48,188 bases of DNA, taken from Akkermansiaceae bacterium. GTDB taxonomy: Bacteria; Verrucomicrobiota; Verrucomicrobiia; Verrucomicrobiales; Akkermansiaceae. Positions within the stretch are counted from its first letter, which is position 1. Each line of letters begins with the position of its first letter. Shown piece after piece: positions 1 through 48,188 of this stretch. Below the pieces are notes generated by a model that saw only the letters and a list, made by a program, of their open reading frames with translations, was not told the DNA's origin and did not search any database. The translations under genes were made by a program, and so were the position numbers. The stretch spans positions 1 to 48,188 of the forward strand of contig CAIRGO010000006.1 of NCBI GenBank assembly GCA_903878115.1. Direction: 5' to 3'.

Positions 1-135
1 ATGTTGCAACGTGGAATCATTCTGCGTGCGATGAGCAGTTACAAATTGCCGGAGTGGGTGCGCATTTCCGTCGGCACTATGCCGCAAAACATTCGCTGCA
101 TGGAAGTGATGGACGAGGTGATGAAGGATTTGTAA
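1..135 (+). CDS. hisC: histidinol-phosphate aminotransferase, C-terminal fragment
   Basis: The gene is cut by the left edge of the window; only the last 44 codons are present, ending in TAA at 133-135. The visible tail reads as a Gly-Ile-Ile-Leu-Arg-x-Met-x-Ser-Tyr segment followed by Leu-Pro-Glu-Trp-Val-Arg-Ile-Ser-Val-Gly-Thr. This matches the end of the fold-type I PLP aminotransferase HisC, where the second Arg of this block binds the substrate phosphate and carboxylate. HisC transfers the amino group of glutamate to imidazole acetol-phosphate in histidine synthesis. The assignment rests on this short tail alone, so a related class I/II aminotransferase remains possible. Confidence 0.7.
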   Translation: MLQRGIILRAMSSYKLPEWVRISVGTMPQNIRCMEVMDEVMKDL

Positions 136-168
136 GCGACTGCAAGTTGTAGATTTTCTACTTCTCAC

Positions 169-196
169 TTGATTGGCAAAATCAATTTGCTAGACT
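169..196 (+). promoter_or_regulatory. predicted sigma70-type promoter of the ABC exporter operon
   Basis: The -35 box TTGATT lies at 169-174, then a 16-nt spacer, then the -10 box TAGACT at 191-196. The ATG of the downstream ATPase is at 208, so only 11 nt separate the -10 box from the start codon and the expected transcription start is about 5 nt before the ATG. A TTG at 169 that could pass for an earlier start codon is explained by the -35 box. Confidence 0.55.
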
Positions 197-207
197 CACC
201 ATATCAT

Positions 208-1068
208 ATGACTTCAGAAACTGCTGTAGAAATCCGCGATTTGGTAAAAGACTTTCGATCGCCTTTACGCGGTGTGAAAGCCTTTCGTGCGGTCGATGGC
301 GTATCGCTACGCATTCAAGCGGGGGAAGTTTATGGCTTGATCGGGCCGAATGGTTCAGGGAAATCGACGACCATGAAGGCCTTGTTAGGTCTGGTGGCGC
401 CTAGTTCTGGAACGTGCTCGATTTTCGGCAAGGATTCGCTCAAGGTTGATTCTCGCAATGATGTTGGATTTCTGCCAGAAAATCCTTATTTTTATAAACA
501 TCTTACTGGTGCGGAAACACTGCGATTTTATGGGAAGCTCTGTAACCTTCGTGGTAAATTGTTAGAAAATCGCGTGACTGAATTGTTAGAATTAGTCGAT
601 CTAACGAATGCCAGGGATCGTCGACTAGGCGGCTATTCGAAAGGAATGCTTCAGCGCATCGGCTTGGCGCAGGCGATGGTGCAAGATCCCCGCTTGTTGA
701 TTCTTGATGAACCCACAGCAGGAGTGGATCCGATTGGGTCGCGACAAATCAGAGACCTGATTATGACCTTGCGGGATCGAGGTATCACAGTGTTTCTCTG
801 TTCACATTTGTTAGAGCAAGTGCAAGAAGTCTGCGATCATGTGGGCATCATCTTTCAAGGTAAAATGGTGAAAGAGGGTCGTTTGGATGATTTGATTGCC
901 ATTGAGGATCAAACCGAAGTTGTCATGAAAAATGCCTCGCCAGAGTTGATGGAAAAAATCCGCACGTTGGTTGAGCAAGAAGAATCCGCTACCTTGCTGC
1001 GCATGGGCAAGCCGCGGACAACTTTAGAACGCTTGTTTTTACGAGAAACACAAATTGATAAAAAATAA
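208..1068 (+). CDS. ABC transporter ATP-binding protein (ABC-2 exporter type)
   Basis: This is the cytoplasmic ATPase of an ABC exporter of the drug/lipid (CcmA/NosF-like) class. Walker A is GPNGSGKST at about residues 45-53. The signature is unusual in form, YSKGMLQRIGLAQA, and is followed by Walker B and D-loop LLILDEPTAGVDP and the H-loop His in CSHLLEQ. The C-terminal 70 residues form the accessory tail usual in this subfamily. I chose the ATG at 208 because the upstream in-frame TTG at 169 lies in a -35 box and its extra 13 residues are not domain-like. The stop TAA shares its last base with the ATG of the permease gene, so the two are translationally coupled. The substrate cannot be told from the sequence. 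Confidence 0.93.
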   Translation: MTSETAVEIRDLVKDFRSPLRGVKAFRAVDGVSLRIQAGEVYGLIGPNGSGKSTTMKALLGLVAPSSGTCSIFGKDSLKVDSRNDVGFLPENPYFYKHLTGAETLRFYGKLCNLRGKLLENRVTELLELVDLTNARDRRLGGYSKGMLQRIGLAQAMVQDPRLLILDEPTAGVDPIGSRQIRDLIMTLRDRGITVFLCSHLLEQVQEVCDHVGIIFQGKMVKEGRLDDLIAIEDQTEVVMKNASPELMEKIRTLVEQEESATLLRMGKPRTTLERLFLRETQIDKK

Positions 1069-1997
1069 TGACTTCGCAAAACTCTAAAACTAGCAATCGC
1101 TGGCTACAACCGCGCCGTGTAACGGTGATTGCGATGCATACCTTCACCCAATTGGTGCGAATGAAGGTGTTTTATTTTCTGAGTGTTTTTGCGCTCATTG
1201 TCATCGCCGCAAATTTTCTCGATTTGCCACAATTTAATGGCCCAGAAGCCATCGGGGTGGGGGAGTTGCAAATGCTCAAGAGCACTTGCATGGGCGTGAT
1301 GAAATTGTTTGCCGTGGTGTTTGTGATCGCTGCGACTGCATTACTTTTGCCAAAAGATGTGGAGGATCGCACACTGTATACCATTCTCGCCAAACCTGTG
1401 CCGCGTTTGGATTATCTCGTCGGGAAAATCGCCGGTGTGTTGTTGTTGGTATTTGTGTCGCTGCTATTGATGGATTTGTTAATGACGGTGGTGCTTTCCT
1501 TCCGCACCAATCATTTGCTAGTCGATCAATTGTCATGGGCGGAAGCACGCGGCTGGACACAGGAAGCGATTGATTCCGAACGCAGAGACATCATCGCACA
1601 GGGGCCGACATGGTCATTCCAAGGGGCTGTATTCGCGATCTTCCTGCAATCCGCGATCATCGGTGCAGTGGCTTTGTTATTATCCACATTTTCTACGAGC
1701 ACATTGTTCACGATCATTTTATCATTTTTGATCTATCTGATTGGTCATTTTCAAGCAGATGCAGCTGATTATTATAAAGCCACTGCTGAGGCGGGATCGA
1801 ACGCTTTCACCACGACCATGACAAAGTTGCTGTCGCTGATTTTTCCTAATTTCCAATTGTTTAATGTCATTGATGCTGTCATAGAAGGGATTCCTATGAC
1901 GATGAATGCGATCATCTCGTTGACGGGCTTGTCTCTTTTTTATGTGGTGCTTTATACGATGCTCTCGTGGTTTGTTTTTTCTGACAAAGAGTTCTAA
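1068..1997 (+). CDS. ABC-2 family membrane permease
   Basis: A 309-residue polytopic membrane protein that pairs with the preceding ATPase. About six hydrophobic segments are visible, near residues 33-50, 76-95, 118-140, 185-205, 210-228 and 280-303. The conserved DVEDRTLYTILAKPVPRLDYLVGK block after the second segment is typical of NosY-like ABC-2 permeases. A large hydrophilic loop (about residues 145-182) sits on one side of the membrane. The start ATG overlaps the ATPase stop by one base (TAATG). The downstream TPR-like gene starts 8 nt after the stop, so the three genes form one operon. An export function is inferred; the cargo is unknown. Confidence 0.88.
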   Translation: MTSQNSKTSNRWLQPRRVTVIAMHTFTQLVRMKVFYFLSVFALIVIAANFLDLPQFNGPEAIGVGELQMLKSTCMGVMKLFAVVFVIAATALLLPKDVEDRTLYTILAKPVPRLDYLVGKIAGVLLLVFVSLLLMDLLMTVVLSFRTNHLLVDQLSWAEARGWTQEAIDSERRDIIAQGPTWSFQGAVFAIFLQSAIIGAVALLLSTFSTSTLFTIILSFLIYLIGHFQADAADYYKATAEAGSNAFTTTMTKLLSLIFPNFQLFNVIDAVIEGIPMTMNAIISLTGLSLFYVVLYTMLSWFVFSDKEF

Positions 1998-2005
1998 ATT
2001 CTCGT

Positions 2006-2893
2006 ATGAAATTTTATCGAAAAATCATCACGCTGTTCGCTTTGCTATTGTTGGCAGGGACGGTGAAAAAACCTTGGGAAGCTGCCATCGGTGCTGATTT
2101 ACGTCATGATAAGTTGCTCAGTGAGCCATTGAATCTAACCACGCGAGAAAGCATCGGTCAAACGTCCAGTGCTGTTGCGCTCGGTGGTCTGCGCTCAGTC
2201 GTGGCCTCATTTTGGAATATCCGCGCTTATACTTCGTTCGAGGAGTCAAACTGGGTAAAACTCGAAGATCAATACGAAACCATCGTTGCACTGCAGCCGC
2301 ACACAGCTTATTATTGGGATACAGGATCGTGGCATTTGGCCTACAATGCGGCAGTAAGTAGTCGAGAAAATGAAAACTTTCCCGCACCGCGACGTGAAGC
2401 ATTGCATCGCACATACATCAATAAAGGCAAAGCATTCCTCGAACGTGGGGTGAAAAATATGCCAGGCAACTGGATACTACTTTCCAGTTTAGGGCGACTT
2501 CATGGCACTGCTAGCAAGTATCCTGATTATGAAAAATCTGCCGCAGCTTACCAGCAAGCTTGGGAAACCGGAAAAGCGAGAAACTTCGAAGCGCGGGCTT
2601 GGTTTTATAGTTTGGCTCGTTGTGAGGGTAAAGATCGAGAGGCGTTGCATCTGGGCCGTGCATTATTCATCGCTGATAAAAACCGTGTCGATACGCTCTG
2701 TTGTTTGCTTTTTGTTTTAGAGATGCGGCAGAAAAATGCGCGTCCCATCGAAGAATTAGTGAAGCTTTGTTTCACATCCCATGCCGATGCGTTGCGGATG
2801 TTAGAGGTTTATAAAACGAATAATGCCGAAAATCTACCCATTACAGGAGTGGACCATGCGATTGAGTGGTTAAAAAGTGTTCAAAACAAATAG
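2006..2893 (+). CDS. membrane-anchored TPR-like protein of the ABC exporter operon
   Basis: A 295-residue protein with one N-terminal hydrophobic segment (about residues 6-20) acting as signal or anchor, so the rest is probably periplasmic. The body is helical. It has a distinctive SFWNIRAYTSFEESNWVKLEDQYETIVALQPHTAYYWDTGSWHLAYN-type core (residues about 68-112), followed by helix pairs that look like degenerate tetratricopeptide repeats. I recognise no enzyme motif. It starts 8 nt after the permease and is most likely an accessory subunit of that exporter. There is no Shine-Dalgarno sequence in front of the ATG. Confidence 0.75.
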   Translation: MKFYRKIITLFALLLLAGTVKKPWEAAIGADLRHDKLLSEPLNLTTRESIGQTSSAVALGGLRSVVASFWNIRAYTSFEESNWVKLEDQYETIVALQPHTAYYWDTGSWHLAYNAAVSSRENENFPAPRREALHRTYINKGKAFLERGVKNMPGNWILLSSLGRLHGTASKYPDYEKSAAAYQQAWETGKARNFEARAWFYSLARCEGKDREALHLGRALFIADKNRVDTLCCLLFVLEMRQKNARPIEELVKLCFTSHADALRMLEVYKTNNAENLPITGVDHAIEWLKSVQNK

Positions 2894-2981
2894 ATTCGAT
2901 TTTTTTTACTCAAACTGGATAGTTTGTCTCGACAGATGCCATTGATTTCCTGCATTTTCTCCCGACCGAAACATAACAAAC

Positions 2982-3704
2982 ATGCGCATTGCTTTATTTG
3001 GTGACATTCATGCAAACCTCGAGGCTCTCGAGGCTGTGTTGGCTGATGCCCGTGAGCAAGGATGCACGGACTACGTTTGCCTCGGCGATCTGGTTGGCTA
3101 TAATGCAAATCCTTCCGAATGTTTGGAAATTGTCCGCGCCATGAATTGTCCCGTGGTGAAGGGAAATCACGATGAAGATGCCTCAGGCGATCACTCCTTG
3201 GACACCATGAATCCTGTTGCTGCTCAGGCATTGATGTGGACTCGGGAGAATCTTACTCAAGAACAGCGTGATTGGTTGCGCAAAATGCGCATGGTCCGCC
3301 AAGTCGCTGATTTTACGATTGTTCATAGCACGTTGGATCAACCGACGAATTGGAATTATGTCACCAATCGCTTCGATGCGATGTCGAATTTTTCCTATCA
3401 ATTTACGCAAGTTTGTTTTCACGGTCACACCCACGTTCCGCGCATTTATGTGAAAGATGCCAAGGTGCATGAAGTGCCAGCAGAATCCGTAGTGATCGAG
3501 CCTGGGGCAAAGTATTTCATCAATGTAGGCTCCGTAGGCCAGCCACGCGATGGCGATTGGCGTTCTTGTTATGCGATCTACGATTTGGAAAATCGTCTGA
3601 TTGTATTTCGTCGTATCGAATACAACATTGCATTGACGCAAAAAAAGATCATCGATGCTGGTTTGCCAGAAATGTTAGCCTATCGACTGGAAGAAGGACG
3701 TTGA
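2982..3704 (+). CDS. metallophosphoesterase, YfcE/ApaH-like
   Basis: A 240-residue calcineurin-like phosphoesterase. The full set of metal-binding motifs is present in order: GDIHAN (residues 7-12), GDLVGY (about 36-41), GNHDE (about 67-71), a His in VHSTLD, and HGHTHVP (about 148-154). A GSVGQPRDGD block follows near residue 180, typical of the small bacterial phosphodiesterases that act on dinucleotides or phosphodiesters. It is a soluble cytoplasmic protein with a two-metal centre. It stands alone between the exporter operon and a long-loop terminator at 3726-3773. The exact substrate cannot be read from the motifs. Confidence 0.9.
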   Translation: MRIALFGDIHANLEALEAVLADAREQGCTDYVCLGDLVGYNANPSECLEIVRAMNCPVVKGNHDEDASGDHSLDTMNPVAAQALMWTRENLTQEQRDWLRKMRMVRQVADFTIVHSTLDQPTNWNYVTNRFDAMSNFSYQFTQVCFHGHTHVPRIYVKDAKVHEVPAESVVIEPGAKYFINVGSVGQPRDGDWRSCYAIYDLENRLIVFRRIEYNIALTQKKIIDAGLPEMLAYRLEEGR

Positions 3705-3725
3705 TAAAAATCGCTAAGAAATCAC

Positions 3726-3773
3726 AAACTGCAAGGCAACTCAAATGTGATCACTTCGCTGTCGCAGTTTTTT
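3726..3773 (+). terminator. predicted intrinsic terminator after the phosphoesterase gene
   Basis: Seven-base arms AAACTGC (3726-3732) and GCAGTTT (3764-3770) enclose a 31-nt loop and are followed by more T, giving a run of six T at 3768-3773. The long loop contains GTGATCAC, itself a palindrome, so a more compact fold is possible. Confidence 0.45.
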
Positions 3774-3784
3774 CTGAGAAATTC

Positions 3785-3813
3785 TTGCCAATCGGGCAAA
3801 AGCCCCATAAATC
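3785..3813 (+). promoter_or_regulatory. predicted promoter upstream of the sugar-metabolism pair
   Basis: TTGCCA (3785-3790), 17-nt spacer, TAAATC (3808-3813). If used, it gives a leader of about 205 nt before the gene at 4027; that leader contains the small open frame at 3868. The rest of the 322-nt gap between 3705 and 4026 shows nothing else beyond the terminator above. Confidence 0.4.
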
Positions 3814-3867
3814 GTTGCCTGTAAGAATGCGTATTTTTGCGCGTATCTGATTTTCCCAATTACCTCT

Positions 3868-3966
3868 ATGTCAGCACCGAAAACAACACATGACCTTACG
3901 ACTTTCACAAGTAACGTTAAAGGTTTAGTGGATGCAACTCTCGCCCAAACTGGCCAATCCAAATGA
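3868..3966 (+). CDS. possible 32-residue small protein, unrecognised
   Basis: An ATG at 3868 opens a 32-codon frame ending in TGA at 3964. The peptide begins MSAPKTTHDLTTF and is hydrophilic, rich in Thr, with no signal or membrane segment. It lies about 55 nt after a predicted promoter and 60 nt before the sugar isomerase-like gene. There is no Shine-Dalgarno sequence, but that is true of most genes here. It could be a leader peptide, a small protein, or chance. Confidence 0.25.
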   Translation: MSAPKTTHDLTTFTSNVKGLVDATLAQTGQSK

Positions 3967-4026
3967 CCCAGCGATGGGTGCTTATAAAAATCAATGATTC
4001 TAACAAACTAACAAAATTACTACAAT

Positions 4027-5031
4027 ATGAAACTACACAATGCCATGTGGCCTGGACTCGTAGGAAAAGAGCCAGACACCGACCATCCGCCGATCTCTTT
4101 GGATCACATGTTAGAACTGACCAGCGCCGCAGAAGTGGACGGTCATAAGTTCGATGGTGTTGATCTTTTCCTTTTCCACCCACACACCGACCCTGATATT
4201 TCTGAGGATGATCTCAAAAAAATGGCGGATAAGATTGCCGCGAAAAATCTCAATGTCGGTTCACTAGTCGCGCCGATCTGGCCTGGTACCGTCGGTGATT
4301 CATCGATGGGCACGGACGAGCAACAAGCGAAGTTTTTACTGTCGATCGAAAAAGCCTGCCGTATTGCAAAACTTTTCAACGAACACGGTGTGCGCAAGTA
4401 TGGCGTGATCCGCGTGGACTCCGCTGAATTCGGTGTGCAAAAATGGGCTGAAAATCCCGAGGCAAACACTGCTCGTATTGTGGATACTTTTAAGCAAGCT
4501 GCAAAAATCGCCGCCGACCATGGTGAACGCATCGCTGCTGAAGGAGAAATCTGCTGGGCTGGTATGCATTCATGGGAAGTGATGCTGCGCACTCTCGAAG
4601 GCGTCGGCATGCCTGGCACGTTTGGTTTCCAAGCGGACCTTGCTCACACATACCTTTATCTGATGGGTTACAATGCTCCTGAGTCAGCGCTGTTACAGCC
4701 TGGTTACACAGAGGAAGAATTCTGGCCTGCTTACGAAAAAATGGTCAGCGCGCTGCGTCCATGGACCATCGATTTCCACGTCGCGCAAAACGACGGCACG
4801 GTTCACGGTTCTGGTTCGCACGAGAAAACTGGTCGTCATTGCCTCGCCGATGATCCTAATGGTAAACTCGATATTGCCAAGTGCTCGGCAGTATGGCTTC
4901 AAGGCGCTGCCGACCGCGGCATTAAGCACATCTGCTGGGATGGCTGCATGTTCCCTAATTCTGTTCTGGAAACGCCTGGCACTTGGAATACCATCCTCAA
5001 GGCAATGGTCTCGGTAAAAAATGCTCTCTAA
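4027..5031 (+). CDS. xylose isomerase-like TIM-barrel protein (sugar isomerase/epimerase family)
   Basis: A 334-residue cytoplasmic protein with the AP endonuclease 2/IolE-like TIM-barrel architecture. Candidate metal ligands at strand ends are the Glu in AEGEICW (about residue 178), the Asp in QADLAHTY (about 200), the His in DFHVAQND (about 255) and the acidic residue in HICWDGC (about 305). Members isomerise, epimerise or dehydrate sugars and inositols. The Gfo/Idh/MocA dehydrogenase gene follows with no real gap, a common pairing in sugar or inositol catabolism. The ATG at 4027 is preceded by an A-rich stretch and no Shine-Dalgarno sequence. The substrate is unknown. Confidence 0.82.
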
Positions 5032-5047
5032 TCAAAAAACACAACTT

Positions 5048-6196
5048 ATGAAAAAACAACTAAACGTCGGCGTGATCGGTTATGGCTTTATGGGCCGTAC
5101 CCATTCGAATGCTCTGTCACAAGTCGGTCATTTCTTTGACACCGTTTATCAACCCGTGCGTAAAGCGATTTGCGGACGTGATGAAGCTAAGGTGAAAGAG
5201 TTTGCCGAAAAATGGGGCTATGAATCCTACGAAACGGATTGGCGTAAGCTCGTGGCTCGTCCTGATATCGATGCAGTGGATATCTGCACACCTAACAACT
5301 CGCATGCTGAAATCGCACTAGAGTGCATCAAGCACGGTAAAATGATCCTCTGTGAAAAACCGCTGGCCCTTAACGGGACGGAAGGTGAAGCCATGGTGAA
5401 AGCCGTGGAAGCGTCCGGGTTGCCGAACTTAGTTTGGTACAATTACCGTTTCCTTCCTGCCGTAACGCACGCCAAAAACATTGTTGCTAACGGAGAGTTA
5501 GGACGTATTTTCCACTATCGTGCCAATTTTCTACAAGACTGGACGATTTCCTCTGAACTTCCCCAAGGTGGTGCAGGTTTGTGGCGTCTGGATGCTGCTG
5601 CTGCTGGATCTGGTGTGACCGGTGATTTGCTGGCTCACTGCATCGATACAGCTCGTTGGATCAATGGTGACATTGTTTCTGTTAGCGCCATGACCGAGAC
5701 ATTCATCAAAGAGCGCGTTCACACCGCTACTGGCGAAAAAATGCCGGTAACCATCGATGATGCCTGCGCTTTCCTGGCACGTTTTGAAAATGGCTCGCTC
5801 GCCATTTTTGAATCCACACGTTATGCCCGCGGTCATAAAGCTCTCTACACTTTTGAAATTAACGGTGAAAATAAATCACTCGCGTGGGACCTTCATGACT
5901 TGAATCGCCTTGATTATTTCGATCACGGTGTTCCTAGTGACCGTCGCGGATGGTCCAGCATTCATTGTTCGGATGGAGATCAGCCCTACGCTGGGAATTG
6001 GTGGGTTCCTGGACTTTGCCTAGGCTACGAGCACAGTTTCACTCATGAACTGTATGAATTCCTGAAATCGTTAGAGAATCCATCAGCGCCGAAAAATTAT
6101 CCAGACTTCCGTCACGCACTCGGCACACAATATGTTTGTGATGCAGTGCTAGAATCTGCCCGCACCAAGCAGTGGGTGGACGTAAAAAAATCCTAA
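5048..6196 (+). CDS. Gfo/Idh/MocA family NAD(P)-dependent oxidoreductase
   Basis: The N-terminal Rossmann fold begins at [18 protein letters not shown] (residues about 5-22), with the GxGxxG-type dinucleotide site. The family signature EKPLA (about residue 104-108) carries the Lys that takes part in catalysis. The C-terminal alpha/beta domain includes [16 protein letters not shown], with the conserved GxxxDxxxH pattern. These enzymes oxidise or reduce sugar hydroxyls. I chose ATG 5048, which begins nine codons before the Rossmann strand; an upstream in-frame ATG at 5021 would overlap the previous gene by 11 nt and adds a tail without domain content. It ends just before a strong terminator. 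Confidence 0.9.
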
Positions 6197-6207
6197 ATAA
6201 TTGTCTG

Positions 6208-6242
6208 AAAACGGGCGATGGTCACTCCATCGCCCGTTTTTT
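6208..6242 (+). terminator. strong intrinsic terminator of the sugar-metabolism pair
   Basis: A perfect 14-bp stem pairs AAAACGGGCGATGG (6208-6221) with its complement at 6227-6240 around a 5-nt loop, ending in TTTTTT at 6237-6242. It begins 12 nt after the stop codon of the dehydrogenase. The A-rich left arm means it could also act on the minus strand, but no minus-strand gene ends here. Confidence 0.92.
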
Positions 6243-6378
6243 ATTCTCAATTCTCTCAGTGGTCATAGTATAGCATCAGAAAACCGAGAATACGCTATGG
6301 TGGCGAAAATGTTGCGTGACAATGATTGGGAAAAGCGATAAGCTATTCTGTCGCTGAGAATTTGGCGAATTTTTCACC

Positions 6379-7200
6379 ATGAAGCACTCGACCCTCTTGC
6401 TGTTTACCACCCTAGCTTCTCTTACTATAGCGAGTTGTTCGCCGGAGAAATCAGGACCTTATACTACTAGTTCTGCACCGGTTAAAACCACCGCGAATAC
6501 GGACTACCGCACACCGACACCGAGCGGTCCGATGCAGCGTAATGCCGATAATAACTTTTCCTCTAATTTCAATAAAGGGGCAGGGGTGACGTTCAGTCGT
6601 GTATCGGTTCCCGGTCCTTATGTCGCCTTAACTTTTGACGACGGTCCGCATGCTTCTAATACGCCTCGTTTGCTTGATATGTTGCGCAGTCGCAATGTGA
6701 AAGCCACCTTTTATGTGATTGGAAAAAACGTGGATATGTATCCTAATATCGTACGACGCACTGTCGCAGAAGGGCACGAAATTGGTAATCATACCTATAC
6801 TCACCCTAAACTTTCTGGATTGAGTAAAGACCGAGTGTTTTCTGAATTGCAAAAAACCGACGATGCCATCTATCGCGCTGCGGGCGTACATCCACGCACG
6901 ATACGTCCACCATACGGTGCGTTGTTGCAAAGTCAGCGTGAGATGATACACGGTTCTTTTGGTTATCCTACAATCATGTGGTCCGTTGATCCGCTCGATT
7001 GGAAACGGCCTGGTGCTTCTGTAGTGACATCGCGTATTATAAGTGGCACCAGCAATGGTGCTATCATTCTCGTTCATGACCTACATGGCTCCTCCGTGGA
7101 TGCGATGCCAGCTACGATTGATGGACTCTTGCAAAAAGGCTATCGATTTGTCACTGTCTCTCAATTGATTGCCATGGGTGGTAGCGCAGCAGCTCAGTAG
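6379..7200 (+). CDS. polysaccharide deacetylase lipoprotein (NodB domain)
   Basis: A 273-residue exported enzyme. It has a signal peptide with lipobox IASC ending at Cys20, so it should be lipid-anchored in the periplasm or outer membrane, followed by a Ser/Thr/Pro-rich linker to about residue 70. The NodB (CE4) domain has motif 1 TFDDGPH (about residues 86-92), with catalytic and metal Asp. Motif 2, HTYTHP (about 137-142), holds the two metal His. Motif 3 is RPPYGA, and a C-terminal ILVHDLHG supplies the late His. Such enzymes remove acetyl groups from peptidoglycan or chitin-like glycans. It stands alone; the following GTPase gene starts 42 nt later. Confidence 0.92.
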   Translation: MKHSTLLLFTTLASLTIASCSPEKSGPYTTSSAPVKTTANTDYRTPTPSGPMQRNADNNFSSNFNKGAGVTFSRVSVPGPYVALTFDDGPHASNTPRLLDMLRSRNVKATFYVIGKNVDMYPNIVRRTVAEGHEIGNHTYTHPKLSGLSKDRVFSELQKTDDAIYRAAGVHPRTIRPPYGALLQSQREMIHGSFGYPTIMWSVDPLDWKRPGASVVTSRIISGTSNGAIILVHDLHGSSVDAMPATIDGLLQKGYRFVTVSQLIAMGGSAAAQ

Positions 7201-7242
7201 TCGAGCACTATTTCCTTAGTTGTTCCGGCTAACGATTGCCGT

Positions 7243-8961
7243 ATGTTTGGAGAGCGATATTTTGCAACCCGTGAACGCCTTGGCGAGGTAGTCAATGGCA
7301 TATTGTCAATTGCCAAGGCAACAGGTGTGGATACCGCTCATCGCATGAGCCAAGACGTGCTTGATCAAGGTCTAGCAACACCATTTTTGTTTGTTGTTTG
7401 CGGTGAAGTAAATGCAGGAAAATCCACGCTTCTCAATTCGCTATTTGGGCAACAGATATGCAAAGTCAACATCCTTCCCGAAACCGATCGGGTGATCTGG
7501 TATAAGTATGGCCCTGAGCGTAAGGATGTGAGTGTTACCGATGTGTTATTGGAGCACTATGTGCCTATTGAGTTTCTTAAGGATTTCAATTTGGTAGACA
7601 CTCCTGGGACAAACTCGATTGAAAAGACTCACCAAGGCATTTCTGAGCGTTTCATGCCAGTGGCCGATTTACTTCTGTTTGTTTTCCCAGTGAGCAACCC
7701 ATGGGGCGCGGCTACTTGGGATTTTCTTTGTCGCCAACCCGATGAGATTTTGGATCGAGTTGTTTTTATCTTACAACAGGCAGACCAGCGTGAACCAGAA
7801 GACATTCCCGTGATCTTAGATCATTTGCGTCATCTGGCGATGAAACGAATTGGCCGCATCCCGCCGGTGTTTGCCGTTTCGGGAAAAATGGCATTCGAGG
7901 CAAAGCTCTCATTGCCATTTAGCGAGGGTAAACGTCGCAACAGTGGAATCATCGAGATTGAAGATTTCATCTCCAAATCTGTTTGTGATTCTCCCAGTAG
8001 AAAAAAAATGCTTCACTCGTTGTATCTTGCCGCTTCACGGGTGATGCAAGATGTCGAAGATCGTATTGAAGATCATGCTAGAATCATTGAGCGCGATGGT
8101 CGTTTTCTTGAAGAAATGGAGCGAGAAATTGATGCGATGCGCGTTCAAGTGATTCGCAGAAATTCACAAAGCCTAGGTGGCACCGGAGAAGCGTTTCAGT
8201 TAGAAGCGCGCGAAGTTGCTAAGATTCTCAAAAATCGCATGGGAATCGGCAAGAGCATCACACGCCTCATCACCGGAGAAGACACTGCTCAACTGATGGA
8301 AGGTTTGATTCAAGATCGCCTCAGAGGTTCGGTGGAAGATGTATCCAGTCAGGATTTCGCGGAATTAATCCGCTTGTGTTGTGATCATTGGGAAGCCCTG
8401 CGCTCGAAGGTCAAAAATGCCATGGGCATTGAGATTGAAACGGTGGCAGAAATTGAACAGCGATTGATTGCGTCTCAAGGACGATTTGTCAAACGCATGG
8501 GCCGTGAGTCATCACAAGGAATAGGTAATTTACGAGTCCGGGTGGTGCTCGACATCGCATTGAGACAACGGAATGCGATGCTGAAAGGTTTTCTCATCGT
8601 TGGACTATTGATGATGATTGGCGCTGGAGTTTGTGGTGCCTTGTCGGTTCCTTTGGCTCCATGGATACTACTTGGCCTCTCCGCGATGAGCATACTAATT
8701 TTATTTTTCCTCACCATGCAAAGCGGTAAAGAAATCGTCAGTGAGTATCGAGAACGTCTGCTCAATAGTGGCGACACTTTCGTTTCTGCACTGCGCGGCC
8801 AATATGAAGAAGGCCTGCGTCTCTTTTTCCAAGATTATGCGTTAGGCCTAGAGGCTGTTCGCAAACATCTCGCCAAGCAAAAGCAACAACTAGCACCACG
8901 CCTAGAGCGCTGGAATGGGCTATTCCTTGGCCTAAAAGCTATTGAGCAAGAATTGACGTAA
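7243..8961 (+). CDS. bacterial dynamin-like GTPase with C-terminal membrane hairpin
   Basis: A 572-residue large GTPase. G1 is GEVNAGKST (about residues 53-61), G3 is DTPGT (about 125-129), and the G4 position is ILQQADQ (about 178-184) rather than the canonical NKxD. The middle region (about 265-460) is predicted to be helical. Two close hydrophobic segments follow at about 447-468 and 473-490, then a basic helical tail. This layout fits bacterial dynamin-like proteins that bind and remodel membranes. No second dynamin gene is adjacent, although many such proteins occur in pairs. It is convergent with pyruvate carboxylase, and the ends are 31 nt apart. Confidence 0.82.
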   Translation: MFGERYFATRERLGEVVNGILSIAKATGVDTAHRMSQDVLDQGLATPFLFVVCGEVNAGKSTLLNSLFGQQICKVNILPETDRVIWYKYGPERKDVSVTDVLLEHYVPIEFLKDFNLVDTPGTNSIEKTHQGISERFMPVADLLLFVFPVSNPWGAATWDFLCRQPDEILDRVVFILQQADQREPEDIPVILDHLRHLAMKRIGRIPPVFAVSGKMAFEAKLSLPFSEGKRRNSGIIEIEDFISKSVCDSPSRKKMLHSLYLAASRVMQDVEDRIEDHARIIERDGRFLEEMEREIDAMRVQVIRRNSQSLGGTGEAFQLEAREVAKILKNRMGIGKSITRLITGEDTAQLMEGLIQDRLRGSVEDVSSQDFAELIRLCCDHWEALRSKVKNAMGIEIETVAEIEQRLIASQGRFVKRMGRESSQGIGNLRVRVVLDIALRQRNAMLKGFLIVGLLMMIGAGVCGALSVPLAPWILLGLSAMSILILFFLTMQSGKEIVSEYRERLLNSGDTFVSALRGQYEEGLRLFFQDYALGLEAVRKHLAKQKQQLAPRLERWNGLFLGLKAIEQELT

Positions 8962-8992
8962 GGTGTTACTGTATAGCAAGTTGCTATTGTGT

Positions 8993-11900
8993 TTACTTCA
9001 CCAATTTCATCATCAAATCTTTACTTTCTAACGTATTTCCTACGGCAACAAGGATTTCTTGGATGGTGCCGTTGCAAGGCGCTGTGACAGTGGTAAACAT
9101 TTTCATTGCTTCCAGAGTGAGCAGGGGATCGCCTTCTTTCACTTTGTGGCCTACGCTTACGGCGATGCTTGCGACCATACCAGGCATAGGCGCGGCGATT
9201 TGGAACGGATCTGCGGGATCGGCTTTGGGGCGAGATGTGCTCGCTTTAACCGCACTCTTATCATCGACTTGCACGTGGCGTGGGTAGCCGTTGAGTTCGA
9301 AAATGGCGGTTCGTTGGCCGGCGGAATCGACCTCGGTAATGTTGTGCAAGCGGATGAATAATGTTTTCCCAGCTTCGAGGCTTAGTGTGACCTCTTCTTT
9401 GTCCTTGAGCCCGTAGAAAAATGCAGGAGTTGGCAGTACCGAAAGATCACTAAAATTTTTGCGGGATTTGACAAAATCTTTGTAAACTTGGGGATACATC
9501 AGATACGAGTAAAGATCATCATCCGAGGCCGCTTTGTGTCCTGTGATTTTAGTGACTTCAGTGCGCGTTTTATCGAGATCTATTTTTTCTGCACGTTCAC
9601 CAGGGCGATTGGTGAATGGCTTTTTGTTGCCGAGAATAATTTTTTGAATGTCCTTCGGCCAGCCGCCCATCGGTTGTCCAAGCCCGCCCTGAAGCATGTC
9701 GATTACGCTTTCGGGGAAGTTAGTTCCAGCGGGGATACTTTGCAAATAACTATAAGCATCGCCCGGTTTGACGCCGCGAGAAATCAGGAACATGCACATG
9801 TCGCCAACGACTTTTGATGAGGGTGTGACCTTGACGATGTCGCCAAACAAAAGGTTTACCTCCGCGTACATGCGCGCGATCTCTGACCAACGATGGCCGA
9901 TGCCCATGCTCTCTGCTTGTTCCTTGAGGTTGGTGTATTGACCACCGGGCATTTCGTGGAGATAGACTTCCGCAGTGCCATGTGGTTCGGCGGTATCAAA
10001 GGGCTTGTAGTAGCTCCGCACATGAGCCCAATAGTCGCTAAATTCATTGAGGGCCTCAAGATCTAACTGGGTATCACGCGGGCTATTTTGTAAGGCCGCC
10101 ACTACGGAATTAAGGTTCGGTTGTGATGTGCAACCACTCATCGAGGCGAGTGCTGCATCGCAGATGTCCACGCCTGCTTCGGCGGCCATCAGGATCGAAC
10201 TAGCATTGATGCCTGACGTATCGTGCGTGTGAAAATGGATCGGCAGGCTGATTTCTTCTTTGAGCGCCTTGACGAGTTTTTTGGCAGCTAGCGGACGACA
10301 TAGTCCAGCCATGTCTTTTATGCACAGCATGTGCGCACCCATTTTTTCTAACTCTTTTGCTAGCGTTACGTAGTACTTGAGGTCGTATTTGTCGCGTTTG
10401 GGATCGAGGATGTTTCCTGTATAGCAAATCGTGCCTTCGCACAGCGACGATGTTTCCTCGCGCACCGCAGCCATCGCTTCCGTGAGATTTGGCAGGTAGT
10501 TGAGACTATCGAAAATGCGGAAAATATCCATGCCATTTTCGGCGGAATGATTGATGAATCCACGAACTACGTTATCGGGGTAGTTGGTATAGCCTACGGC
10601 ATTGGAGCCGCGGAAAAGCATCTGGAATAAAATGTTAGGGATGTGTTCACGGAGTGAGCGCAGCCGTTCCCAGGGGCATTCTTTGAGGAAGCGCATCGCG
10701 GTATCGAAGGTGGCTCCGCCCCACATTTCTAACGAGAAAAGGTTTGGCGAACGATGTGCTACTGCATCTGCGATGGCCAGCATGTCAAAGCTGCGCACAC
10801 GCGTGGCGAGCAATGATTGATGAGCATCGCGCATCGTGGTATCGGTGAGTAATAGGCGTTTTTGTTTGGTAACCCACTCGGCAAATTTCTCTGGTCCTAG
10901 TTTTGTAAGAAGATGCTTGGTGCCCTCGATTGGAGGAGTTAAGCGATCATAGCGCACAGTGGGCGCGGGTGTAAGAACTTCTGCGGGCAGATAACCTTTT
11001 GCATTGGCATTTCCGTTAACAGTGATGTCGGAGAGGTAGCTGAGCAATTTGGTGGCACGATCTTTTTTCGAGGCGAAGGTGAAAAGCTGTGGGTTGGTAT
11101 CGATGAAACGCGTGGTGGCATTACCGGCACGGAATGTCGGATCCGCTATAACGTTTTCTAAGAAAGGAATATTGGTCTTCACTCCACGAATGCGGAATTC
11201 GCGCAGGGCGCGGTCCATACGGTCGAGTGCAATTTGGTATGTGCGACCGAACACGGTGACCTTTACCAACATCGAATCGTAGTAGGGCGTGATGACGGCA
11301 TTTTGCGTGCCTAATGCACCATCGAGTCGAATGCCAAAACCGCCGGCGCTGCGGTAGGTGAGAATTTTGCCAAAGTCTGGTGTGAAATTACTCTCCGGAT
11401 CTTCCGTGGTGATACGGCATTGAATGGCGAAGCCGGATTTTTCTACTTTGTCCTGCTTGGGTAGTCCCATGACGGGATCGTGCAATTTATGCCCCATGGC
11501 GATTTGAATCTGCGATTGCACAATATCGATGGTGGTAATTTCTTCTGTTACCGTGTGTTCCACCTGAATGCGGGGATTCATTTCGATAAAATACCATTCG
11601 CCAGTTTCCACATCGACGAGGAACTCTACGGTTCCAGCGTGGGTGTAGTTCACCTCACGGGCGATGGCGATAGAGGCGGTGCACAGACCTTGAATGATCT
11701 GTGGATCAATACCATAGCTGGGAGCCATCTCGATGACCTTTTGGTGCCGCCGTTGCACTGAGCAATCACGCTCGTGCAAGTGAAGCACAGTGCCATGTTT
11801 ATCCGCGAGAATTTGCACTTCGATGTGTTTAGCACGACCAACGAATTTCTCTAAAAAGACCGCCCCATTCCCGAACGAACGCAGTGCTTCCGTCTGAGCT

Positions 11901-12472
11901 TCTTCTAACAAAGACTGCAAATCTTTTTCTTCACGCACAACCCGCATGCCACGTCCACCACCCCCAAAAGCTGCTTTGATGATTAGGGGAAAGCCGATTT
12001 TCTTTGCTGCTTTCATCGCAAGTTTCGGATCTTCTACTGGCTCTGGCGTGCCTTGCAGCGTAGATACATTGAGCTTTTCTGCCACATGTCGCGCTGCCGT
12101 TTTATCTCCCATGCGGTCGAGAACTTCGGCGTCTGGGCCGATAAAAATGATGCCATTTTTTTCACAAGCACGGGCAAAGTCAGGATTCTCCGAAAGGAAT
12201 CCATAACCAGGATGAATCGCATCCACTCCTTTCTCTACGGCAAGAGCTACGATGCCCTCGACGTCCAGATAGGCACCGAGTGGACCTTTATCTTTGTTGA
12301 GTTGATAGGCCTCATCTGCTTTGAAACGATGGGGACAAAAACGATCCTCAAATGCATATATTGCCACCGTGCGAATTCCTAATTCAGTGGCTGCACGCAT
12401 CACCCGAATGGCGATCTCTGAACGATTGGCTACGAGAAGTTTTTTGATAGGTCGGATAACACTCTTGGGCAT
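8993..12472 (-). CDS. pyc: pyruvate carboxylase, single-chain
   Basis: A full-length 1159-residue enzyme that carboxylates pyruvate to oxaloacetate and refills the TCA cycle. The N-terminal biotin carboxylase domain begins KKLLVANRSEIAIRVMRA. It carries the ATP-grasp glycine loop (FGGGGRGMR), the catalytic ERDCSVQRRHQK and EMNPRIQVEHTVTE motifs. The central carboxyltransferase domain starts near residue 545, with TTMRDAHQSLLATR and the metal site HFHTHDT. The C-terminal biotinyl domain has the biotin Lys in LEAMKMF (about residue 1123). Length and domain order match single-chain PC rather than split oxaloacetate decarboxylase subunits. It is the last gene of a minus-strand cluster with HPr and nadB. 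No Shine-Dalgarno sequence precedes the ATG. Confidence 0.97.
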   Translation of the reverse strand: MPKSVIRPIKKLLVANRSEIAIRVMRAATELGIRTVAIYAFEDRFCPHRFKADEAYQLNKDKGPLGAYLDVEGIVALAVEKGVDAIHPGYGFLSENPDFARACEKNGIIFIGPDAEVLDRMGDKTAARHVAEKLNVSTLQGTPEPVEDPKLAMKAAKKIGFPLIIKAAFGGGGRGMRVVREEKDLQSLLEEAQTEALRSFGNGAVFLEKFVGRAKHIEVQILADKHGTVLHLHERDCSVQRRHQKVIEMAPSYGIDPQIIQGLCTASIAIAREVNYTHAGTVEFLVDVETGEWYFIEMNPRIQVEHTVTEEITTIDIVQSQIQIAMGHKLHDPVMGLPKQDKVEKSGFAIQCRITTEDPESNFTPDFGKILTYRSAGGFGIRLDGALGTQNAVITPYYDSMLVKVTVFGRTYQIALDRMDRALREFRIRGVKTNIPFLENVIADPTFRAGNATTRFIDTNPQLFTFASKKDRATKLLSYLSDITVNGNANAKGYLPAEVLTPAPTVRYDRLTPPIEGTKHLLTKLGPEKFAEWVTKQKRLLLTDTTMRDAHQSLLATRVRSFDMLAIADAVAHRSPNLFSLEMWGGATFDTAMRFLKECPWERLRSLREHIPNILFQMLFRGSNAVGYTNYPDNVVRGFINHSAENGMDIFRIFDSLNYLPNLTEAMAAVREETSSLCEGTICYTGNILDPKRDKYDLKYYVTLAKELEKMGAHMLCIKDMAGLCRPLAAKKLVKALKEEISLPIHFHTHDTSGINASSILMAAEAGVDICDAALASMSGCTSQPNLNSVVAALQNSPRDTQLDLEALNEFSDYWAHVRSYYKPFDTAEPHGTAEVYLHEMPGGQYTNLKEQAESMGIGHRWSEIARMYAEVNLLFGDIVKVTPSSKVVGDMCMFLISRGVKPGDAYSYLQSIPAGTNFPESVIDMLQGGLGQPMGGWPKDIQKIILGNKKPFTNRPGERAEKIDLDKTRTEVTKITGHKAASDDDLYSYLMYPQVYKDFVKSRKNFSDLSVLPTPAFFYGLKDKEEVTLSLEAGKTLFIRLHNITEVDSAGQRTAIFELNGYPRHVQVDDKSAVKASTSRPKADPADPFQIAAPMPGMVASIAVSVGHKVKEGDPLLTLEAMKMFTTVTAPCNGTIQEILVAVGNTLESKDLMMKLVK

Positions 12473-12543
12473 GGCGACGCATGCTAAGTGAGGAATGCCA
12501 CTTTGGTAAATGGCGAAATGCAGAATCTATTAAAAATTCGTTA

Positions 12544-12675
12544 TTATTTCTTCTCCTCGACCTTGTCTGTGCGGGAGAATTCGGTCGTGCGACTCATGTG
12601 CCAAATTCCACAAGCGGTGGCGATGACACTGAATAGGATCAACAGTCCGATCGCGACTAAGATATTTGATTTCAT
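12544..12675 (-). CDS. 43-residue single-pass membrane peptide between nadB and pyc
   Basis: An intact frame starts at ATG 12675, 18 nt after the nadB stop, and ends TAA at 12544-12546 with a second TAA just before 12541. The peptide opens MKSNILVAIGLLILFSVIAT, a clear membrane segment (about residues 4-22). A Cys at residue 22 and a short charged tail ending KVEEKK follow. The spacing, membrane profile and double stop favour a real gene, short enough to be missed by usual length cut-offs. A Cys after ATA is not a convincing lipobox. The function is unknown; it is cotranscribed with NAD and pyruvate enzymes by position only. Confidence 0.65.
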   Translation of the reverse strand: MKSNILVAIGLLILFSVIATACGIWHMSRTTEFSRTDKVEEKK

Positions 12676-12693
12676 AAGAGTGAAAATAGATTG

Positions 12694-14307
12694 TTAGAAC
12701 TTTCGCGTGCGAGTATCGATGGCGTGGGTTGCTTTTGTATTTGGATGATCCGTCGTGTAGTGTAAACCGCGAGATTCTTTGCGTTTCACTGCGCAATCGA
12801 CAATTAATGATGCCACTGAGACAAGATTGCGCAATTCGAGAATATCAGCATTGACGCGGTGTCCCCAGTAAAATTCACGCACTTCTTTTTTCAAATTTCG
12901 TAGTCGTGTCGCAGCACGGCGTAGGCGATTGTCGGTACGGACGATGGAAACATAGTCCCACATCAAGCGGCGGATTTCGTCCCAATTATGATAAATGACT
13001 ACCAATTCATCAGGCGCAGCGGTGTCGCCATGCTCCCATGCGGGGATGTCCATCAGTTCTACCGATTCTCGATTCGGGTGCAGATGAGCCAGCATTTCAT
13101 CGAGTGCACGACGAGCGGTGACATTTCCTTCTAACAAAGAATTCGATGCGAGGCGGTTGGCTCCGTGCAATCCAGTGCAGGCGACTTCCCCGATCGCGTA
13201 GAGCCCACGCAGAGTGGTTTTGCCATTGATATCCGTGACAACGCCACCGCATTGGTAATGGGCGGCGGGAACCACGGGAATCGGCTGCTTTTCACAATCC
13301 AGTCCAAAGCGCAACAAAGTATCGTAAATAAAAGGAAAACGCTCTTTCATGAAGCCAGTTGGCTTATGGCGAACATCAAGATAGACACAAGGTGCCCCAG
13401 TACGTTTGATCTCATGGTCAATGGCACGCGCTACGATGTCTCTGGGGGCGAGTGAACCACGAGGGTCATGTTTTTTTGTGAAATCTTCGCCTTTTTGATT
13501 GATCAAAATCGCTCCTTCACCGCGCACTGCTTCTGAAACAAGAAACGAGCGAGCCTCGGCTCCGCTTGCGGCAGGGTTATAAAAACAAGTGGGATGAAAT
13601 TGGATAAATTCCATGTTAGCAATCGTTGCTCCCGCGCGCCATGCCATCGCTACGCCATCGCCCGTAGCGGAGTCAGGATTGGTGGTGTAAAGATAGACTT
13701 TGCCGCAGCCGCCAGTGGCTAAAATGACGCGATCTGAGCGAAAAATTTCCACTTCTCCCGTGTCGCGATTCAAAGCATAGGCACCGAGCACGCGGTCATC
13801 TGCGACCATACCGAGTTTTCCTGTCGTAATAAGATCAATGGCAAAATGATTTTCTAACAGAATGAGATTTTCCGTGATCCGCGCCTGAGCAACTAAGGCT
13901 TCCGCAATTTCTCTTCCCGTGGTATCGCGAGCATGGAGAATTCTGCGCTTCGAGTGACCACCTTCTTTTCCTAATGAAAAATGTCCATTTTTCTTATCGA
14001 AATCAACGCCATAGTGGATGAGGTCATCGATCGTATTCGCGCCCTCACTCACGATGGTGCGAACTACGGCTTCGTTGCAAAGGCCGGCCCCGGCATCGAG
14101 GGTGTCGGCGATGTGGAGCTCTACGCTGTCGCCTTCATCGCGCATTGATTCCGCGAGAACAGAGGCGATACCTCCCTGGGCCCATGCGGTATTAGAATCA
14201 AGTAATGAACCTTTTGTTAGACAAATGACCTTGCCGTGTTTTGCTGCACGAATCGCTAAGGAAAGACCGGCGATACCAGAGCCGATGATGAGAAAGTCAG
14301 CAGTCAC
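12694..14307 (-). CDS. nadB: L-aspartate oxidase
   Basis: A 537-residue flavoenzyme that oxidises L-aspartate to iminoaspartate, which quinolinate synthase NadA then uses in de novo NAD synthesis. The FAD Rossmann motif is GSGIAGLS (residues 8-15). Family blocks follow: NTAWAQGGIA (about 39-48), MEFIQFHPT (about 230-238), SEAVRGEGA, HYQCGGV and GANRLASNSLLEG. The last 100 residues form the helical C-terminal domain shared with succinate dehydrogenase flavoproteins. The start codon is GTG at 14307; the Rossmann strand begins four codons later, so little room is left for alternatives. The HPr gene ends 21 nt upstream. No nadA is in the window. Confidence 0.96.
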   Translation of the reverse strand: MTADFLIIGSGIAGLSLAIRAAKHGKVICLTKGSLLDSNTAWAQGGIASVLAESMRDEGDSVELHIADTLDAGAGLCNEAVVRTIVSEGANTIDDLIHYGVDFDKKNGHFSLGKEGGHSKRRILHARDTTGREIAEALVAQARITENLILLENHFAIDLITTGKLGMVADDRVLGAYALNRDTGEVEIFRSDRVILATGGCGKVYLYTTNPDSATGDGVAMAWRAGATIANMEFIQFHPTCFYNPAASGAEARSFLVSEAVRGEGAILINQKGEDFTKKHDPRGSLAPRDIVARAIDHEIKRTGAPCVYLDVRHKPTGFMKERFPFIYDTLLRFGLDCEKQPIPVVPAAHYQCGGVVTDINGKTTLRGLYAIGEVACTGLHGANRLASNSLLEGNVTARRALDEMLAHLHPNRESVELMDIPAWEHGDTAAPDELVVIYHNWDEIRRLMWDYVSIVRTDNRLRRAATRLRNLKKEVREFYWGHRVNADILELRNLVSVASLIVDCAVKRKESRGLHYTTDHPNTKATHAIDTRTRKF

Positions 14308-14328
14308 AGTGCATACGAATGAGAACGA

Positions 14329-14598
14329 TCAATCCTCTTCAAACTTACGTTCGATAAGATCAACAATGGAGGCCATAGCAGCTTCTTCGTCAGAGCCATC
14401 TACCGATACAGTGATCACAGAGCCATAACCAGCAGCGAGCATCATCAGACCCATGATGCTTTTTCCTTCGACTTCCTCACCATCTTTCTCCACTCGGATG
14501 TCGCATGTGAAGCGATTGGCGGTTTTGACAAATTGCGCCGCAGGGCGAGCGTGAATGCCAAGTTTATTTTTGATCGTGAGTTCTCGAGTGATGGCCAT
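14329..14598 (-). CDS. HPr-family phosphocarrier protein
   Basis: An 89-residue protein covering the whole HPr fold. The phosphorylatable His lies in LGIHARPAAQF (about residue 15), and the regulatory Ser region is GKSIMGLMMLAA (about residue 46), as in HPr proteins controlled by HPr kinase. HPr passes phosphate from enzyme I to sugar or regulatory acceptors. I chose ATG 14598; an upstream in-frame start adds a 19-residue hydrophobic tail foreign to the family. No enzyme I or EII gene is nearby, so a regulatory role (PTS-Ntr or HprK-type) is as likely as sugar uptake. It heads the minus-strand cluster with nadB. Confidence 0.9.
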   Translation of the reverse strand: MAITRELTIKNKLGIHARPAAQFVKTANRFTCDIRVEKDGEEVEGKSIMGLMMLAAGYGSVITVSVDGSDEEAAMASIVDLIERKFEED

Positions 14599-14610
14599 GT
14601 GCTTGGGCGG

Positions 14611-14639
14611 ATTAAAAACAAATATCATTGAGATGGAAA
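14611..14639 (-). promoter_or_regulatory. predicted promoter of the HPr-nadB-pyc cluster
   Basis: On the minus strand TTTCCA (14634-14639), a 17-nt spacer and TTTAAT (14611-14616) end 12 nt before the HPr ATG at 14598. The boxes match only moderately, but spacing and position resemble the other promoters in this window. Confidence 0.4.
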
Positions 14640-14752
14640 GCGAAATTTTCATCATCTTGGTAGCTCAGCGCTTTTGATCAATTTTACTAGCAGAGAGTCT
14701 TCATTTCTTTTAAATATGAATGACTAGGACAGTCCATTATTTCCTAATAATC

Positions 14753-14784
14753 TTGACAAACGCCGCAAGCCTGTCACGTATTGC
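14753..14784 (+). promoter_or_regulatory. possible promoter of the beta-propeller gene
   Basis: A perfect -35 TTGACA is at 14753-14758. The best -10-like box is TATTGC at 14779-14784, giving an overlong 20-nt spacer; at 17-18 nt the hexamers are poor. The ATG follows 7 nt later at 14792. Confidence 0.35.
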
Positions 14785-14791
14785 TGTGACT

Positions 14792-15793
14792 ATGAAATTA
14801 CCATTGATTGGATTATTGAGTATGAGTTTGTTTGCAAGCGCGCATCCAGAGGCTGGCACAGAGCCAGGGAAAGACATGAACCAACCGGTCATGACCGGTA
14901 ACGGATTGTGGCGTTTTGAAACTGTCCCAGGTTGGGGTGCTTTGCCTGATGGCAAAGATCTTGGACCTACTCACGGCAGTGTGCTTTCAGGGGCTGATGG
15001 CAGAATTTATTTTAGTTCTGATTCACCGTTGTCGATCATTGTCTATGAGGCCGATGGCAAATTTGTAAAAACCATCGCCCCTGAGTGCTCTGGTTTCCAT
15101 GCGCTTTGCTTACGCACAGAAAATGGCAAAGAAGTCATCTACGGCGCGCAGTTGGCCAAAGGTCGTGTTTGCAAAATCGATACAGATGGCAAACTTTTGT
15201 TAGAAATTCCGAACGCTTCCACAGGCGAAGTGAAAGGTGGTTGGAAAGGTCTTACTGCCGTCACCAGTGCTCCCGATGGTTCGATCTTCGCGGCCACTGG
15301 TTACGGTGCGCAATTCATTCATAAATTCGATGCCACTGGCAAATGGATCACCACTTTTGGTGGCCCTGGAAAAGGTGACGGTCAATTCAATACCTGCCAT
15401 GGACTAGCGATTGATACTCGTTTTGGTGATCCACGTTTGTTGGTCGCCGATCGCGCCAATCGTCGTTTGGTGCACATGGATTTGGATGGAAAATTCATCG
15501 GCGTTCATGCGAAAGGCTTGCGCATGCCGTGCATGATGGACATTCAAGGTGACTTCTGTGCGGTGGCTGAGCTTGAAGCTCGGGTGACGATTCTCGATAA
15601 AGACGGTAACCCTGTTGCCTTCGTTGGTGATAATCCAAACAAAGCTCAGTGGGCCAAATTTCCTACGCCTAAAAAAGATTGGAAACCAGGTATTTTCACT
15701 GCTCCTCATGGATTATGCTTTGATAAAACCGGCAATCTTTATGTGCAAGACTGGAATGTTTCTGGTCGTGTCACGAAGTTGGTGAAACAATAA
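14792..15793 (+). CDS. secreted NHL-like beta-propeller protein
   Basis: A 333-residue exported protein with signal peptide MKLPLIGLLSMSLFASAHPE (cleavage after about residue 17). The body is made of repeated short strands with the rhythm DGxIYFSSDSP, DGKFVKTI, DGKLLLEI, DGSIFAATGYG, GKWITTFGGPGKGDGQFNTCHG, LLVADRANRRLVHMDLDGKF and KTGNLYVQDWN. This is typical of six-bladed NHL or SMP-30-like propellers. The GKGDGQFNxPHG-type blade signature has Cys in place of the usual Pro. Such proteins bind ligands or act as lyases or lactonases; the function here is unknown. It stands alone with its own terminator. I chose the ATG at 14792 because it opens the signal peptide. Confidence 0.8.
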   Translation: MKLPLIGLLSMSLFASAHPEAGTEPGKDMNQPVMTGNGLWRFETVPGWGALPDGKDLGPTHGSVLSGADGRIYFSSDSPLSIIVYEADGKFVKTIAPECSGFHALCLRTENGKEVIYGAQLAKGRVCKIDTDGKLLLEIPNASTGEVKGGWKGLTAVTSAPDGSIFAATGYGAQFIHKFDATGKWITTFGGPGKGDGQFNTCHGLAIDTRFGDPRLLVADRANRRLVHMDLDGKFIGVHAKGLRMPCMMDIQGDFCAVAELEARVTILDKDGNPVAFVGDNPNKAQWAKFPTPKKDWKPGIFTAPHGLCFDKTGNLYVQDWNVSGRVTKLVKQ

Positions 15794-15817
15794 TCTGCGT
15801 ATTTTTTCTCGCAAATT

Positions 15818-15849
15818 AGGCACTTCCCTGCATGGGTAGTGCCTTTTTT
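15818..15849 (+). terminator. intrinsic terminator of the beta-propeller gene
   Basis: AGGCACT (15818-15824) pairs with AGTGCCT (15838-15844); inside, CCC pairs with GGG across one T-T mismatch around a small loop. Six T follow at 15844-15849. It lies 25 nt after the stop codon. Confidence 0.88.
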
Positions 15850-15902
15850 GTTTGTTCTTAGTTGTCTTTGCTTGGTATCCAGTTATGATGCGCGCAGTTG
15901 CA

Positions 15903-16301
15903 ATGAACGTATTTGGGATAGGGATTGATGTGGTTGAGGTAGGACGAATCGCATCATCGATTGGTGAATTCGGCGATCGTTTTGTCAGCAAGATATTTAC
16001 CGCATCCGAGCGTCAGTACTGCGAACAACGGGCGCGTCCCGAATTGCACTTCGCCGCTCGTTTTGCAGCGAAAGAAGCAGTAGCAAAAGCGCTAGGAACT
16101 GGTATTGGTAAAGAACTGGGTTGGCTCGATATGGAGATCATTCGCGGGGAAAATGGTGAACCATCATTGCTTATGACTGGGGCAGGGAAAGAATTCTGCG
16201 AACGACATCAGATCACAGAAATCAAAATCAGCCTGACCCATGCGAAAGAATACGCCGCAGCAAATGCGGTGGCCTTAGTCTCGACGAAGAATATCGCCTA
16301 G
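15903..16301 (+). CDS. acpS: holo-[acyl-carrier-protein] synthase
   Basis: A 132-residue 4'-phosphopantetheinyl transferase that moves the CoA arm onto apo-ACP for fatty acid synthesis. The N-terminal Mg-binding motif is GIGIDVVEVGRI (residues about 5-16) with the key Asp. The second motif is FAARFAAKEAVAKALGTG (about 50-67) with the Glu and Lys of the active site. The C-terminal ISLTHAKEYAAA block completes the fold. Length fits the family. I chose ATG 15903; two upstream ATGs at 15885-15890 would add only six or so residues. It lies just after the propeller gene's terminator and before the zinc-ribbon/TPM pair. Confidence 0.94.
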   Translation: MNVFGIGIDVVEVGRIASSIGEFGDRFVSKIFTASERQYCEQRARPELHFAARFAAKEAVAKALGTGIGKELGWLDMEIIRGENGEPSLLMTGAGKEFCERHQITEIKISLTHAKEYAAANAVALVSTKNIA

Positions 16302-16330
16302 CAGAATCGTAAAATTTCCTCATTATTTTT

Positions 16331-16360
16331 TTGACCAATCGAAGCATTTTTCTCTATCAT
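16331..16360 (+). promoter_or_regulatory. predicted promoter of the zinc-ribbon/TPM operon
   Basis: TTGACC (16331-16336), 18-nt spacer, TATCAT (16355-16360), five of six bases matching TATAAT. The -10 box covers a candidate ATG at 16359, so translation should start at the next in-frame ATG, 16371, only 10 nt after the box. Confidence 0.6.
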
Positions 16361-16370
16361 GCGTTTCGTA

Positions 16371-17030
16371 ATGAAATGTCCTAGATGCGTGCAAAAAATT
16401 CACCGAGGAGCGGAATCATGCCCGCTCTGTGGATTTTGCTTAAGCATCTGCGATGAGGAGTTTGGCAGCGATGAAGTATCGGTGAAAATGCTAACCGACG
16501 CCGCTGGTTTGCTACGTAACAAAGAGCGTGGTAAGGTGCAAGATGCCATCAATCATTTCTGTCAGCGTTTCCCTCAGTTATTTTTTGCGGTCTATACTGG
16601 CGGCTTTCGTGAATCGGCTAAGTTGCGTCAATTTGGATTTTGGTTGCTCAATCATGGTGCATTTGAAGACGTCCCACTTGAGCGTCCCAACGCCGCAGGA
16701 ATCATTCTGGTGATGGATGTAGAAGGTAAAGCAGCGGGACTAACTTATGGATATTTGTTAGATCCATATTTGGATGAGGAAGATACCTTTACGTGCCTCA
16801 GCAAAGCTCATCCTTATTGGATCGAGCGTCGATCCGCTGAGGGAATCATCGTGGTGTTGCGCACGATGGAAAAGCTATTGATCCGTAAAAGTCGTCATGC
16901 GAAAAGCGATCCAGAACGTTATGAGAGAAAAGTTTCCCCGCCACCACAAGTAGGTGATTTGGTAAAACGCATCCGTTCTGGTCATTCACTAGGACGAGTG
17001 AAAGAGGATGAGAAGGAGGTAGAACGATGA
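16371..17030 (+). CDS. zinc-ribbon protein with TPM-like domain
   Basis: A 219-residue soluble protein. The N-terminus is a four-cysteine zinc ribbon: CPRC near residues 3-6 and CPLC near 17-20, with a further Cys pair just after. The remainder (about residues 40-160) resembles the TPM/DUF477 fold, with a PQLFFAVYTGGF strand, an FGFWLLNHGAFE segment and the GIILVMDVEGKAAGLTYGYLLDP block. There is no membrane segment. I chose ATG 16371 because the only earlier ATG, at 16359, lies inside the predicted -10 box. The next gene overlaps the stop (ATGA). The TPM call is by pattern only, so treat it as tentative; the biological role is unknown. Confidence 0.62.
   Translation: MKCPRCVQKIHRGAESCPLCGFCLSICDEEFGSDEVSVKMLTDAAGLLRNKERGKVQDAINHFCQRFPQLFFAVYTGGFRESAKLRQFGFWLLNHGAFEDVPLERPNAAGIILVMDVEGKAAGLTYGYLLDPYLDEEDTFTCLSKAHPYWIERRSAEGIIVVLRTMEKLLIRKSRHAKSDPERYERKVSPPPQVGDLVKRIRSGHSLGRVKEDEKEVER
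17013..17020 (+). promoter_or_regulatory. perfect Shine-Dalgarno sequence, rare in this window
   Basis: AAGGAGGT ends 6 nt before the ATG at 17027 and lies inside the 3' end of the upstream gene. It fixes the start of the downstream gene and supports translational coupling at the ATGA overlap. Nearly every other gene here has no such site. Confidence 0.85.
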
Positions 17031-18049
17031 AGCGCTATGCTCTGCTAGCGTTTTTGTTCATGTCTCCGTGGAGCATTGCCGACGACGATACCTACGAAGC
17101 CTTGCCGCAGTGGTCAGAGGAGGATTTGCAGCGTATATCGAAAGGTGAGGCATTGATTTCTGATTCCCTATTTCGTTTGCAAGAAGGCTCTGATCAAGGA
17201 ACTCAAGATAACGAAGCGCTCGTATTACCAGAGCCTGGCCCTGATAGCTTGACGATCGTACCAGCGACAGAAATTTTAGAAGAAGATTTGGTCAAATACT
17301 TCGGGCAAAAGGCGGATTCATTTTTGTTAGATCCGCAGCAATTGCTGACGCAACAAGAATCGAATGATCGTCTAGCGTTTCTCAACTATCACGCGAGTGA
17401 TTCAAAGGTTGATTTTTATGTTTATCTTTTTGATGAACAGCAAGAAATCCCATCGATCTTTCAAGTAGATGAACTCCTAGCAAAGTATTACAGCAGTGAT
17501 CGCCCAGCACTTATCTTATTTTATTTCCTAGGTGCTCCACAGCGCTCAGAAATTCATCTTAGTCCTAAGTTAATGGTTTCTGTTGGTGAGGCGGAACGTG
17601 AGCGAGCTTTGCAAAGTTCCATCAACCAAGCGATCGTGAAAAGTCAGGCATCTGATCAACTTGATGGCTTTTGCGTGCAGATGTCGATTCGTATCTATTG
17701 GATGGAAAAAGCCATGGAGTCGGGAGTGATTGCGCCTGTTACGCCAGTTGATACGTTGACGAAAAAGAAAAATTTACCCGAAACTAATGAAAAAATGAAA
17801 GCCCTGTCGCTATGGTTTATGCAATGGCGATTGCCTCTAGCGTTTGGTTTTTTTGTTAGTGGGGTGGCCATTGTTTTCACATGGATACGTAAAAAAAGAG
17901 AGAAATTTACTTTCGCCGAATTTGATGTGGCATGCCGACTAGGTGGCCCGCATGCTGCAGGGGTAGGCGCGGTCATTTCTTACGCTAGTGCAAAACTTCC
18001 TCCTACGATGCAGCGAGAACAGGTGCCTGATTACTTGCGACGCATGTGA
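17027..18049 (+). CDS. exported single-pass membrane protein, partner of the zinc-ribbon/TPM protein
   Basis: A 340-residue protein with a short signal peptide (MKRYALLAFLFMSPWSIADD, cleavage after about residue 18). A periplasmic domain spans about residues 20-255. One membrane helix follows at about 267-287 (LAFGFFVSGVAIVFTWI), then a basic cytoplasmic tail. The domain has an LNYHASDSKVDFYVYLFDEQQEIP strand pattern and LILFYFLGAPQRSEIHLS, which recalls TPM-like domains that span the envelope. The start is fixed by a perfect Shine-Dalgarno site and the ATGA overlap with the upstream gene. No enzyme motif is recognised. The pair probably works together at the inner membrane. Confidence 0.72.
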   Translation: MKRYALLAFLFMSPWSIADDDTYEALPQWSEEDLQRISKGEALISDSLFRLQEGSDQGTQDNEALVLPEPGPDSLTIVPATEILEEDLVKYFGQKADSFLLDPQQLLTQQESNDRLAFLNYHASDSKVDFYVYLFDEQQEIPSIFQVDELLAKYYSSDRPALILFYFLGAPQRSEIHLSPKLMVSVGEAERERALQSSINQAIVKSQASDQLDGFCVQMSIRIYWMEKAMESGVIAPVTPVDTLTKKKNLPETNEKMKALSLWFMQWRLPLAFGFFVSGVAIVFTWIRKKREKFTFAEFDVACRLGGPHAAGVGAVISYASAKLPPTMQREQVPDYLRRM

Positions 18050-18065
18050 TACGTAGAAAAAATCG

Positions 18066-18896
18066 ATGAACGCAGACGAAAAAAATGATGAGCTAACCAT
18101 GCGGCCAATAGGCTATGTGCGAACGCAGAAATCGTTGAAGTTTGAAGCATTGCATCAGCCAGATGAAGAGATCGAGGAGCAGAGCGTTTTAGAGTTATTG
18201 CCTGGCGAAGAATACCGTCGTGCCTTGCAGGATGTGGAGGGCTTTTCTCGAATTTGGTTGATCTGGTGGTTCCATCGCAATAGCAGTTGGCGATCATTGG
18301 TACTGCCGCCGCGTGGTCCTGCGCATCGAAGAGGTGTTTTTGCAACACGATCGCCCCATCGTCCTAATCCACTGGGAATCACTCCGGTCAAATTACTTTC
18401 CATCAAAGGCAATCAGTTATTTCTCGGTGCCTGTGATTTAGTAGATGGCACTCCCGTGTTTGACATCAAGCCCTACATTCCGCAATACGATGCGTTTCCC
18501 GACGAAAGTGCTGGGTGGTTAGATGAAGTCGATGCGTGGATGAAGCTCGAGCCTAGTTACCAAGTGCTTTACTCTACTTTGGCTACTGCGCAAAAGACTT
18601 GGTTGTCAGAACAATGGGCGATTCATTTTTCTGTTAGAATGGAAGAATTGTTAGAACGTGATCCCACTCCGCATCGGACTCGCAGAATTCGTCGCAGGAA
18701 ATCAGGGCTTCACGAAATTGGTTGTGGCGCGTGGCGTGCCGTTTTCAACATTGTCGGGAAACAAGTCATCATCGATTCGATAGAGCCAGGGTTTCCGCTG
18801 CGTTTGTTATGCGGTGAATATTCGCAAGAAATACCTGACTGTGATGCGCAACGAGACTATCTAACGATCTGGCCAGCAGCAGAAGTTGCCGATTGA
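18066..18896 (+). CDS. trmO: tRNA (N6-threonylcarbamoyladenosine37-N6)-methyltransferase, TsaA family
   Basis: A 276-residue SAM-dependent enzyme with the beta-barrel TsaA/YaeB fold, methylating t6A37 of tRNA-Thr to m6t6A. The opening RPIGYVRTQ (about residues 12-20) is the family start, and VFATRSPHRPNPLGITPVKL (about 94-113) is the SAM and active-site signature. DGTPVFDIKPYIPQYDAFP (about 130-148) completes the barrel. The C-terminal 100 residues form the extra small domain seen in long members, used for tRNA binding. It starts 16 nt after the preceding gene and overlaps the convergent lipase gene by 40 bp at its 3' end. Confidence 0.92.
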   Translation: MNADEKNDELTMRPIGYVRTQKSLKFEALHQPDEEIEEQSVLELLPGEEYRRALQDVEGFSRIWLIWWFHRNSSWRSLVLPPRGPAHRRGVFATRSPHRPNPLGITPVKLLSIKGNQLFLGACDLVDGTPVFDIKPYIPQYDAFPDESAGWLDEVDAWMKLEPSYQVLYSTLATAQKTWLSEQWAIHFSVRMEELLERDPTPHRTRRIRRRKSGLHEIGCGAWRAVFNIVGKQVIIDSIEPGFPLRLLCGEYSQEIPDCDAQRDYLTIWPAAEVAD

Positions 18897-19540
18897 AGCG
18901 TGGCGATGATTTCGCGCTGCACCCGTGGTGCATGCATCACAAGTGGATGAGCAGGCACCCAAATACGATGATTTTCTGCGAGATCCCAATGCGAGCTAGT
19001 AGAAGGAAGTATGATCAAATCTAATGGAGTGCGGTATGACAAAATGCGTATTCCTTGGAGACGATTAGAGGTTTTTTCTAAATTTTGCAAAAATTCACTG
19101 CCGGGGCGCATTTGAATGGCCCCAGTTCCTGGATAGCAATAAGCAGCATTGGTGCCGTGATGAGGAGTTGCGAGCGTGATCAGAGTTTTGCACTTTTTGG
19201 CTCCGCCAAGCTCTTGTAGGTAATAGCGTGATACTAGCCCTCCCATACTGTGGGCGACGATATGAACTTCCGCATTATCTCCCCATTTGGCATTGATTTC
19301 GCGGTCGAGTTGTTGCGCCAATACATCAATGCCGCTGCGGGCATCGGCCGGTTTCAAGGAGGGAATTAGGCAGTCAAAACCTTGTGCTTGCAGTTTTTTC
19401 TGCATGGGTAAAAAACTATAGCCTTTTTGAAAAATTCCGTGAACCAAGACCACATACGCTTTAGCAGGAATGGTTTCTGCAAGCGTTTGTTTAATCGTTA
19501 AGGTTGATCCGAGCACCAGAGGAATGATAAATTTTCTCAT
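18857..19540 (-). CDS. secreted alpha/beta-hydrolase, lipase-like
   Basis: A 227-residue exported hydrolase. The signal peptide opens at ATG 19540 (MRKFIIPLVLGSTL, cleavage near residue 21); an ATG at 19558 would put six residues before it. The oxyanion region is VVLVHGIF (about residues 29-36). The nucleophile elbow is VAHSMGGL, with Ser near residue 97. The block TLATPHHGTNAA is typical of triacylglycerol lipases and PGAP1-like esterases. The catalytic His is probably in the late HPLVMHAP segment. The last 40 bp overlap trmO on the other strand. The substrate is unknown. Confidence 0.85.
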   Translation of the reverse strand: MRKFIIPLVLGSTLTIKQTLAETIPAKAYVVLVHGIFQKGYSFLPMQKKLQAQGFDCLIPSLKPADARSGIDVLAQQLDREINAKWGDNAEVHIVAHSMGGLVSRYYLQELGGAKKCKTLITLATPHHGTNAAYCYPGTGAIQMRPGSEFLQNLEKTSNRLQGIRILSYRTPLDLIILPSTSSHWDLAENHRIWVPAHPLVMHAPRVQREIIATLQSATSAAGQIVR

Positions 19541-19589
19541 AAGTTGGTGAACGAACATAGCATGAATATTGAATATTACGAATTCTTAT

Positions 19590-19618
19590 TTGACGATGTA
19601 TTTCATGGATGATAGGAA
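19590..19618 (+). promoter_or_regulatory. predicted promoter of the small secreted protein gene
   Basis: TTGACG (19590-19595), 17-nt spacer, TAGGAA (19613-19618). The -10 box ends 8 nt before the ATG at 19627, so the expected transcript start lies about 1-2 nt before the ATG. Confidence 0.5.
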
Positions 19619-19626
19619 ACGCGCAC

Positions 19627-20085
19627 ATGAAAACGACATTTCTTACTATCGGGATTGCCATCATCTCAGTGACATCTGTTTTAGCCACTGGTTTTAGCGA
19701 GCGAAAATTGGATAGCGCGAAAAAATTTGCGGAAAGGACTGAGAAGCTCATCGCGTTTGTATTTTATCAAGCCTATGATGAAAATAGCATTGATAGGAAT
19801 CACACTGCCAACGTTGATGCCGCGAATAACGGTGCCAAACGAGCCATACCGCGTGCTGATGCTCTCGAGGTAGAAATTTTCAAAGGAGACAAAGAAACGG
19901 ACAAGATTCCTGCATGTGTATCCAAAACAGGAAAAACGCCGCGAGTCATCATTACTGATGCCAAGTGCGAAAATGTTATTGCCTCTTATGAGGGTGTTCC
20001 GAACAGAGAAACCCTGAAAGCTGTAGAAGAAAAAGTCACTGCTGCCCGCAATCTCATGAAAGCAGCTGTTGAAGAAAAGAAATAA
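19627..20085 (+). CDS. small secreted protein, unrecognised
   Basis: A 152-residue protein with a clean signal peptide (MKTTFLTIGIAIISVTSVLATGF, cleavage after about residue 21). The mature part is charged and helical at both ends. Two Cys residues (about 99 and 113) lie near KIPACVSKTG and DAKCENVIASYEG. The order of strand, Cys and RVIITDAKCENVIASYEGVPNRETL recalls a thioredoxin-like fold without a CxxC site, but this is weak. I chose ATG 19627 over an ATG at 19609 because the earlier one overlaps the -10 box. It has its own promoter and a terminator shared with the convergent transporter gene. Confidence 0.7.
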   Translation: MKTTFLTIGIAIISVTSVLATGFSERKLDSAKKFAERTEKLIAFVFYQAYDENSIDRNHTANVDAANNGAKRAIPRADALEVEIFKGDKETDKIPACVSKTGKTPRVIITDAKCENVIASYEGVPNRETLKAVEEKVTAARNLMKAAVEEKK

Positions 20086-20105
20086 TCCGCGCTGATCATT
20101 TTCTA

Positions 20106-20141
20106 GAAAAAAGAGCGAGCCATGCGGTTCGCTTTTTTTTC
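20106..20141. terminator. bidirectional terminator between convergent genes
   Basis: AGCGAGCC (20114-20121) pairs with GGTTCGCT (20126-20133), with one G-T pair, around a 4-nt loop. A run of A precedes and eight T follow, so it can stop transcripts from both the small secreted protein gene (+) and the SLC13 transporter gene (-). Confidence 0.85.
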
Positions 20142-20142
20142 G

Positions 20143-21936
20143 TTAGAAGCTCCAGACCAAAGGAATAATGATTGAGGCAAGCACCCACGAGATGATGTTC
20201 ATGGGTAAGCCTACACGAATAAAATCACTAAAGCGATAGCCACCAGGCCCATAGATCATCATGTGAGTTTGATAACCCATCGGTAACATAAAGGCCGTGG
20301 AGGCTCCGATGCAAATGCCAATGATAAACGGTGTGTGACTCAGGTGAAGGGTGCTGGCAAGATTGATCACGATGGGCACCATCATCAATGCTGTCGCATT
20401 ATTGGACAGAACTTCGGTGAGTGCAATTGTCAGCAAAATAATCACCGATAGCGCAAGATAAGGCAATACTTCAGGCGAAGCCACCGATTTGGTAAAATTA
20501 ACAAACCCTTCCGCTAGCCATTTGGCGGTTCCTGTGGATTCCATCGCCATTCCCAGCGCAAGCATGCCGTAGAGCATAAAGATGATCGGCCAATCAACGC
20601 CAGCGTAGGCTTCACGAGTACTGATCAAGCGCATCCACAAAATCGCCACCGCGCCGATCAAGCTGGCAATATGCATCGGCACGATTGGATTAAAAATCGT
20701 AACACTGATCACGACAAGCAAAAGGATCACCCAGCACAGTGTTGCTTTAGAATAGAGTCCTGGCGGGGGAGATGTGACAGCGCTATCGGTCAAGACGAAA
20801 TTATGACTATCCTTGAGCGTTTTTAAGTTATTTCGGGGTGTGAGCACGAGTAATGTATCACCATTATCGAGTTCCGTGGTGGCGAGCTTTTCGGTAATGT
20901 TTTTGCCATTGCGGTGCACGGCGAGCACGACCGAATTATAGCGCTGGCGGAAATCAGCAGTGGCAAGGGTTTGACTGACCATTTCTGATTCATCAGTGAT
21001 CACCAATTCTGTTACAACGCCTTCAATTTTTGAAAGAGTTTGGATATCGAGATCTGGTAAGAGTTCTTCTGCAGTATCGGTTTTATTGCGACGCCCATGA
21101 ACGCCGATAAGGAAACGATCGTTCGCCTCGATGATCAATTCATTGACAGGCGTCATTAGTCGCTCGCCGTTACGACGAATTTCCATCAAATGGATGCCAG
21201 TCTTCGGGTTGAATAATGGACTGGAGAGCAAACTACTGCCGATTAACGGAGATTTTTTTCCTACAAGAATATGAAACAATGGGGTCGTGCGCTGTTTGTC
21301 ATCTAATACGCCCATGACAGATGTTCGGTTAGGCAATAATTTAGGACCGAGCATTGTCAGGTAAATAATCCCAGCAATGCTCAAGGGTACGCCAACGGCA
21401 GCAAGTTCAAACATGCTCAGTGGAGGCAGTCCTTTGGCCTTGATCGCACCGCTGACCACAATATTGGTAGAGGTGCCAATGAGTGTGCAGCAACCACCGA
21501 AAATCGATGCGTAAGAAATGGGAATAAGCAGTTTTGACGATGGTATCTCCTTCGATCTAGCCAATCCGAGAGCTACTGGCAACATGATCGCTACGATAGC
21601 GGTATTGTTCATGAAGGCGCTAAAAAATGCCGTGACTATGCATAAAAGAAGCAAGGTGGAGCGCAGTCCTCCTTTGGTGACTTTTTGAATCAATCCAGAG
21701 ATTTGCAATACGCCTCCCGTTTTTTCTAAGGCGGTGCCGATCACAAAAAGTGCGCCAATAGTTAGCGGGGCCTCGTTCTTAAAGACTGTAAGCACGTCGT
21801 TTTTATCAACCAAGCCAAGAATGACCGTTGCACATAAGAGCGTCAGTGCGATCAAATCTGCGGGCGCAATCTCTTTGACAAAAGCATAAAGAGTCAACGC
21901 GATCAGGACTAGCGTTATGATGATTTTTATGTCCAT
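20143..21936 (-). CDS. SLC13-family transporter with two TrkA-C (RCK_C) domains
   Basis: A 597-residue inner-membrane permease of the divalent anion:Na+ symporter (DASS/SLC13) group. N-terminal helices run to about residue 200. The first symmetrical motif is MNNTAIVAIMLPV (about 108-120), followed by the conserved GGCCTLIGTSTNIVVSGA. A soluble insert (about residues 205-385) contains two TrkA-C-like lobes; KTGIHLMEIRRNGERL and YNSVVLAVHRNGKNIT are their strand cores. The second membrane half ends with SNNATALMMVPIVINLA and GYQTHMMIYGPGGYRFSDF. Substrates in this group include sulfate and dicarboxylates; the sequence does not decide. It has its own predicted promoter. Confidence 0.92.
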   Translation of the reverse strand: MDIKIIITLVLIALTLYAFVKEIAPADLIALTLLCATVILGLVDKNDVLTVFKNEAPLTIGALFVIGTALEKTGGVLQISGLIQKVTKGGLRSTLLLLCIVTAFFSAFMNNTAIVAIMLPVALGLARSKEIPSSKLLIPISYASIFGGCCTLIGTSTNIVVSGAIKAKGLPPLSMFELAAVGVPLSIAGIIYLTMLGPKLLPNRTSVMGVLDDKQRTTPLFHILVGKKSPLIGSSLLSSPLFNPKTGIHLMEIRRNGERLMTPVNELIIEANDRFLIGVHGRRNKTDTAEELLPDLDIQTLSKIEGVVTELVITDESEMVSQTLATADFRQRYNSVVLAVHRNGKNITEKLATTELDNGDTLLVLTPRNNLKTLKDSHNFVLTDSAVTSPPPGLYSKATLCWVILLLVVISVTIFNPIVPMHIASLIGAVAILWMRLISTREAYAGVDWPIIFMLYGMLALGMAMESTGTAKWLAEGFVNFTKSVASPEVLPYLALSVIILLTIALTEVLSNNATALMMVPIVINLASTLHLSHTPFIIGICIGASTAFMLPMGYQTHMMIYGPGGYRFSDFIRVGLPMNIISWVLASIIIPLVWSF

Positions 21937-21945
21937 GTCGGCGCT

Positions 21946-21974
21946 GCAATAGCCTGTTTCATGCTATACCGCAA
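21946..21974 (-). promoter_or_regulatory. predicted promoter of the SLC13 transporter gene
   Basis: On the minus strand TTGCGG (21969-21974), a 17-nt spacer and TATTGC (21946-21951). The -10 box ends 9 nt before the ATG at 21936, another near-leaderless layout. Confidence 0.5.
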
Positions 21975-22005
21975 GCTTGGTTTTTGTAGATATGGACAAA
22001 GTTGC

Positions 22006-23316
22006 TCACAGCATTTCTAGCCCGCGCATCGTTCCTGTTGAGCTAGCAAACTTTGTTGCTTCAACTCCCATGCGTTGCAGCATCGACACAAAGAGATTTG
22101 GCAGCGGATAGTTGCGTTCTTTATCGAAAACAAGGTGCTGACCGTGCCGAAATCCGCCGCCTGCAAGAAGTGTTGGCAAGTTGGTGGTGACGTGGGTGTT
22201 GGCATTTCCGAGGTTGCTGCCGTAAAGAATCATCGTCCTGTCGAATAGAGTATCTCCAGCTTCGCCCACAGCTTTCAACTGTGTGAAAAGATCCGCGAGT
22301 AATTTCATGTGCCACTCATCAATCGTCTTGAGCTGTTTCAGTTTGGCTTCGGATTTTCCATGATGCGACAGACTGTGGTAACCATCCGACATCGTCTGGC
22401 CATTCACGTCGATCACGGGCGAGTTCACACTGTCTAACATAAGGGTCACGCTGCGGGTGGAATCTGTCTCAAATGCCAATCTAGCCATATCATACATCAG
22501 CTTCACCTTCTGCATGTATTCGCGGGGATCTGTTGGGTCGAGTGGCGGAGCTGCTGCCACCTTTGGCTTGGGCTTGTCACTCCAGTCGCGCGACATGTGG
22601 AGTCTTTCTTCTAAGTCTCTCACGCTGGTGAAATACTGGTCCAGTCGTTCCTGGTCTTTTGAACCGATATTGCGCTGTAAATCTTTTGCTTGTCCAGCAA
22701 CGGTGTCTAAAATACTTTGGCCAAGTTCTAGTTTCCGAACTTGCGCCGCCACCTCCGTGGGAGTTCCTTGCATGAAGAGCTGCTTAAAGACGTCCGATGC
22801 CTTTTCCTCGCAAGGGATCAATACCCCAGATCCCGTCCACGAGAGACTTCGCTGCCCGCGAGATACATTTACGCCAAGTGTAAGAGAAGGGAATCGCGTG
22901 AGATGACCGATGCGTTCGGCAAGATATTGATCGAGAGAAATTGTATTGCGGAATCCTCCACTGCCAGGATGCGGGGCTGCAGTAAGAAAACAGTTGTCCG
23001 CAGGATGTCCGCCATCGACATCGGGATGCGAGACACCGCTGAAAACGCTAAAGCCCTCGCGATGCTCACGTAGCATTTCTAGATAAGGGGAGAGCTTATA
23101 ATTTCGGCCCGCTTCACTAGGAAAAAACTGATCTGGCACCAGACCAAGATTATTACAAATGCCTAACATACGCCGTGGCTTAATCTCGACAGTGGTTGTG
23201 CGGGAAAAGGCGGGGAGCATTGCTTCTAACAAAGGAAGCCCGAGCGCAATGCCGGTTCCTCGCAGAAAACGACGGCGGGAAAGGTGGCGCTGAACGGATA
23301 TGTATGGGGCATTCAT
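22006..23316 (-). CDS. DUF1552 protein, Tat-exported
   Basis: A 436-residue protein with a twin-arginine signal (SRRRFLRG at about residues 13-20, then [12 protein letters not shown]), so it is exported folded. The DUF1552 body follows, with [18 protein letters not shown], the [21 protein letters not shown] block and [11 protein letters not shown]. Also present are [29 protein letters not shown] and [14 protein letters not shown], and it ends with [18 protein letters not shown]. It is related to sulfatase-like DUF1501 proteins. It starts 24 nt after the DUF1592-type gene and is the usual partner of that family in Planctomycetes and Verrucomicrobia. The biochemical role is not established. Confidence 0.93.
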
Positions 23317-23340
23317 ATTAGTAAATCGATTAGGGGAAAT

Positions 23341-25908
23341 TTATTTATGGAGAAAAAGCGGGCTTTGAACGATGGCATGAATCAAACGACGCACACCATA
23401 CTGGCTGCTGCGTGCTTCAGTCAGTATCGCCTGCAAAGCTGGGCGGTCGGAGAAACGCACCGGAGCACCGGTCGCATAAACGATCAATTGCGTGGCGAGA
23501 TTTTGCGCAATTTTTTCTTCATCTTGTGATAGCAGTTTTTTTAAACTCTTGACGTCCGAAAAAGTCCGACCGTCTGGCAGCGTTCCGCTGGGGTCCACCG
23601 GCTGGCCAGGACGAAATTCAAAAGGCTGACCGTTTTTGCCAAAGCCTTTGACCTTTTCTCCGCCGCCCAGGGCCCGGTAATGATCGCGCCATCCGCCCAT
23701 CACATCGAAACTTTCTAGTGCGAATCCTGCTGGGTCAATTTTGTCATGACAAGATGCGCACGAGGCTTGCGAGCGATGCAGTTCAAGCTGCTGACGGATC
23801 GTAGTCGCGCCGCGAATGTCTGGCTCTACTGCTGGCACTCCAGCGGGTGGGGGTGGCACGCGGACGCCTAGTAATCGCTCGGCGACCCATACTCCTCGCA
23901 GCACAGGTGAGGTAGTAGTGCCGTTGGATGAGACCTTTAACACAATCGCTTGCGTCATCAGCCCGCCCCGCGGATTCCCTAGAGGCACGGCCACCTTACG
24001 AAAGGCGGTTCCCGTAACGCCAGGAATTTCATACAACTCCGCCAAACGCTCATTGATAATGATGAAATCAGAATCCACCAAATTCCGCGCCGGGAGATCG
24101 CTTTTGATGAGTTCTGCAAAAAACAATCGCGATTCCTGCTGTGCAGATTCTCCTACATAATCATCCAAATAGTAATCGGGATACAAAATACTGTCAGGCG
24201 AAGTCGCCGACATTTTGCGCAAGTCCAGCCAGTAGTCGAGAAACGCTTCTACAAAGCGCGCGGCCTGCGGAGAATTTAACAATCGATCCGTCTGTTCTCG
24301 CAGCACGGTTGGATCGTGCATTTTTCCCTGCGCCGCTAGTTCGCGTAATGGAGCATCCGGGACAGAATTTGTAAGAAATGATGCCAGCCTATCCGCTAAA
24401 TCTCTGTCGGGGAGAAGACCCGGCGTTTCATGCCAATAGAGAAATTCTGGTGAACAAAGCACTGCTGTATAGCCCGCGAGCATGGCTTCGGTGAAACTGC
24501 TACCCGTTTCCATGGCATGGCGGATGACTGGAAGAAAACGTCCCGCCTGATTTGCTGCCTCGGCATGTCGGTAGGCTTTGGTTAGGAAATTTCGTAATAA
24601 CTTCTCCGCGGCAACTTCTGGCTTGTTCGAAATTACCTCCACCGGCACATCCGCTTTCCCCGAGGACTTCAGCGGCAAATCGCCGAACAATAATCGATGT
24701 CCAGTTGTTGGCCATTGATCGAAGATTGGTCCTTCCACTTCTAGCCAACGGAAGCACACTCCTGGCTGTCCTTCCGGTGTCGCCAACGGGTTGTGCCAAT
24801 TTGGTGGGCGTGAGCGAAATAACCGCACTGCGTCTGGTCTGATTTGCTCACCTGCTTGCAGCCACACGTCTAGTTCATTCACTCCCGGTTCGACCTCGGC
24901 ATCGAAGTTTCCCAGTGGGCGCAGCATTTGTGGCGGCATCACGCCGTAGACGGTGATCGGTTCTGACCTATGGCCTTGCGATACATTGTCCAGATCAGGC
25001 CGCCACCACATTTTCCCTTTGTCTGCTCCTACCCAAAGGGAATGCGACATGATACGTAGCTTGTAATGACCAGCCACCGGAGCTCTAAATTTACTCCATT
25101 GCGGTTGCAACGGTTCATAGCTGCTCGCTACCATTCCCACGCCTTCTATTTCTTTCAAATCTGGCTTGTCCCGTCCTACCGTCATTGGCGCGGTGAACGC
25201 CCGAACTTGCGGTTGCGGCGCAAAACCTAAGACCGGAAAAGTGGCTCGCTCGGGGCTGCGGTTAAATTCTCCAAACTTCATTTTTTTCGTCCAATTGTCA
25301 TCCTCACGAGTGTAAAATCGCTTCGTGGTCGACGCTGGTCGGATCGCCCCAGTAGCCATCACCTCACGCAACACAGCATCGGCCGATTGTAGATAGCGGG
25401 CCATCTGCACGTGTGATACATCCAGCGATTCGCCGATCCGATTAAAGCGGAACGATTCTCCATCCTCTGGTAATCGATCCCGCACCAGTAACCACGGAGC
25501 ATCGAAAAGATCCCTCAGTGCATTTTCATATTCATAACGGTTCATTCGCCGCTCGGTGGTCCGACCATTTTTCTCAGTCAAGGCCTGTTCCGCTTTGGTC
25601 AACGTAGTTGAGATTGCCCCCAAAAAAGCACTGCGCTCTGCGGCTTCGGGTTGCGGCTTTTTCTTGGGCGGCATCTCTCCCGCCGCCACCCGGTCATGGA
25701 TCTTGACCCATTGCGCGAAGTTTTTTGCATCCTGCCAATTTTGCCCCAGTGCTTCCAAATTTAAGCCCCCTTTTTTGGTCTCCGCATCATGACAGTCGAG
25801 ACAGTGGGACTCAAAAAATGCGGACGTTTTAATTTCTTCCGCCTTTAACGAATATCCTAGGCAAAAACTGCCAACCATCACGCGGAAATATTTTTTCAGC
25901 ATATTCAT
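23341..25908 (-). CDS. secreted haem-c protein with DUF1587/DUF1595/DUF1592/DUF1588/DUF1585 domains
   Basis: An 855-residue exported protein. The signal peptide opens at ATG 25908 (MNMLKKYFRVMVGSF). A planctomycete-type cytochrome c motif CLDCH (about residue 37-41) is followed by ETKKGGLNLE. DUF1587 has RRMNRYEYENALRDLF, then come a carbohydrate-binding-like middle with repeated beta strands and DUF1595/1592 (FLTKAYRHAEAANQAGRF). DUF1588 has GGLMTQAIVLKVSSNGTTTSPVLRGVWV and a second CASCH motif (CASCHDKIDPAGFALESFD). DUF1585 closes the protein. Electron transfer linked to breakdown of complex compounds is often proposed for this family, without proof. It is operonic with the DUF1552 gene. 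I prefer 25908 over an in-frame ATG at 25956, which adds a hydrophilic tail before the signal. Confidence 0.93.
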   Translation of the reverse strand: MNMLKKYFRVMVGSFCLGYSLKAEEIKTSAFFESHCLDCHDAETKKGGLNLEALGQNWQDAKNFAQWVKIHDRVAAGEMPPKKKPQPEAAERSAFLGAISTTLTKAEQALTEKNGRTTERRMNRYEYENALRDLFDAPWLLVRDRLPEDGESFRFNRIGESLDVSHVQMARYLQSADAVLREVMATGAIRPASTTKRFYTREDDNWTKKMKFGEFNRSPERATFPVLGFAPQPQVRAFTAPMTVGRDKPDLKEIEGVGMVASSYEPLQPQWSKFRAPVAGHYKLRIMSHSLWVGADKGKMWWRPDLDNVSQGHRSEPITVYGVMPPQMLRPLGNFDAEVEPGVNELDVWLQAGEQIRPDAVRLFRSRPPNWHNPLATPEGQPGVCFRWLEVEGPIFDQWPTTGHRLLFGDLPLKSSGKADVPVEVISNKPEVAAEKLLRNFLTKAYRHAEAANQAGRFLPVIRHAMETGSSFTEAMLAGYTAVLCSPEFLYWHETPGLLPDRDLADRLASFLTNSVPDAPLRELAAQGKMHDPTVLREQTDRLLNSPQAARFVEAFLDYWLDLRKMSATSPDSILYPDYYLDDYVGESAQQESRLFFAELIKSDLPARNLVDSDFIIINERLAELYEIPGVTGTAFRKVAVPLGNPRGGLMTQAIVLKVSSNGTTTSPVLRGVWVAERLLGVRVPPPPAGVPAVEPDIRGATTIRQQLELHRSQASCASCHDKIDPAGFALESFDVMGGWRDHYRALGGGEKVKGFGKNGQPFEFRPGQPVDPSGTLPDGRTFSDVKSLKKLLSQDEEKIAQNLATQLIVYATGAPVRFSDRPALQAILTEARSSQYGVRRLIHAIVQSPLFLHK

Positions 25909-26011
25909 CGTAAGCGGGCAGGGGAGTTCTTGCCTTTGTTCCAGTATCTCGGGCAATTTCTGAATGGGATTGTTAATGGCATCATTGCTTGAAATCGATT
26001 TCGTCGCATGA

Positions 26012-26101
26012 GTGATTAGTGCTAGCGCGACAAACTACTACGTGACCTACGAAATGGATCTTTCTGTTTTTATGAGTCTTCAGGGCAAGATTTCTGGATG
26101 A
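26012..26101 (+). pseudogene. possible decayed coding fragment, carbohydrate-binding-like
   Basis: Between two stops, one frame reads a 29-residue stretch containing NYYVTYEMDLSVFMSL. It resembles the VTFQVDMSVQ opening strand common in starch-binding-like domains of Verrucomicrobia proteins. There is no start codon in reach and TGA closes it at 26099-26101. It lies in a 340-nt gap that otherwise holds only the barrel remnant and a terminator. This may be chance. Confidence 0.2.
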
Positions 26102-26122
26102 ATTGCCACTAGCTGGATGCAC

Positions 26123-26220
26123 TTAGAAGCGACGGAAATCGTAGATTACGCCAAGACGTGCGGAATAACTCACTGCTTCAGCATCACACTAATACCTAGC
26201 GAGGCTAAGTTGGCAAAGAT
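26123..26220 (-). pseudogene. frameshifted remnant of an outer-membrane beta-barrel C-terminus
   Basis: On the minus strand one frame ends ...DAEAVSYSARLGVIYDFRRF followed by TAA (26123-26125). That is alternating polar and hydrophobic residues with a terminal Phe, the signature of the last strand of an outer-membrane barrel. This frame is open only from 26188 downward. The preceding 11 codons that fit the same protein (IFANLASLGIS, 26188-26220) are in the next frame and are themselves preceded by a TAG. The natural reading is a truncated, frameshifted copy of a barrel gene's end, left just after the terminator of the glycine-zipper gene. No start codon or upstream body exists. Confidence 0.4.
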
Positions 26221-26236
26221 CTATCGTCGCACTAAC

Positions 26237-26273
26237 AAAAAAACCTCCTGCGCGAAGGGTGCGCAGGAGGTTT
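26237..26273 (-). terminator. strong intrinsic terminator of the glycine-zipper lipoprotein gene
   Basis: A 13-bp stem pairs 26241-26253 (AAACCTCCTGCGC) with 26261-26273 around a 7-nt loop. On the minus strand it runs into seven T (A at 26237-26243). It lies 23 nt after the stop of the lipoprotein gene. Confidence 0.92.
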
Positions 26274-26296
26274 GAAATATTTTTAGCTATTGCTTA

Positions 26297-26761
26297 TTAG
26301 TAAGCTACCCGCATTGACGAACCGGAGTAAAGTACACGGACGCGCTGACCCGTACTGAAACCTGAAGGATTTTTGGGGTTTTCTTCCTGCACCACGGCGA
26401 CTGAACTACCGCTGTCGAGACGAACAGTAATTTCTATGCCTTGGCGAGAACTAACAGATTGTTGCACGTTGGAAGCGATCACGCTACCTAGTAATGCGCC
26501 ACCTACTGCTCCTGCAGTGTTAGAGGCGCGACCATTGCCGATGTTACTGCCCAAAGCGCCACCAGCCAAGCCACCCAAAAGAGCGCCTCCTTGATTCCCG
26601 CCTTCAATTTTCACATAACGAATGTTGGTGATTCGGCCTGATTGCACAGACTGACCGCTGCGAGCTTCACTGCGAGAATAAACATCACCTGACAGGCTGT
26701 CTTGAGCGCAAGATGCCAACAATCCGAGAATGGGAACCAATAAAATTAATTTGATTTTCAT
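26297..26761 (-). CDS. glycine-zipper lipoprotein, SlyB/17-kDa-antigen-like
   Basis: A 154-residue outer-envelope lipoprotein. The signal peptide ends in lipobox LLASC, with Cys18 as the lipidated residue. A short Ser-rich linker and an RITNIRYVKIEGG strand follow. Next is a glycine-zipper 2TM region (about residues 57-98) made of GGALLGGLAGGALGSNIGNG and NTAGAVGGALLGSVIASNV. The C-terminal domain GIEITVRLDSGSSVAVVQEENP...GQRVRVLYSG is the usual SH3-like beta end of this family. Members stabilise the outer membrane. It has its own promoter (26771-26798) and terminator (26237-26273), so it is monocistronic. Confidence 0.9.
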   Translation of the reverse strand: MKIKLILLVPILGLLASCAQDSLSGDVYSRSEARSGQSVQSGRITNIRYVKIEGGNQGGALLGGLAGGALGSNIGNGRASNTAGAVGGALLGSVIASNVQQSVSSRQGIEITVRLDSGSSVAVVQEENPKNPSGFSTGQRVRVLYSGSSMRVAY

Positions 26762-26770
26762 AGCAGCACG

Positions 26771-26798
26771 ACGTTAACTAATTCAGTTGCTAGGTCAA
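26771..26798 (-). promoter_or_regulatory. predicted promoter of the glycine-zipper lipoprotein gene
   Basis: On the minus strand TTGACC (26793-26798), a 16-nt spacer and TAACGT (26771-26776). The -10 box ends 9 nt before the ATG at 26761. Confidence 0.5.
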
Positions 26799-26905
26799 GC
26801 ATCCATTTAGAAAAAACTTTTCCAGCAGAACGATTTTTTTTACCCTCATGTCTTGCCAAACGAGAAGAAATGGGTAATCTCCGCCGTCCGGTGTTGGCAC
26901 ACTCA

Positions 26906-26933
26906 TTGCTCACTGGCAGTTTCAGCATATTTT
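26906..26933 (+). promoter_or_regulatory. possible promoter of acnA
   Basis: TTGCTC (26906-26911), 16-nt spacer, TATTTT (26928-26933), only 4 nt before the acnA ATG at 26938. If real, the transcript would start at or inside the start codon. The rest of the 176-nt divergent gap shows no better candidate. Confidence 0.3.
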
Positions 26934-26937
26934 TTTC

Positions 26938-29584
<2,647 letters not shown>

Positions 29585-29610
<26 letters not shown>

Positions 29611-30481
29611 TAGACTCTTGCACGGTAAATATTTCATTGGCTTAGTTTTTATTGCATCGCTGACTTTTTTTAGCCATGCGCAAAAGCAGTTAGTTGTATT
29701 GAAAGATTGTATCTATGTGCCCACTGAGTGGAACGATGGAGATAGTTTTCGGGTAAAAGACGGCGATGGCAAGGAAATGACTGTGCGCCTCTATGGTGCG
29801 GATTGCCTCGAAACAAAAAACGATAAGGATAGTGATGCGCAGCGTCTTTTAGAACAACGGCGCTATTTCGGGATCTCTGAAAAACCGCCCACTTTTGCCA
29901 TGGAGTGGGGAAAGCAAGCCACTAAGATAACAGCAACTGCACTTACGGAAAAGTTCACCATCATCACCAGTTTTGCCGATGCTCGGGGAGATGCGAATTT
30001 TTCTCGTGTCTATGCCTTCATCAAAACGAAAAACGGTGAAGACTTGAGCGAATTGTTAGTCAAAAAAGGCTATGCACGAGCCTATGGAGTCTATCGCGCT
30101 AACATCGATGGTGTTTCCCAAGATGAATTGCGTGAACGCATGAAGGATTTAGAAATTCAAGCATTGCAGAACAAGCAGGGGATATGGGGGGCTACCAATT
30201 GGCAAAAATTGCCAGAAGAGCGTAAAGAGCGACGCAAAGATATTGCCGATTTGGAGGAGGCGAAAGGGAATTTGCCCGCAATGACTGATGGTGTAAAACT
30301 TGATGTCAATACAGCAACGCGTGATGAATTGATGTCGATCAAAGGTATAGGGGAAGTGACGGCCAATAGCATCATCGAGGCACGCCCCTATGAAAAAATC
30401 GAAGAGTTACATGAGGTAACTGGTATTGGTGATGTCACTTATAAAAAATTGTTAGAATTTCTTGAAGTTAAGAAAAAATAG
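29585..30481 (+). CDS. secreted thermonuclease-like nuclease with ComEA-type helix-hairpin-helix tail
   Basis: A 298-residue exported protein. The signal peptide ends near SHAQK (about residue 32). The SNase domain (about residues 45-205) keeps the three catalytic residues: Arg in [10 protein letters not shown], Glu at the end of that block, and Arg in FSRVYAFI, with metal Asp in WNDGDSFRV. The C-terminal 60 residues are two helix-hairpin-helix motifs as in Com[24 protein letters not shown] and [22 protein letters not shown]. The start is uncertain. ATG 29585 overlaps acnA by 26 bp, while TTG 29618 would start 7 nt after acnA and still give a full signal peptide. Confidence 0.85.
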
Positions 30482-30534
30482 CCATAGCAAGGATTTATCA
30501 TTGATATAGCAACGAGAAAGTAATTTTTCATGGG

Positions 30535-30553
30535 TGTGACATTTGTTGTCACA
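30535..30553. repeat. 7-bp inverted repeat, terminator or operator
   Basis: TGTGACA (30535-30541) and TGTCACA (30547-30553) are perfect arms around 5 nt. Eight T follow 7 nt later (30561-30568). It sits between the nuclease stop (30481) and the -35 box at 30571, so it could be a weak terminator of the nuclease or a binding site for a regulator of the next gene. Confidence 0.45.
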
Positions 30554-30570
30554 AAACACATTTTTTTTCC

Positions 30571-30599
30571 TTGACGCTCAAAGGGATAGGTCCTAAATA
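30571..30599 (+). promoter_or_regulatory. predicted promoter of the small membrane protein gene
   Basis: TTGACG (30571-30576), 17-nt spacer, TAAATA (30594-30599); the ATG is at 30619. The TTG of the -35 box opens the same reading frame but is not the start codon on this reading. Confidence 0.5.
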
Positions 30600-30618
30600 T
30601 GGGCTTGTTCACAAGCTT

Positions 30619-30879
30619 ATGAGTAGCAATAAGTCCAACCCACTTTCAGGAAATAACCGTTTTCAAACGAAATCACGCCATTATCATCATCGCACGAAAG
30701 TTGAAGATGGCTCGTGGGATAACTGGATTGGCGACAAAACTAAAAGTCCGTTTCGGCAAAAGTTTGAGAAGTCGTTTGTGACCATTTCTGTGCTACTTGT
30801 CGGACTTGGCTTAATTGCTGCCGCATTTGCTGTAAGTTACGTGGTTTTGCAGAAGGTTATCCCGATGATTTCAAAATAA
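30619..30879 (+). CDS. 86-residue single-pass membrane protein, unrecognised
   Basis: The N-terminal half (about residues 1-55) is hydrophilic, basic and His-rich (SRHYHHRTKVEDGSWDNWIGDK). One membrane helix follows (about 60-81, TISVLLVGLGLIAAAFAVSYVV), then a short outward or inward tail. With the positive charges before the helix, the N-terminus is expected to be cytoplasmic. I chose ATG 30619 because the earlier in-frame TTG at 30571 is a -35 element. The leuC promoter starts 12 nt after the stop. No family is recognised. Confidence 0.7.
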   Translation: MSSNKSNPLSGNNRFQTKSRHYHHRTKVEDGSWDNWIGDKTKSPFRQKFEKSFVTISVLLVGLGLIAAAFAVSYVVLQKVIPMISK

Positions 30880-30890
30880 TCACTCCTGCT

Positions 30891-30919
30891 TTGACAACTG
30901 TGTGATTTTTGTCTAGATT
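30891..30919 (+). promoter_or_regulatory. predicted strong promoter of leuCD-rpe
   Basis: A perfect TTGACA (30891-30896), 17-nt spacer and TAGATT (30914-30919). The leuC ATG is at 30955, giving a leader of about 29 nt, longer than at most other promoters here. No leader peptide rich in leucine codons fits in it. Confidence 0.72.
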
Positions 30920-30954
30920 GCGCCCCCGCACGCAACCAGGCGGGATATACGCAC

Positions 30955-32361
30955 ATGGGCAAAAGCCTTTTTCAAAAAGTTTGGGATTCACATTCGGTCG
31001 GCACTCTTGCAGACGGTAGGACGCAGCTCTTTATCGGTACGCATTTGATTCATGAAGTTACCTCGCCGCAAGCATTTGGCATGCTGCGCGATCTTGGGTT
31101 GAAGGTGAAATATCCTTCGCGCACTTTTGCAACCGTGGATCATATTGTTCCCACGATCAATCAAGATGCTCCGCAAGATCCGCTCGCAGCAGAAATGATG
31201 CAAGCATTGCAGAAAAACTGCGATGACTTTGGCGTTACCTATTTTGACCTGCGTTCAGGGAAACAAGGAATTGTTCACGTTGTAGGACCTGAACAAGGGA
31301 TTACGCAACCAGGCACCACGATTGCCTGCGGTGACTCGCATACTGCGACTCATGGAGCCTTTGGTGCTATTGCTTTTGGCATCGGCACCACGCAGGTTCG
31401 TGATGTTCTCGCCACACAAACGATGGCACTTGAACCGCTCAAAGTGCGTCGAATCGAAGTGACTGGTGACCTTCGTCCTGGAGTCTATGCGAAGGATGTG
31501 ATCCTTCATATCATTCGCTTGTTAGGCGCGAAAGGTGGTATTGGATATGCTTATGAATATGCAGGAGACTTATTTGATCGCATGTCGATGGAGGAACGCA
31601 TGACGGTCTGCAATATGTCTATCGAAGGCGGTGCGCGATGCGGATACGTGAATCCTGACGCGAAAACGATTGCCTACTTGAGCGGTCGCCCTTACGTCGA
31701 CATGAGTGATTTTGATGCGACCGCATTGCGCTGGCTATCATTTGCTTCGGATGCGGATGCTCACTACGATGACATCGTGCGCATCAATGCCAGCGACATC
31801 GAACCGACCGTGACGTGGGGTATTTCGCCCGATCATGGCGTGGCGATTTCTGAAAATATTCCTGATCCTGCGCATGCATCATCGGAGATTGACAAACAAT
31901 CCATCGAAGAAGCGTTAGCCTACATGAAGTTGCCAGCTGGCACTCCGATCAAAGGAGTGAAAATTGACGTTGCTTTCCTTGGTTCATGCACCAACGGCCG
32001 CCTCTCTGACTTCCGTGAAGCAGCGAAATATCTCAAAGGCCATCATGTGGCAGCAGGCGTGCAAGCGATTGCCGTTCCTGGCTCGCAGATCGTTGCGATT
32101 CAGTGTGAAAAAGAAGGTCTTGATCAAGTATTCCGCGATGCTGGTTTTGAATGGCGCGCGGCGGGATGCTCCATGTGTTTGGCGATGAATCCTGATAAGT
32201 TGGTAGGAGATCAACTCTGCGCATCTTCATCTAACAGAAACTTCAAAGGTCGTCAGGGTAGTTCTACTGGTCGCACCGTATTGATGTCGCCCGTTATGGT
32301 TGTTGCCGCTGCGGTGAAAGGCTATGTGGCTGATGCCCGTGAGGTATTTGGAATGGATTGA
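30955..32361 (+). CDS. leuC: 3-isopropylmalate dehydratase large subunit
   Basis: A 468-residue subunit with the [4Fe-4S] cluster that isomerises 2-isopropylmalate to 3-isopropylmalate in leucine synthesis. Seen are the opening [12 protein letters not shown], the [12 protein letters not shown] block and [24 protein letters not shown]. Cluster Cys residues lie in [16 protein letters not shown] (about residue 344) and [13 protein letters not shown] (about 404-407). [23 protein letters not shown] is the C-terminal signature. The length is typical of the bacterial LeuC. The small subunit gene follows after 26 nt. No leuA or leuB is in the window. Confidence 0.97.
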
Positions 32362-32387
32362 TTAAAACGATTAAATAAACAAAGAAT

Positions 32388-32990
32388 ATGTCTTTAGAAA
32401 AAGTAATAAAAGTAAGTGGTCGCGGCGTATTTGTTCCTGGTGCGGACATTGATACCGATCGCATCATTCCTGCACGTTTCATGAAATGTGTGACTTTCGA
32501 TGGCCTAGGTGAATTTGCGTTTTATGATGTTCGCTTTGACCCCAGTGGAAATCGCACGAATCATCCGCTCAATGACGCGCGTTTCCAAGGGGCGAGTATT
32601 TTGCTTGCTGGTATGAATTTCGGCTGCGGATCTTCCCGTGAACATGCACCGCAATCGTTGCGTAAATACGGGTTTAATGCTGTGATCGCCGAGTCATTTG
32701 CCGAGATTTTTAATGGCAACTGCACTACACTCGCCATGCCTTGCGTGGTTGCTAGTGCAGATGACGTGGCGATATTGCGCGCCGCTATCGAAGCGGATCC
32801 GCAGATAGAGATCACCATTGATTTAGAAAAATTATTGGTAACTACTTCTGCAGGGCATGAAATTCCTGTTACCATGCCGGATTCAGCCCGTGATTCGCTC
32901 ACAGCTGGTCGATGGGATCCCATTCAGGAATTGTTAGATAACAACGCCAAGATTGAAGAGCGCGCCAAGGCTCTTGGCTACGTGGCGTAA
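32388..32990 (+). CDS. leuD: 3-isopropylmalate dehydratase small subunit
   Basis: A 200-residue swivel-domain subunit that pairs with LeuC. Family blocks are PGADIDTDRIIPARFMK (about residues 17-33), LLAGMNFGCGSSREHAPQSL (about 69-88) and AESFAEIFNGNCTTLAMP. These provide the substrate-recognition loop and the Ser-Arg that bind the carboxylate. The length matches the bacterial LeuD. It lies 26 nt after leuC and 17 nt before rpe in one operon. The leader is A-rich (aataaacaaagaat before ATG) with no Shine-Dalgarno sequence. Confidence 0.97.
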   Translation: MSLEKVIKVSGRGVFVPGADIDTDRIIPARFMKCVTFDGLGEFAFYDVRFDPSGNRTNHPLNDARFQGASILLAGMNFGCGSSREHAPQSLRKYGFNAVIAESFAEIFNGNCTTLAMPCVVASADDVAILRAAIEADPQIEITIDLEKLLVTTSAGHEIPVTMPDSARDSLTAGRWDPIQELLDNNAKIEERAKALGYVA

Positions 32991-33007
32991 TTGATTTCAA
33001 ATACAAT

Positions 33008-33676
33008 ATGATTCGTCGCACTCATCAAGACCGCGTGATTGCTCCCTCGCTGTTGGCGGCTAATTTTGGTCGTATTCAAGAGGAGACGACACGCGCGATT
33101 CGCGCTGGTGCTGATTGGATGCATTTGGATGTGATGGACGGGCATTTCGTCGATAACATTTCCTTTGGTCCAGCAGTGGTGCAGGCCGTTCATGAGAGCA
33201 ATGATGTTTTTCTTGATGTGCATTTGATGATATCACGGCCAGATCATTATTTATCGCGCTTCATTGCGGCTGGATCTGATCTAATCACTGTTCATGTCGA
33301 GGCTGATCACGATGTTTCAGAAACTCTGCGCCGCATTCGTGAGGCTGGCTGTCAAGCGGGGCTGGCACTCAATCCAGCCACGTCGATTTCTGCTGTGGAA
33401 CCATTTCTCGGACAAATTGATCTGCTATTATGTATGACCGTAGTCCCTGGTTTTGGTGGTCAATCATTTATGCCAGAAGTTTTGCCAAAAATCGAACAAG
33501 CAGCTCGCTGGCGCGAGGAAAGGGGCCTTTCTTATCACATTGAAGTAGATGGAGGGATCACTCTTGCCACCGCCGAGCTTGCTTCCCGAGCGGGAGCGAA
33601 TGTTCTCGTTGCTGGTTCTTCTACGTTTGGCGCAGCAGACATGGCGGCAGCGATCTCAGCGATGAGAAATTGCTAG
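33008..33676 (+). CDS. rpe: ribulose-phosphate 3-epimerase
   Basis: A 222-residue TIM-barrel enzyme of the pentose phosphate pathway that interconverts ribulose 5-phosphate and xylulose 5-phosphate. Motifs are IAPSLLAANFGRIQEE (Ser of the phosphate region), MHLDVMDGHFVDNISFGP (metal His and catalytic Asp) and VHLMIS. The loop MTVVPGFGGQSFMPE and VDGGI (second catalytic Asp) follow, then the phosphate-binding VAGSSTFGA. All are in place and the length is normal. It is the third gene of the leuCD transcription unit, 17 nt after leuD. Confidence 0.96.
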   Translation: MIRRTHQDRVIAPSLLAANFGRIQEETTRAIRAGADWMHLDVMDGHFVDNISFGPAVVQAVHESNDVFLDVHLMISRPDHYLSRFIAAGSDLITVHVEADHDVSETLRRIREAGCQAGLALNPATSISAVEPFLGQIDLLLCMTVVPGFGGQSFMPEVLPKIEQAARWREERGLSYHIEVDGGITLATAELASRAGANVLVAGSSTFGAADMAAAISAMRNC

Positions 33677-33723
33677 GTCGATTGCGCGAATTTTTAGGAT
33701 TAATAAGCGAATTTTGCTTTGCT

Positions 33724-33752
33724 TTGACCTTTGCTCCTTTATGGGTTAGCGT
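33724..33752 (+). promoter_or_regulatory. predicted promoter of the aldo/keto reductase-like gene
   Basis: TTGACC (33724-33729), 17-nt spacer, TAGCGT (33747-33752). The ATG is at 33783, leaving a leader of about 23 nt that is A-rich before the start. Confidence 0.45.
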
Positions 33753-33782
33753 TTTTCTCGTTCAACAAAAAAAGTAATTGAT

Positions 33783-34898
33783 ATGGATCTGACACAAGAA
33801 GCTTATGGGACATGGTGCGGCGGGCGTTTCATGCATTATGGAGAAATGCTATCCGAGGAACGCTATATGGATTGTATTCGTCTGGCCTACGATACCGGGT
33901 TTCGTACTTTTGTCACCGCAGATGTCTATGGCAATGGGCGCGCTGATGATTTATTAGGGCAAGCACTAGCGGGCTATGAGCGCGATACTTATTGTCTTGT
34001 CGGGATGGTTGGACATGACTTTTATGAGGGACAACGCAAGGGGAATTCTGGCTACCCAAGATTTACCGACCCTGAATTACGCGGCGAAGACCAGTATGCG
34101 AGTTACCTGCAGATGGCTTGTGAAAAATCGTTAGAGCGCTGCGGCACTAGCCATTTTGACTTGGTGATGCTTCACAATCCTGATGAACGTGGCTACACCA
34201 GCGATGCGGTATGGAATGGAATGAAAGCACTGAAAGATCAAGGTCTCACGAAGATGCTAGGCACTGCTCCAGGTCCTGCTAATGGATTCACACTCGATAA
34301 CATTCACAACATGGAGCGTTTTGGTGAAATCATTGATTGGTCAATGGTGATCCTCAATCCGTTAGAACCTTGGCCTGTAGGACTTGCCTTAAAAGCTTAT
34401 GAAAAACACGGTGTTCGTGTGTTGACGCGCGTTGTGGATTACGGTGGTGTGTTTACTGATGAATTTAATGCGGATCATCAATTCAAGCCCGGCGATCACC
34501 GCACCTATCGTCCCGCTGGCTGGGTGGGGCACGGGATTGAGAAAATGGAAAAAATGCGGCCGATTGCTCAAAAACATGGATTGACGATGTTACAGTTCGC
34601 CGCAATTTGGAATCTTTCACAACCTGCAGTCGCTAGCGTCGTGCCGACTTTCCTTCAAGAAACGGGAGAAGGCATGCGTCCGATCGAAGAAAAAATTAGT
34701 GAATTCGTGCCGCTGCCTGCTGTTCGTTTGAGCGAAGAAGAAATCGAGATCGTTCGTCAGATTGGTGACAACACCGGTTGCATGATGTTGAAGGGGGCAA
34801 GCAAACGCCACTCGATCAGCGAACGAGCTGATGAATGGCCGATGCGTGAAGAGTTGTTAGAAATTGGTCGCCGCTATGGCGTAGGTGAAGAGTGGTAA
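33783..34898 (+). CDS. aldo/keto reductase-family protein with altered catalytic tetrad
   Basis: A 371-residue protein with the AKR TIM-barrel pattern. Strand 2 reads FRTFVTADVYGNGRADDLLGQAL, the family's F-D-T-A-D-x-Y-G block, but Val44 replaces the catalytic Asp. Tyr49 is kept. Where the Lys of the TK motif is expected, the sequence is YCLVGMVGHD with Met75. The tetrad His is kept in DLVMLHNPD (His131). Later blocks (NPLEPWPVGLALKAYEKHGVRVLTR, LTMLQFAAIWNLSQPAVASVVPT) fit the cofactor side of the fold. With Asp and Lys gone, ordinary NADPH carbonyl reduction is doubtful. It abuts a convergent gene with no spacer. Confidence 0.8.
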   Translation: MDLTQEAYGTWCGGRFMHYGEMLSEERYMDCIRLAYDTGFRTFVTADVYGNGRADDLLGQALAGYERDTYCLVGMVGHDFYEGQRKGNSGYPRFTDPELRGEDQYASYLQMACEKSLERCGTSHFDLVMLHNPDERGYTSDAVWNGMKALKDQGLTKMLGTAPGPANGFTLDNIHNMERFGEIIDWSMVILNPLEPWPVGLALKAYEKHGVRVLTRVVDYGGVFTDEFNADHQFKPGDHRTYRPAGWVGHGIEKMEKMRPIAQKHGLTMLQFAAIWNLSQPAVASVVPTFLQETGEGMRPIEEKISEFVPLPAVRLSEEEIEIVRQIGDNTGCMMLKGASKRHSISERADEWPMREELLEIGRRYGVGEEW

Positions 34899-35435
34899 TT
34901 ATTTCCCCAGTTTACGTAATGGTTTTCTGAAAGGAGCTGGCCCATTCACTACAGGATTCTCTTTTGCTTCGATTTGTAGCTTTGTGAATTTTTCACTGCT
35001 AAGAGTCGAACCAATAATCTTCTGCCCGTCCAAGCATTCCACTTTCCATTCTTCAAGTTTTTCCTCAAAGCTTTTGCTGCGAAATTCTATCGTGTTGAGA
35101 GTGATTTTCCCTAAATCGATGGTGACTTTTTCGCCAGGCTTCAGAGTTGGAATTTCTTTTTTGGCAAGTCGCTCACTGACCATGCGCTCTTCTTCTCTGA
35201 TGACTTTGCTGACAAATACTTCTCCCGTAAGGGCAGCGTGTTCAATCAAATTATTAGTGATGTTTTGCACTTCTACGCGAATGGTGAATTCTTTACTTCT
35301 GCTTTTTCCACGAACACCAATATTGTTGCTATCGGTCTCTAACAGCTGACGCTTGGCTGTTATCGAAACGAGTGATTTTTCAGTAGTAACAGGTTTCGCA
35401 ACGTCAGGAGCTTGACCCCATACTGGCGAAAACAT
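34899..35435 (-). CDS. secreted protein, unrecognised, with signal peptide interrupted by TAG
   Basis: The continuous frame (178 residues) starts at ATG 35435 with MFSPVWGQAPD. Upstream in the same frame lies MKKLTLFLCL (35439-35468) and then TAG (35436-35438). Together these would make a normal signal peptide, with cleavage after WGQA. The mature part is beta-rich with paired strands (EFTIRVEVQNITNNLIEHAALTGEVFV, PTLKPGEKVTIDLGKITL, EWKVECLDGQKI), and no domain is recognised. Initiation at 35435 would leave only a stub of a signal. Either the gene has lost export by a point mutation or the base is a sequencing error. TAG is an ordinary stop elsewhere in the window (for example at 7198-7200). 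Confidence 0.6.
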   Translation of the reverse strand: MFSPVWGQAPDVAKPVTTEKSLVSITAKRQLLETDSNNIGVRGKSRSKEFTIRVEVQNITNNLIEHAALTGEVFVSKVIREEERMVSERLAKKEIPTLKPGEKVTIDLGKITLNTIEFRSKSFEEKLEEWKVECLDGQKIIGSTLSSEKFTKLQIEAKENPVVNGPAPFRKPLRKLGK

Positions 35436-35468
35436 CTATAAACAGAGGAATAAAGTTAATTTTTTCAT
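35436..35468 (-). other. N-terminal part of a signal peptide closed by an in-frame TAG
   Basis: ATG at 35466-35468, codons for MKKLTLFLCL, then TAG at 35436-35438, directly in frame with the downstream gene at 34899-35435. A single base change in the TAG would restore a typical n-region, h-region and Ala-x-Ala-like cleavage site. Confidence 0.7.
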
Positions 35469-35527
35469 GACACTTTACGAACCATTTTCGAGGTTAGAAG
35501 TTGCGGAATTTTTTGATTTTATCCAAT

Positions 35528-36646
35528 TTAGATTGCCAAACGTTGTTTAACGATCTGTGGCGTTGTTAGATTTTCACCAAGTGATAGTTCGATGACATGA
35601 AACTTCCCGCCTAAATGGGCTGGATGGGTGAGCGTCTGAAAATTACGAATCAATGCACTATCTGAGGCTGATGTTTCAAGAATCGTCGCGGCATGGCGGG
35701 TCAGAAAGAATTCCTGCGGCTCAAAGCGCAGAATCGCGCATTGAAGAGCCTCTGCCACGTGCGCTACTTGGGTGAAATTGACGTGCGCTGTGATGTCGTG
35801 TTCTCCGGGATGATCTAAGAAATTTTCCGATGCACGGTGATAACGATAGCAGCGTAATGTGCCCGATGTTCGGTCTGCATGATAGTATTCTGGAGCAGCA
35901 AATCCATAATCGATAAATAACAGCCTGCCTGTGCTCATCACCGCTGTGAGTGATGCCATAAAAGCTTGTACATTATCGCGGAATTCAGTGCGGTAGCCGA
36001 TCGGATAGTCGTTAAGAAGGCTGCATGATGGTAGTGGTCGCAGCGTTTCATGAAATTGCCCGGTTGCTTCATCGGTCTGCACATAGACTTCTTGCCATCC
36101 CATCTCGCTTTGCTGAATCAACCGGCATGGTAACGCATCGATGATTTCATTGGCGATAACAAATGTAGGTTGTGGATCGATCCCTGTAACATTGCTCACG
36201 CATCTAGCCGTTTTACCAAATCTAGCCAATGCTTGTTGTTGAAATGCAAGGGGAAGCGGCATGGGATCAATCGTTAGGTATTCCACAGTCGCATAGGCTT
36301 CAGGAAAATCAGTGGCGAGAGTCTGAAGAATATCGCACGCTAGCGCAGCGTTGTTAGGTCCTGGTTCAACAATCCGCCATGGACCGCTGATTTTTGCTTC
36401 ACACCACCAGCGAGCAATATAGTGAGCGATGATTCTTCCAAATAGCGGACCACAACTAACACTCGTGAAAAAATCACCACGCTTGCCGATCTGCTGAGGT
36501 GTTTGTGCATAGTAACCAAAATCGGGGTGATACAGCGCGTGTGACATATATTCCACAAAAGGCATCGACGCTTTCGTAGCCAAAAATTTCCTCAACGCTG
36601 AGGTTGCGTTTCCAGAGAAATCAAAGTAAGAATTGTTGCGCGACAT
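35528..36646 (-). CDS. MidA-family (DUF185) class I SAM-dependent methyltransferase
   Basis: A 372-residue protein of the MidA/NDUFAF7 family. The hallmark start MPFVEYMSHALYHPDFGYYAQ (about residues 28-48) is followed by GKRGDFFTSVSCGPLFGRIIA (about 53-73). The SAM loop IVEPGPNNAAL is less glycine-rich than the usual ExGxGxG. FVIANEIIDALPCRL (about 158-172) is the conserved Asn-Glu motif. Mitochondrial relatives methylate an arginine of a complex I subunit; bacterial targets are mostly unknown. The start codon shares CATG with the divergent PBP gene. Confidence 0.88.
   Translation of the reverse strand: MSRNNSYFDFSGNATSALRKFLATKASMPFVEYMSHALYHPDFGYYAQTPQQIGKRGDFFTSVSCGPLFGRIIAHYIARWWCEAKISGPWRIVEPGPNNAALACDILQTLATDFPEAYATVEYLTIDPMPLPLAFQQQALARFGKTARCVSNVTGIDPQPTFVIANEIIDALPCRLIQQSEMGWQEVYVQTDEATGQFHETLRPLPSCSLLNDYPIGYRTEFRDNVQAFMASLTAVMSTGRLLFIDYGFAAPEYYHADRTSGTLRCYRYHRASENFLDHPGEHDITAHVNFTQVAHVAEALQCAILRFEPQEFFLTRHAATILETSASDSALIRNFQTLTHPAHLGGKFHVIELSLGENLTTPQIVKQRLAI
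36604..36632 (+). promoter_or_regulatory. predicted promoter of the class A PBP gene, inside the divergent gene
   Basis: TTGCGT (36604-36609), 17-nt spacer, TAAGAA (36627-36632), ending 12 nt before the ATG at 36645. It lies within the first codons of the divergent methyltransferase gene. Confidence 0.5.
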
Positions 36647-39086
36647 GGCCGGTAGTTGGAACAGTTGGAGAAGAAAGAACGTAAAGAGAAGATTCTACAA
36701 GCGCAAAGGCTTTTGGATCGGATTTTTAGGTTTTGGCATTGTGATGGCAGTCGCTAGTTGGATCTTTTGGAACTCCTATAGTGCCCCTTATCGAGATCGC
36801 TCTCTGATCTATGATTTGGAGAGAATCAATGACATTGAAGTGCCCAGCATCATCTTGGATCGCAATGGCAAAGAAATCGGTCGGATTTTTGTGGAGAACC
36901 GCAGTATGATGGCGTTTCAAGATATACCTAGTAATTTTATCAATGCTCTCAAAGCAGGCGAAGATAGCCGATTTGATAGTCACGATGGTGTCGATTACAT
37001 CGGGGTTGCCAGAGCTGGTCTCAAAATGATTCGCAATCGCGGAGAAGTCACACAAGGAGCCAGCACCATAACGCAGCAATTAGCGCGTGATGCATTCAGT
37101 CTAAAAGCCGAAGCAAAAAAACGTCAAGAATCAGGCTTCCAGCGCAAGATGGTAGAAATGTTTCTTGCCCAGCGCATTGAGCGACGCTACCGCAAGGATG
37201 AAATATTAGGCTTTTTTGTGAATCGTACATTTTTGGGTAGTGGCTATTACGGATTGCGTTCCGCTTCGTTAGGATACTTTGGCAAAGAGCCGAAAGATCT
37301 AACAATTCCTGAGTGCGCTTCCATTGTTACCATTTTGCGTAACCCTCTTGAATTAAGTCCAAGCAACAATCTCGAGGCCAATCGAAGTGGACGTAACCAC
37401 GTTATTTGGAGAATGCGTGAGGAAGGTATGATTTCTCATGAAGAAATGGTGTGTTTCCAAGCATTGCCCGTGACGTTACAGCCAAAGCCTTTGCAACGCG
37501 GTACAACTCATGTATATGAACTGATCGCGGCCGAAGCTCGTTTGTTAATCGGCGAAGATGCTTTTGCAAAAGGAGGTTTTACCATTCGCACTACCATTTG
37601 CAAAGAGGCGCAAGATGCAGCTCAAAATGCGATGGCAGAAACATTTGCTTCTATCGAAGCTCGGCCCGACTATGCTAATCCCAAGTATAAAGAATTCAAA
37701 AAAGGCAACCTCCCTCCAGCCTATTTGCAAGGTGCCTTGATGATGATGGTTCATGAAACAGGCGAGGTATTGGCGTATCTCGGAGGGCGTGATTACACTC
37801 ATTCGCAATACAACTTTATTGAAGAGGGAAAAAAACCGTTAGGCACGGCATTCTTTCCCTTTTTGGTTGCTGCTGGATTTGCCAATGGACAAACTCCTGC
37901 TAGCTTGATCGAAGATGAACCAATGGACAATCGCATGATCATGGTCGGCGGTCGCGAGGGGATATTAGGAGAGTGGGGTGCTGAAAACCAACGTCCTACC
38001 TTTGAGGGGCATATACCTCCGCGAAAAGCGTTAGAAAAATCTAAAGTTGCTGCGATGGTTCGGTTCGGAACACAGACTGGCTTAGATAAAGTAGCGGAGA
38101 GCGCTAAGCGTTTTGGATTTGAAATTCCTGATGGCGAAAAATTACCACGTATGTTGGTGGGTTTTGAGCCGGTTTCGATGTTGCAGGCTGTGTCTGCGAT
38201 TGCAGCTTTTGGTCGTGGTGGGCAAACAGGCGCTCGTAAAGCCTATTACGTAGAACGTATCGAAGATGGTACAGGCCACGCAATTATGCAGCGTGTGGGA
38301 CAAGAGCCGCCTCGTTTGCAACCGATCGATGAAGCCAGTGCTTATCAAGTTCACAGTATGCTGCAGGGGACAGTGACGCAAGGAAATTTGAGCAATGCCA
38401 TGGGTGGGATGAATCCAGCATTTCATGGCGGCGTTAAAACGGGTACGATGCATGATTTTTCTGGATGCTGGAGTTTAGGCTATACGCCACGTGTATCGTG
38501 TGGTGTTTGGTGTGGTTTTTTACAAGGGGATAATCGTTCCATTTATGATGGAGCATTTGGCAAGGATCTTGCATTGCCCATTTGGAAGGCCGCGATGAGT
38601 GCGCTTGCTAAAGATTACTTACAGGGAGATATTCGCCGTCCAGCTTCTGTGGTCGAGATCGATGTCTGTCGCGTGAGTGGCCAGCGGGCGAGTCAATATT
38701 GTTACGAAACAATCGAAGATCCGCAGACGGGTTTACCGAAATTACGCGATGCTCGAAGCAAGGAATTTTTCCGTGTAGGCACTGAGCGAGTCCCAACCTG
38801 TGCGATTCATTCGGGTGGCTTGCCCGATGTAAACTCGGGTAAAAATTCAAGCCAAGATGTGGCATCGTTGGATGCCATACCTGTTCGTCCCAAGGAACCA
38901 ATTTTACTTGGGAAAGATCCTTATCAATCAGAAACTCCTAAGGGTGGCAAAGTGGAAGATGATGAAGCAGAAGAGGGCGCATTTTTCCGAAGCATGGAAA
39001 ATACGGTTGATACACTCGATCTTGGAGATGAAAAAGCGCAACTTCCATTAGGCAAGCCTACCAAATTGGAGATCGAGGTGGAGTGA
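36645..39086 (+). CDS. class A penicillin-binding protein with degenerate transpeptidase site
   Basis: An 813-residue inner-membrane protein with a basic N-terminus, a membrane helix (about residues 24-46) and a large periplasmic part. The GT51 glycosyltransferase is intact. Catalytic Glu106 lies in AGEDSRFDSHDGVD, followed by QGASTITQQLARD and the RRYRKDEILGFFVN block, so it should polymerise lipid II. The penicillin-binding domain is recognisable from LGGRDYTHSQYNF. However, the SxxK motif reads G-T401-A-F-F404-P, losing Ser and Lys. SxN reads S466-K-V468, while K598-T-G is kept. Cross-linking and beta-lactam acylation are therefore unlikely. I chose ATG 36645 because the earlier TTG at 36633 directly follows the -10 box. 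Confidence 0.9.
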   Translation: MAGSWNSWRRKNVKRRFYKRKGFWIGFLGFGIVMAVASWIFWNSYSAPYRDRSLIYDLERINDIEVPSIILDRNGKEIGRIFVENRSMMAFQDIPSNFINALKAGEDSRFDSHDGVDYIGVARAGLKMIRNRGEVTQGASTITQQLARDAFSLKAEAKKRQESGFQRKMVEMFLAQRIERRYRKDEILGFFVNRTFLGSGYYGLRSASLGYFGKEPKDLTIPECASIVTILRNPLELSPSNNLEANRSGRNHVIWRMREEGMISHEEMVCFQALPVTLQPKPLQRGTTHVYELIAAEARLLIGEDAFAKGGFTIRTTICKEAQDAAQNAMAETFASIEARPDYANPKYKEFKKGNLPPAYLQGALMMMVHETGEVLAYLGGRDYTHSQYNFIEEGKKPLGTAFFPFLVAAGFANGQTPASLIEDEPMDNRMIMVGGREGILGEWGAENQRPTFEGHIPPRKALEKSKVAAMVRFGTQTGLDKVAESAKRFGFEIPDGEKLPRMLVGFEPVSMLQAVSAIAAFGRGGQTGARKAYYVERIEDGTGHAIMQRVGQEPPRLQPIDEASAYQVHSMLQGTVTQGNLSNAMGGMNPAFHGGVKTGTMHDFSGCWSLGYTPRVSCGVWCGFLQGDNRSIYDGAFGKDLALPIWKAAMSALAKDYLQGDIRRPASVVEIDVCRVSGQRASQYCYETIEDPQTGLPKLRDARSKEFFRVGTERVPTCAIHSGGLPDVNSGKNSSQDVASLDAIPVRPKEPILLGKDPYQSETPKGGKVEDDEAEEGAFFRSMENTVDTLDLGDEKAQLPLGKPTKLEIEVE

Positions 39087-39105
39087 TCATCCTTCTATAA
39101 ATGTC

Positions 39106-40311
39106 ATGAGTAACACTGCTACAGAAACAGACACGCGACGTTGGAATGCATTTGTTTGCTCAGATTGCAGGGCCATTTTTCGCGTGCCTTTAGGACATGC
39201 CGGCTTAGGTGTTGTTTGCCCCGCTTGTGAACGCATGCTACGCCTGCCGAAAGCCAGTGATTCAATTCCTGAACTTGTTATTCAACAGCAATCAATCACT
39301 TCTAAGATCCCAGAAGTACAGGTGGAAGCTCACCAAATCAAGAGAGATGAGCAGCTGGACGAAAGTGAAGTCATAACAGCTAGAAGTGATGAAAATACTG
39401 TCGCTAAAACGGAAATGCGCCGTAGAAAAAAGCGTCGTGAATCAAACTACACGGATGTAGAAACGGAATGGCAACAAGGGGCCAATAAGAAAATGTTGCG
39501 TTTTGACAAGCCGCGCGCTCCATGGTGGATGTTAGCGGCGGTGGCGGTACTCAGTTTATTGTTGGTGTCTGTTGTAAGTTTACTACTTGTGAATAAAACA
39601 AATTCACAGCCTAAGATTTCCGCGCCTGTCTTTAATCCCGATAGCCTATCAACTGTTCCATCGGTAAAGCCAATAATCAAACAAGATTTTAATCTAGCAA
39701 AAATCGAAGAGCTAGCAAAAGCATTTATTAACGCAAAGACGGTAAATGAACTATTAGTGCACGTTCGGCAATTGCCTGAAATTGAGCAGAAAATTCGCGA
39801 CTATTATCAACGTGTTCCCTATACATCCGCTGGGTTCGCTGGATTTGGAGAGCTGTCTGTAGTCGCGGATGATCAAGGCGTAGTGATCGTTAGTTTCCAG
39901 ACGAAAAATTTTGAAACAAGAGAGCTTTATCTATGTAAAGATGGCGATGAGTATGCGATAGATTGGGAGAGTTGGGTTGGCTGGTCGGCCATGGATTTTG
40001 CCGAGTTAAAGATGAACAAACCAACCGCGGCGGTCGAGGTGCGCGTGACTCTTGCTGCGGAATCTTATTACAATTTTGATTTTCCTCCGAATGAAGAATC
40101 CCACTGGCAATCTTACCGGTTAATCTACTCTGATGGTGAAAGTATTCTTCATGGCTATGTGGAAAAAGCTACGCCAATCGATAATCAACTGCGTTTGGCA
40201 CCGGATGAAAAAAGCAAACAGATGACCTTATTGATTAAGTATCGAGAAAACTCCTCAACAAACGATCAAGTCTTGATTGAAAAAATTGTGACCGAAGGTT
40301 GGGTCAAATGA
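39106..40311 (+). CDS. zinc-ribbon single-pass membrane protein, unrecognised
   Basis: A 401-residue protein. The N-terminus carries a CSDC...CPAC zinc ribbon (about residues 18-21 and 38-41), a type common in Verrucomicrobia and Planctomycetes membrane proteins. A charged, probably disordered linker runs to about residue 130, and a membrane helix (about 142-166, WWMLAAVAVLSLLLVSVVSLLLV) follows. The C-terminal part (about residues 195-395) is a mixed alpha/beta domain with a cystatin/NTF2-like feel: helix EELAKAFINAKTVNELLVHVRQLPEIEQKIRDYY, then sheets. I cannot assign a function. It starts 19 nt after the PBP and is probably cotranscribed. Confidence 0.72.
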   Translation: MSNTATETDTRRWNAFVCSDCRAIFRVPLGHAGLGVVCPACERMLRLPKASDSIPELVIQQQSITSKIPEVQVEAHQIKRDEQLDESEVITARSDENTVAKTEMRRRKKRRESNYTDVETEWQQGANKKMLRFDKPRAPWWMLAAVAVLSLLLVSVVSLLLVNKTNSQPKISAPVFNPDSLSTVPSVKPIIKQDFNLAKIEELAKAFINAKTVNELLVHVRQLPEIEQKIRDYYQRVPYTSAGFAGFGELSVVADDQGVVIVSFQTKNFETRELYLCKDGDEYAIDWESWVGWSAMDFAELKMNKPTAAVEVRVTLAAESYYNFDFPPNEESHWQSYRLIYSDGESILHGYVEKATPIDNQLRLAPDEKSKQMTLLIKYRENSSTNDQVLIEKIVTEGWVK

Positions 40312-40324
40312 GTGAGATATAGAA

Positions 40325-41560
40325 TTAGGGAAGCGCTCTGATCTCCGCGACAGCTTGATTCGCTGGTGTGAAAATCCTTGAAGCCATCAGTTGTATGTCT
40401 TCGACAGTCACTGGATCTAGGCGAGCACGAGATTCGGCGGGGGTAATCATTTTTCCTTCAAATAAAATCGATTCTCCTGCCCATGCCATGTGTGATGAGG
40501 TGGATTCCAAGGCCACTTTATTCGCGGTGATTGCGATGTTTTTTGCACGTTGCAATTCATCATGAGTCGGTCCAACAGAACTGAGCAATTTTAGCTCACC
40601 ATGAATGGCACGCAGTGCTTCATCACGAGATCCTGGATCCAATCCGGCCGAAATTTCTAACGAACCAGTATCGGCAAATAAGGCTAGATCGGCGGATATA
40701 TGATAACACAGTCCGCGTTCTTCACGCAATAACTGGAATAAACGAGAACTAGCTGACTCGCCTAACAAAATTGACAATAATCGCAGCGCATGACGGCCCG
40801 GATCGTGTCGTCCTGGGGTGTGGAATGCAATCGCTAGTTGCAATTGTTCGGTGTCGCGATGCTGAACAATCGGCGGATTTTTTTTACCTTTCTGAAATGG
40901 CGCTGTCATATCAGGAGAGGCATGCATTTCTCGCGGAAGAAACGGATTGATGATTTCGGCAAACTCACCAGGTGAATAGGGGCCTGCAGCAGCAATGACG
41001 ACGTCTTTGCGAAAATGATGATTCTGGCAGAATTGAAAAAGATGGTTGCGGGTGATCAAATCAAGCGATTTATGAGTTCCGGTGATGGGCTGGCCTAGGG
41101 GATCAGGTGCCCATAGCGCTTGTGAGATGAGGTCGCCAATATGATCACTAGGCGATTCTTCATACATGGTAATTTCTTCATGAATCACATCACGTTCCAA
41201 ATTGATTTCACGCGGTGGTAGCGAGGAATGCCAGACCATGTCTGTTAGGATGTCTACCAACAGCGGTAAAGAAGAAGAGTCACCACGCGCATCATAGACA
41301 GTGTGATCTTCTGACGTGCAAGCATTGGCCTGAGCACCTGATTGTTCCAAATCAAAGGAGAGTTGTCGGGCTGAGCGTTTGGCGGTTCCTTTGAATGCCA
41401 TGTGCTCCATGAAATGTGCCAATCCTGCTAGGTTTGGTGGGTCATGCCGCGATCCCGCGGGTATATAGATCGAAAATGCAGCGCATTCTGACGTTGGCAA
41501 ACTTGCCGTTGCTAGGCGTAAGCCGTTTGATAATATTTGCCAATGATAAGGGGAATGCAT
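40325..41560 (-). CDS. M16-family zinc metallopeptidase
   Basis: A 411-residue peptidase of the processing-protease family. The inverted zinc motif HFMEHMAFKGT (His47-x-x-Glu50-His51) is intact, and the second Glu ligand lies about 77 residues later in HEEITMYEESPSDHIGDL. The C-terminal half has the REERGLCYHISADLALFADTGSLEISAGLDP block, typical of M16B subunits that grip the substrate. There is no signal peptide, so it should be cytoplasmic. It lies 15 nt after ispD on the same strand. It is alone, without the inactive partner often encoded beside such peptidases. Confidence 0.92.
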   Translation of the reverse strand: MHSPYHWQILSNGLRLATASLPTSECAAFSIYIPAGSRHDPPNLAGLAHFMEHMAFKGTAKRSARQLSFDLEQSGAQANACTSEDHTVYDARGDSSSLPLLVDILTDMVWHSSLPPREINLERDVIHEEITMYEESPSDHIGDLISQALWAPDPLGQPITGTHKSLDLITRNHLFQFCQNHHFRKDVVIAAAGPYSPGEFAEIINPFLPREMHASPDMTAPFQKGKKNPPIVQHRDTEQLQLAIAFHTPGRHDPGRHALRLLSILLGESASSRLFQLLREERGLCYHISADLALFADTGSLEISAGLDPGSRDEALRAIHGELKLLSSVGPTHDELQRAKNIAITANKVALESTSSHMAWAGESILFEGKMITPAESRARLDPVTVEDIQLMASRIFTPANQAVAEIRALP

Positions 41561-41575
41561 GCAGAGTAGTTGGTT

Positions 41576-42238
41576 TTAGTCGGTCATCAAAGTCGCCGTT
41601 AATTCAAGATCTGCGGGGACGGTAATTTTGATGTTAGGTTTGGTTGACTCGATTAAGAATGTTGAGATACCAATGTTTTCTACCGCAGACACCTCATCAG
41701 TAACGGTGATACCACGTTCTTGCACATATTGGTAGGCTCTGCGTAAGACACTAACGCGAAAACACTGAGGTGTTTCCATGTACCATAAATTATTGCGGTC
41801 AACACCAGTGCGGGCAAAGCCATCTGCGTCCGAGCGTTTGAGGGTTTCAGTGACACGTCTTGCCACGGCAGCTGCACCATACTGTCTGGTCGCTGCAATC
41901 GTTTTTTCGATCAATTCGGGCGTAATCATGGGCCTGGCTCCATCGTGGATTGCGACCAATGTCACCTCAGGATCTAGCGCATGTAGTCCATTGTTAACGG
42001 AATCTTGCCTGTGTGCACCGCCATCGACTCGGAAAATTTGTTTGCCGAAATGCAAGGCATCAATTTCTCGATAGCGCTGCTCGTTACAGACAACATAGAT
42101 AACGTTTACCGAAGGACATTGGCAAAAAGCATTGATCGAATGCATAAGTACAGAGGTGCCATTAATTTTCGCCGATAGTTTATCAAAACCCATTCGGCGA
42201 GATTCTCCAGCGGCTACGATAATGGCGGCAATCGACAT
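41576..42238 (-). CDS. ispD: 2-C-methyl-D-erythritol 4-phosphate cytidylyltransferase
   Basis: A 220-residue enzyme of the non-mevalonate isoprenoid pathway, joining CTP to methylerythritol phosphate. The nucleotide-binding IIVAAGESRRMGFDKLSAKINGTSVLMHSI (about residues 6-35) carries the Arg and Lys of the active site. The VAIHDGARPMITPELIE block (about 97-113), the family signature, supplies metal and substrate contacts. The late TDEVSAVE segment fits. The length is normal for stand-alone IspD. It is followed by the M16 peptidase gene. No ispF is adjacent. Confidence 0.95.
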   Translation of the reverse strand: MSIAAIIVAAGESRRMGFDKLSAKINGTSVLMHSINAFCQCPSVNVIYVVCNEQRYREIDALHFGKQIFRVDGGAHRQDSVNNGLHALDPEVTLVAIHDGARPMITPELIEKTIAATRQYGAAAVARRVTETLKRSDADGFARTGVDRNNLWYMETPQCFRVSVLRRAYQYVQERGITVTDEVSAVENIGISTFLIESTKPNIKITVPADLELTATLMTD

Positions 42239-42316
42239 GCACCAATAGAATATAGATTATCGGTTCAATAAAGAAGAAATTGTGAAATATCGAATCTTGG
42301 TTTTTCCGTTTGCGCG

Positions 42317-42856
42317 ATGAGCAAAATCGGCTATGACCAATGGGGCATGGATAATAGTCGACGAGCAGGTCAATGGTATCTCACATTTATGGGCTTAGCG
42401 CTTTGCATGATCGGCGGCATTTTTGTAGCTTTGATGGCGAGAAGTTATCTACGAGCTAAATCCATGCATGAATGGCCGCAGTTACCGTGTTTGATTTTAA
42501 AATCAGATGTGGAAGAATACGGCATAGGTGGTACCGTAGAATCAGAATATCGCTTAAATATCCTCTATCGCTATGATTTTCAGGGGAAGTCATTTGAGAG
42601 CAATCGCTGGTCGTTGCGTGGCAGCATACCGAAATCGAATCCAAGTGCTGTCGAGGAAATGGTGCAGATGTATCCTGTGGGGACTCGCTCGCTTTGCTGG
42701 GTAAACCCTCTTCAACCAAGCCAAGCATTGCTTAAGCTCGACTCGAAAGCCCCGCTTTATTCGATCTGGTTTCCCGGAGTATTCGTGATCGCTGGAGTTG
42801 GAATGATTTATAGCGCTTGGCGCAAACCGAAAATTGTTAGGGAATCGTTAAATTGA
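42317..42856 (+). CDS. DUF3592-like membrane protein
   Basis: A 179-residue protein with two membrane helices, about residues 20-42 and 150-168. They flank a soluble extracytoplasmic domain of about 105 residues. The domain pattern (WPQLPCLILKSDVEEYG, YRLNILYRYDFQGKSFESNRWSL, VEEMVQMYPVGTRSLCWVNPLQPSQALL) matches the DUF3592 layout, where the strand before the second helix reads Y-x-P-x-NP-x-x-A-x-L. Function of the family is not known. It is divergent from ispD and its 3' end overlaps the transglutaminase gene by 20 bp. Confidence 0.8.
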   Translation: MSKIGYDQWGMDNSRRAGQWYLTFMGLALCMIGGIFVALMARSYLRAKSMHEWPQLPCLILKSDVEEYGIGGTVESEYRLNILYRYDFQGKSFESNRWSLRGSIPKSNPSAVEEMVQMYPVGTRSLCWVNPLQPSQALLKLDSKAPLYSIWFPGVFVIAGVGMIYSAWRKPKIVRESLN

Positions 42857-44012
42857 TTCGTAAATTTTCTTGTTTGTCTTTCGGGGCAATCTCTTCCATG
42901 GCCAGTGGCTTTTGTCCTGCAGAGCCTGGAATGATCACTTGATAACGAACACCTTGTGGCACGCGGATGCTTAAAAAATTGTTCATGTCCGCTGTAGCCG
43001 AAGGCGTGGTTCCTTTGGCCACCACAATATCAAATTGGCGAACTTCTATCGTGACGGCTTCACGTTTTGCTTCGCCGTTGGCTGTTTTATAAGCGTCGAT
43101 CCGCAGTTCACATTCGCCTGGTTTCGCGAGTGTTTTGGCACCTAGATCAACGTAGCGCTGAGTGACGTCCACAGCGGGAACAGTAGTTGCATCAAAATCC
43201 CATACCATCGGGAAATGTTTATCGGTTTTTTTCCACGAAGTCGCATAGATCGCATGAACGATGCTGCCGGGAACTCCACGTGCGGCATCGGCTAACAACC
43301 ATCCATGATCTAGCCCAGCTTTATCTGGGTTGTATTCGCCAAATTGCCAAATTTTACGTTCTGGCAACCACACCTCAATCCAGTTATGATTGCCATCTTT
43401 GTTGGTCCACATGGCGATGCCAGCAATGCGAGCGGGGATACCAACGGCTCGCAGCGCATCTACGAAGAGGATTGATAGACCTGTGCAAGATGCCATTTTT
43501 AACTGCATCGATTCTGCTGGTCCTTGATTTGCGGCGCGGCGTTTGGTGTTGTATTGAACTCCCGTTTCTTTCTCGATTGCAGTATTGATTTTCGTGAGTG
43601 CTTCTAATGCACTTTTCGAATCGCCTGCAATAGCACGAAAACGTTGGTAAAAATCTTTGCGCCATGAGTCGCGCGATTCATCGAGCGATGCATAGGGAAT
43701 GACGTCATTTAAGAAAATATCCTCAGGAATTTCTTTGCCCCATGGCATTTCATTACGTGCTTGATAGGCGAGCGAAACATTTTCTAACAAATATTCAGCC
43801 TTAAGTGTTTGGGCATCTTTTGTCGGCATGTGTTCGATCAGAAACTCCATGCCCTTTCGCTGATCATCAGGGCATTTGGTGAGTGCTAGTTCCAATTCTG
43901 GTGCATTGGCTGCGGCTGATTTCAGCGTATTCTTCACCGATTCAGGAATAGTATATTCACAAGCAAAGGCAATTGCAGAAAATAATGTGAGACTAATGGT
44001 TAAAACTCGCAT
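42837..44012 (-). CDS. secreted transglutaminase-like cysteine protease-fold protein
   Basis: A 391-residue exported protein with signal peptide MRVLTISLTLFSAIAFA before Cys18; ATG 44012 is preferred over an upstream TTG. The transglutaminase-like core has the catalytic Cys in KMASCTGLSILFVDALRAVGIPARIAG. The His is in GNHNWIEVWLP and the Asp in FGEYNPDKAGLDHGW, spaced as in the family. A C-terminal beta-sandwich-like domain (about 285-385) follows, with ECELRIDAYK and RVPQGVRYQVIIPG. Such proteins cleave or link peptide amides; the substrate is unknown. It is downstream of rarA (55-nt gap) and overlaps the DUF3592 gene by 20 bp. Confidence 0.86.
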   Translation of the reverse strand: MRVLTISLTLFSAIAFACEYTIPESVKNTLKSAAANAPELELALTKCPDDQRKGMEFLIEHMPTKDAQTLKAEYLLENVSLAYQARNEMPWGKEIPEDIFLNDVIPYASLDESRDSWRKDFYQRFRAIAGDSKSALEALTKINTAIEKETGVQYNTKRRAANQGPAESMQLKMASCTGLSILFVDALRAVGIPARIAGIAMWTNKDGNHNWIEVWLPERKIWQFGEYNPDKAGLDHGWLLADAARGVPGSIVHAIYATSWKKTDKHFPMVWDFDATTVPAVDVTQRYVDLGAKTLAKPGECELRIDAYKTANGEAKREAVTIEVRQFDIVVAKGTTPSATADMNNFLSIRVPQGVRYQVIIPGSAGQKPLAMEEIAPKDKQENLRINLTIP

Positions 44013-44067
44013 GGGCAAACCTTGCCATCTTCATGGGGAAAAGACGAAGCTAAATATTGTTCGAGGA

Positions 44068-45399
44068 TCACTTTTTCTCGTCAAAAAGAGTTTTTAAATA
44101 GTCCAATCGCTCTTTGATTTTTTTCTCATGGCCATTAATACTAGGTTTGTAGTAGATTTTGCCTTCGGGCAAATACGCTTGTGGCACATAGTTTTCGGGA
44201 AAGTCGTGACTGTAAAGATATTCCAATTCGCTATCAGCCGTTCCTGAAGCGGATGATAATTTTTTGCGAGTTTTGGTGCGTAAATGCTGAGGCACAGCAA
44301 GTGTGCGCCCATTGGCGACATCTGCCATGGCCTCGCCTAGTCCCACGTAAGCAGCATTCGATTTCGCCGCTGCGGCGAGATAAACGGTAGCGTGGGCGAG
44401 GGGAATGCGGCCCTCGGGCATGCCGATAAATTCCAGTGCGTGGTGGGCATCAATCGCGATTCGCAGTGCGGCTGGATCTGCCAGACCAATGTCTTCACTG
44501 GCAAGGATCACGAGTCGTCTTGCGATAAAACGAGGATCTTCCCCAGCATGTAGCATTTTTGCTAACCAATAAAGTGCCGCATCAGGATCGGAGCCGCGAA
44601 TCGATTTGATGAACGCAGAAATCGTGTCGTAGTGATTGTCTTCATCGTAAGCGATCGCCTTGCGTTGAATTGATTCTTCAGCAACGGCTAAGGTCAAATA
44701 AATCAATCCATCATCGCCAGCGGGTGTGGTGAGAATGGCTAGCTCAAGCGCAGTGAGTGCTTTGCGTACATCGCCATCAGATTTTTCAGCAATATGAAAA
44801 AGTGCGCCAGCCTCGGCGGCCACGGGCATGTGTCCTAGTCCTCTTTCTTGGTCGGCTAGCGCGCGTTGCAACACGTTCACGAGATCATCGCTTGCCACTG
44901 GCTCTAATTGAAAAATTTGCGAGCGTGATGTCAGTGGCGAATTGATGTGATGAAATGGATTGTGCGTGGTGGCGCCGATAAATCTAATGACGCCACGTTC
45001 GATGTGTGGCAGCAGAACATCTTGTTGTGCTTTGTTGAAGCGGTGAATTTCATCGATAAAAAGGATCGTCGATTGATTGCGCATGTCGCGATAATGCCGT
45101 GCTTGATCGATTTTAGCACGCACTTCAGCGACGTTTGATTCCACACCATTTAGCGATTCGAATCGCGATCCAGTGCAACGCGCTATCACACTTGCAAGAG
45201 TCGTTTTTCCTGTTCCAGGTGGTCCATAGAAAATCAAAGAGGTAAAGCGGTCCGATTCAATAGCGCGCCGCAATAATTTCCCCTCAGCTAGTATGTGCTG
45301 TTGACCAGCGATTTCATCGATGCTCCGAGGACGCATGCGCGAGGCCAAAGGCTCACTCATGGTTGATTTTGGTTTGGGTTGTTGAAAAAGATCAGACAA
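44068..45399 (-). CDS. rarA: replication-associated recombination protein A (AAA+ ATPase)
   Basis: A 443-residue clamp-loader-like AAA+ ATPase of the RarA/MgsA/WRNIP1 family that acts at stalled forks. Motifs are PLASRMRPRSIDEIAGQQHIL (about residues 17-37), Walker A YGPPGTGKTTLA (about 59-70) and Walker B ILFIDEIHRFNKAQQD. Sensor 1 is FIGATTHNPFHHINSPLTSRSQIF, and the C-terminal tetramerisation part has SDPDAALYWLAKMLHAGEDPRFIARRLVILASEDIGLADP. The length is normal. It lies 18 nt after the uncharacterised secreted protein gene and is probably cotranscribed from pyk. Confidence 0.96.
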   Translation of the reverse strand: MSDLFQQPKPKSTMSEPLASRMRPRSIDEIAGQQHILAEGKLLRRAIESDRFTSLIFYGPPGTGKTTLASVIARCTGSRFESLNGVESNVAEVRAKIDQARHYRDMRNQSTILFIDEIHRFNKAQQDVLLPHIERGVIRFIGATTHNPFHHINSPLTSRSQIFQLEPVASDDLVNVLQRALADQERGLGHMPVAAEAGALFHIAEKSDGDVRKALTALELAILTTPAGDDGLIYLTLAVAEESIQRKAIAYDEDNHYDTISAFIKSIRGSDPDAALYWLAKMLHAGEDPRFIARRLVILASEDIGLADPAALRIAIDAHHALEFIGMPEGRIPLAHATVYLAAAAKSNAAYVGLGEAMADVANGRTLAVPQHLRTKTRKKLSSASGTADSELEYLYSHDFPENYVPQAYLPEGKIYYKPSINGHEKKIKERLDYLKTLFDEKK

Positions 45400-45417
45400 G
45401 TGAATAAATAGTATCGT

Positions 45418-46149
45418 TTATTTTACGAGAGGTAAATCGGTGAAAACACCTTGTGCTGCTTTGGTGGAAATTTTCTGATTCCGCGCATAGGCATCTCCAG
45501 CAGCTGTGCGGATAGCTGTAACGTTTTGATTTTTCGCCCATGGAACGATGGCATCGTGCAGCAGAAAGGCACCAGGATACATGAATTGTTCGGTCAATAA
45601 AATAGGACGCGCTTGCAACGATGTGAGCCGTTGGTGGAAATACGGATTGCTTTTACAGCATAGCACAATCGCATCACATTTTTTGTTAGGGTTGCCTTCA
45701 GGAAGTGCAATATTACGATCCATCAATACGTTGTGACCGATGTATGCAACCAGTTGGAACTCACCTGAGAGCATTGTTTTTTCAAATGCTTGCATACAAG
45801 CTGTGATTTCACTGCCACGCCATGCTTCGGCACAAAGCTCTAACGAAAGCGTGGCGTTGGTGAAATACAATCGCTCCATTATTCGTTTATCATCTGGTGT
45901 TTCTTTGCGCAGGATTTTCCAGGATTTGCTTGCCTTGAAGTAGGATGAAAGTCCATCGGTGCAGCCCCAATAAAGATTTTCCGCTGGTATATTGCCGTCG
46001 CCGATTTTTGCCGGCACTGGCGCAATGCCTTGTGATTTGTTATCACACAGCGCAACGAATGCTTTGATGCGTCGCAGTTCTTCTGCGCGAGAAATACTGA
46101 TCAGTAATAACGAGCAAACGCAGACGAACAATGAGAGCATTTTATGCAT
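45418..46149 (-). CDS. conserved secreted protein of unknown function
   Basis: A 243-residue exported protein with signal peptide MHKMLSLFVCVCSLLLISISRA (cleavage after about residue 22). The mature part begins FVALCDNKSQGIAPVPAKIGDG and includes NLYWGCTDGLSSYFKASKSWKI and LVAYIGHNVLMDRNIALP. The last third has CDAIVLCCKSNPYFHQRL and ARPILLTEQFMYPGAFLLHDAI. This set of blocks recalls a hypothetical family I have seen in several Gram-negative phyla, with a conserved GHN and a CKS pair that suggest an enzyme. No known catalytic motif is evident. Its ATG overlaps the pyruvate kinase stop by 8 bp. Confidence 0.75.
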   Translation of the reverse strand: MHKMLSLFVCVCSLLLISISRAEELRRIKAFVALCDNKSQGIAPVPAKIGDGNIPAENLYWGCTDGLSSYFKASKSWKILRKETPDDKRIMERLYFTNATLSLELCAEAWRGSEITACMQAFEKTMLSGEFQLVAYIGHNVLMDRNIALPEGNPNKKCDAIVLCCKSNPYFHQRLTSLQARPILLTEQFMYPGAFLLHDAIVPWAKNQNVTAIRTAAGDAYARNQKISTKAAQGVFTDLPLVK

Positions 46150-47572
46150 GGTAGAGTAAGATCGAGTTCGCTGTGAAATGATCGGATAGCATATCAGAAA
46201 CGATCACGATTGGCGTGCCTGGTTGTGCCAAGTTGTTCTGACGCAAAATCTCAGCGGCACGTTGGATTGTTTCATCAATAGTGGGAGAAAAGGCTAATTG
46301 AAATGAAGTCACTCCACGGGATAGCGCAAGTTGACGACAAACGCGGTCTTTCGGCGAGAACGCATACAAGGGGGTGCGAGGACGTAGTAGAGCTGCGTGG
46401 TTCGCGACAATGCCTCGCCGTGTGAGGATGATCAAACACGCGCCGGGCAGGGAGTCAGCAAGGATCACAGCAGCACGACAGGTTTTTTGTCGTTCATCGC
46501 GCAGAATGGCGTGCTCTGCATAACCAAGGCCACCGCTGCGTTCGATGCGGGATGAAATGCGCACCAATGCTTCCATGCAGCGTAGGGGATAAGCGCCCAC
46601 CGAAGTTTCTCCAGAAAGCATTAAAGCATCAGCTTCTTCGAAGGTGGCGTTAGAAACATCGGTGACTTCCGCACGTGTGGGCGTCGGATTGCTGATCATT
46701 GACTCTAACAATTGTGTCGCCACAATGACGCGTCGGCCTAGTTCGTGACATCGGCGAACGATCCTACGCTGTAAAATAGGAAGTTCCTCAAACTCTACTT
46801 CCACTCCGAGATCGCCGCGAGCAATCATGATCACATCGGTTGCTTGAATGATAGAGTCGATATTTCGGATGGCCTCTTGATCTTCGATCTTGGCGATGAT
46901 TTGCGCGCTACCTTCCAATTTTTCCATGGCGGTGCGTAGTTCGCGGACATGCGCAGCATCGCGCACAAATGATCCGGCCACATAATCAGCATCACATTCC
47001 ACGGCAAGAGCGAGGTCGATATGATCTTTTTCGGTGAGGGCAGGTAAGTTCAAACGCACTCCAGGAAGGTTGATGTGTCTCCGCGAACCAAGCTTTCCAG
47101 GTGTTTTTACCAAGCAGGTGATGGCATCAGGGCGCACACTTTTGATCAACATTAGCAATACTCCGTTATCCACCACTAGGGTATTGCCTTCACTCACGTC
47201 ATCCATCAAACCACCATAATTCACTGTGGTGGAAAGAGGAATGGTGGCTTCAGCTTCAGGTTTACGAAATTCGACCAAATCGCCTTCTTTGAGCTCAAAG
47301 GGAGTAGGCAGATCACCAGTGCGAATCGATGGGCCTGTTAGATCAAAAAGAACTGCGATATGAGCATTGCGGATGGACGCTTGCTTGCGCACCCGGCGAT
47401 TCATTTCTGTCGCCCAATCATGCTTGGCGTGAGACATGTTAAGTCGAAAAACATCCGCCCCGATATCGATGAGAGCTCCAATCGTTTCTTCTGACTCAGT
47501 GGCTGGTCCTAGAGTGCAAATAAATTTTGTGCGTGGTTGTGTCGGCATGGCCCTTGATGCAACAGCATTCAT
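46142..47572 (-). CDS. pyk: pyruvate kinase
   Basis: A 476-residue glycolytic enzyme transferring phosphate from phosphoenolpyruvate to ADP. The opening block RTKFICTLGPATES (about residues 14-27) and RLNMSHAKHDW supply the substrate Arg and Asn. The active-site helix is AQIIAKIEDQEAIRNIDSIIQATDVIMIARGDLGVEV with the catalytic Lys. VIVATQLLESMISNPTPTRAEVTDVSNA is the conserved ATQMLESM signature with small changes. The C-terminal regulatory domain is present. ATG 47572 gives the longest form; ATG 47548 (MPTQPRTKF) fits the family start better. It heads a minus-strand run with the secreted protein and rarA. Confidence 0.96.
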   Translation of the reverse strand: MNAVASRAMPTQPRTKFICTLGPATESEETIGALIDIGADVFRLNMSHAKHDWATEMNRRVRKQASIRNAHIAVLFDLTGPSIRTGDLPTPFELKEGDLVEFRKPEAEATIPLSTTVNYGGLMDDVSEGNTLVVDNGVLLMLIKSVRPDAITCLVKTPGKLGSRRHINLPGVRLNLPALTEKDHIDLALAVECDADYVAGSFVRDAAHVRELRTAMEKLEGSAQIIAKIEDQEAIRNIDSIIQATDVIMIARGDLGVEVEFEELPILQRRIVRRCHELGRRVIVATQLLESMISNPTPTRAEVTDVSNATFEEADALMLSGETSVGAYPLRCMEALVRISSRIERSGGLGYAEHAILRDERQKTCRAAVILADSLPGACLIILTRRGIVANHAALLRPRTPLYAFSPKDRVCRQLALSRGVTSFQLAFSPTIDETIQRAAEILRQNNLAQPGTPIVIVSDMLSDHFTANSILLYHA

Positions 47573-47736
47573 GCCAACATGGCAAGGAAAAGAAGACGCT
47601 CAGGCTTGACCGCTATCGCCCTTCGATATTTGAGAGTCTCCTGCGCATAGACCCGCCCTGGCGCGCCATCAAGGAATGGATTCTCGATGACGAACCGGAT
47701 CTCGGTGCGTTCAAATCTTTCTCCCGCAACCTTTAA
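47557..47736 (+). CDS. possible 59-residue protein or gene remnant, unrecognised
   Basis: The frame from ATG 47557 to TAA 47734 overlaps the start of pyk by 16 bp on the opposite strand. The C-terminal part reads like real protein (RYRPSIFESLLRIDPPW, then IKEWILDDEPDLGAFKSF), acidic and helical with two Trp. The N-terminal codons are less convincing, and an ATG at 47579 in the neighbouring frame hints at a frameshift. A terminator starts 5 nt after the stop, which supports transcription in this direction. Confidence 0.35.
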   Translation: MQQHSCQHGKEKKTLRLDRYRPSIFESLLRIDPPWRAIKEWILDDEPDLGAFKSFSRNL

Positions 47737-47740
47737 AAAT

Positions 47741-47778
47741 CCCTTGTTCCATAACGGTTCAAGGGTTTTTTATTTTTT
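47741..47778 (+). terminator. intrinsic terminator after the small open frame
   Basis: CCCTTG (47741-47746) pairs with CAAGGG (47760-47765); inside, CC (47749-47750) can pair with GG (47756-47757). Five or six T and further T-rich sequence follow. The next 150 nt, up to 47927, hold an 8-bp direct repeat CGTAGACA (47792-47799 and 47804-47811) and nothing else I can support. Confidence 0.7.
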
Positions 47779-47927
47779 ACGCGGTGGCGCTCGTAGACAA
47801 TTTCGTAGACACTTTATTACCAATCCTATATTCCATAAGCCTTTGCGGGTGCGTGTTTTGATTTTCCTTTGCCGTTGCTACGATTGCGGCTTGTTTTATG
47901 TCTGCAAAAAAAATTTCGCATAGGCAC

Positions 47928-47964
47928 AAAAAACCCCGACTCGCTGGCTAGAGCAAATCAGGGG
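47928..47964 (-). terminator. terminator of the gene running off the right edge
   Basis: On the minus strand, CCCC (47961-47964) pairs with GGGG (47934-47937), with inner GA-TC and GAG-CTC pairs and a bulge. Six T follow (A at 47928-47933). It lies about 29 nt beyond the stop of the partial gene at 47993. Confidence 0.65.
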
Positions 47965-47992
47965 AAGCGCAATGAGTAACGCTTGAAGTATT

Positions 47993-48188
47993 TTATTCGG
48001 GCAATGCCAAGCCTTCACGCTCTAAGAATCCAAGTGGATCGCTTGCCGCTTCTTTGCGCGTGGCTTCGAGTTCTGCGAGCAGCTTGGTGATTTTGGATTG
48101 CACCGCATGTCGCTCGGAGTCATTGCTAAAAAGTGAATTGTCACTTACAGAAAGTTCTGCAGCTCGTTTTTCGCCTGCATCCGTGATC
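47993..48188 (-). CDS. C-terminal fragment of an unrecognised protein
   Basis: An open frame enters from the right edge and ends in TAA at 47993-47995. The last 64 residues are visible: a charged helical stretch (SERHAVQSKITKLLAELEAT) that could form a coiled coil, then DPLGFLEREGLALPE. The start lies outside the window. The strong terminator downstream supports a real gene. No family can be assigned from this tail. Confidence 0.7.
   Translation of the reverse strand, partial: ITDAGEKRAAELSVSDNSLFSNDSERHAVQSKITKLLAELEATRKEAASDPLGFLEREGLALPE

Follow-up and report, generated by a model that had tools for sequence, protein, structure and literature searches.

The window, a 48,188-nucleotide stretch of an Akkermansiaceae genome, carries a gene for a class A penicillin-binding protein (aPBP)-like protein that joins a GT51 glycosyltransferase domain to a transpeptidase (TP) domain. 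The gene, its features and its two neighbours are as follows.

35528 to 36646, minus strand: divergent gene for a MidA-like methyltransferase (PF02636), a homologue of which adjoins 17 of 20 orthologous loci
36645 to 39086, plus strand: coding sequence, from ATG start to stop codon inclusive, for the 813-aa class A PBP-like protein, from the open reading frame translation
36705 to 36809, plus strand: hydrophobic helix at the N-terminus (residues 21-55), presumably the membrane anchor (AF2 secondary structure and sequence)
36867 to 37415, plus strand: GT51 glycosyltransferase domain, residues 75-257 (PF00912, 164.8 bits)
36960 to 36962, plus strand: codon of the catalytic GT51 residue E106, a Glu found in all 65 orthologues (translation and orthologue alignment)
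37731 to 38624, plus strand: transpeptidase-fold domain, residues 363-660, catalytically dead by motif (PF00905 at 363-605, 57.8 bits; predicted PBP fold)
37842 to 37862, plus strand: degenerate SxxK, G400-T-A-F-F-P-F406, with T401 for Ser and F404 for Lys
37929 to 37985, plus strand: stretch 429-447, with clade-specific conserved residues N429, G436, L441, E443, G445 and E447
38040 to 38048, plus strand: degenerate SxN, S466-K-V468
38436 to 38444, plus strand: retained K598-T-G motif
38910 to 38924, plus strand: G-x-D-P-Y motif (residues 756-760) conserved in the C-terminal tail
39106 to 40311, plus strand: downstream gene, 19 nt past the PBP stop, encoding a zinc-ribbon-like N-terminus, a TM helix and a periplasmic NTF2-like and OB-like region (weak fold matches)

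The protein has the architecture of a class A PBP, namely a GT51 domain with its catalytic Glu motifs and a C-terminal TP fold. It shares with the PBP1A family (TIGR02074; PBP1a and PBP1b) the presumed order TM-GT51-TP, the GT51 motifs, the predicted TP fold and KTG, but scores 371.4 bits against TIGR02074, under the cut-off of 508.75 bits, and differs in the loss of the SxxK Ser and Lys and the SxN Asn, in the clade-specific stretch and in the D-P-Y tail. It also falls below the cut-offs for PBP1C/PbpC (223.5 of 494.2 bits for TIGR02073 and 275.6 of 900 bits for NF051885) and has no BiPBP_C domain in Pfam, whereas the genome's own PbpC-like protein (C254) has one. The translation bears out the motif numbering of the initial annotation, both for the intact GT51 motifs (E106 and QGASTITQQLARD) and for G400-T401-A-F-F404-P-F, S466-K-V468 and K598-T-G. 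SxxK and SxN, as found in bifunctional penicillin-binding aPBPs, are absent from the protein and KTG is present; the earlier statement that only KTG survives goes slightly too far, as S466 of SxN is also kept and the residues lost are Ser401, Lys404 and Asn468. With both the nucleophilic Ser and the general-base Lys gone, the domain is not expected to cross-link peptides or to become acylated by β-lactams.

Loss of the catalytic residues across the clade

Orthologues were found in 30 of 113 Verrucomicrobiae genomes searched (in a set of 38 genomes, the 30 with loci were read) and span many families. The 67 orthologues read from Verrucomicrobiae comprise 65 distinct sequences once the near-copies L126 and L142 are removed; L071 (354 aa, lacking a TP) was left out, and the G012 fragment (L270), read later, stands outside these counts. 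The initial annotation had placed the variation in the PVC group, a scope that is too wide, since among the sampled genomes the clade is seen only in the class Verrucomicrobiae.

The substitutions suspected from the single sequence recur among its relatives. The nucleophilic Ser is Thr (T401) in all 65 distinct orthologues, Lys404 is lost in 63 and replaced by L, F, T or others, and the complete S/K/S/N/K/T/G set occurs in none (0/65). Losses in SxN differ by lineage: Asn468 alone is missing in 44 of 65, the window's lineage included, Ser466 alone in 12, and both residues are kept in nine. K598 is present in 64 of 65. The GT51 residues E106, D107, Q145 and E171 are invariant (65/65), in keeping with the intact polymerase motifs first described. 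A protein with both activities dead, serving only as a scaffold, is therefore hardly credible, the GT domain being the more conserved half.

The two orthologues that keep the Lys, L048 and L138, read T-x-x-K with SKN and KTG. Parsimony asks for two changes between K and not-K within the window's Thr clade (T-clade), so that this Lys may have been regained or retained. Because Thr carries a hydroxyl, it may, judging from the motifs, act as nucleophile in these two proteins. For the clade at large an active D,D-transpeptidase with Thr401 as nucleophile is very improbable, as the Lys is gone in nearly every member and the window's lineage also lacks the SxN Asn.

Both Ser and Lys are kept at the aligned columns in 68 of 68 control aPBPs (71 loci examined, three of them without a usable ORF), or 69 of 69 with the genome's own intact paralogue, although these controls were chosen by the search itself and are not a random sample. 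The intact Verrucomicrobial paralogues have Ser and Lys in 32 of 32. Sequencing or assembly error was rejected, as the change is common to the window's genome, nine others of its genus and the whole clade, and so was misalignment, given that the surrounding G-x-x-x-P pattern is preserved and the controls align correctly.

Apparent maintenance of the transpeptidase domain

The initial annotation had argued that the catalytic pair was lost while the fold was kept. The loss is fixed clade-wide in the sequences, and the AF2 model predicts a PBP fold: blocks across residues 361-660 have pLDDT values of 73 to 97 (mean about 90), and VIA matches the whole model to A. baumannii PBP1a (Z 42.4, 8.1 Å over 496 residues) and to 4oon (Z 41.9, 3.1 Å over 382 residues). 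Block 431-440 has the lowest value of the domain (pLDDT 73), making the clade-specific stretch its least confident part. The region around the G-x-D-P-Y tail is mostly predicted to be disordered, and within the motif D758 is found in 65 of 65 orthologues and Y760 in 60 of 65.

Purifying selection acts on the domain. Among nine genomes of the Akkermansia-like genus, the median dN/dS of the dead TP is 0.060 (36 pairs) against 0.053 for the GT domain (35 pairs). The dead TP evolves faster there than the TP of the intact paralogue (0.060 versus 0.035), and in the window's genus its pN/pS is 0.262 against 0.187 for the intact paralogue, with synonymous sites near saturation. Contig-edge fragments aside, the domain is full length across the clade. 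It also has conserved residues of its own: E443 is found in 64 of 65 orthologues and G445 in 65 of 65, and N429, G436, L441, E447, H570, A637 and F638 are conserved among the clade's members but seldom found in the 32 intact paralogues. No Ser, Lys or Cys occurs among these clade-specific conserved residues, which thus offer no replacement Ser/Lys pair of the kind that would overturn the assignment as inactive.

Selection, predicted fold and clade-specific residues together make the dead TP look maintained rather than decaying. The opposite reading, a relic in a gene heading towards a monofunctional glycosyltransferase with a merely tolerated TP, can draw on the three lost catalytic positions, on orthologues that share less identity with the window protein in the TP than in the GT domain, on a related truncated group that has lost most of its TP and on the G013 orthologue, whose TP is not among the PF00905 matches at E 0.001. 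Set against a full-length domain throughout the clade, a dN/dS of about 0.06 and a confidently predicted fold, it appears quite improbable.

The invariance of T401 and the retention of KTG in most orthologues leave room for a ligand, or some chemistry, still to be served. Thr401, KTG, E443, E447 and H570 could then form a new active or ligand site, sensing or processing peptidoglycan peptides or a partner, as the invariance of T401 and G445, the near-invariance of K598 and E443 and the other clade-specific residues would suggest. No general base has taken the place of Lys404, however, and Thr can cap the start of a helix, which in the model begins at residue 400; such a cap could explain the invariance of T401. 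A rebuilt site is accordingly an unlikely explanation, albeit one that deserves some weight.

Phylogeny and related proteins

The T-clade is recovered as one clade, with SH-aLRT support of 95 in the first tree (39 T-clade rows) and 100 in the second (27 T-clade rows). Compared with the first tree, the second lacks the three rows of PbpC, 12 of the 15 truncated and 12 of the 39 T-clade rows, four rows of intact Akkermansiaceae proteins and L171, which sits on a long branch and had been labelled intact despite its degenerate motif. Its fusion group has seven rows in place of two.

The class contains two more groups of GT51 proteins with a dead TP, namely the truncated group (C195 type), in which most of the TP is lost, and a group whose members have an intact class B PBP as fusion partner. 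A single common loss for all three was rejected on suggestive grounds only, as the T-clade and the fusion group as one clade gave a p-AU of 0.018 with groups named after the first tree had been seen. The T-clade and the truncated group as one clade are not rejected (p-AU 0.144), and these two may share an origin. The truncated Akkermansiaceae protein of the window's genome (G000 C195, L185) resembles the window protein in having GT51 and a degenerate TP motif, G-T-A-F-E-P-F. It differs in that it lacks most of the TP, has relatives placed next to the intact PBP1A as a tandem pair in six loci, and clusters in the tree with intact PBP1A, although a joint clade with the T-clade is not rejected.

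MGT enzymes are not known to have a TP domain. MtgA/MGT (TIGR02070, NF010008) is like the window protein as a predicted polymerase without cross-linking, but the window protein keeps a full-length TP fold. An experimental parallel is E. coli PBP1b S510A, which is reported to polymerise lipid II without TP activity; the same source reports that, with YcbB as the sole cross-linker, the GT of PBP1b is both required and sufficient (PMC5089857). S510A likewise combines GT51 with an inactivated TP and retains polymerisation, but it is an engineered point mutant, whereas the loss in the window clade is natural, old and fixed. Among the titles and abstract openings found by searching open-access literature, none mentioned a naturally occurring aPBP clade with a dead TP in Verrucomicrobia or an aPBP-bPBP fusion.

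Genomic context

The window's genome also encodes an intact aPBP, whose presence the initial annotation had suggested checking, along with a PbpC-like protein, two SEDS matches, twelve YkuD matches and three TP proteins without GT51 that are taken as class B. An intact paralogue is present in 19 of 19 hosts checked for one. In the reduced genome G013 (1.5 Mb) the dead-TP orthologue is the only GT51 match, though at about 90% completeness an intact paralogue could be absent from the assembly; three PF00905 matches remain in other proteins. G023 has the intact aPBP only, so the dead-TP protein is not required throughout the family.

A homologue of the downstream gene adjoins 14 of 20 orthologous loci, every locus with a match belonging to the window's family, and was not found next to the orthologue in L225, L226, L232, L233, L234 and L235. 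For its product, every Pfam match is under the cut-off and Foldseek gives no match at E 0.001 or better. With VIA, residues 192-294 match the N-terminal part of E. faecium PBP5 (Z 9.3) and an NTF2-like protein (Z 9.2), and about 293-400 give OB-like matches; these hits are weak, with PBP5 and NTF2-like tied, and too weak to name the protein.

Proposed function and significance

The window protein probably polymerises glycan strands and has a TP with a structural or regulatory role instead of a catalytic one, its products being cross-linked in trans. An old duplication of a class A PBP within Verrucomicrobiae would have given rise to a membrane-anchored GT51 polymerase whose TP, without Ser and Lys, would perform neither peptide cross-linking nor β-lactam acylation. 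The TP would be kept as a folded module that most likely positions or gates GT51 and binds partners, with the stretch 429-447 and the D-P-Y tail as the likeliest contact surfaces. The glycan strands would be cross-linked by the same cell's intact aPBP, class B PBPs or L,D-transpeptidases. Polymerase activity, gating role and partners are all inferred.

A broader proposal, offered tentatively as a possibility that is doubtful at present, is that Verrucomicrobiae uncoupled polymerisation from cross-linking more than once, the cleft of the T-clade pseudo-TP gating GT51 as a sensor or docking site and other lineages arriving at bPBP fusion. The rebuilt cleft in this proposal comprises Thr401, the E443-W-G-x-E447 stretch, H570 and F638.

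Class A PBPs are usually regarded as bifunctional. That all orthologues read from this naturally occurring clade lack the catalytic Ser, while the TP is kept under selection and, by prediction, folded, makes the clade a test of the non-catalytic role of this domain. The aPBP-bPBP fusions point to a physical link between GT51 polymerases and class B cross-linkers. Akkermansia-like bacteria are predicted to have a GT51 polymerase that is not acylated by β-lactams, and if the broader proposal is true, many Verrucomicrobiae families would have such a β-lactam-blind polymerase beside a classical one.

Loss of transpeptidase motifs in a class A PBP

The window encodes a class A penicillin-binding protein (aPBP) whose transpeptidase (TP) domain lacks the catalytic serine and lysine. 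Its gene and the one downstream are as follows.

36645-39086, + strand: class A PBP-like CDS, 813 aa (ORF translation)
39106-40311, + strand: gene for a zinc-ribbon/TM/periplasmic protein, 19 nt past the PBP stop

The glycosyltransferase domain (GT51) occupies residues 75-257 (Pfam PF00912, 164.8 bits), and a penicillin-binding transpeptidase match covers residues 363-605 (Pfam PF00905, 57.8 bits). The top three solved relatives by sequence are the PBP1a chains 4oon, 5u2g, and 3udf, where alignments set GSSFKPF, GSSIKPF, and GSTIKPF, respectively, against GTAFFPF in the window protein. The SxN position reads S466-K-V468, and the KTG motif is unbroken (K598-T-G). Most of the final 90 residues are predicted to be disordered and enclose a conserved D-P-Y motif, with D758 in 65/65 and Y760 in 60/65 distinct orthologues, as counted from a soft tail alignment.

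The PBP start codon overlaps that of the divergent MidA-like methyltransferase ORF (36644-36647), with zero intergenic space as called. This methyltransferase adjoins the orthologue in 17 of 20 loci and is probably just a conserved neighbor. A homolog of the downstream gene adjoins it in 14/20, every one in the window's family. In fold, the downstream protein weakly resembles NTF2-like proteins, OB folds, and the N-terminal region of E. faecium PBP5; it is a candidate partner of the PBP.

Fixation and descent

A search of 38 related genomes returned matches in all 38; in each of the 30 loci read from it, one per genome, Thr replaces Ser and Lys is absent. Matches above 790 bits occur in 30 of 113 genomes of a class-wide sample, while out-of-class matches in a phylum sample (194 genomes) are all at or below 254.1 bits among the matches listed. 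Named records of the clade (Haloferula, Akkermansia, Akkermansiaceae, Spartobacteria) place it in Akkermansiaceae and neighbors. Altogether 67 orthologues were read, 65 of them distinct, from a sample containing many MAGs and unevenly covered. The full catalytic TP set is found in 0/65, and S466 and N468 occur together in nine.

Residues at motif positions among the 65 distinct orthologues
401: T 65
404: L 26, F 17, T 16, K 2, others 4
466: S 53, G 11, A 1
468: N 21, I 37, V 7
598: K 64
GT51 E106, D107, Q145, E171: each 65

Ser and Lys are both present in 69/69 controls, consisting of the window genome's own intact PBP1A and 68 aPBPs from other loci, a search-picked, non-random sample (71 loci examined, three lacking a usable ORF). 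The same holds for 32/32 intact Verrucomicrobial paralogues.

Two orthologues (L048, L138) read T-x-x-K, SKN, and KTG, retaining every catalytic residue except Ser. Genome G026 carries, besides its regular orthologue, a second, fast-evolving paralogue resembling the clade (L171:1454-3535, + strand, contig C1), with GTAFLPL and W-G-G in the KTG column.

In two trees of 94 and 67 proteins, built by a quick method with motif columns excluded, the orthologues form one clade (SH-aLRT 95 and 100, respectively), to which the intact PBP1A copies in those genomes do not belong. The duplication thus appears older than those families of the class that have both copies.

Constraint and predicted fold

For nine Akkermansia-like genomes (genus code g3), median dN/dS values from 35 or 36 usable pairs are 0.060 (dead TP) and 0.053 (GT domain of the same protein); the intact paralogue has 0.035 (TP) and 0.027 (GT). 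Genus g3 is regarded as Akkermansia-like on the strength of one of its loci (L136, genome G140), which shares 87% identity with L044, a record named as Akkermansia. The window's genus, represented by 10 genomes, is close to saturation at synonymous sites; its pN/pS values are 0.262 (TP) and 0.140 (GT) for the dead-TP protein, and 0.187 and 0.158 for the intact paralogue. The dead TP is therefore under weaker constraint than a working one, yet far from neutral.

Compared with the 32 intact paralogues, clade-specific conserved residues are P398, T401, N429, G436, L441, E443, G445, E447, H570, A637, F638, and Y760, six of which cluster in stretch 429-447, between SxxK and SxN. An AF2 model built on 27 orthologues (mean pLDDT 80.4) predicts that the PBP fold is kept: residue blocks within 361-660 score 73 to 97, the minimum being 431-440, inside that stretch. 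VIA-align matches the model to A. baumannii PBP1a (Z 42.4, 8.1 A over 496 residues) and 4oon (Z 41.9, 3.1 A over 382 residues).

Other GT51 proteins with degenerate transpeptidases

Two further groups occur in the class. The truncated group, from Akkermansiaceae, comprises 15 rows in one clade (SH-aLRT 99); its TP is mostly deleted, leaving remnants such as GTAFEPF, and neither SxN nor KTG is present. In six loci read (L162, L193, L194, L195, L196, L198) it lies in tandem with an intact PBP1A. Its separation from the window's clade is not significant (single clade, p-AU 0.144).

The fusion group consists of single ORFs of 1274-1377 aa, from families in which members of the window's clade were not seen, ordered as GT51, class A TP, class B dimerisation domain, and second TP.

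L253, 3384-7223, + strand: GT51 + dead class A TP + class B PBP (same protein as L181)
L246, L247, L248, L250, L251, L252: further fusion loci; L249, partial

Pfam finds GT51, PBP_dimer, and a C-terminal TP in 7/7 fusion proteins (L181 and six others). In 7/7 rows the class A TP has lost both lysines, with Gln at position 404 and Met at position 598 (KTG to M-x-G); Ser401 is retained in 4/7. The second TP is intact (PGSxFK, SxN, K[T/S]G) in 8/8 frames scanned, partial L249 included. Since the frame recurs in five families (f34, f18, f36, f7, f21), it is more than a single-assembly artefact. The best tree keeps this group and the window's clade apart, and joining them gives p-AU 0.018, in a test whose groups were named once a tree had been seen.

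Cell-wall enzymes and proposed function

The window's genome encodes four GT51 proteins, the window protein and three others.

C100: intact PBP1A; GSVFKPF, SRN, KTG
C254: PbpC-like; GSLYKPF, SRN, KTG
C195: GT51 protein of the truncated group; L185:1580-3292, - strand, G000 (the window's genome)

It also has three GT51-free TP proteins containing SxxK and KTG, taken as class B, two SEDS matches, and twelve YkuD matches. With C100, C254, and these enzymes in the same genome, cross-linking in trans is available. An intact PBP1A accompanies the dead one in 19/19 genomes read (two genera).

One precedent is PBP1b with the engineered S510A change, which polymerises lipid II; its GT activity is necessary and sufficient with an L,D-transpeptidase as sole cross-linker (PMC5089857). 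In C. difficile, septum synthesis requires the GT of PBP1 and division can do without its TP, while growth requires both (PMC12539705), showing that TP loss has a cost where a substitute is absent. By analogy, the window protein most likely polymerises glycan and leaves the cross-linking of its strands to other enzymes, and its TP fold would act as a structural or regulatory module. Such a protein would be an active, penicillin-insensitive polymerase, possibly gated by this module and acting with partners.

Three of 28 genomes searched for GT51 have a single match. In G023 (2.1 Mb, 96% complete) it is an intact protein (GSLFKPF, SRN, KTG). G013 and G012 are reduced genomes. The sole match in G012 (1.1 Mb, 69% complete) is a contig-edge fragment of the dead-TP protein (L270, contig C217; WTAFLPF, SKI). 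In G013 (1.5 Mb, 90% complete) it is the dead-TP protein L034 (contig C51; GTAFIPF, SKI, KTS), which is not among that genome's three PF00905 matches. Provided that the assembly conceals no paralogue, G013 represents a living cell whose sole GT51 protein is an aPBP with a dead transpeptidase.
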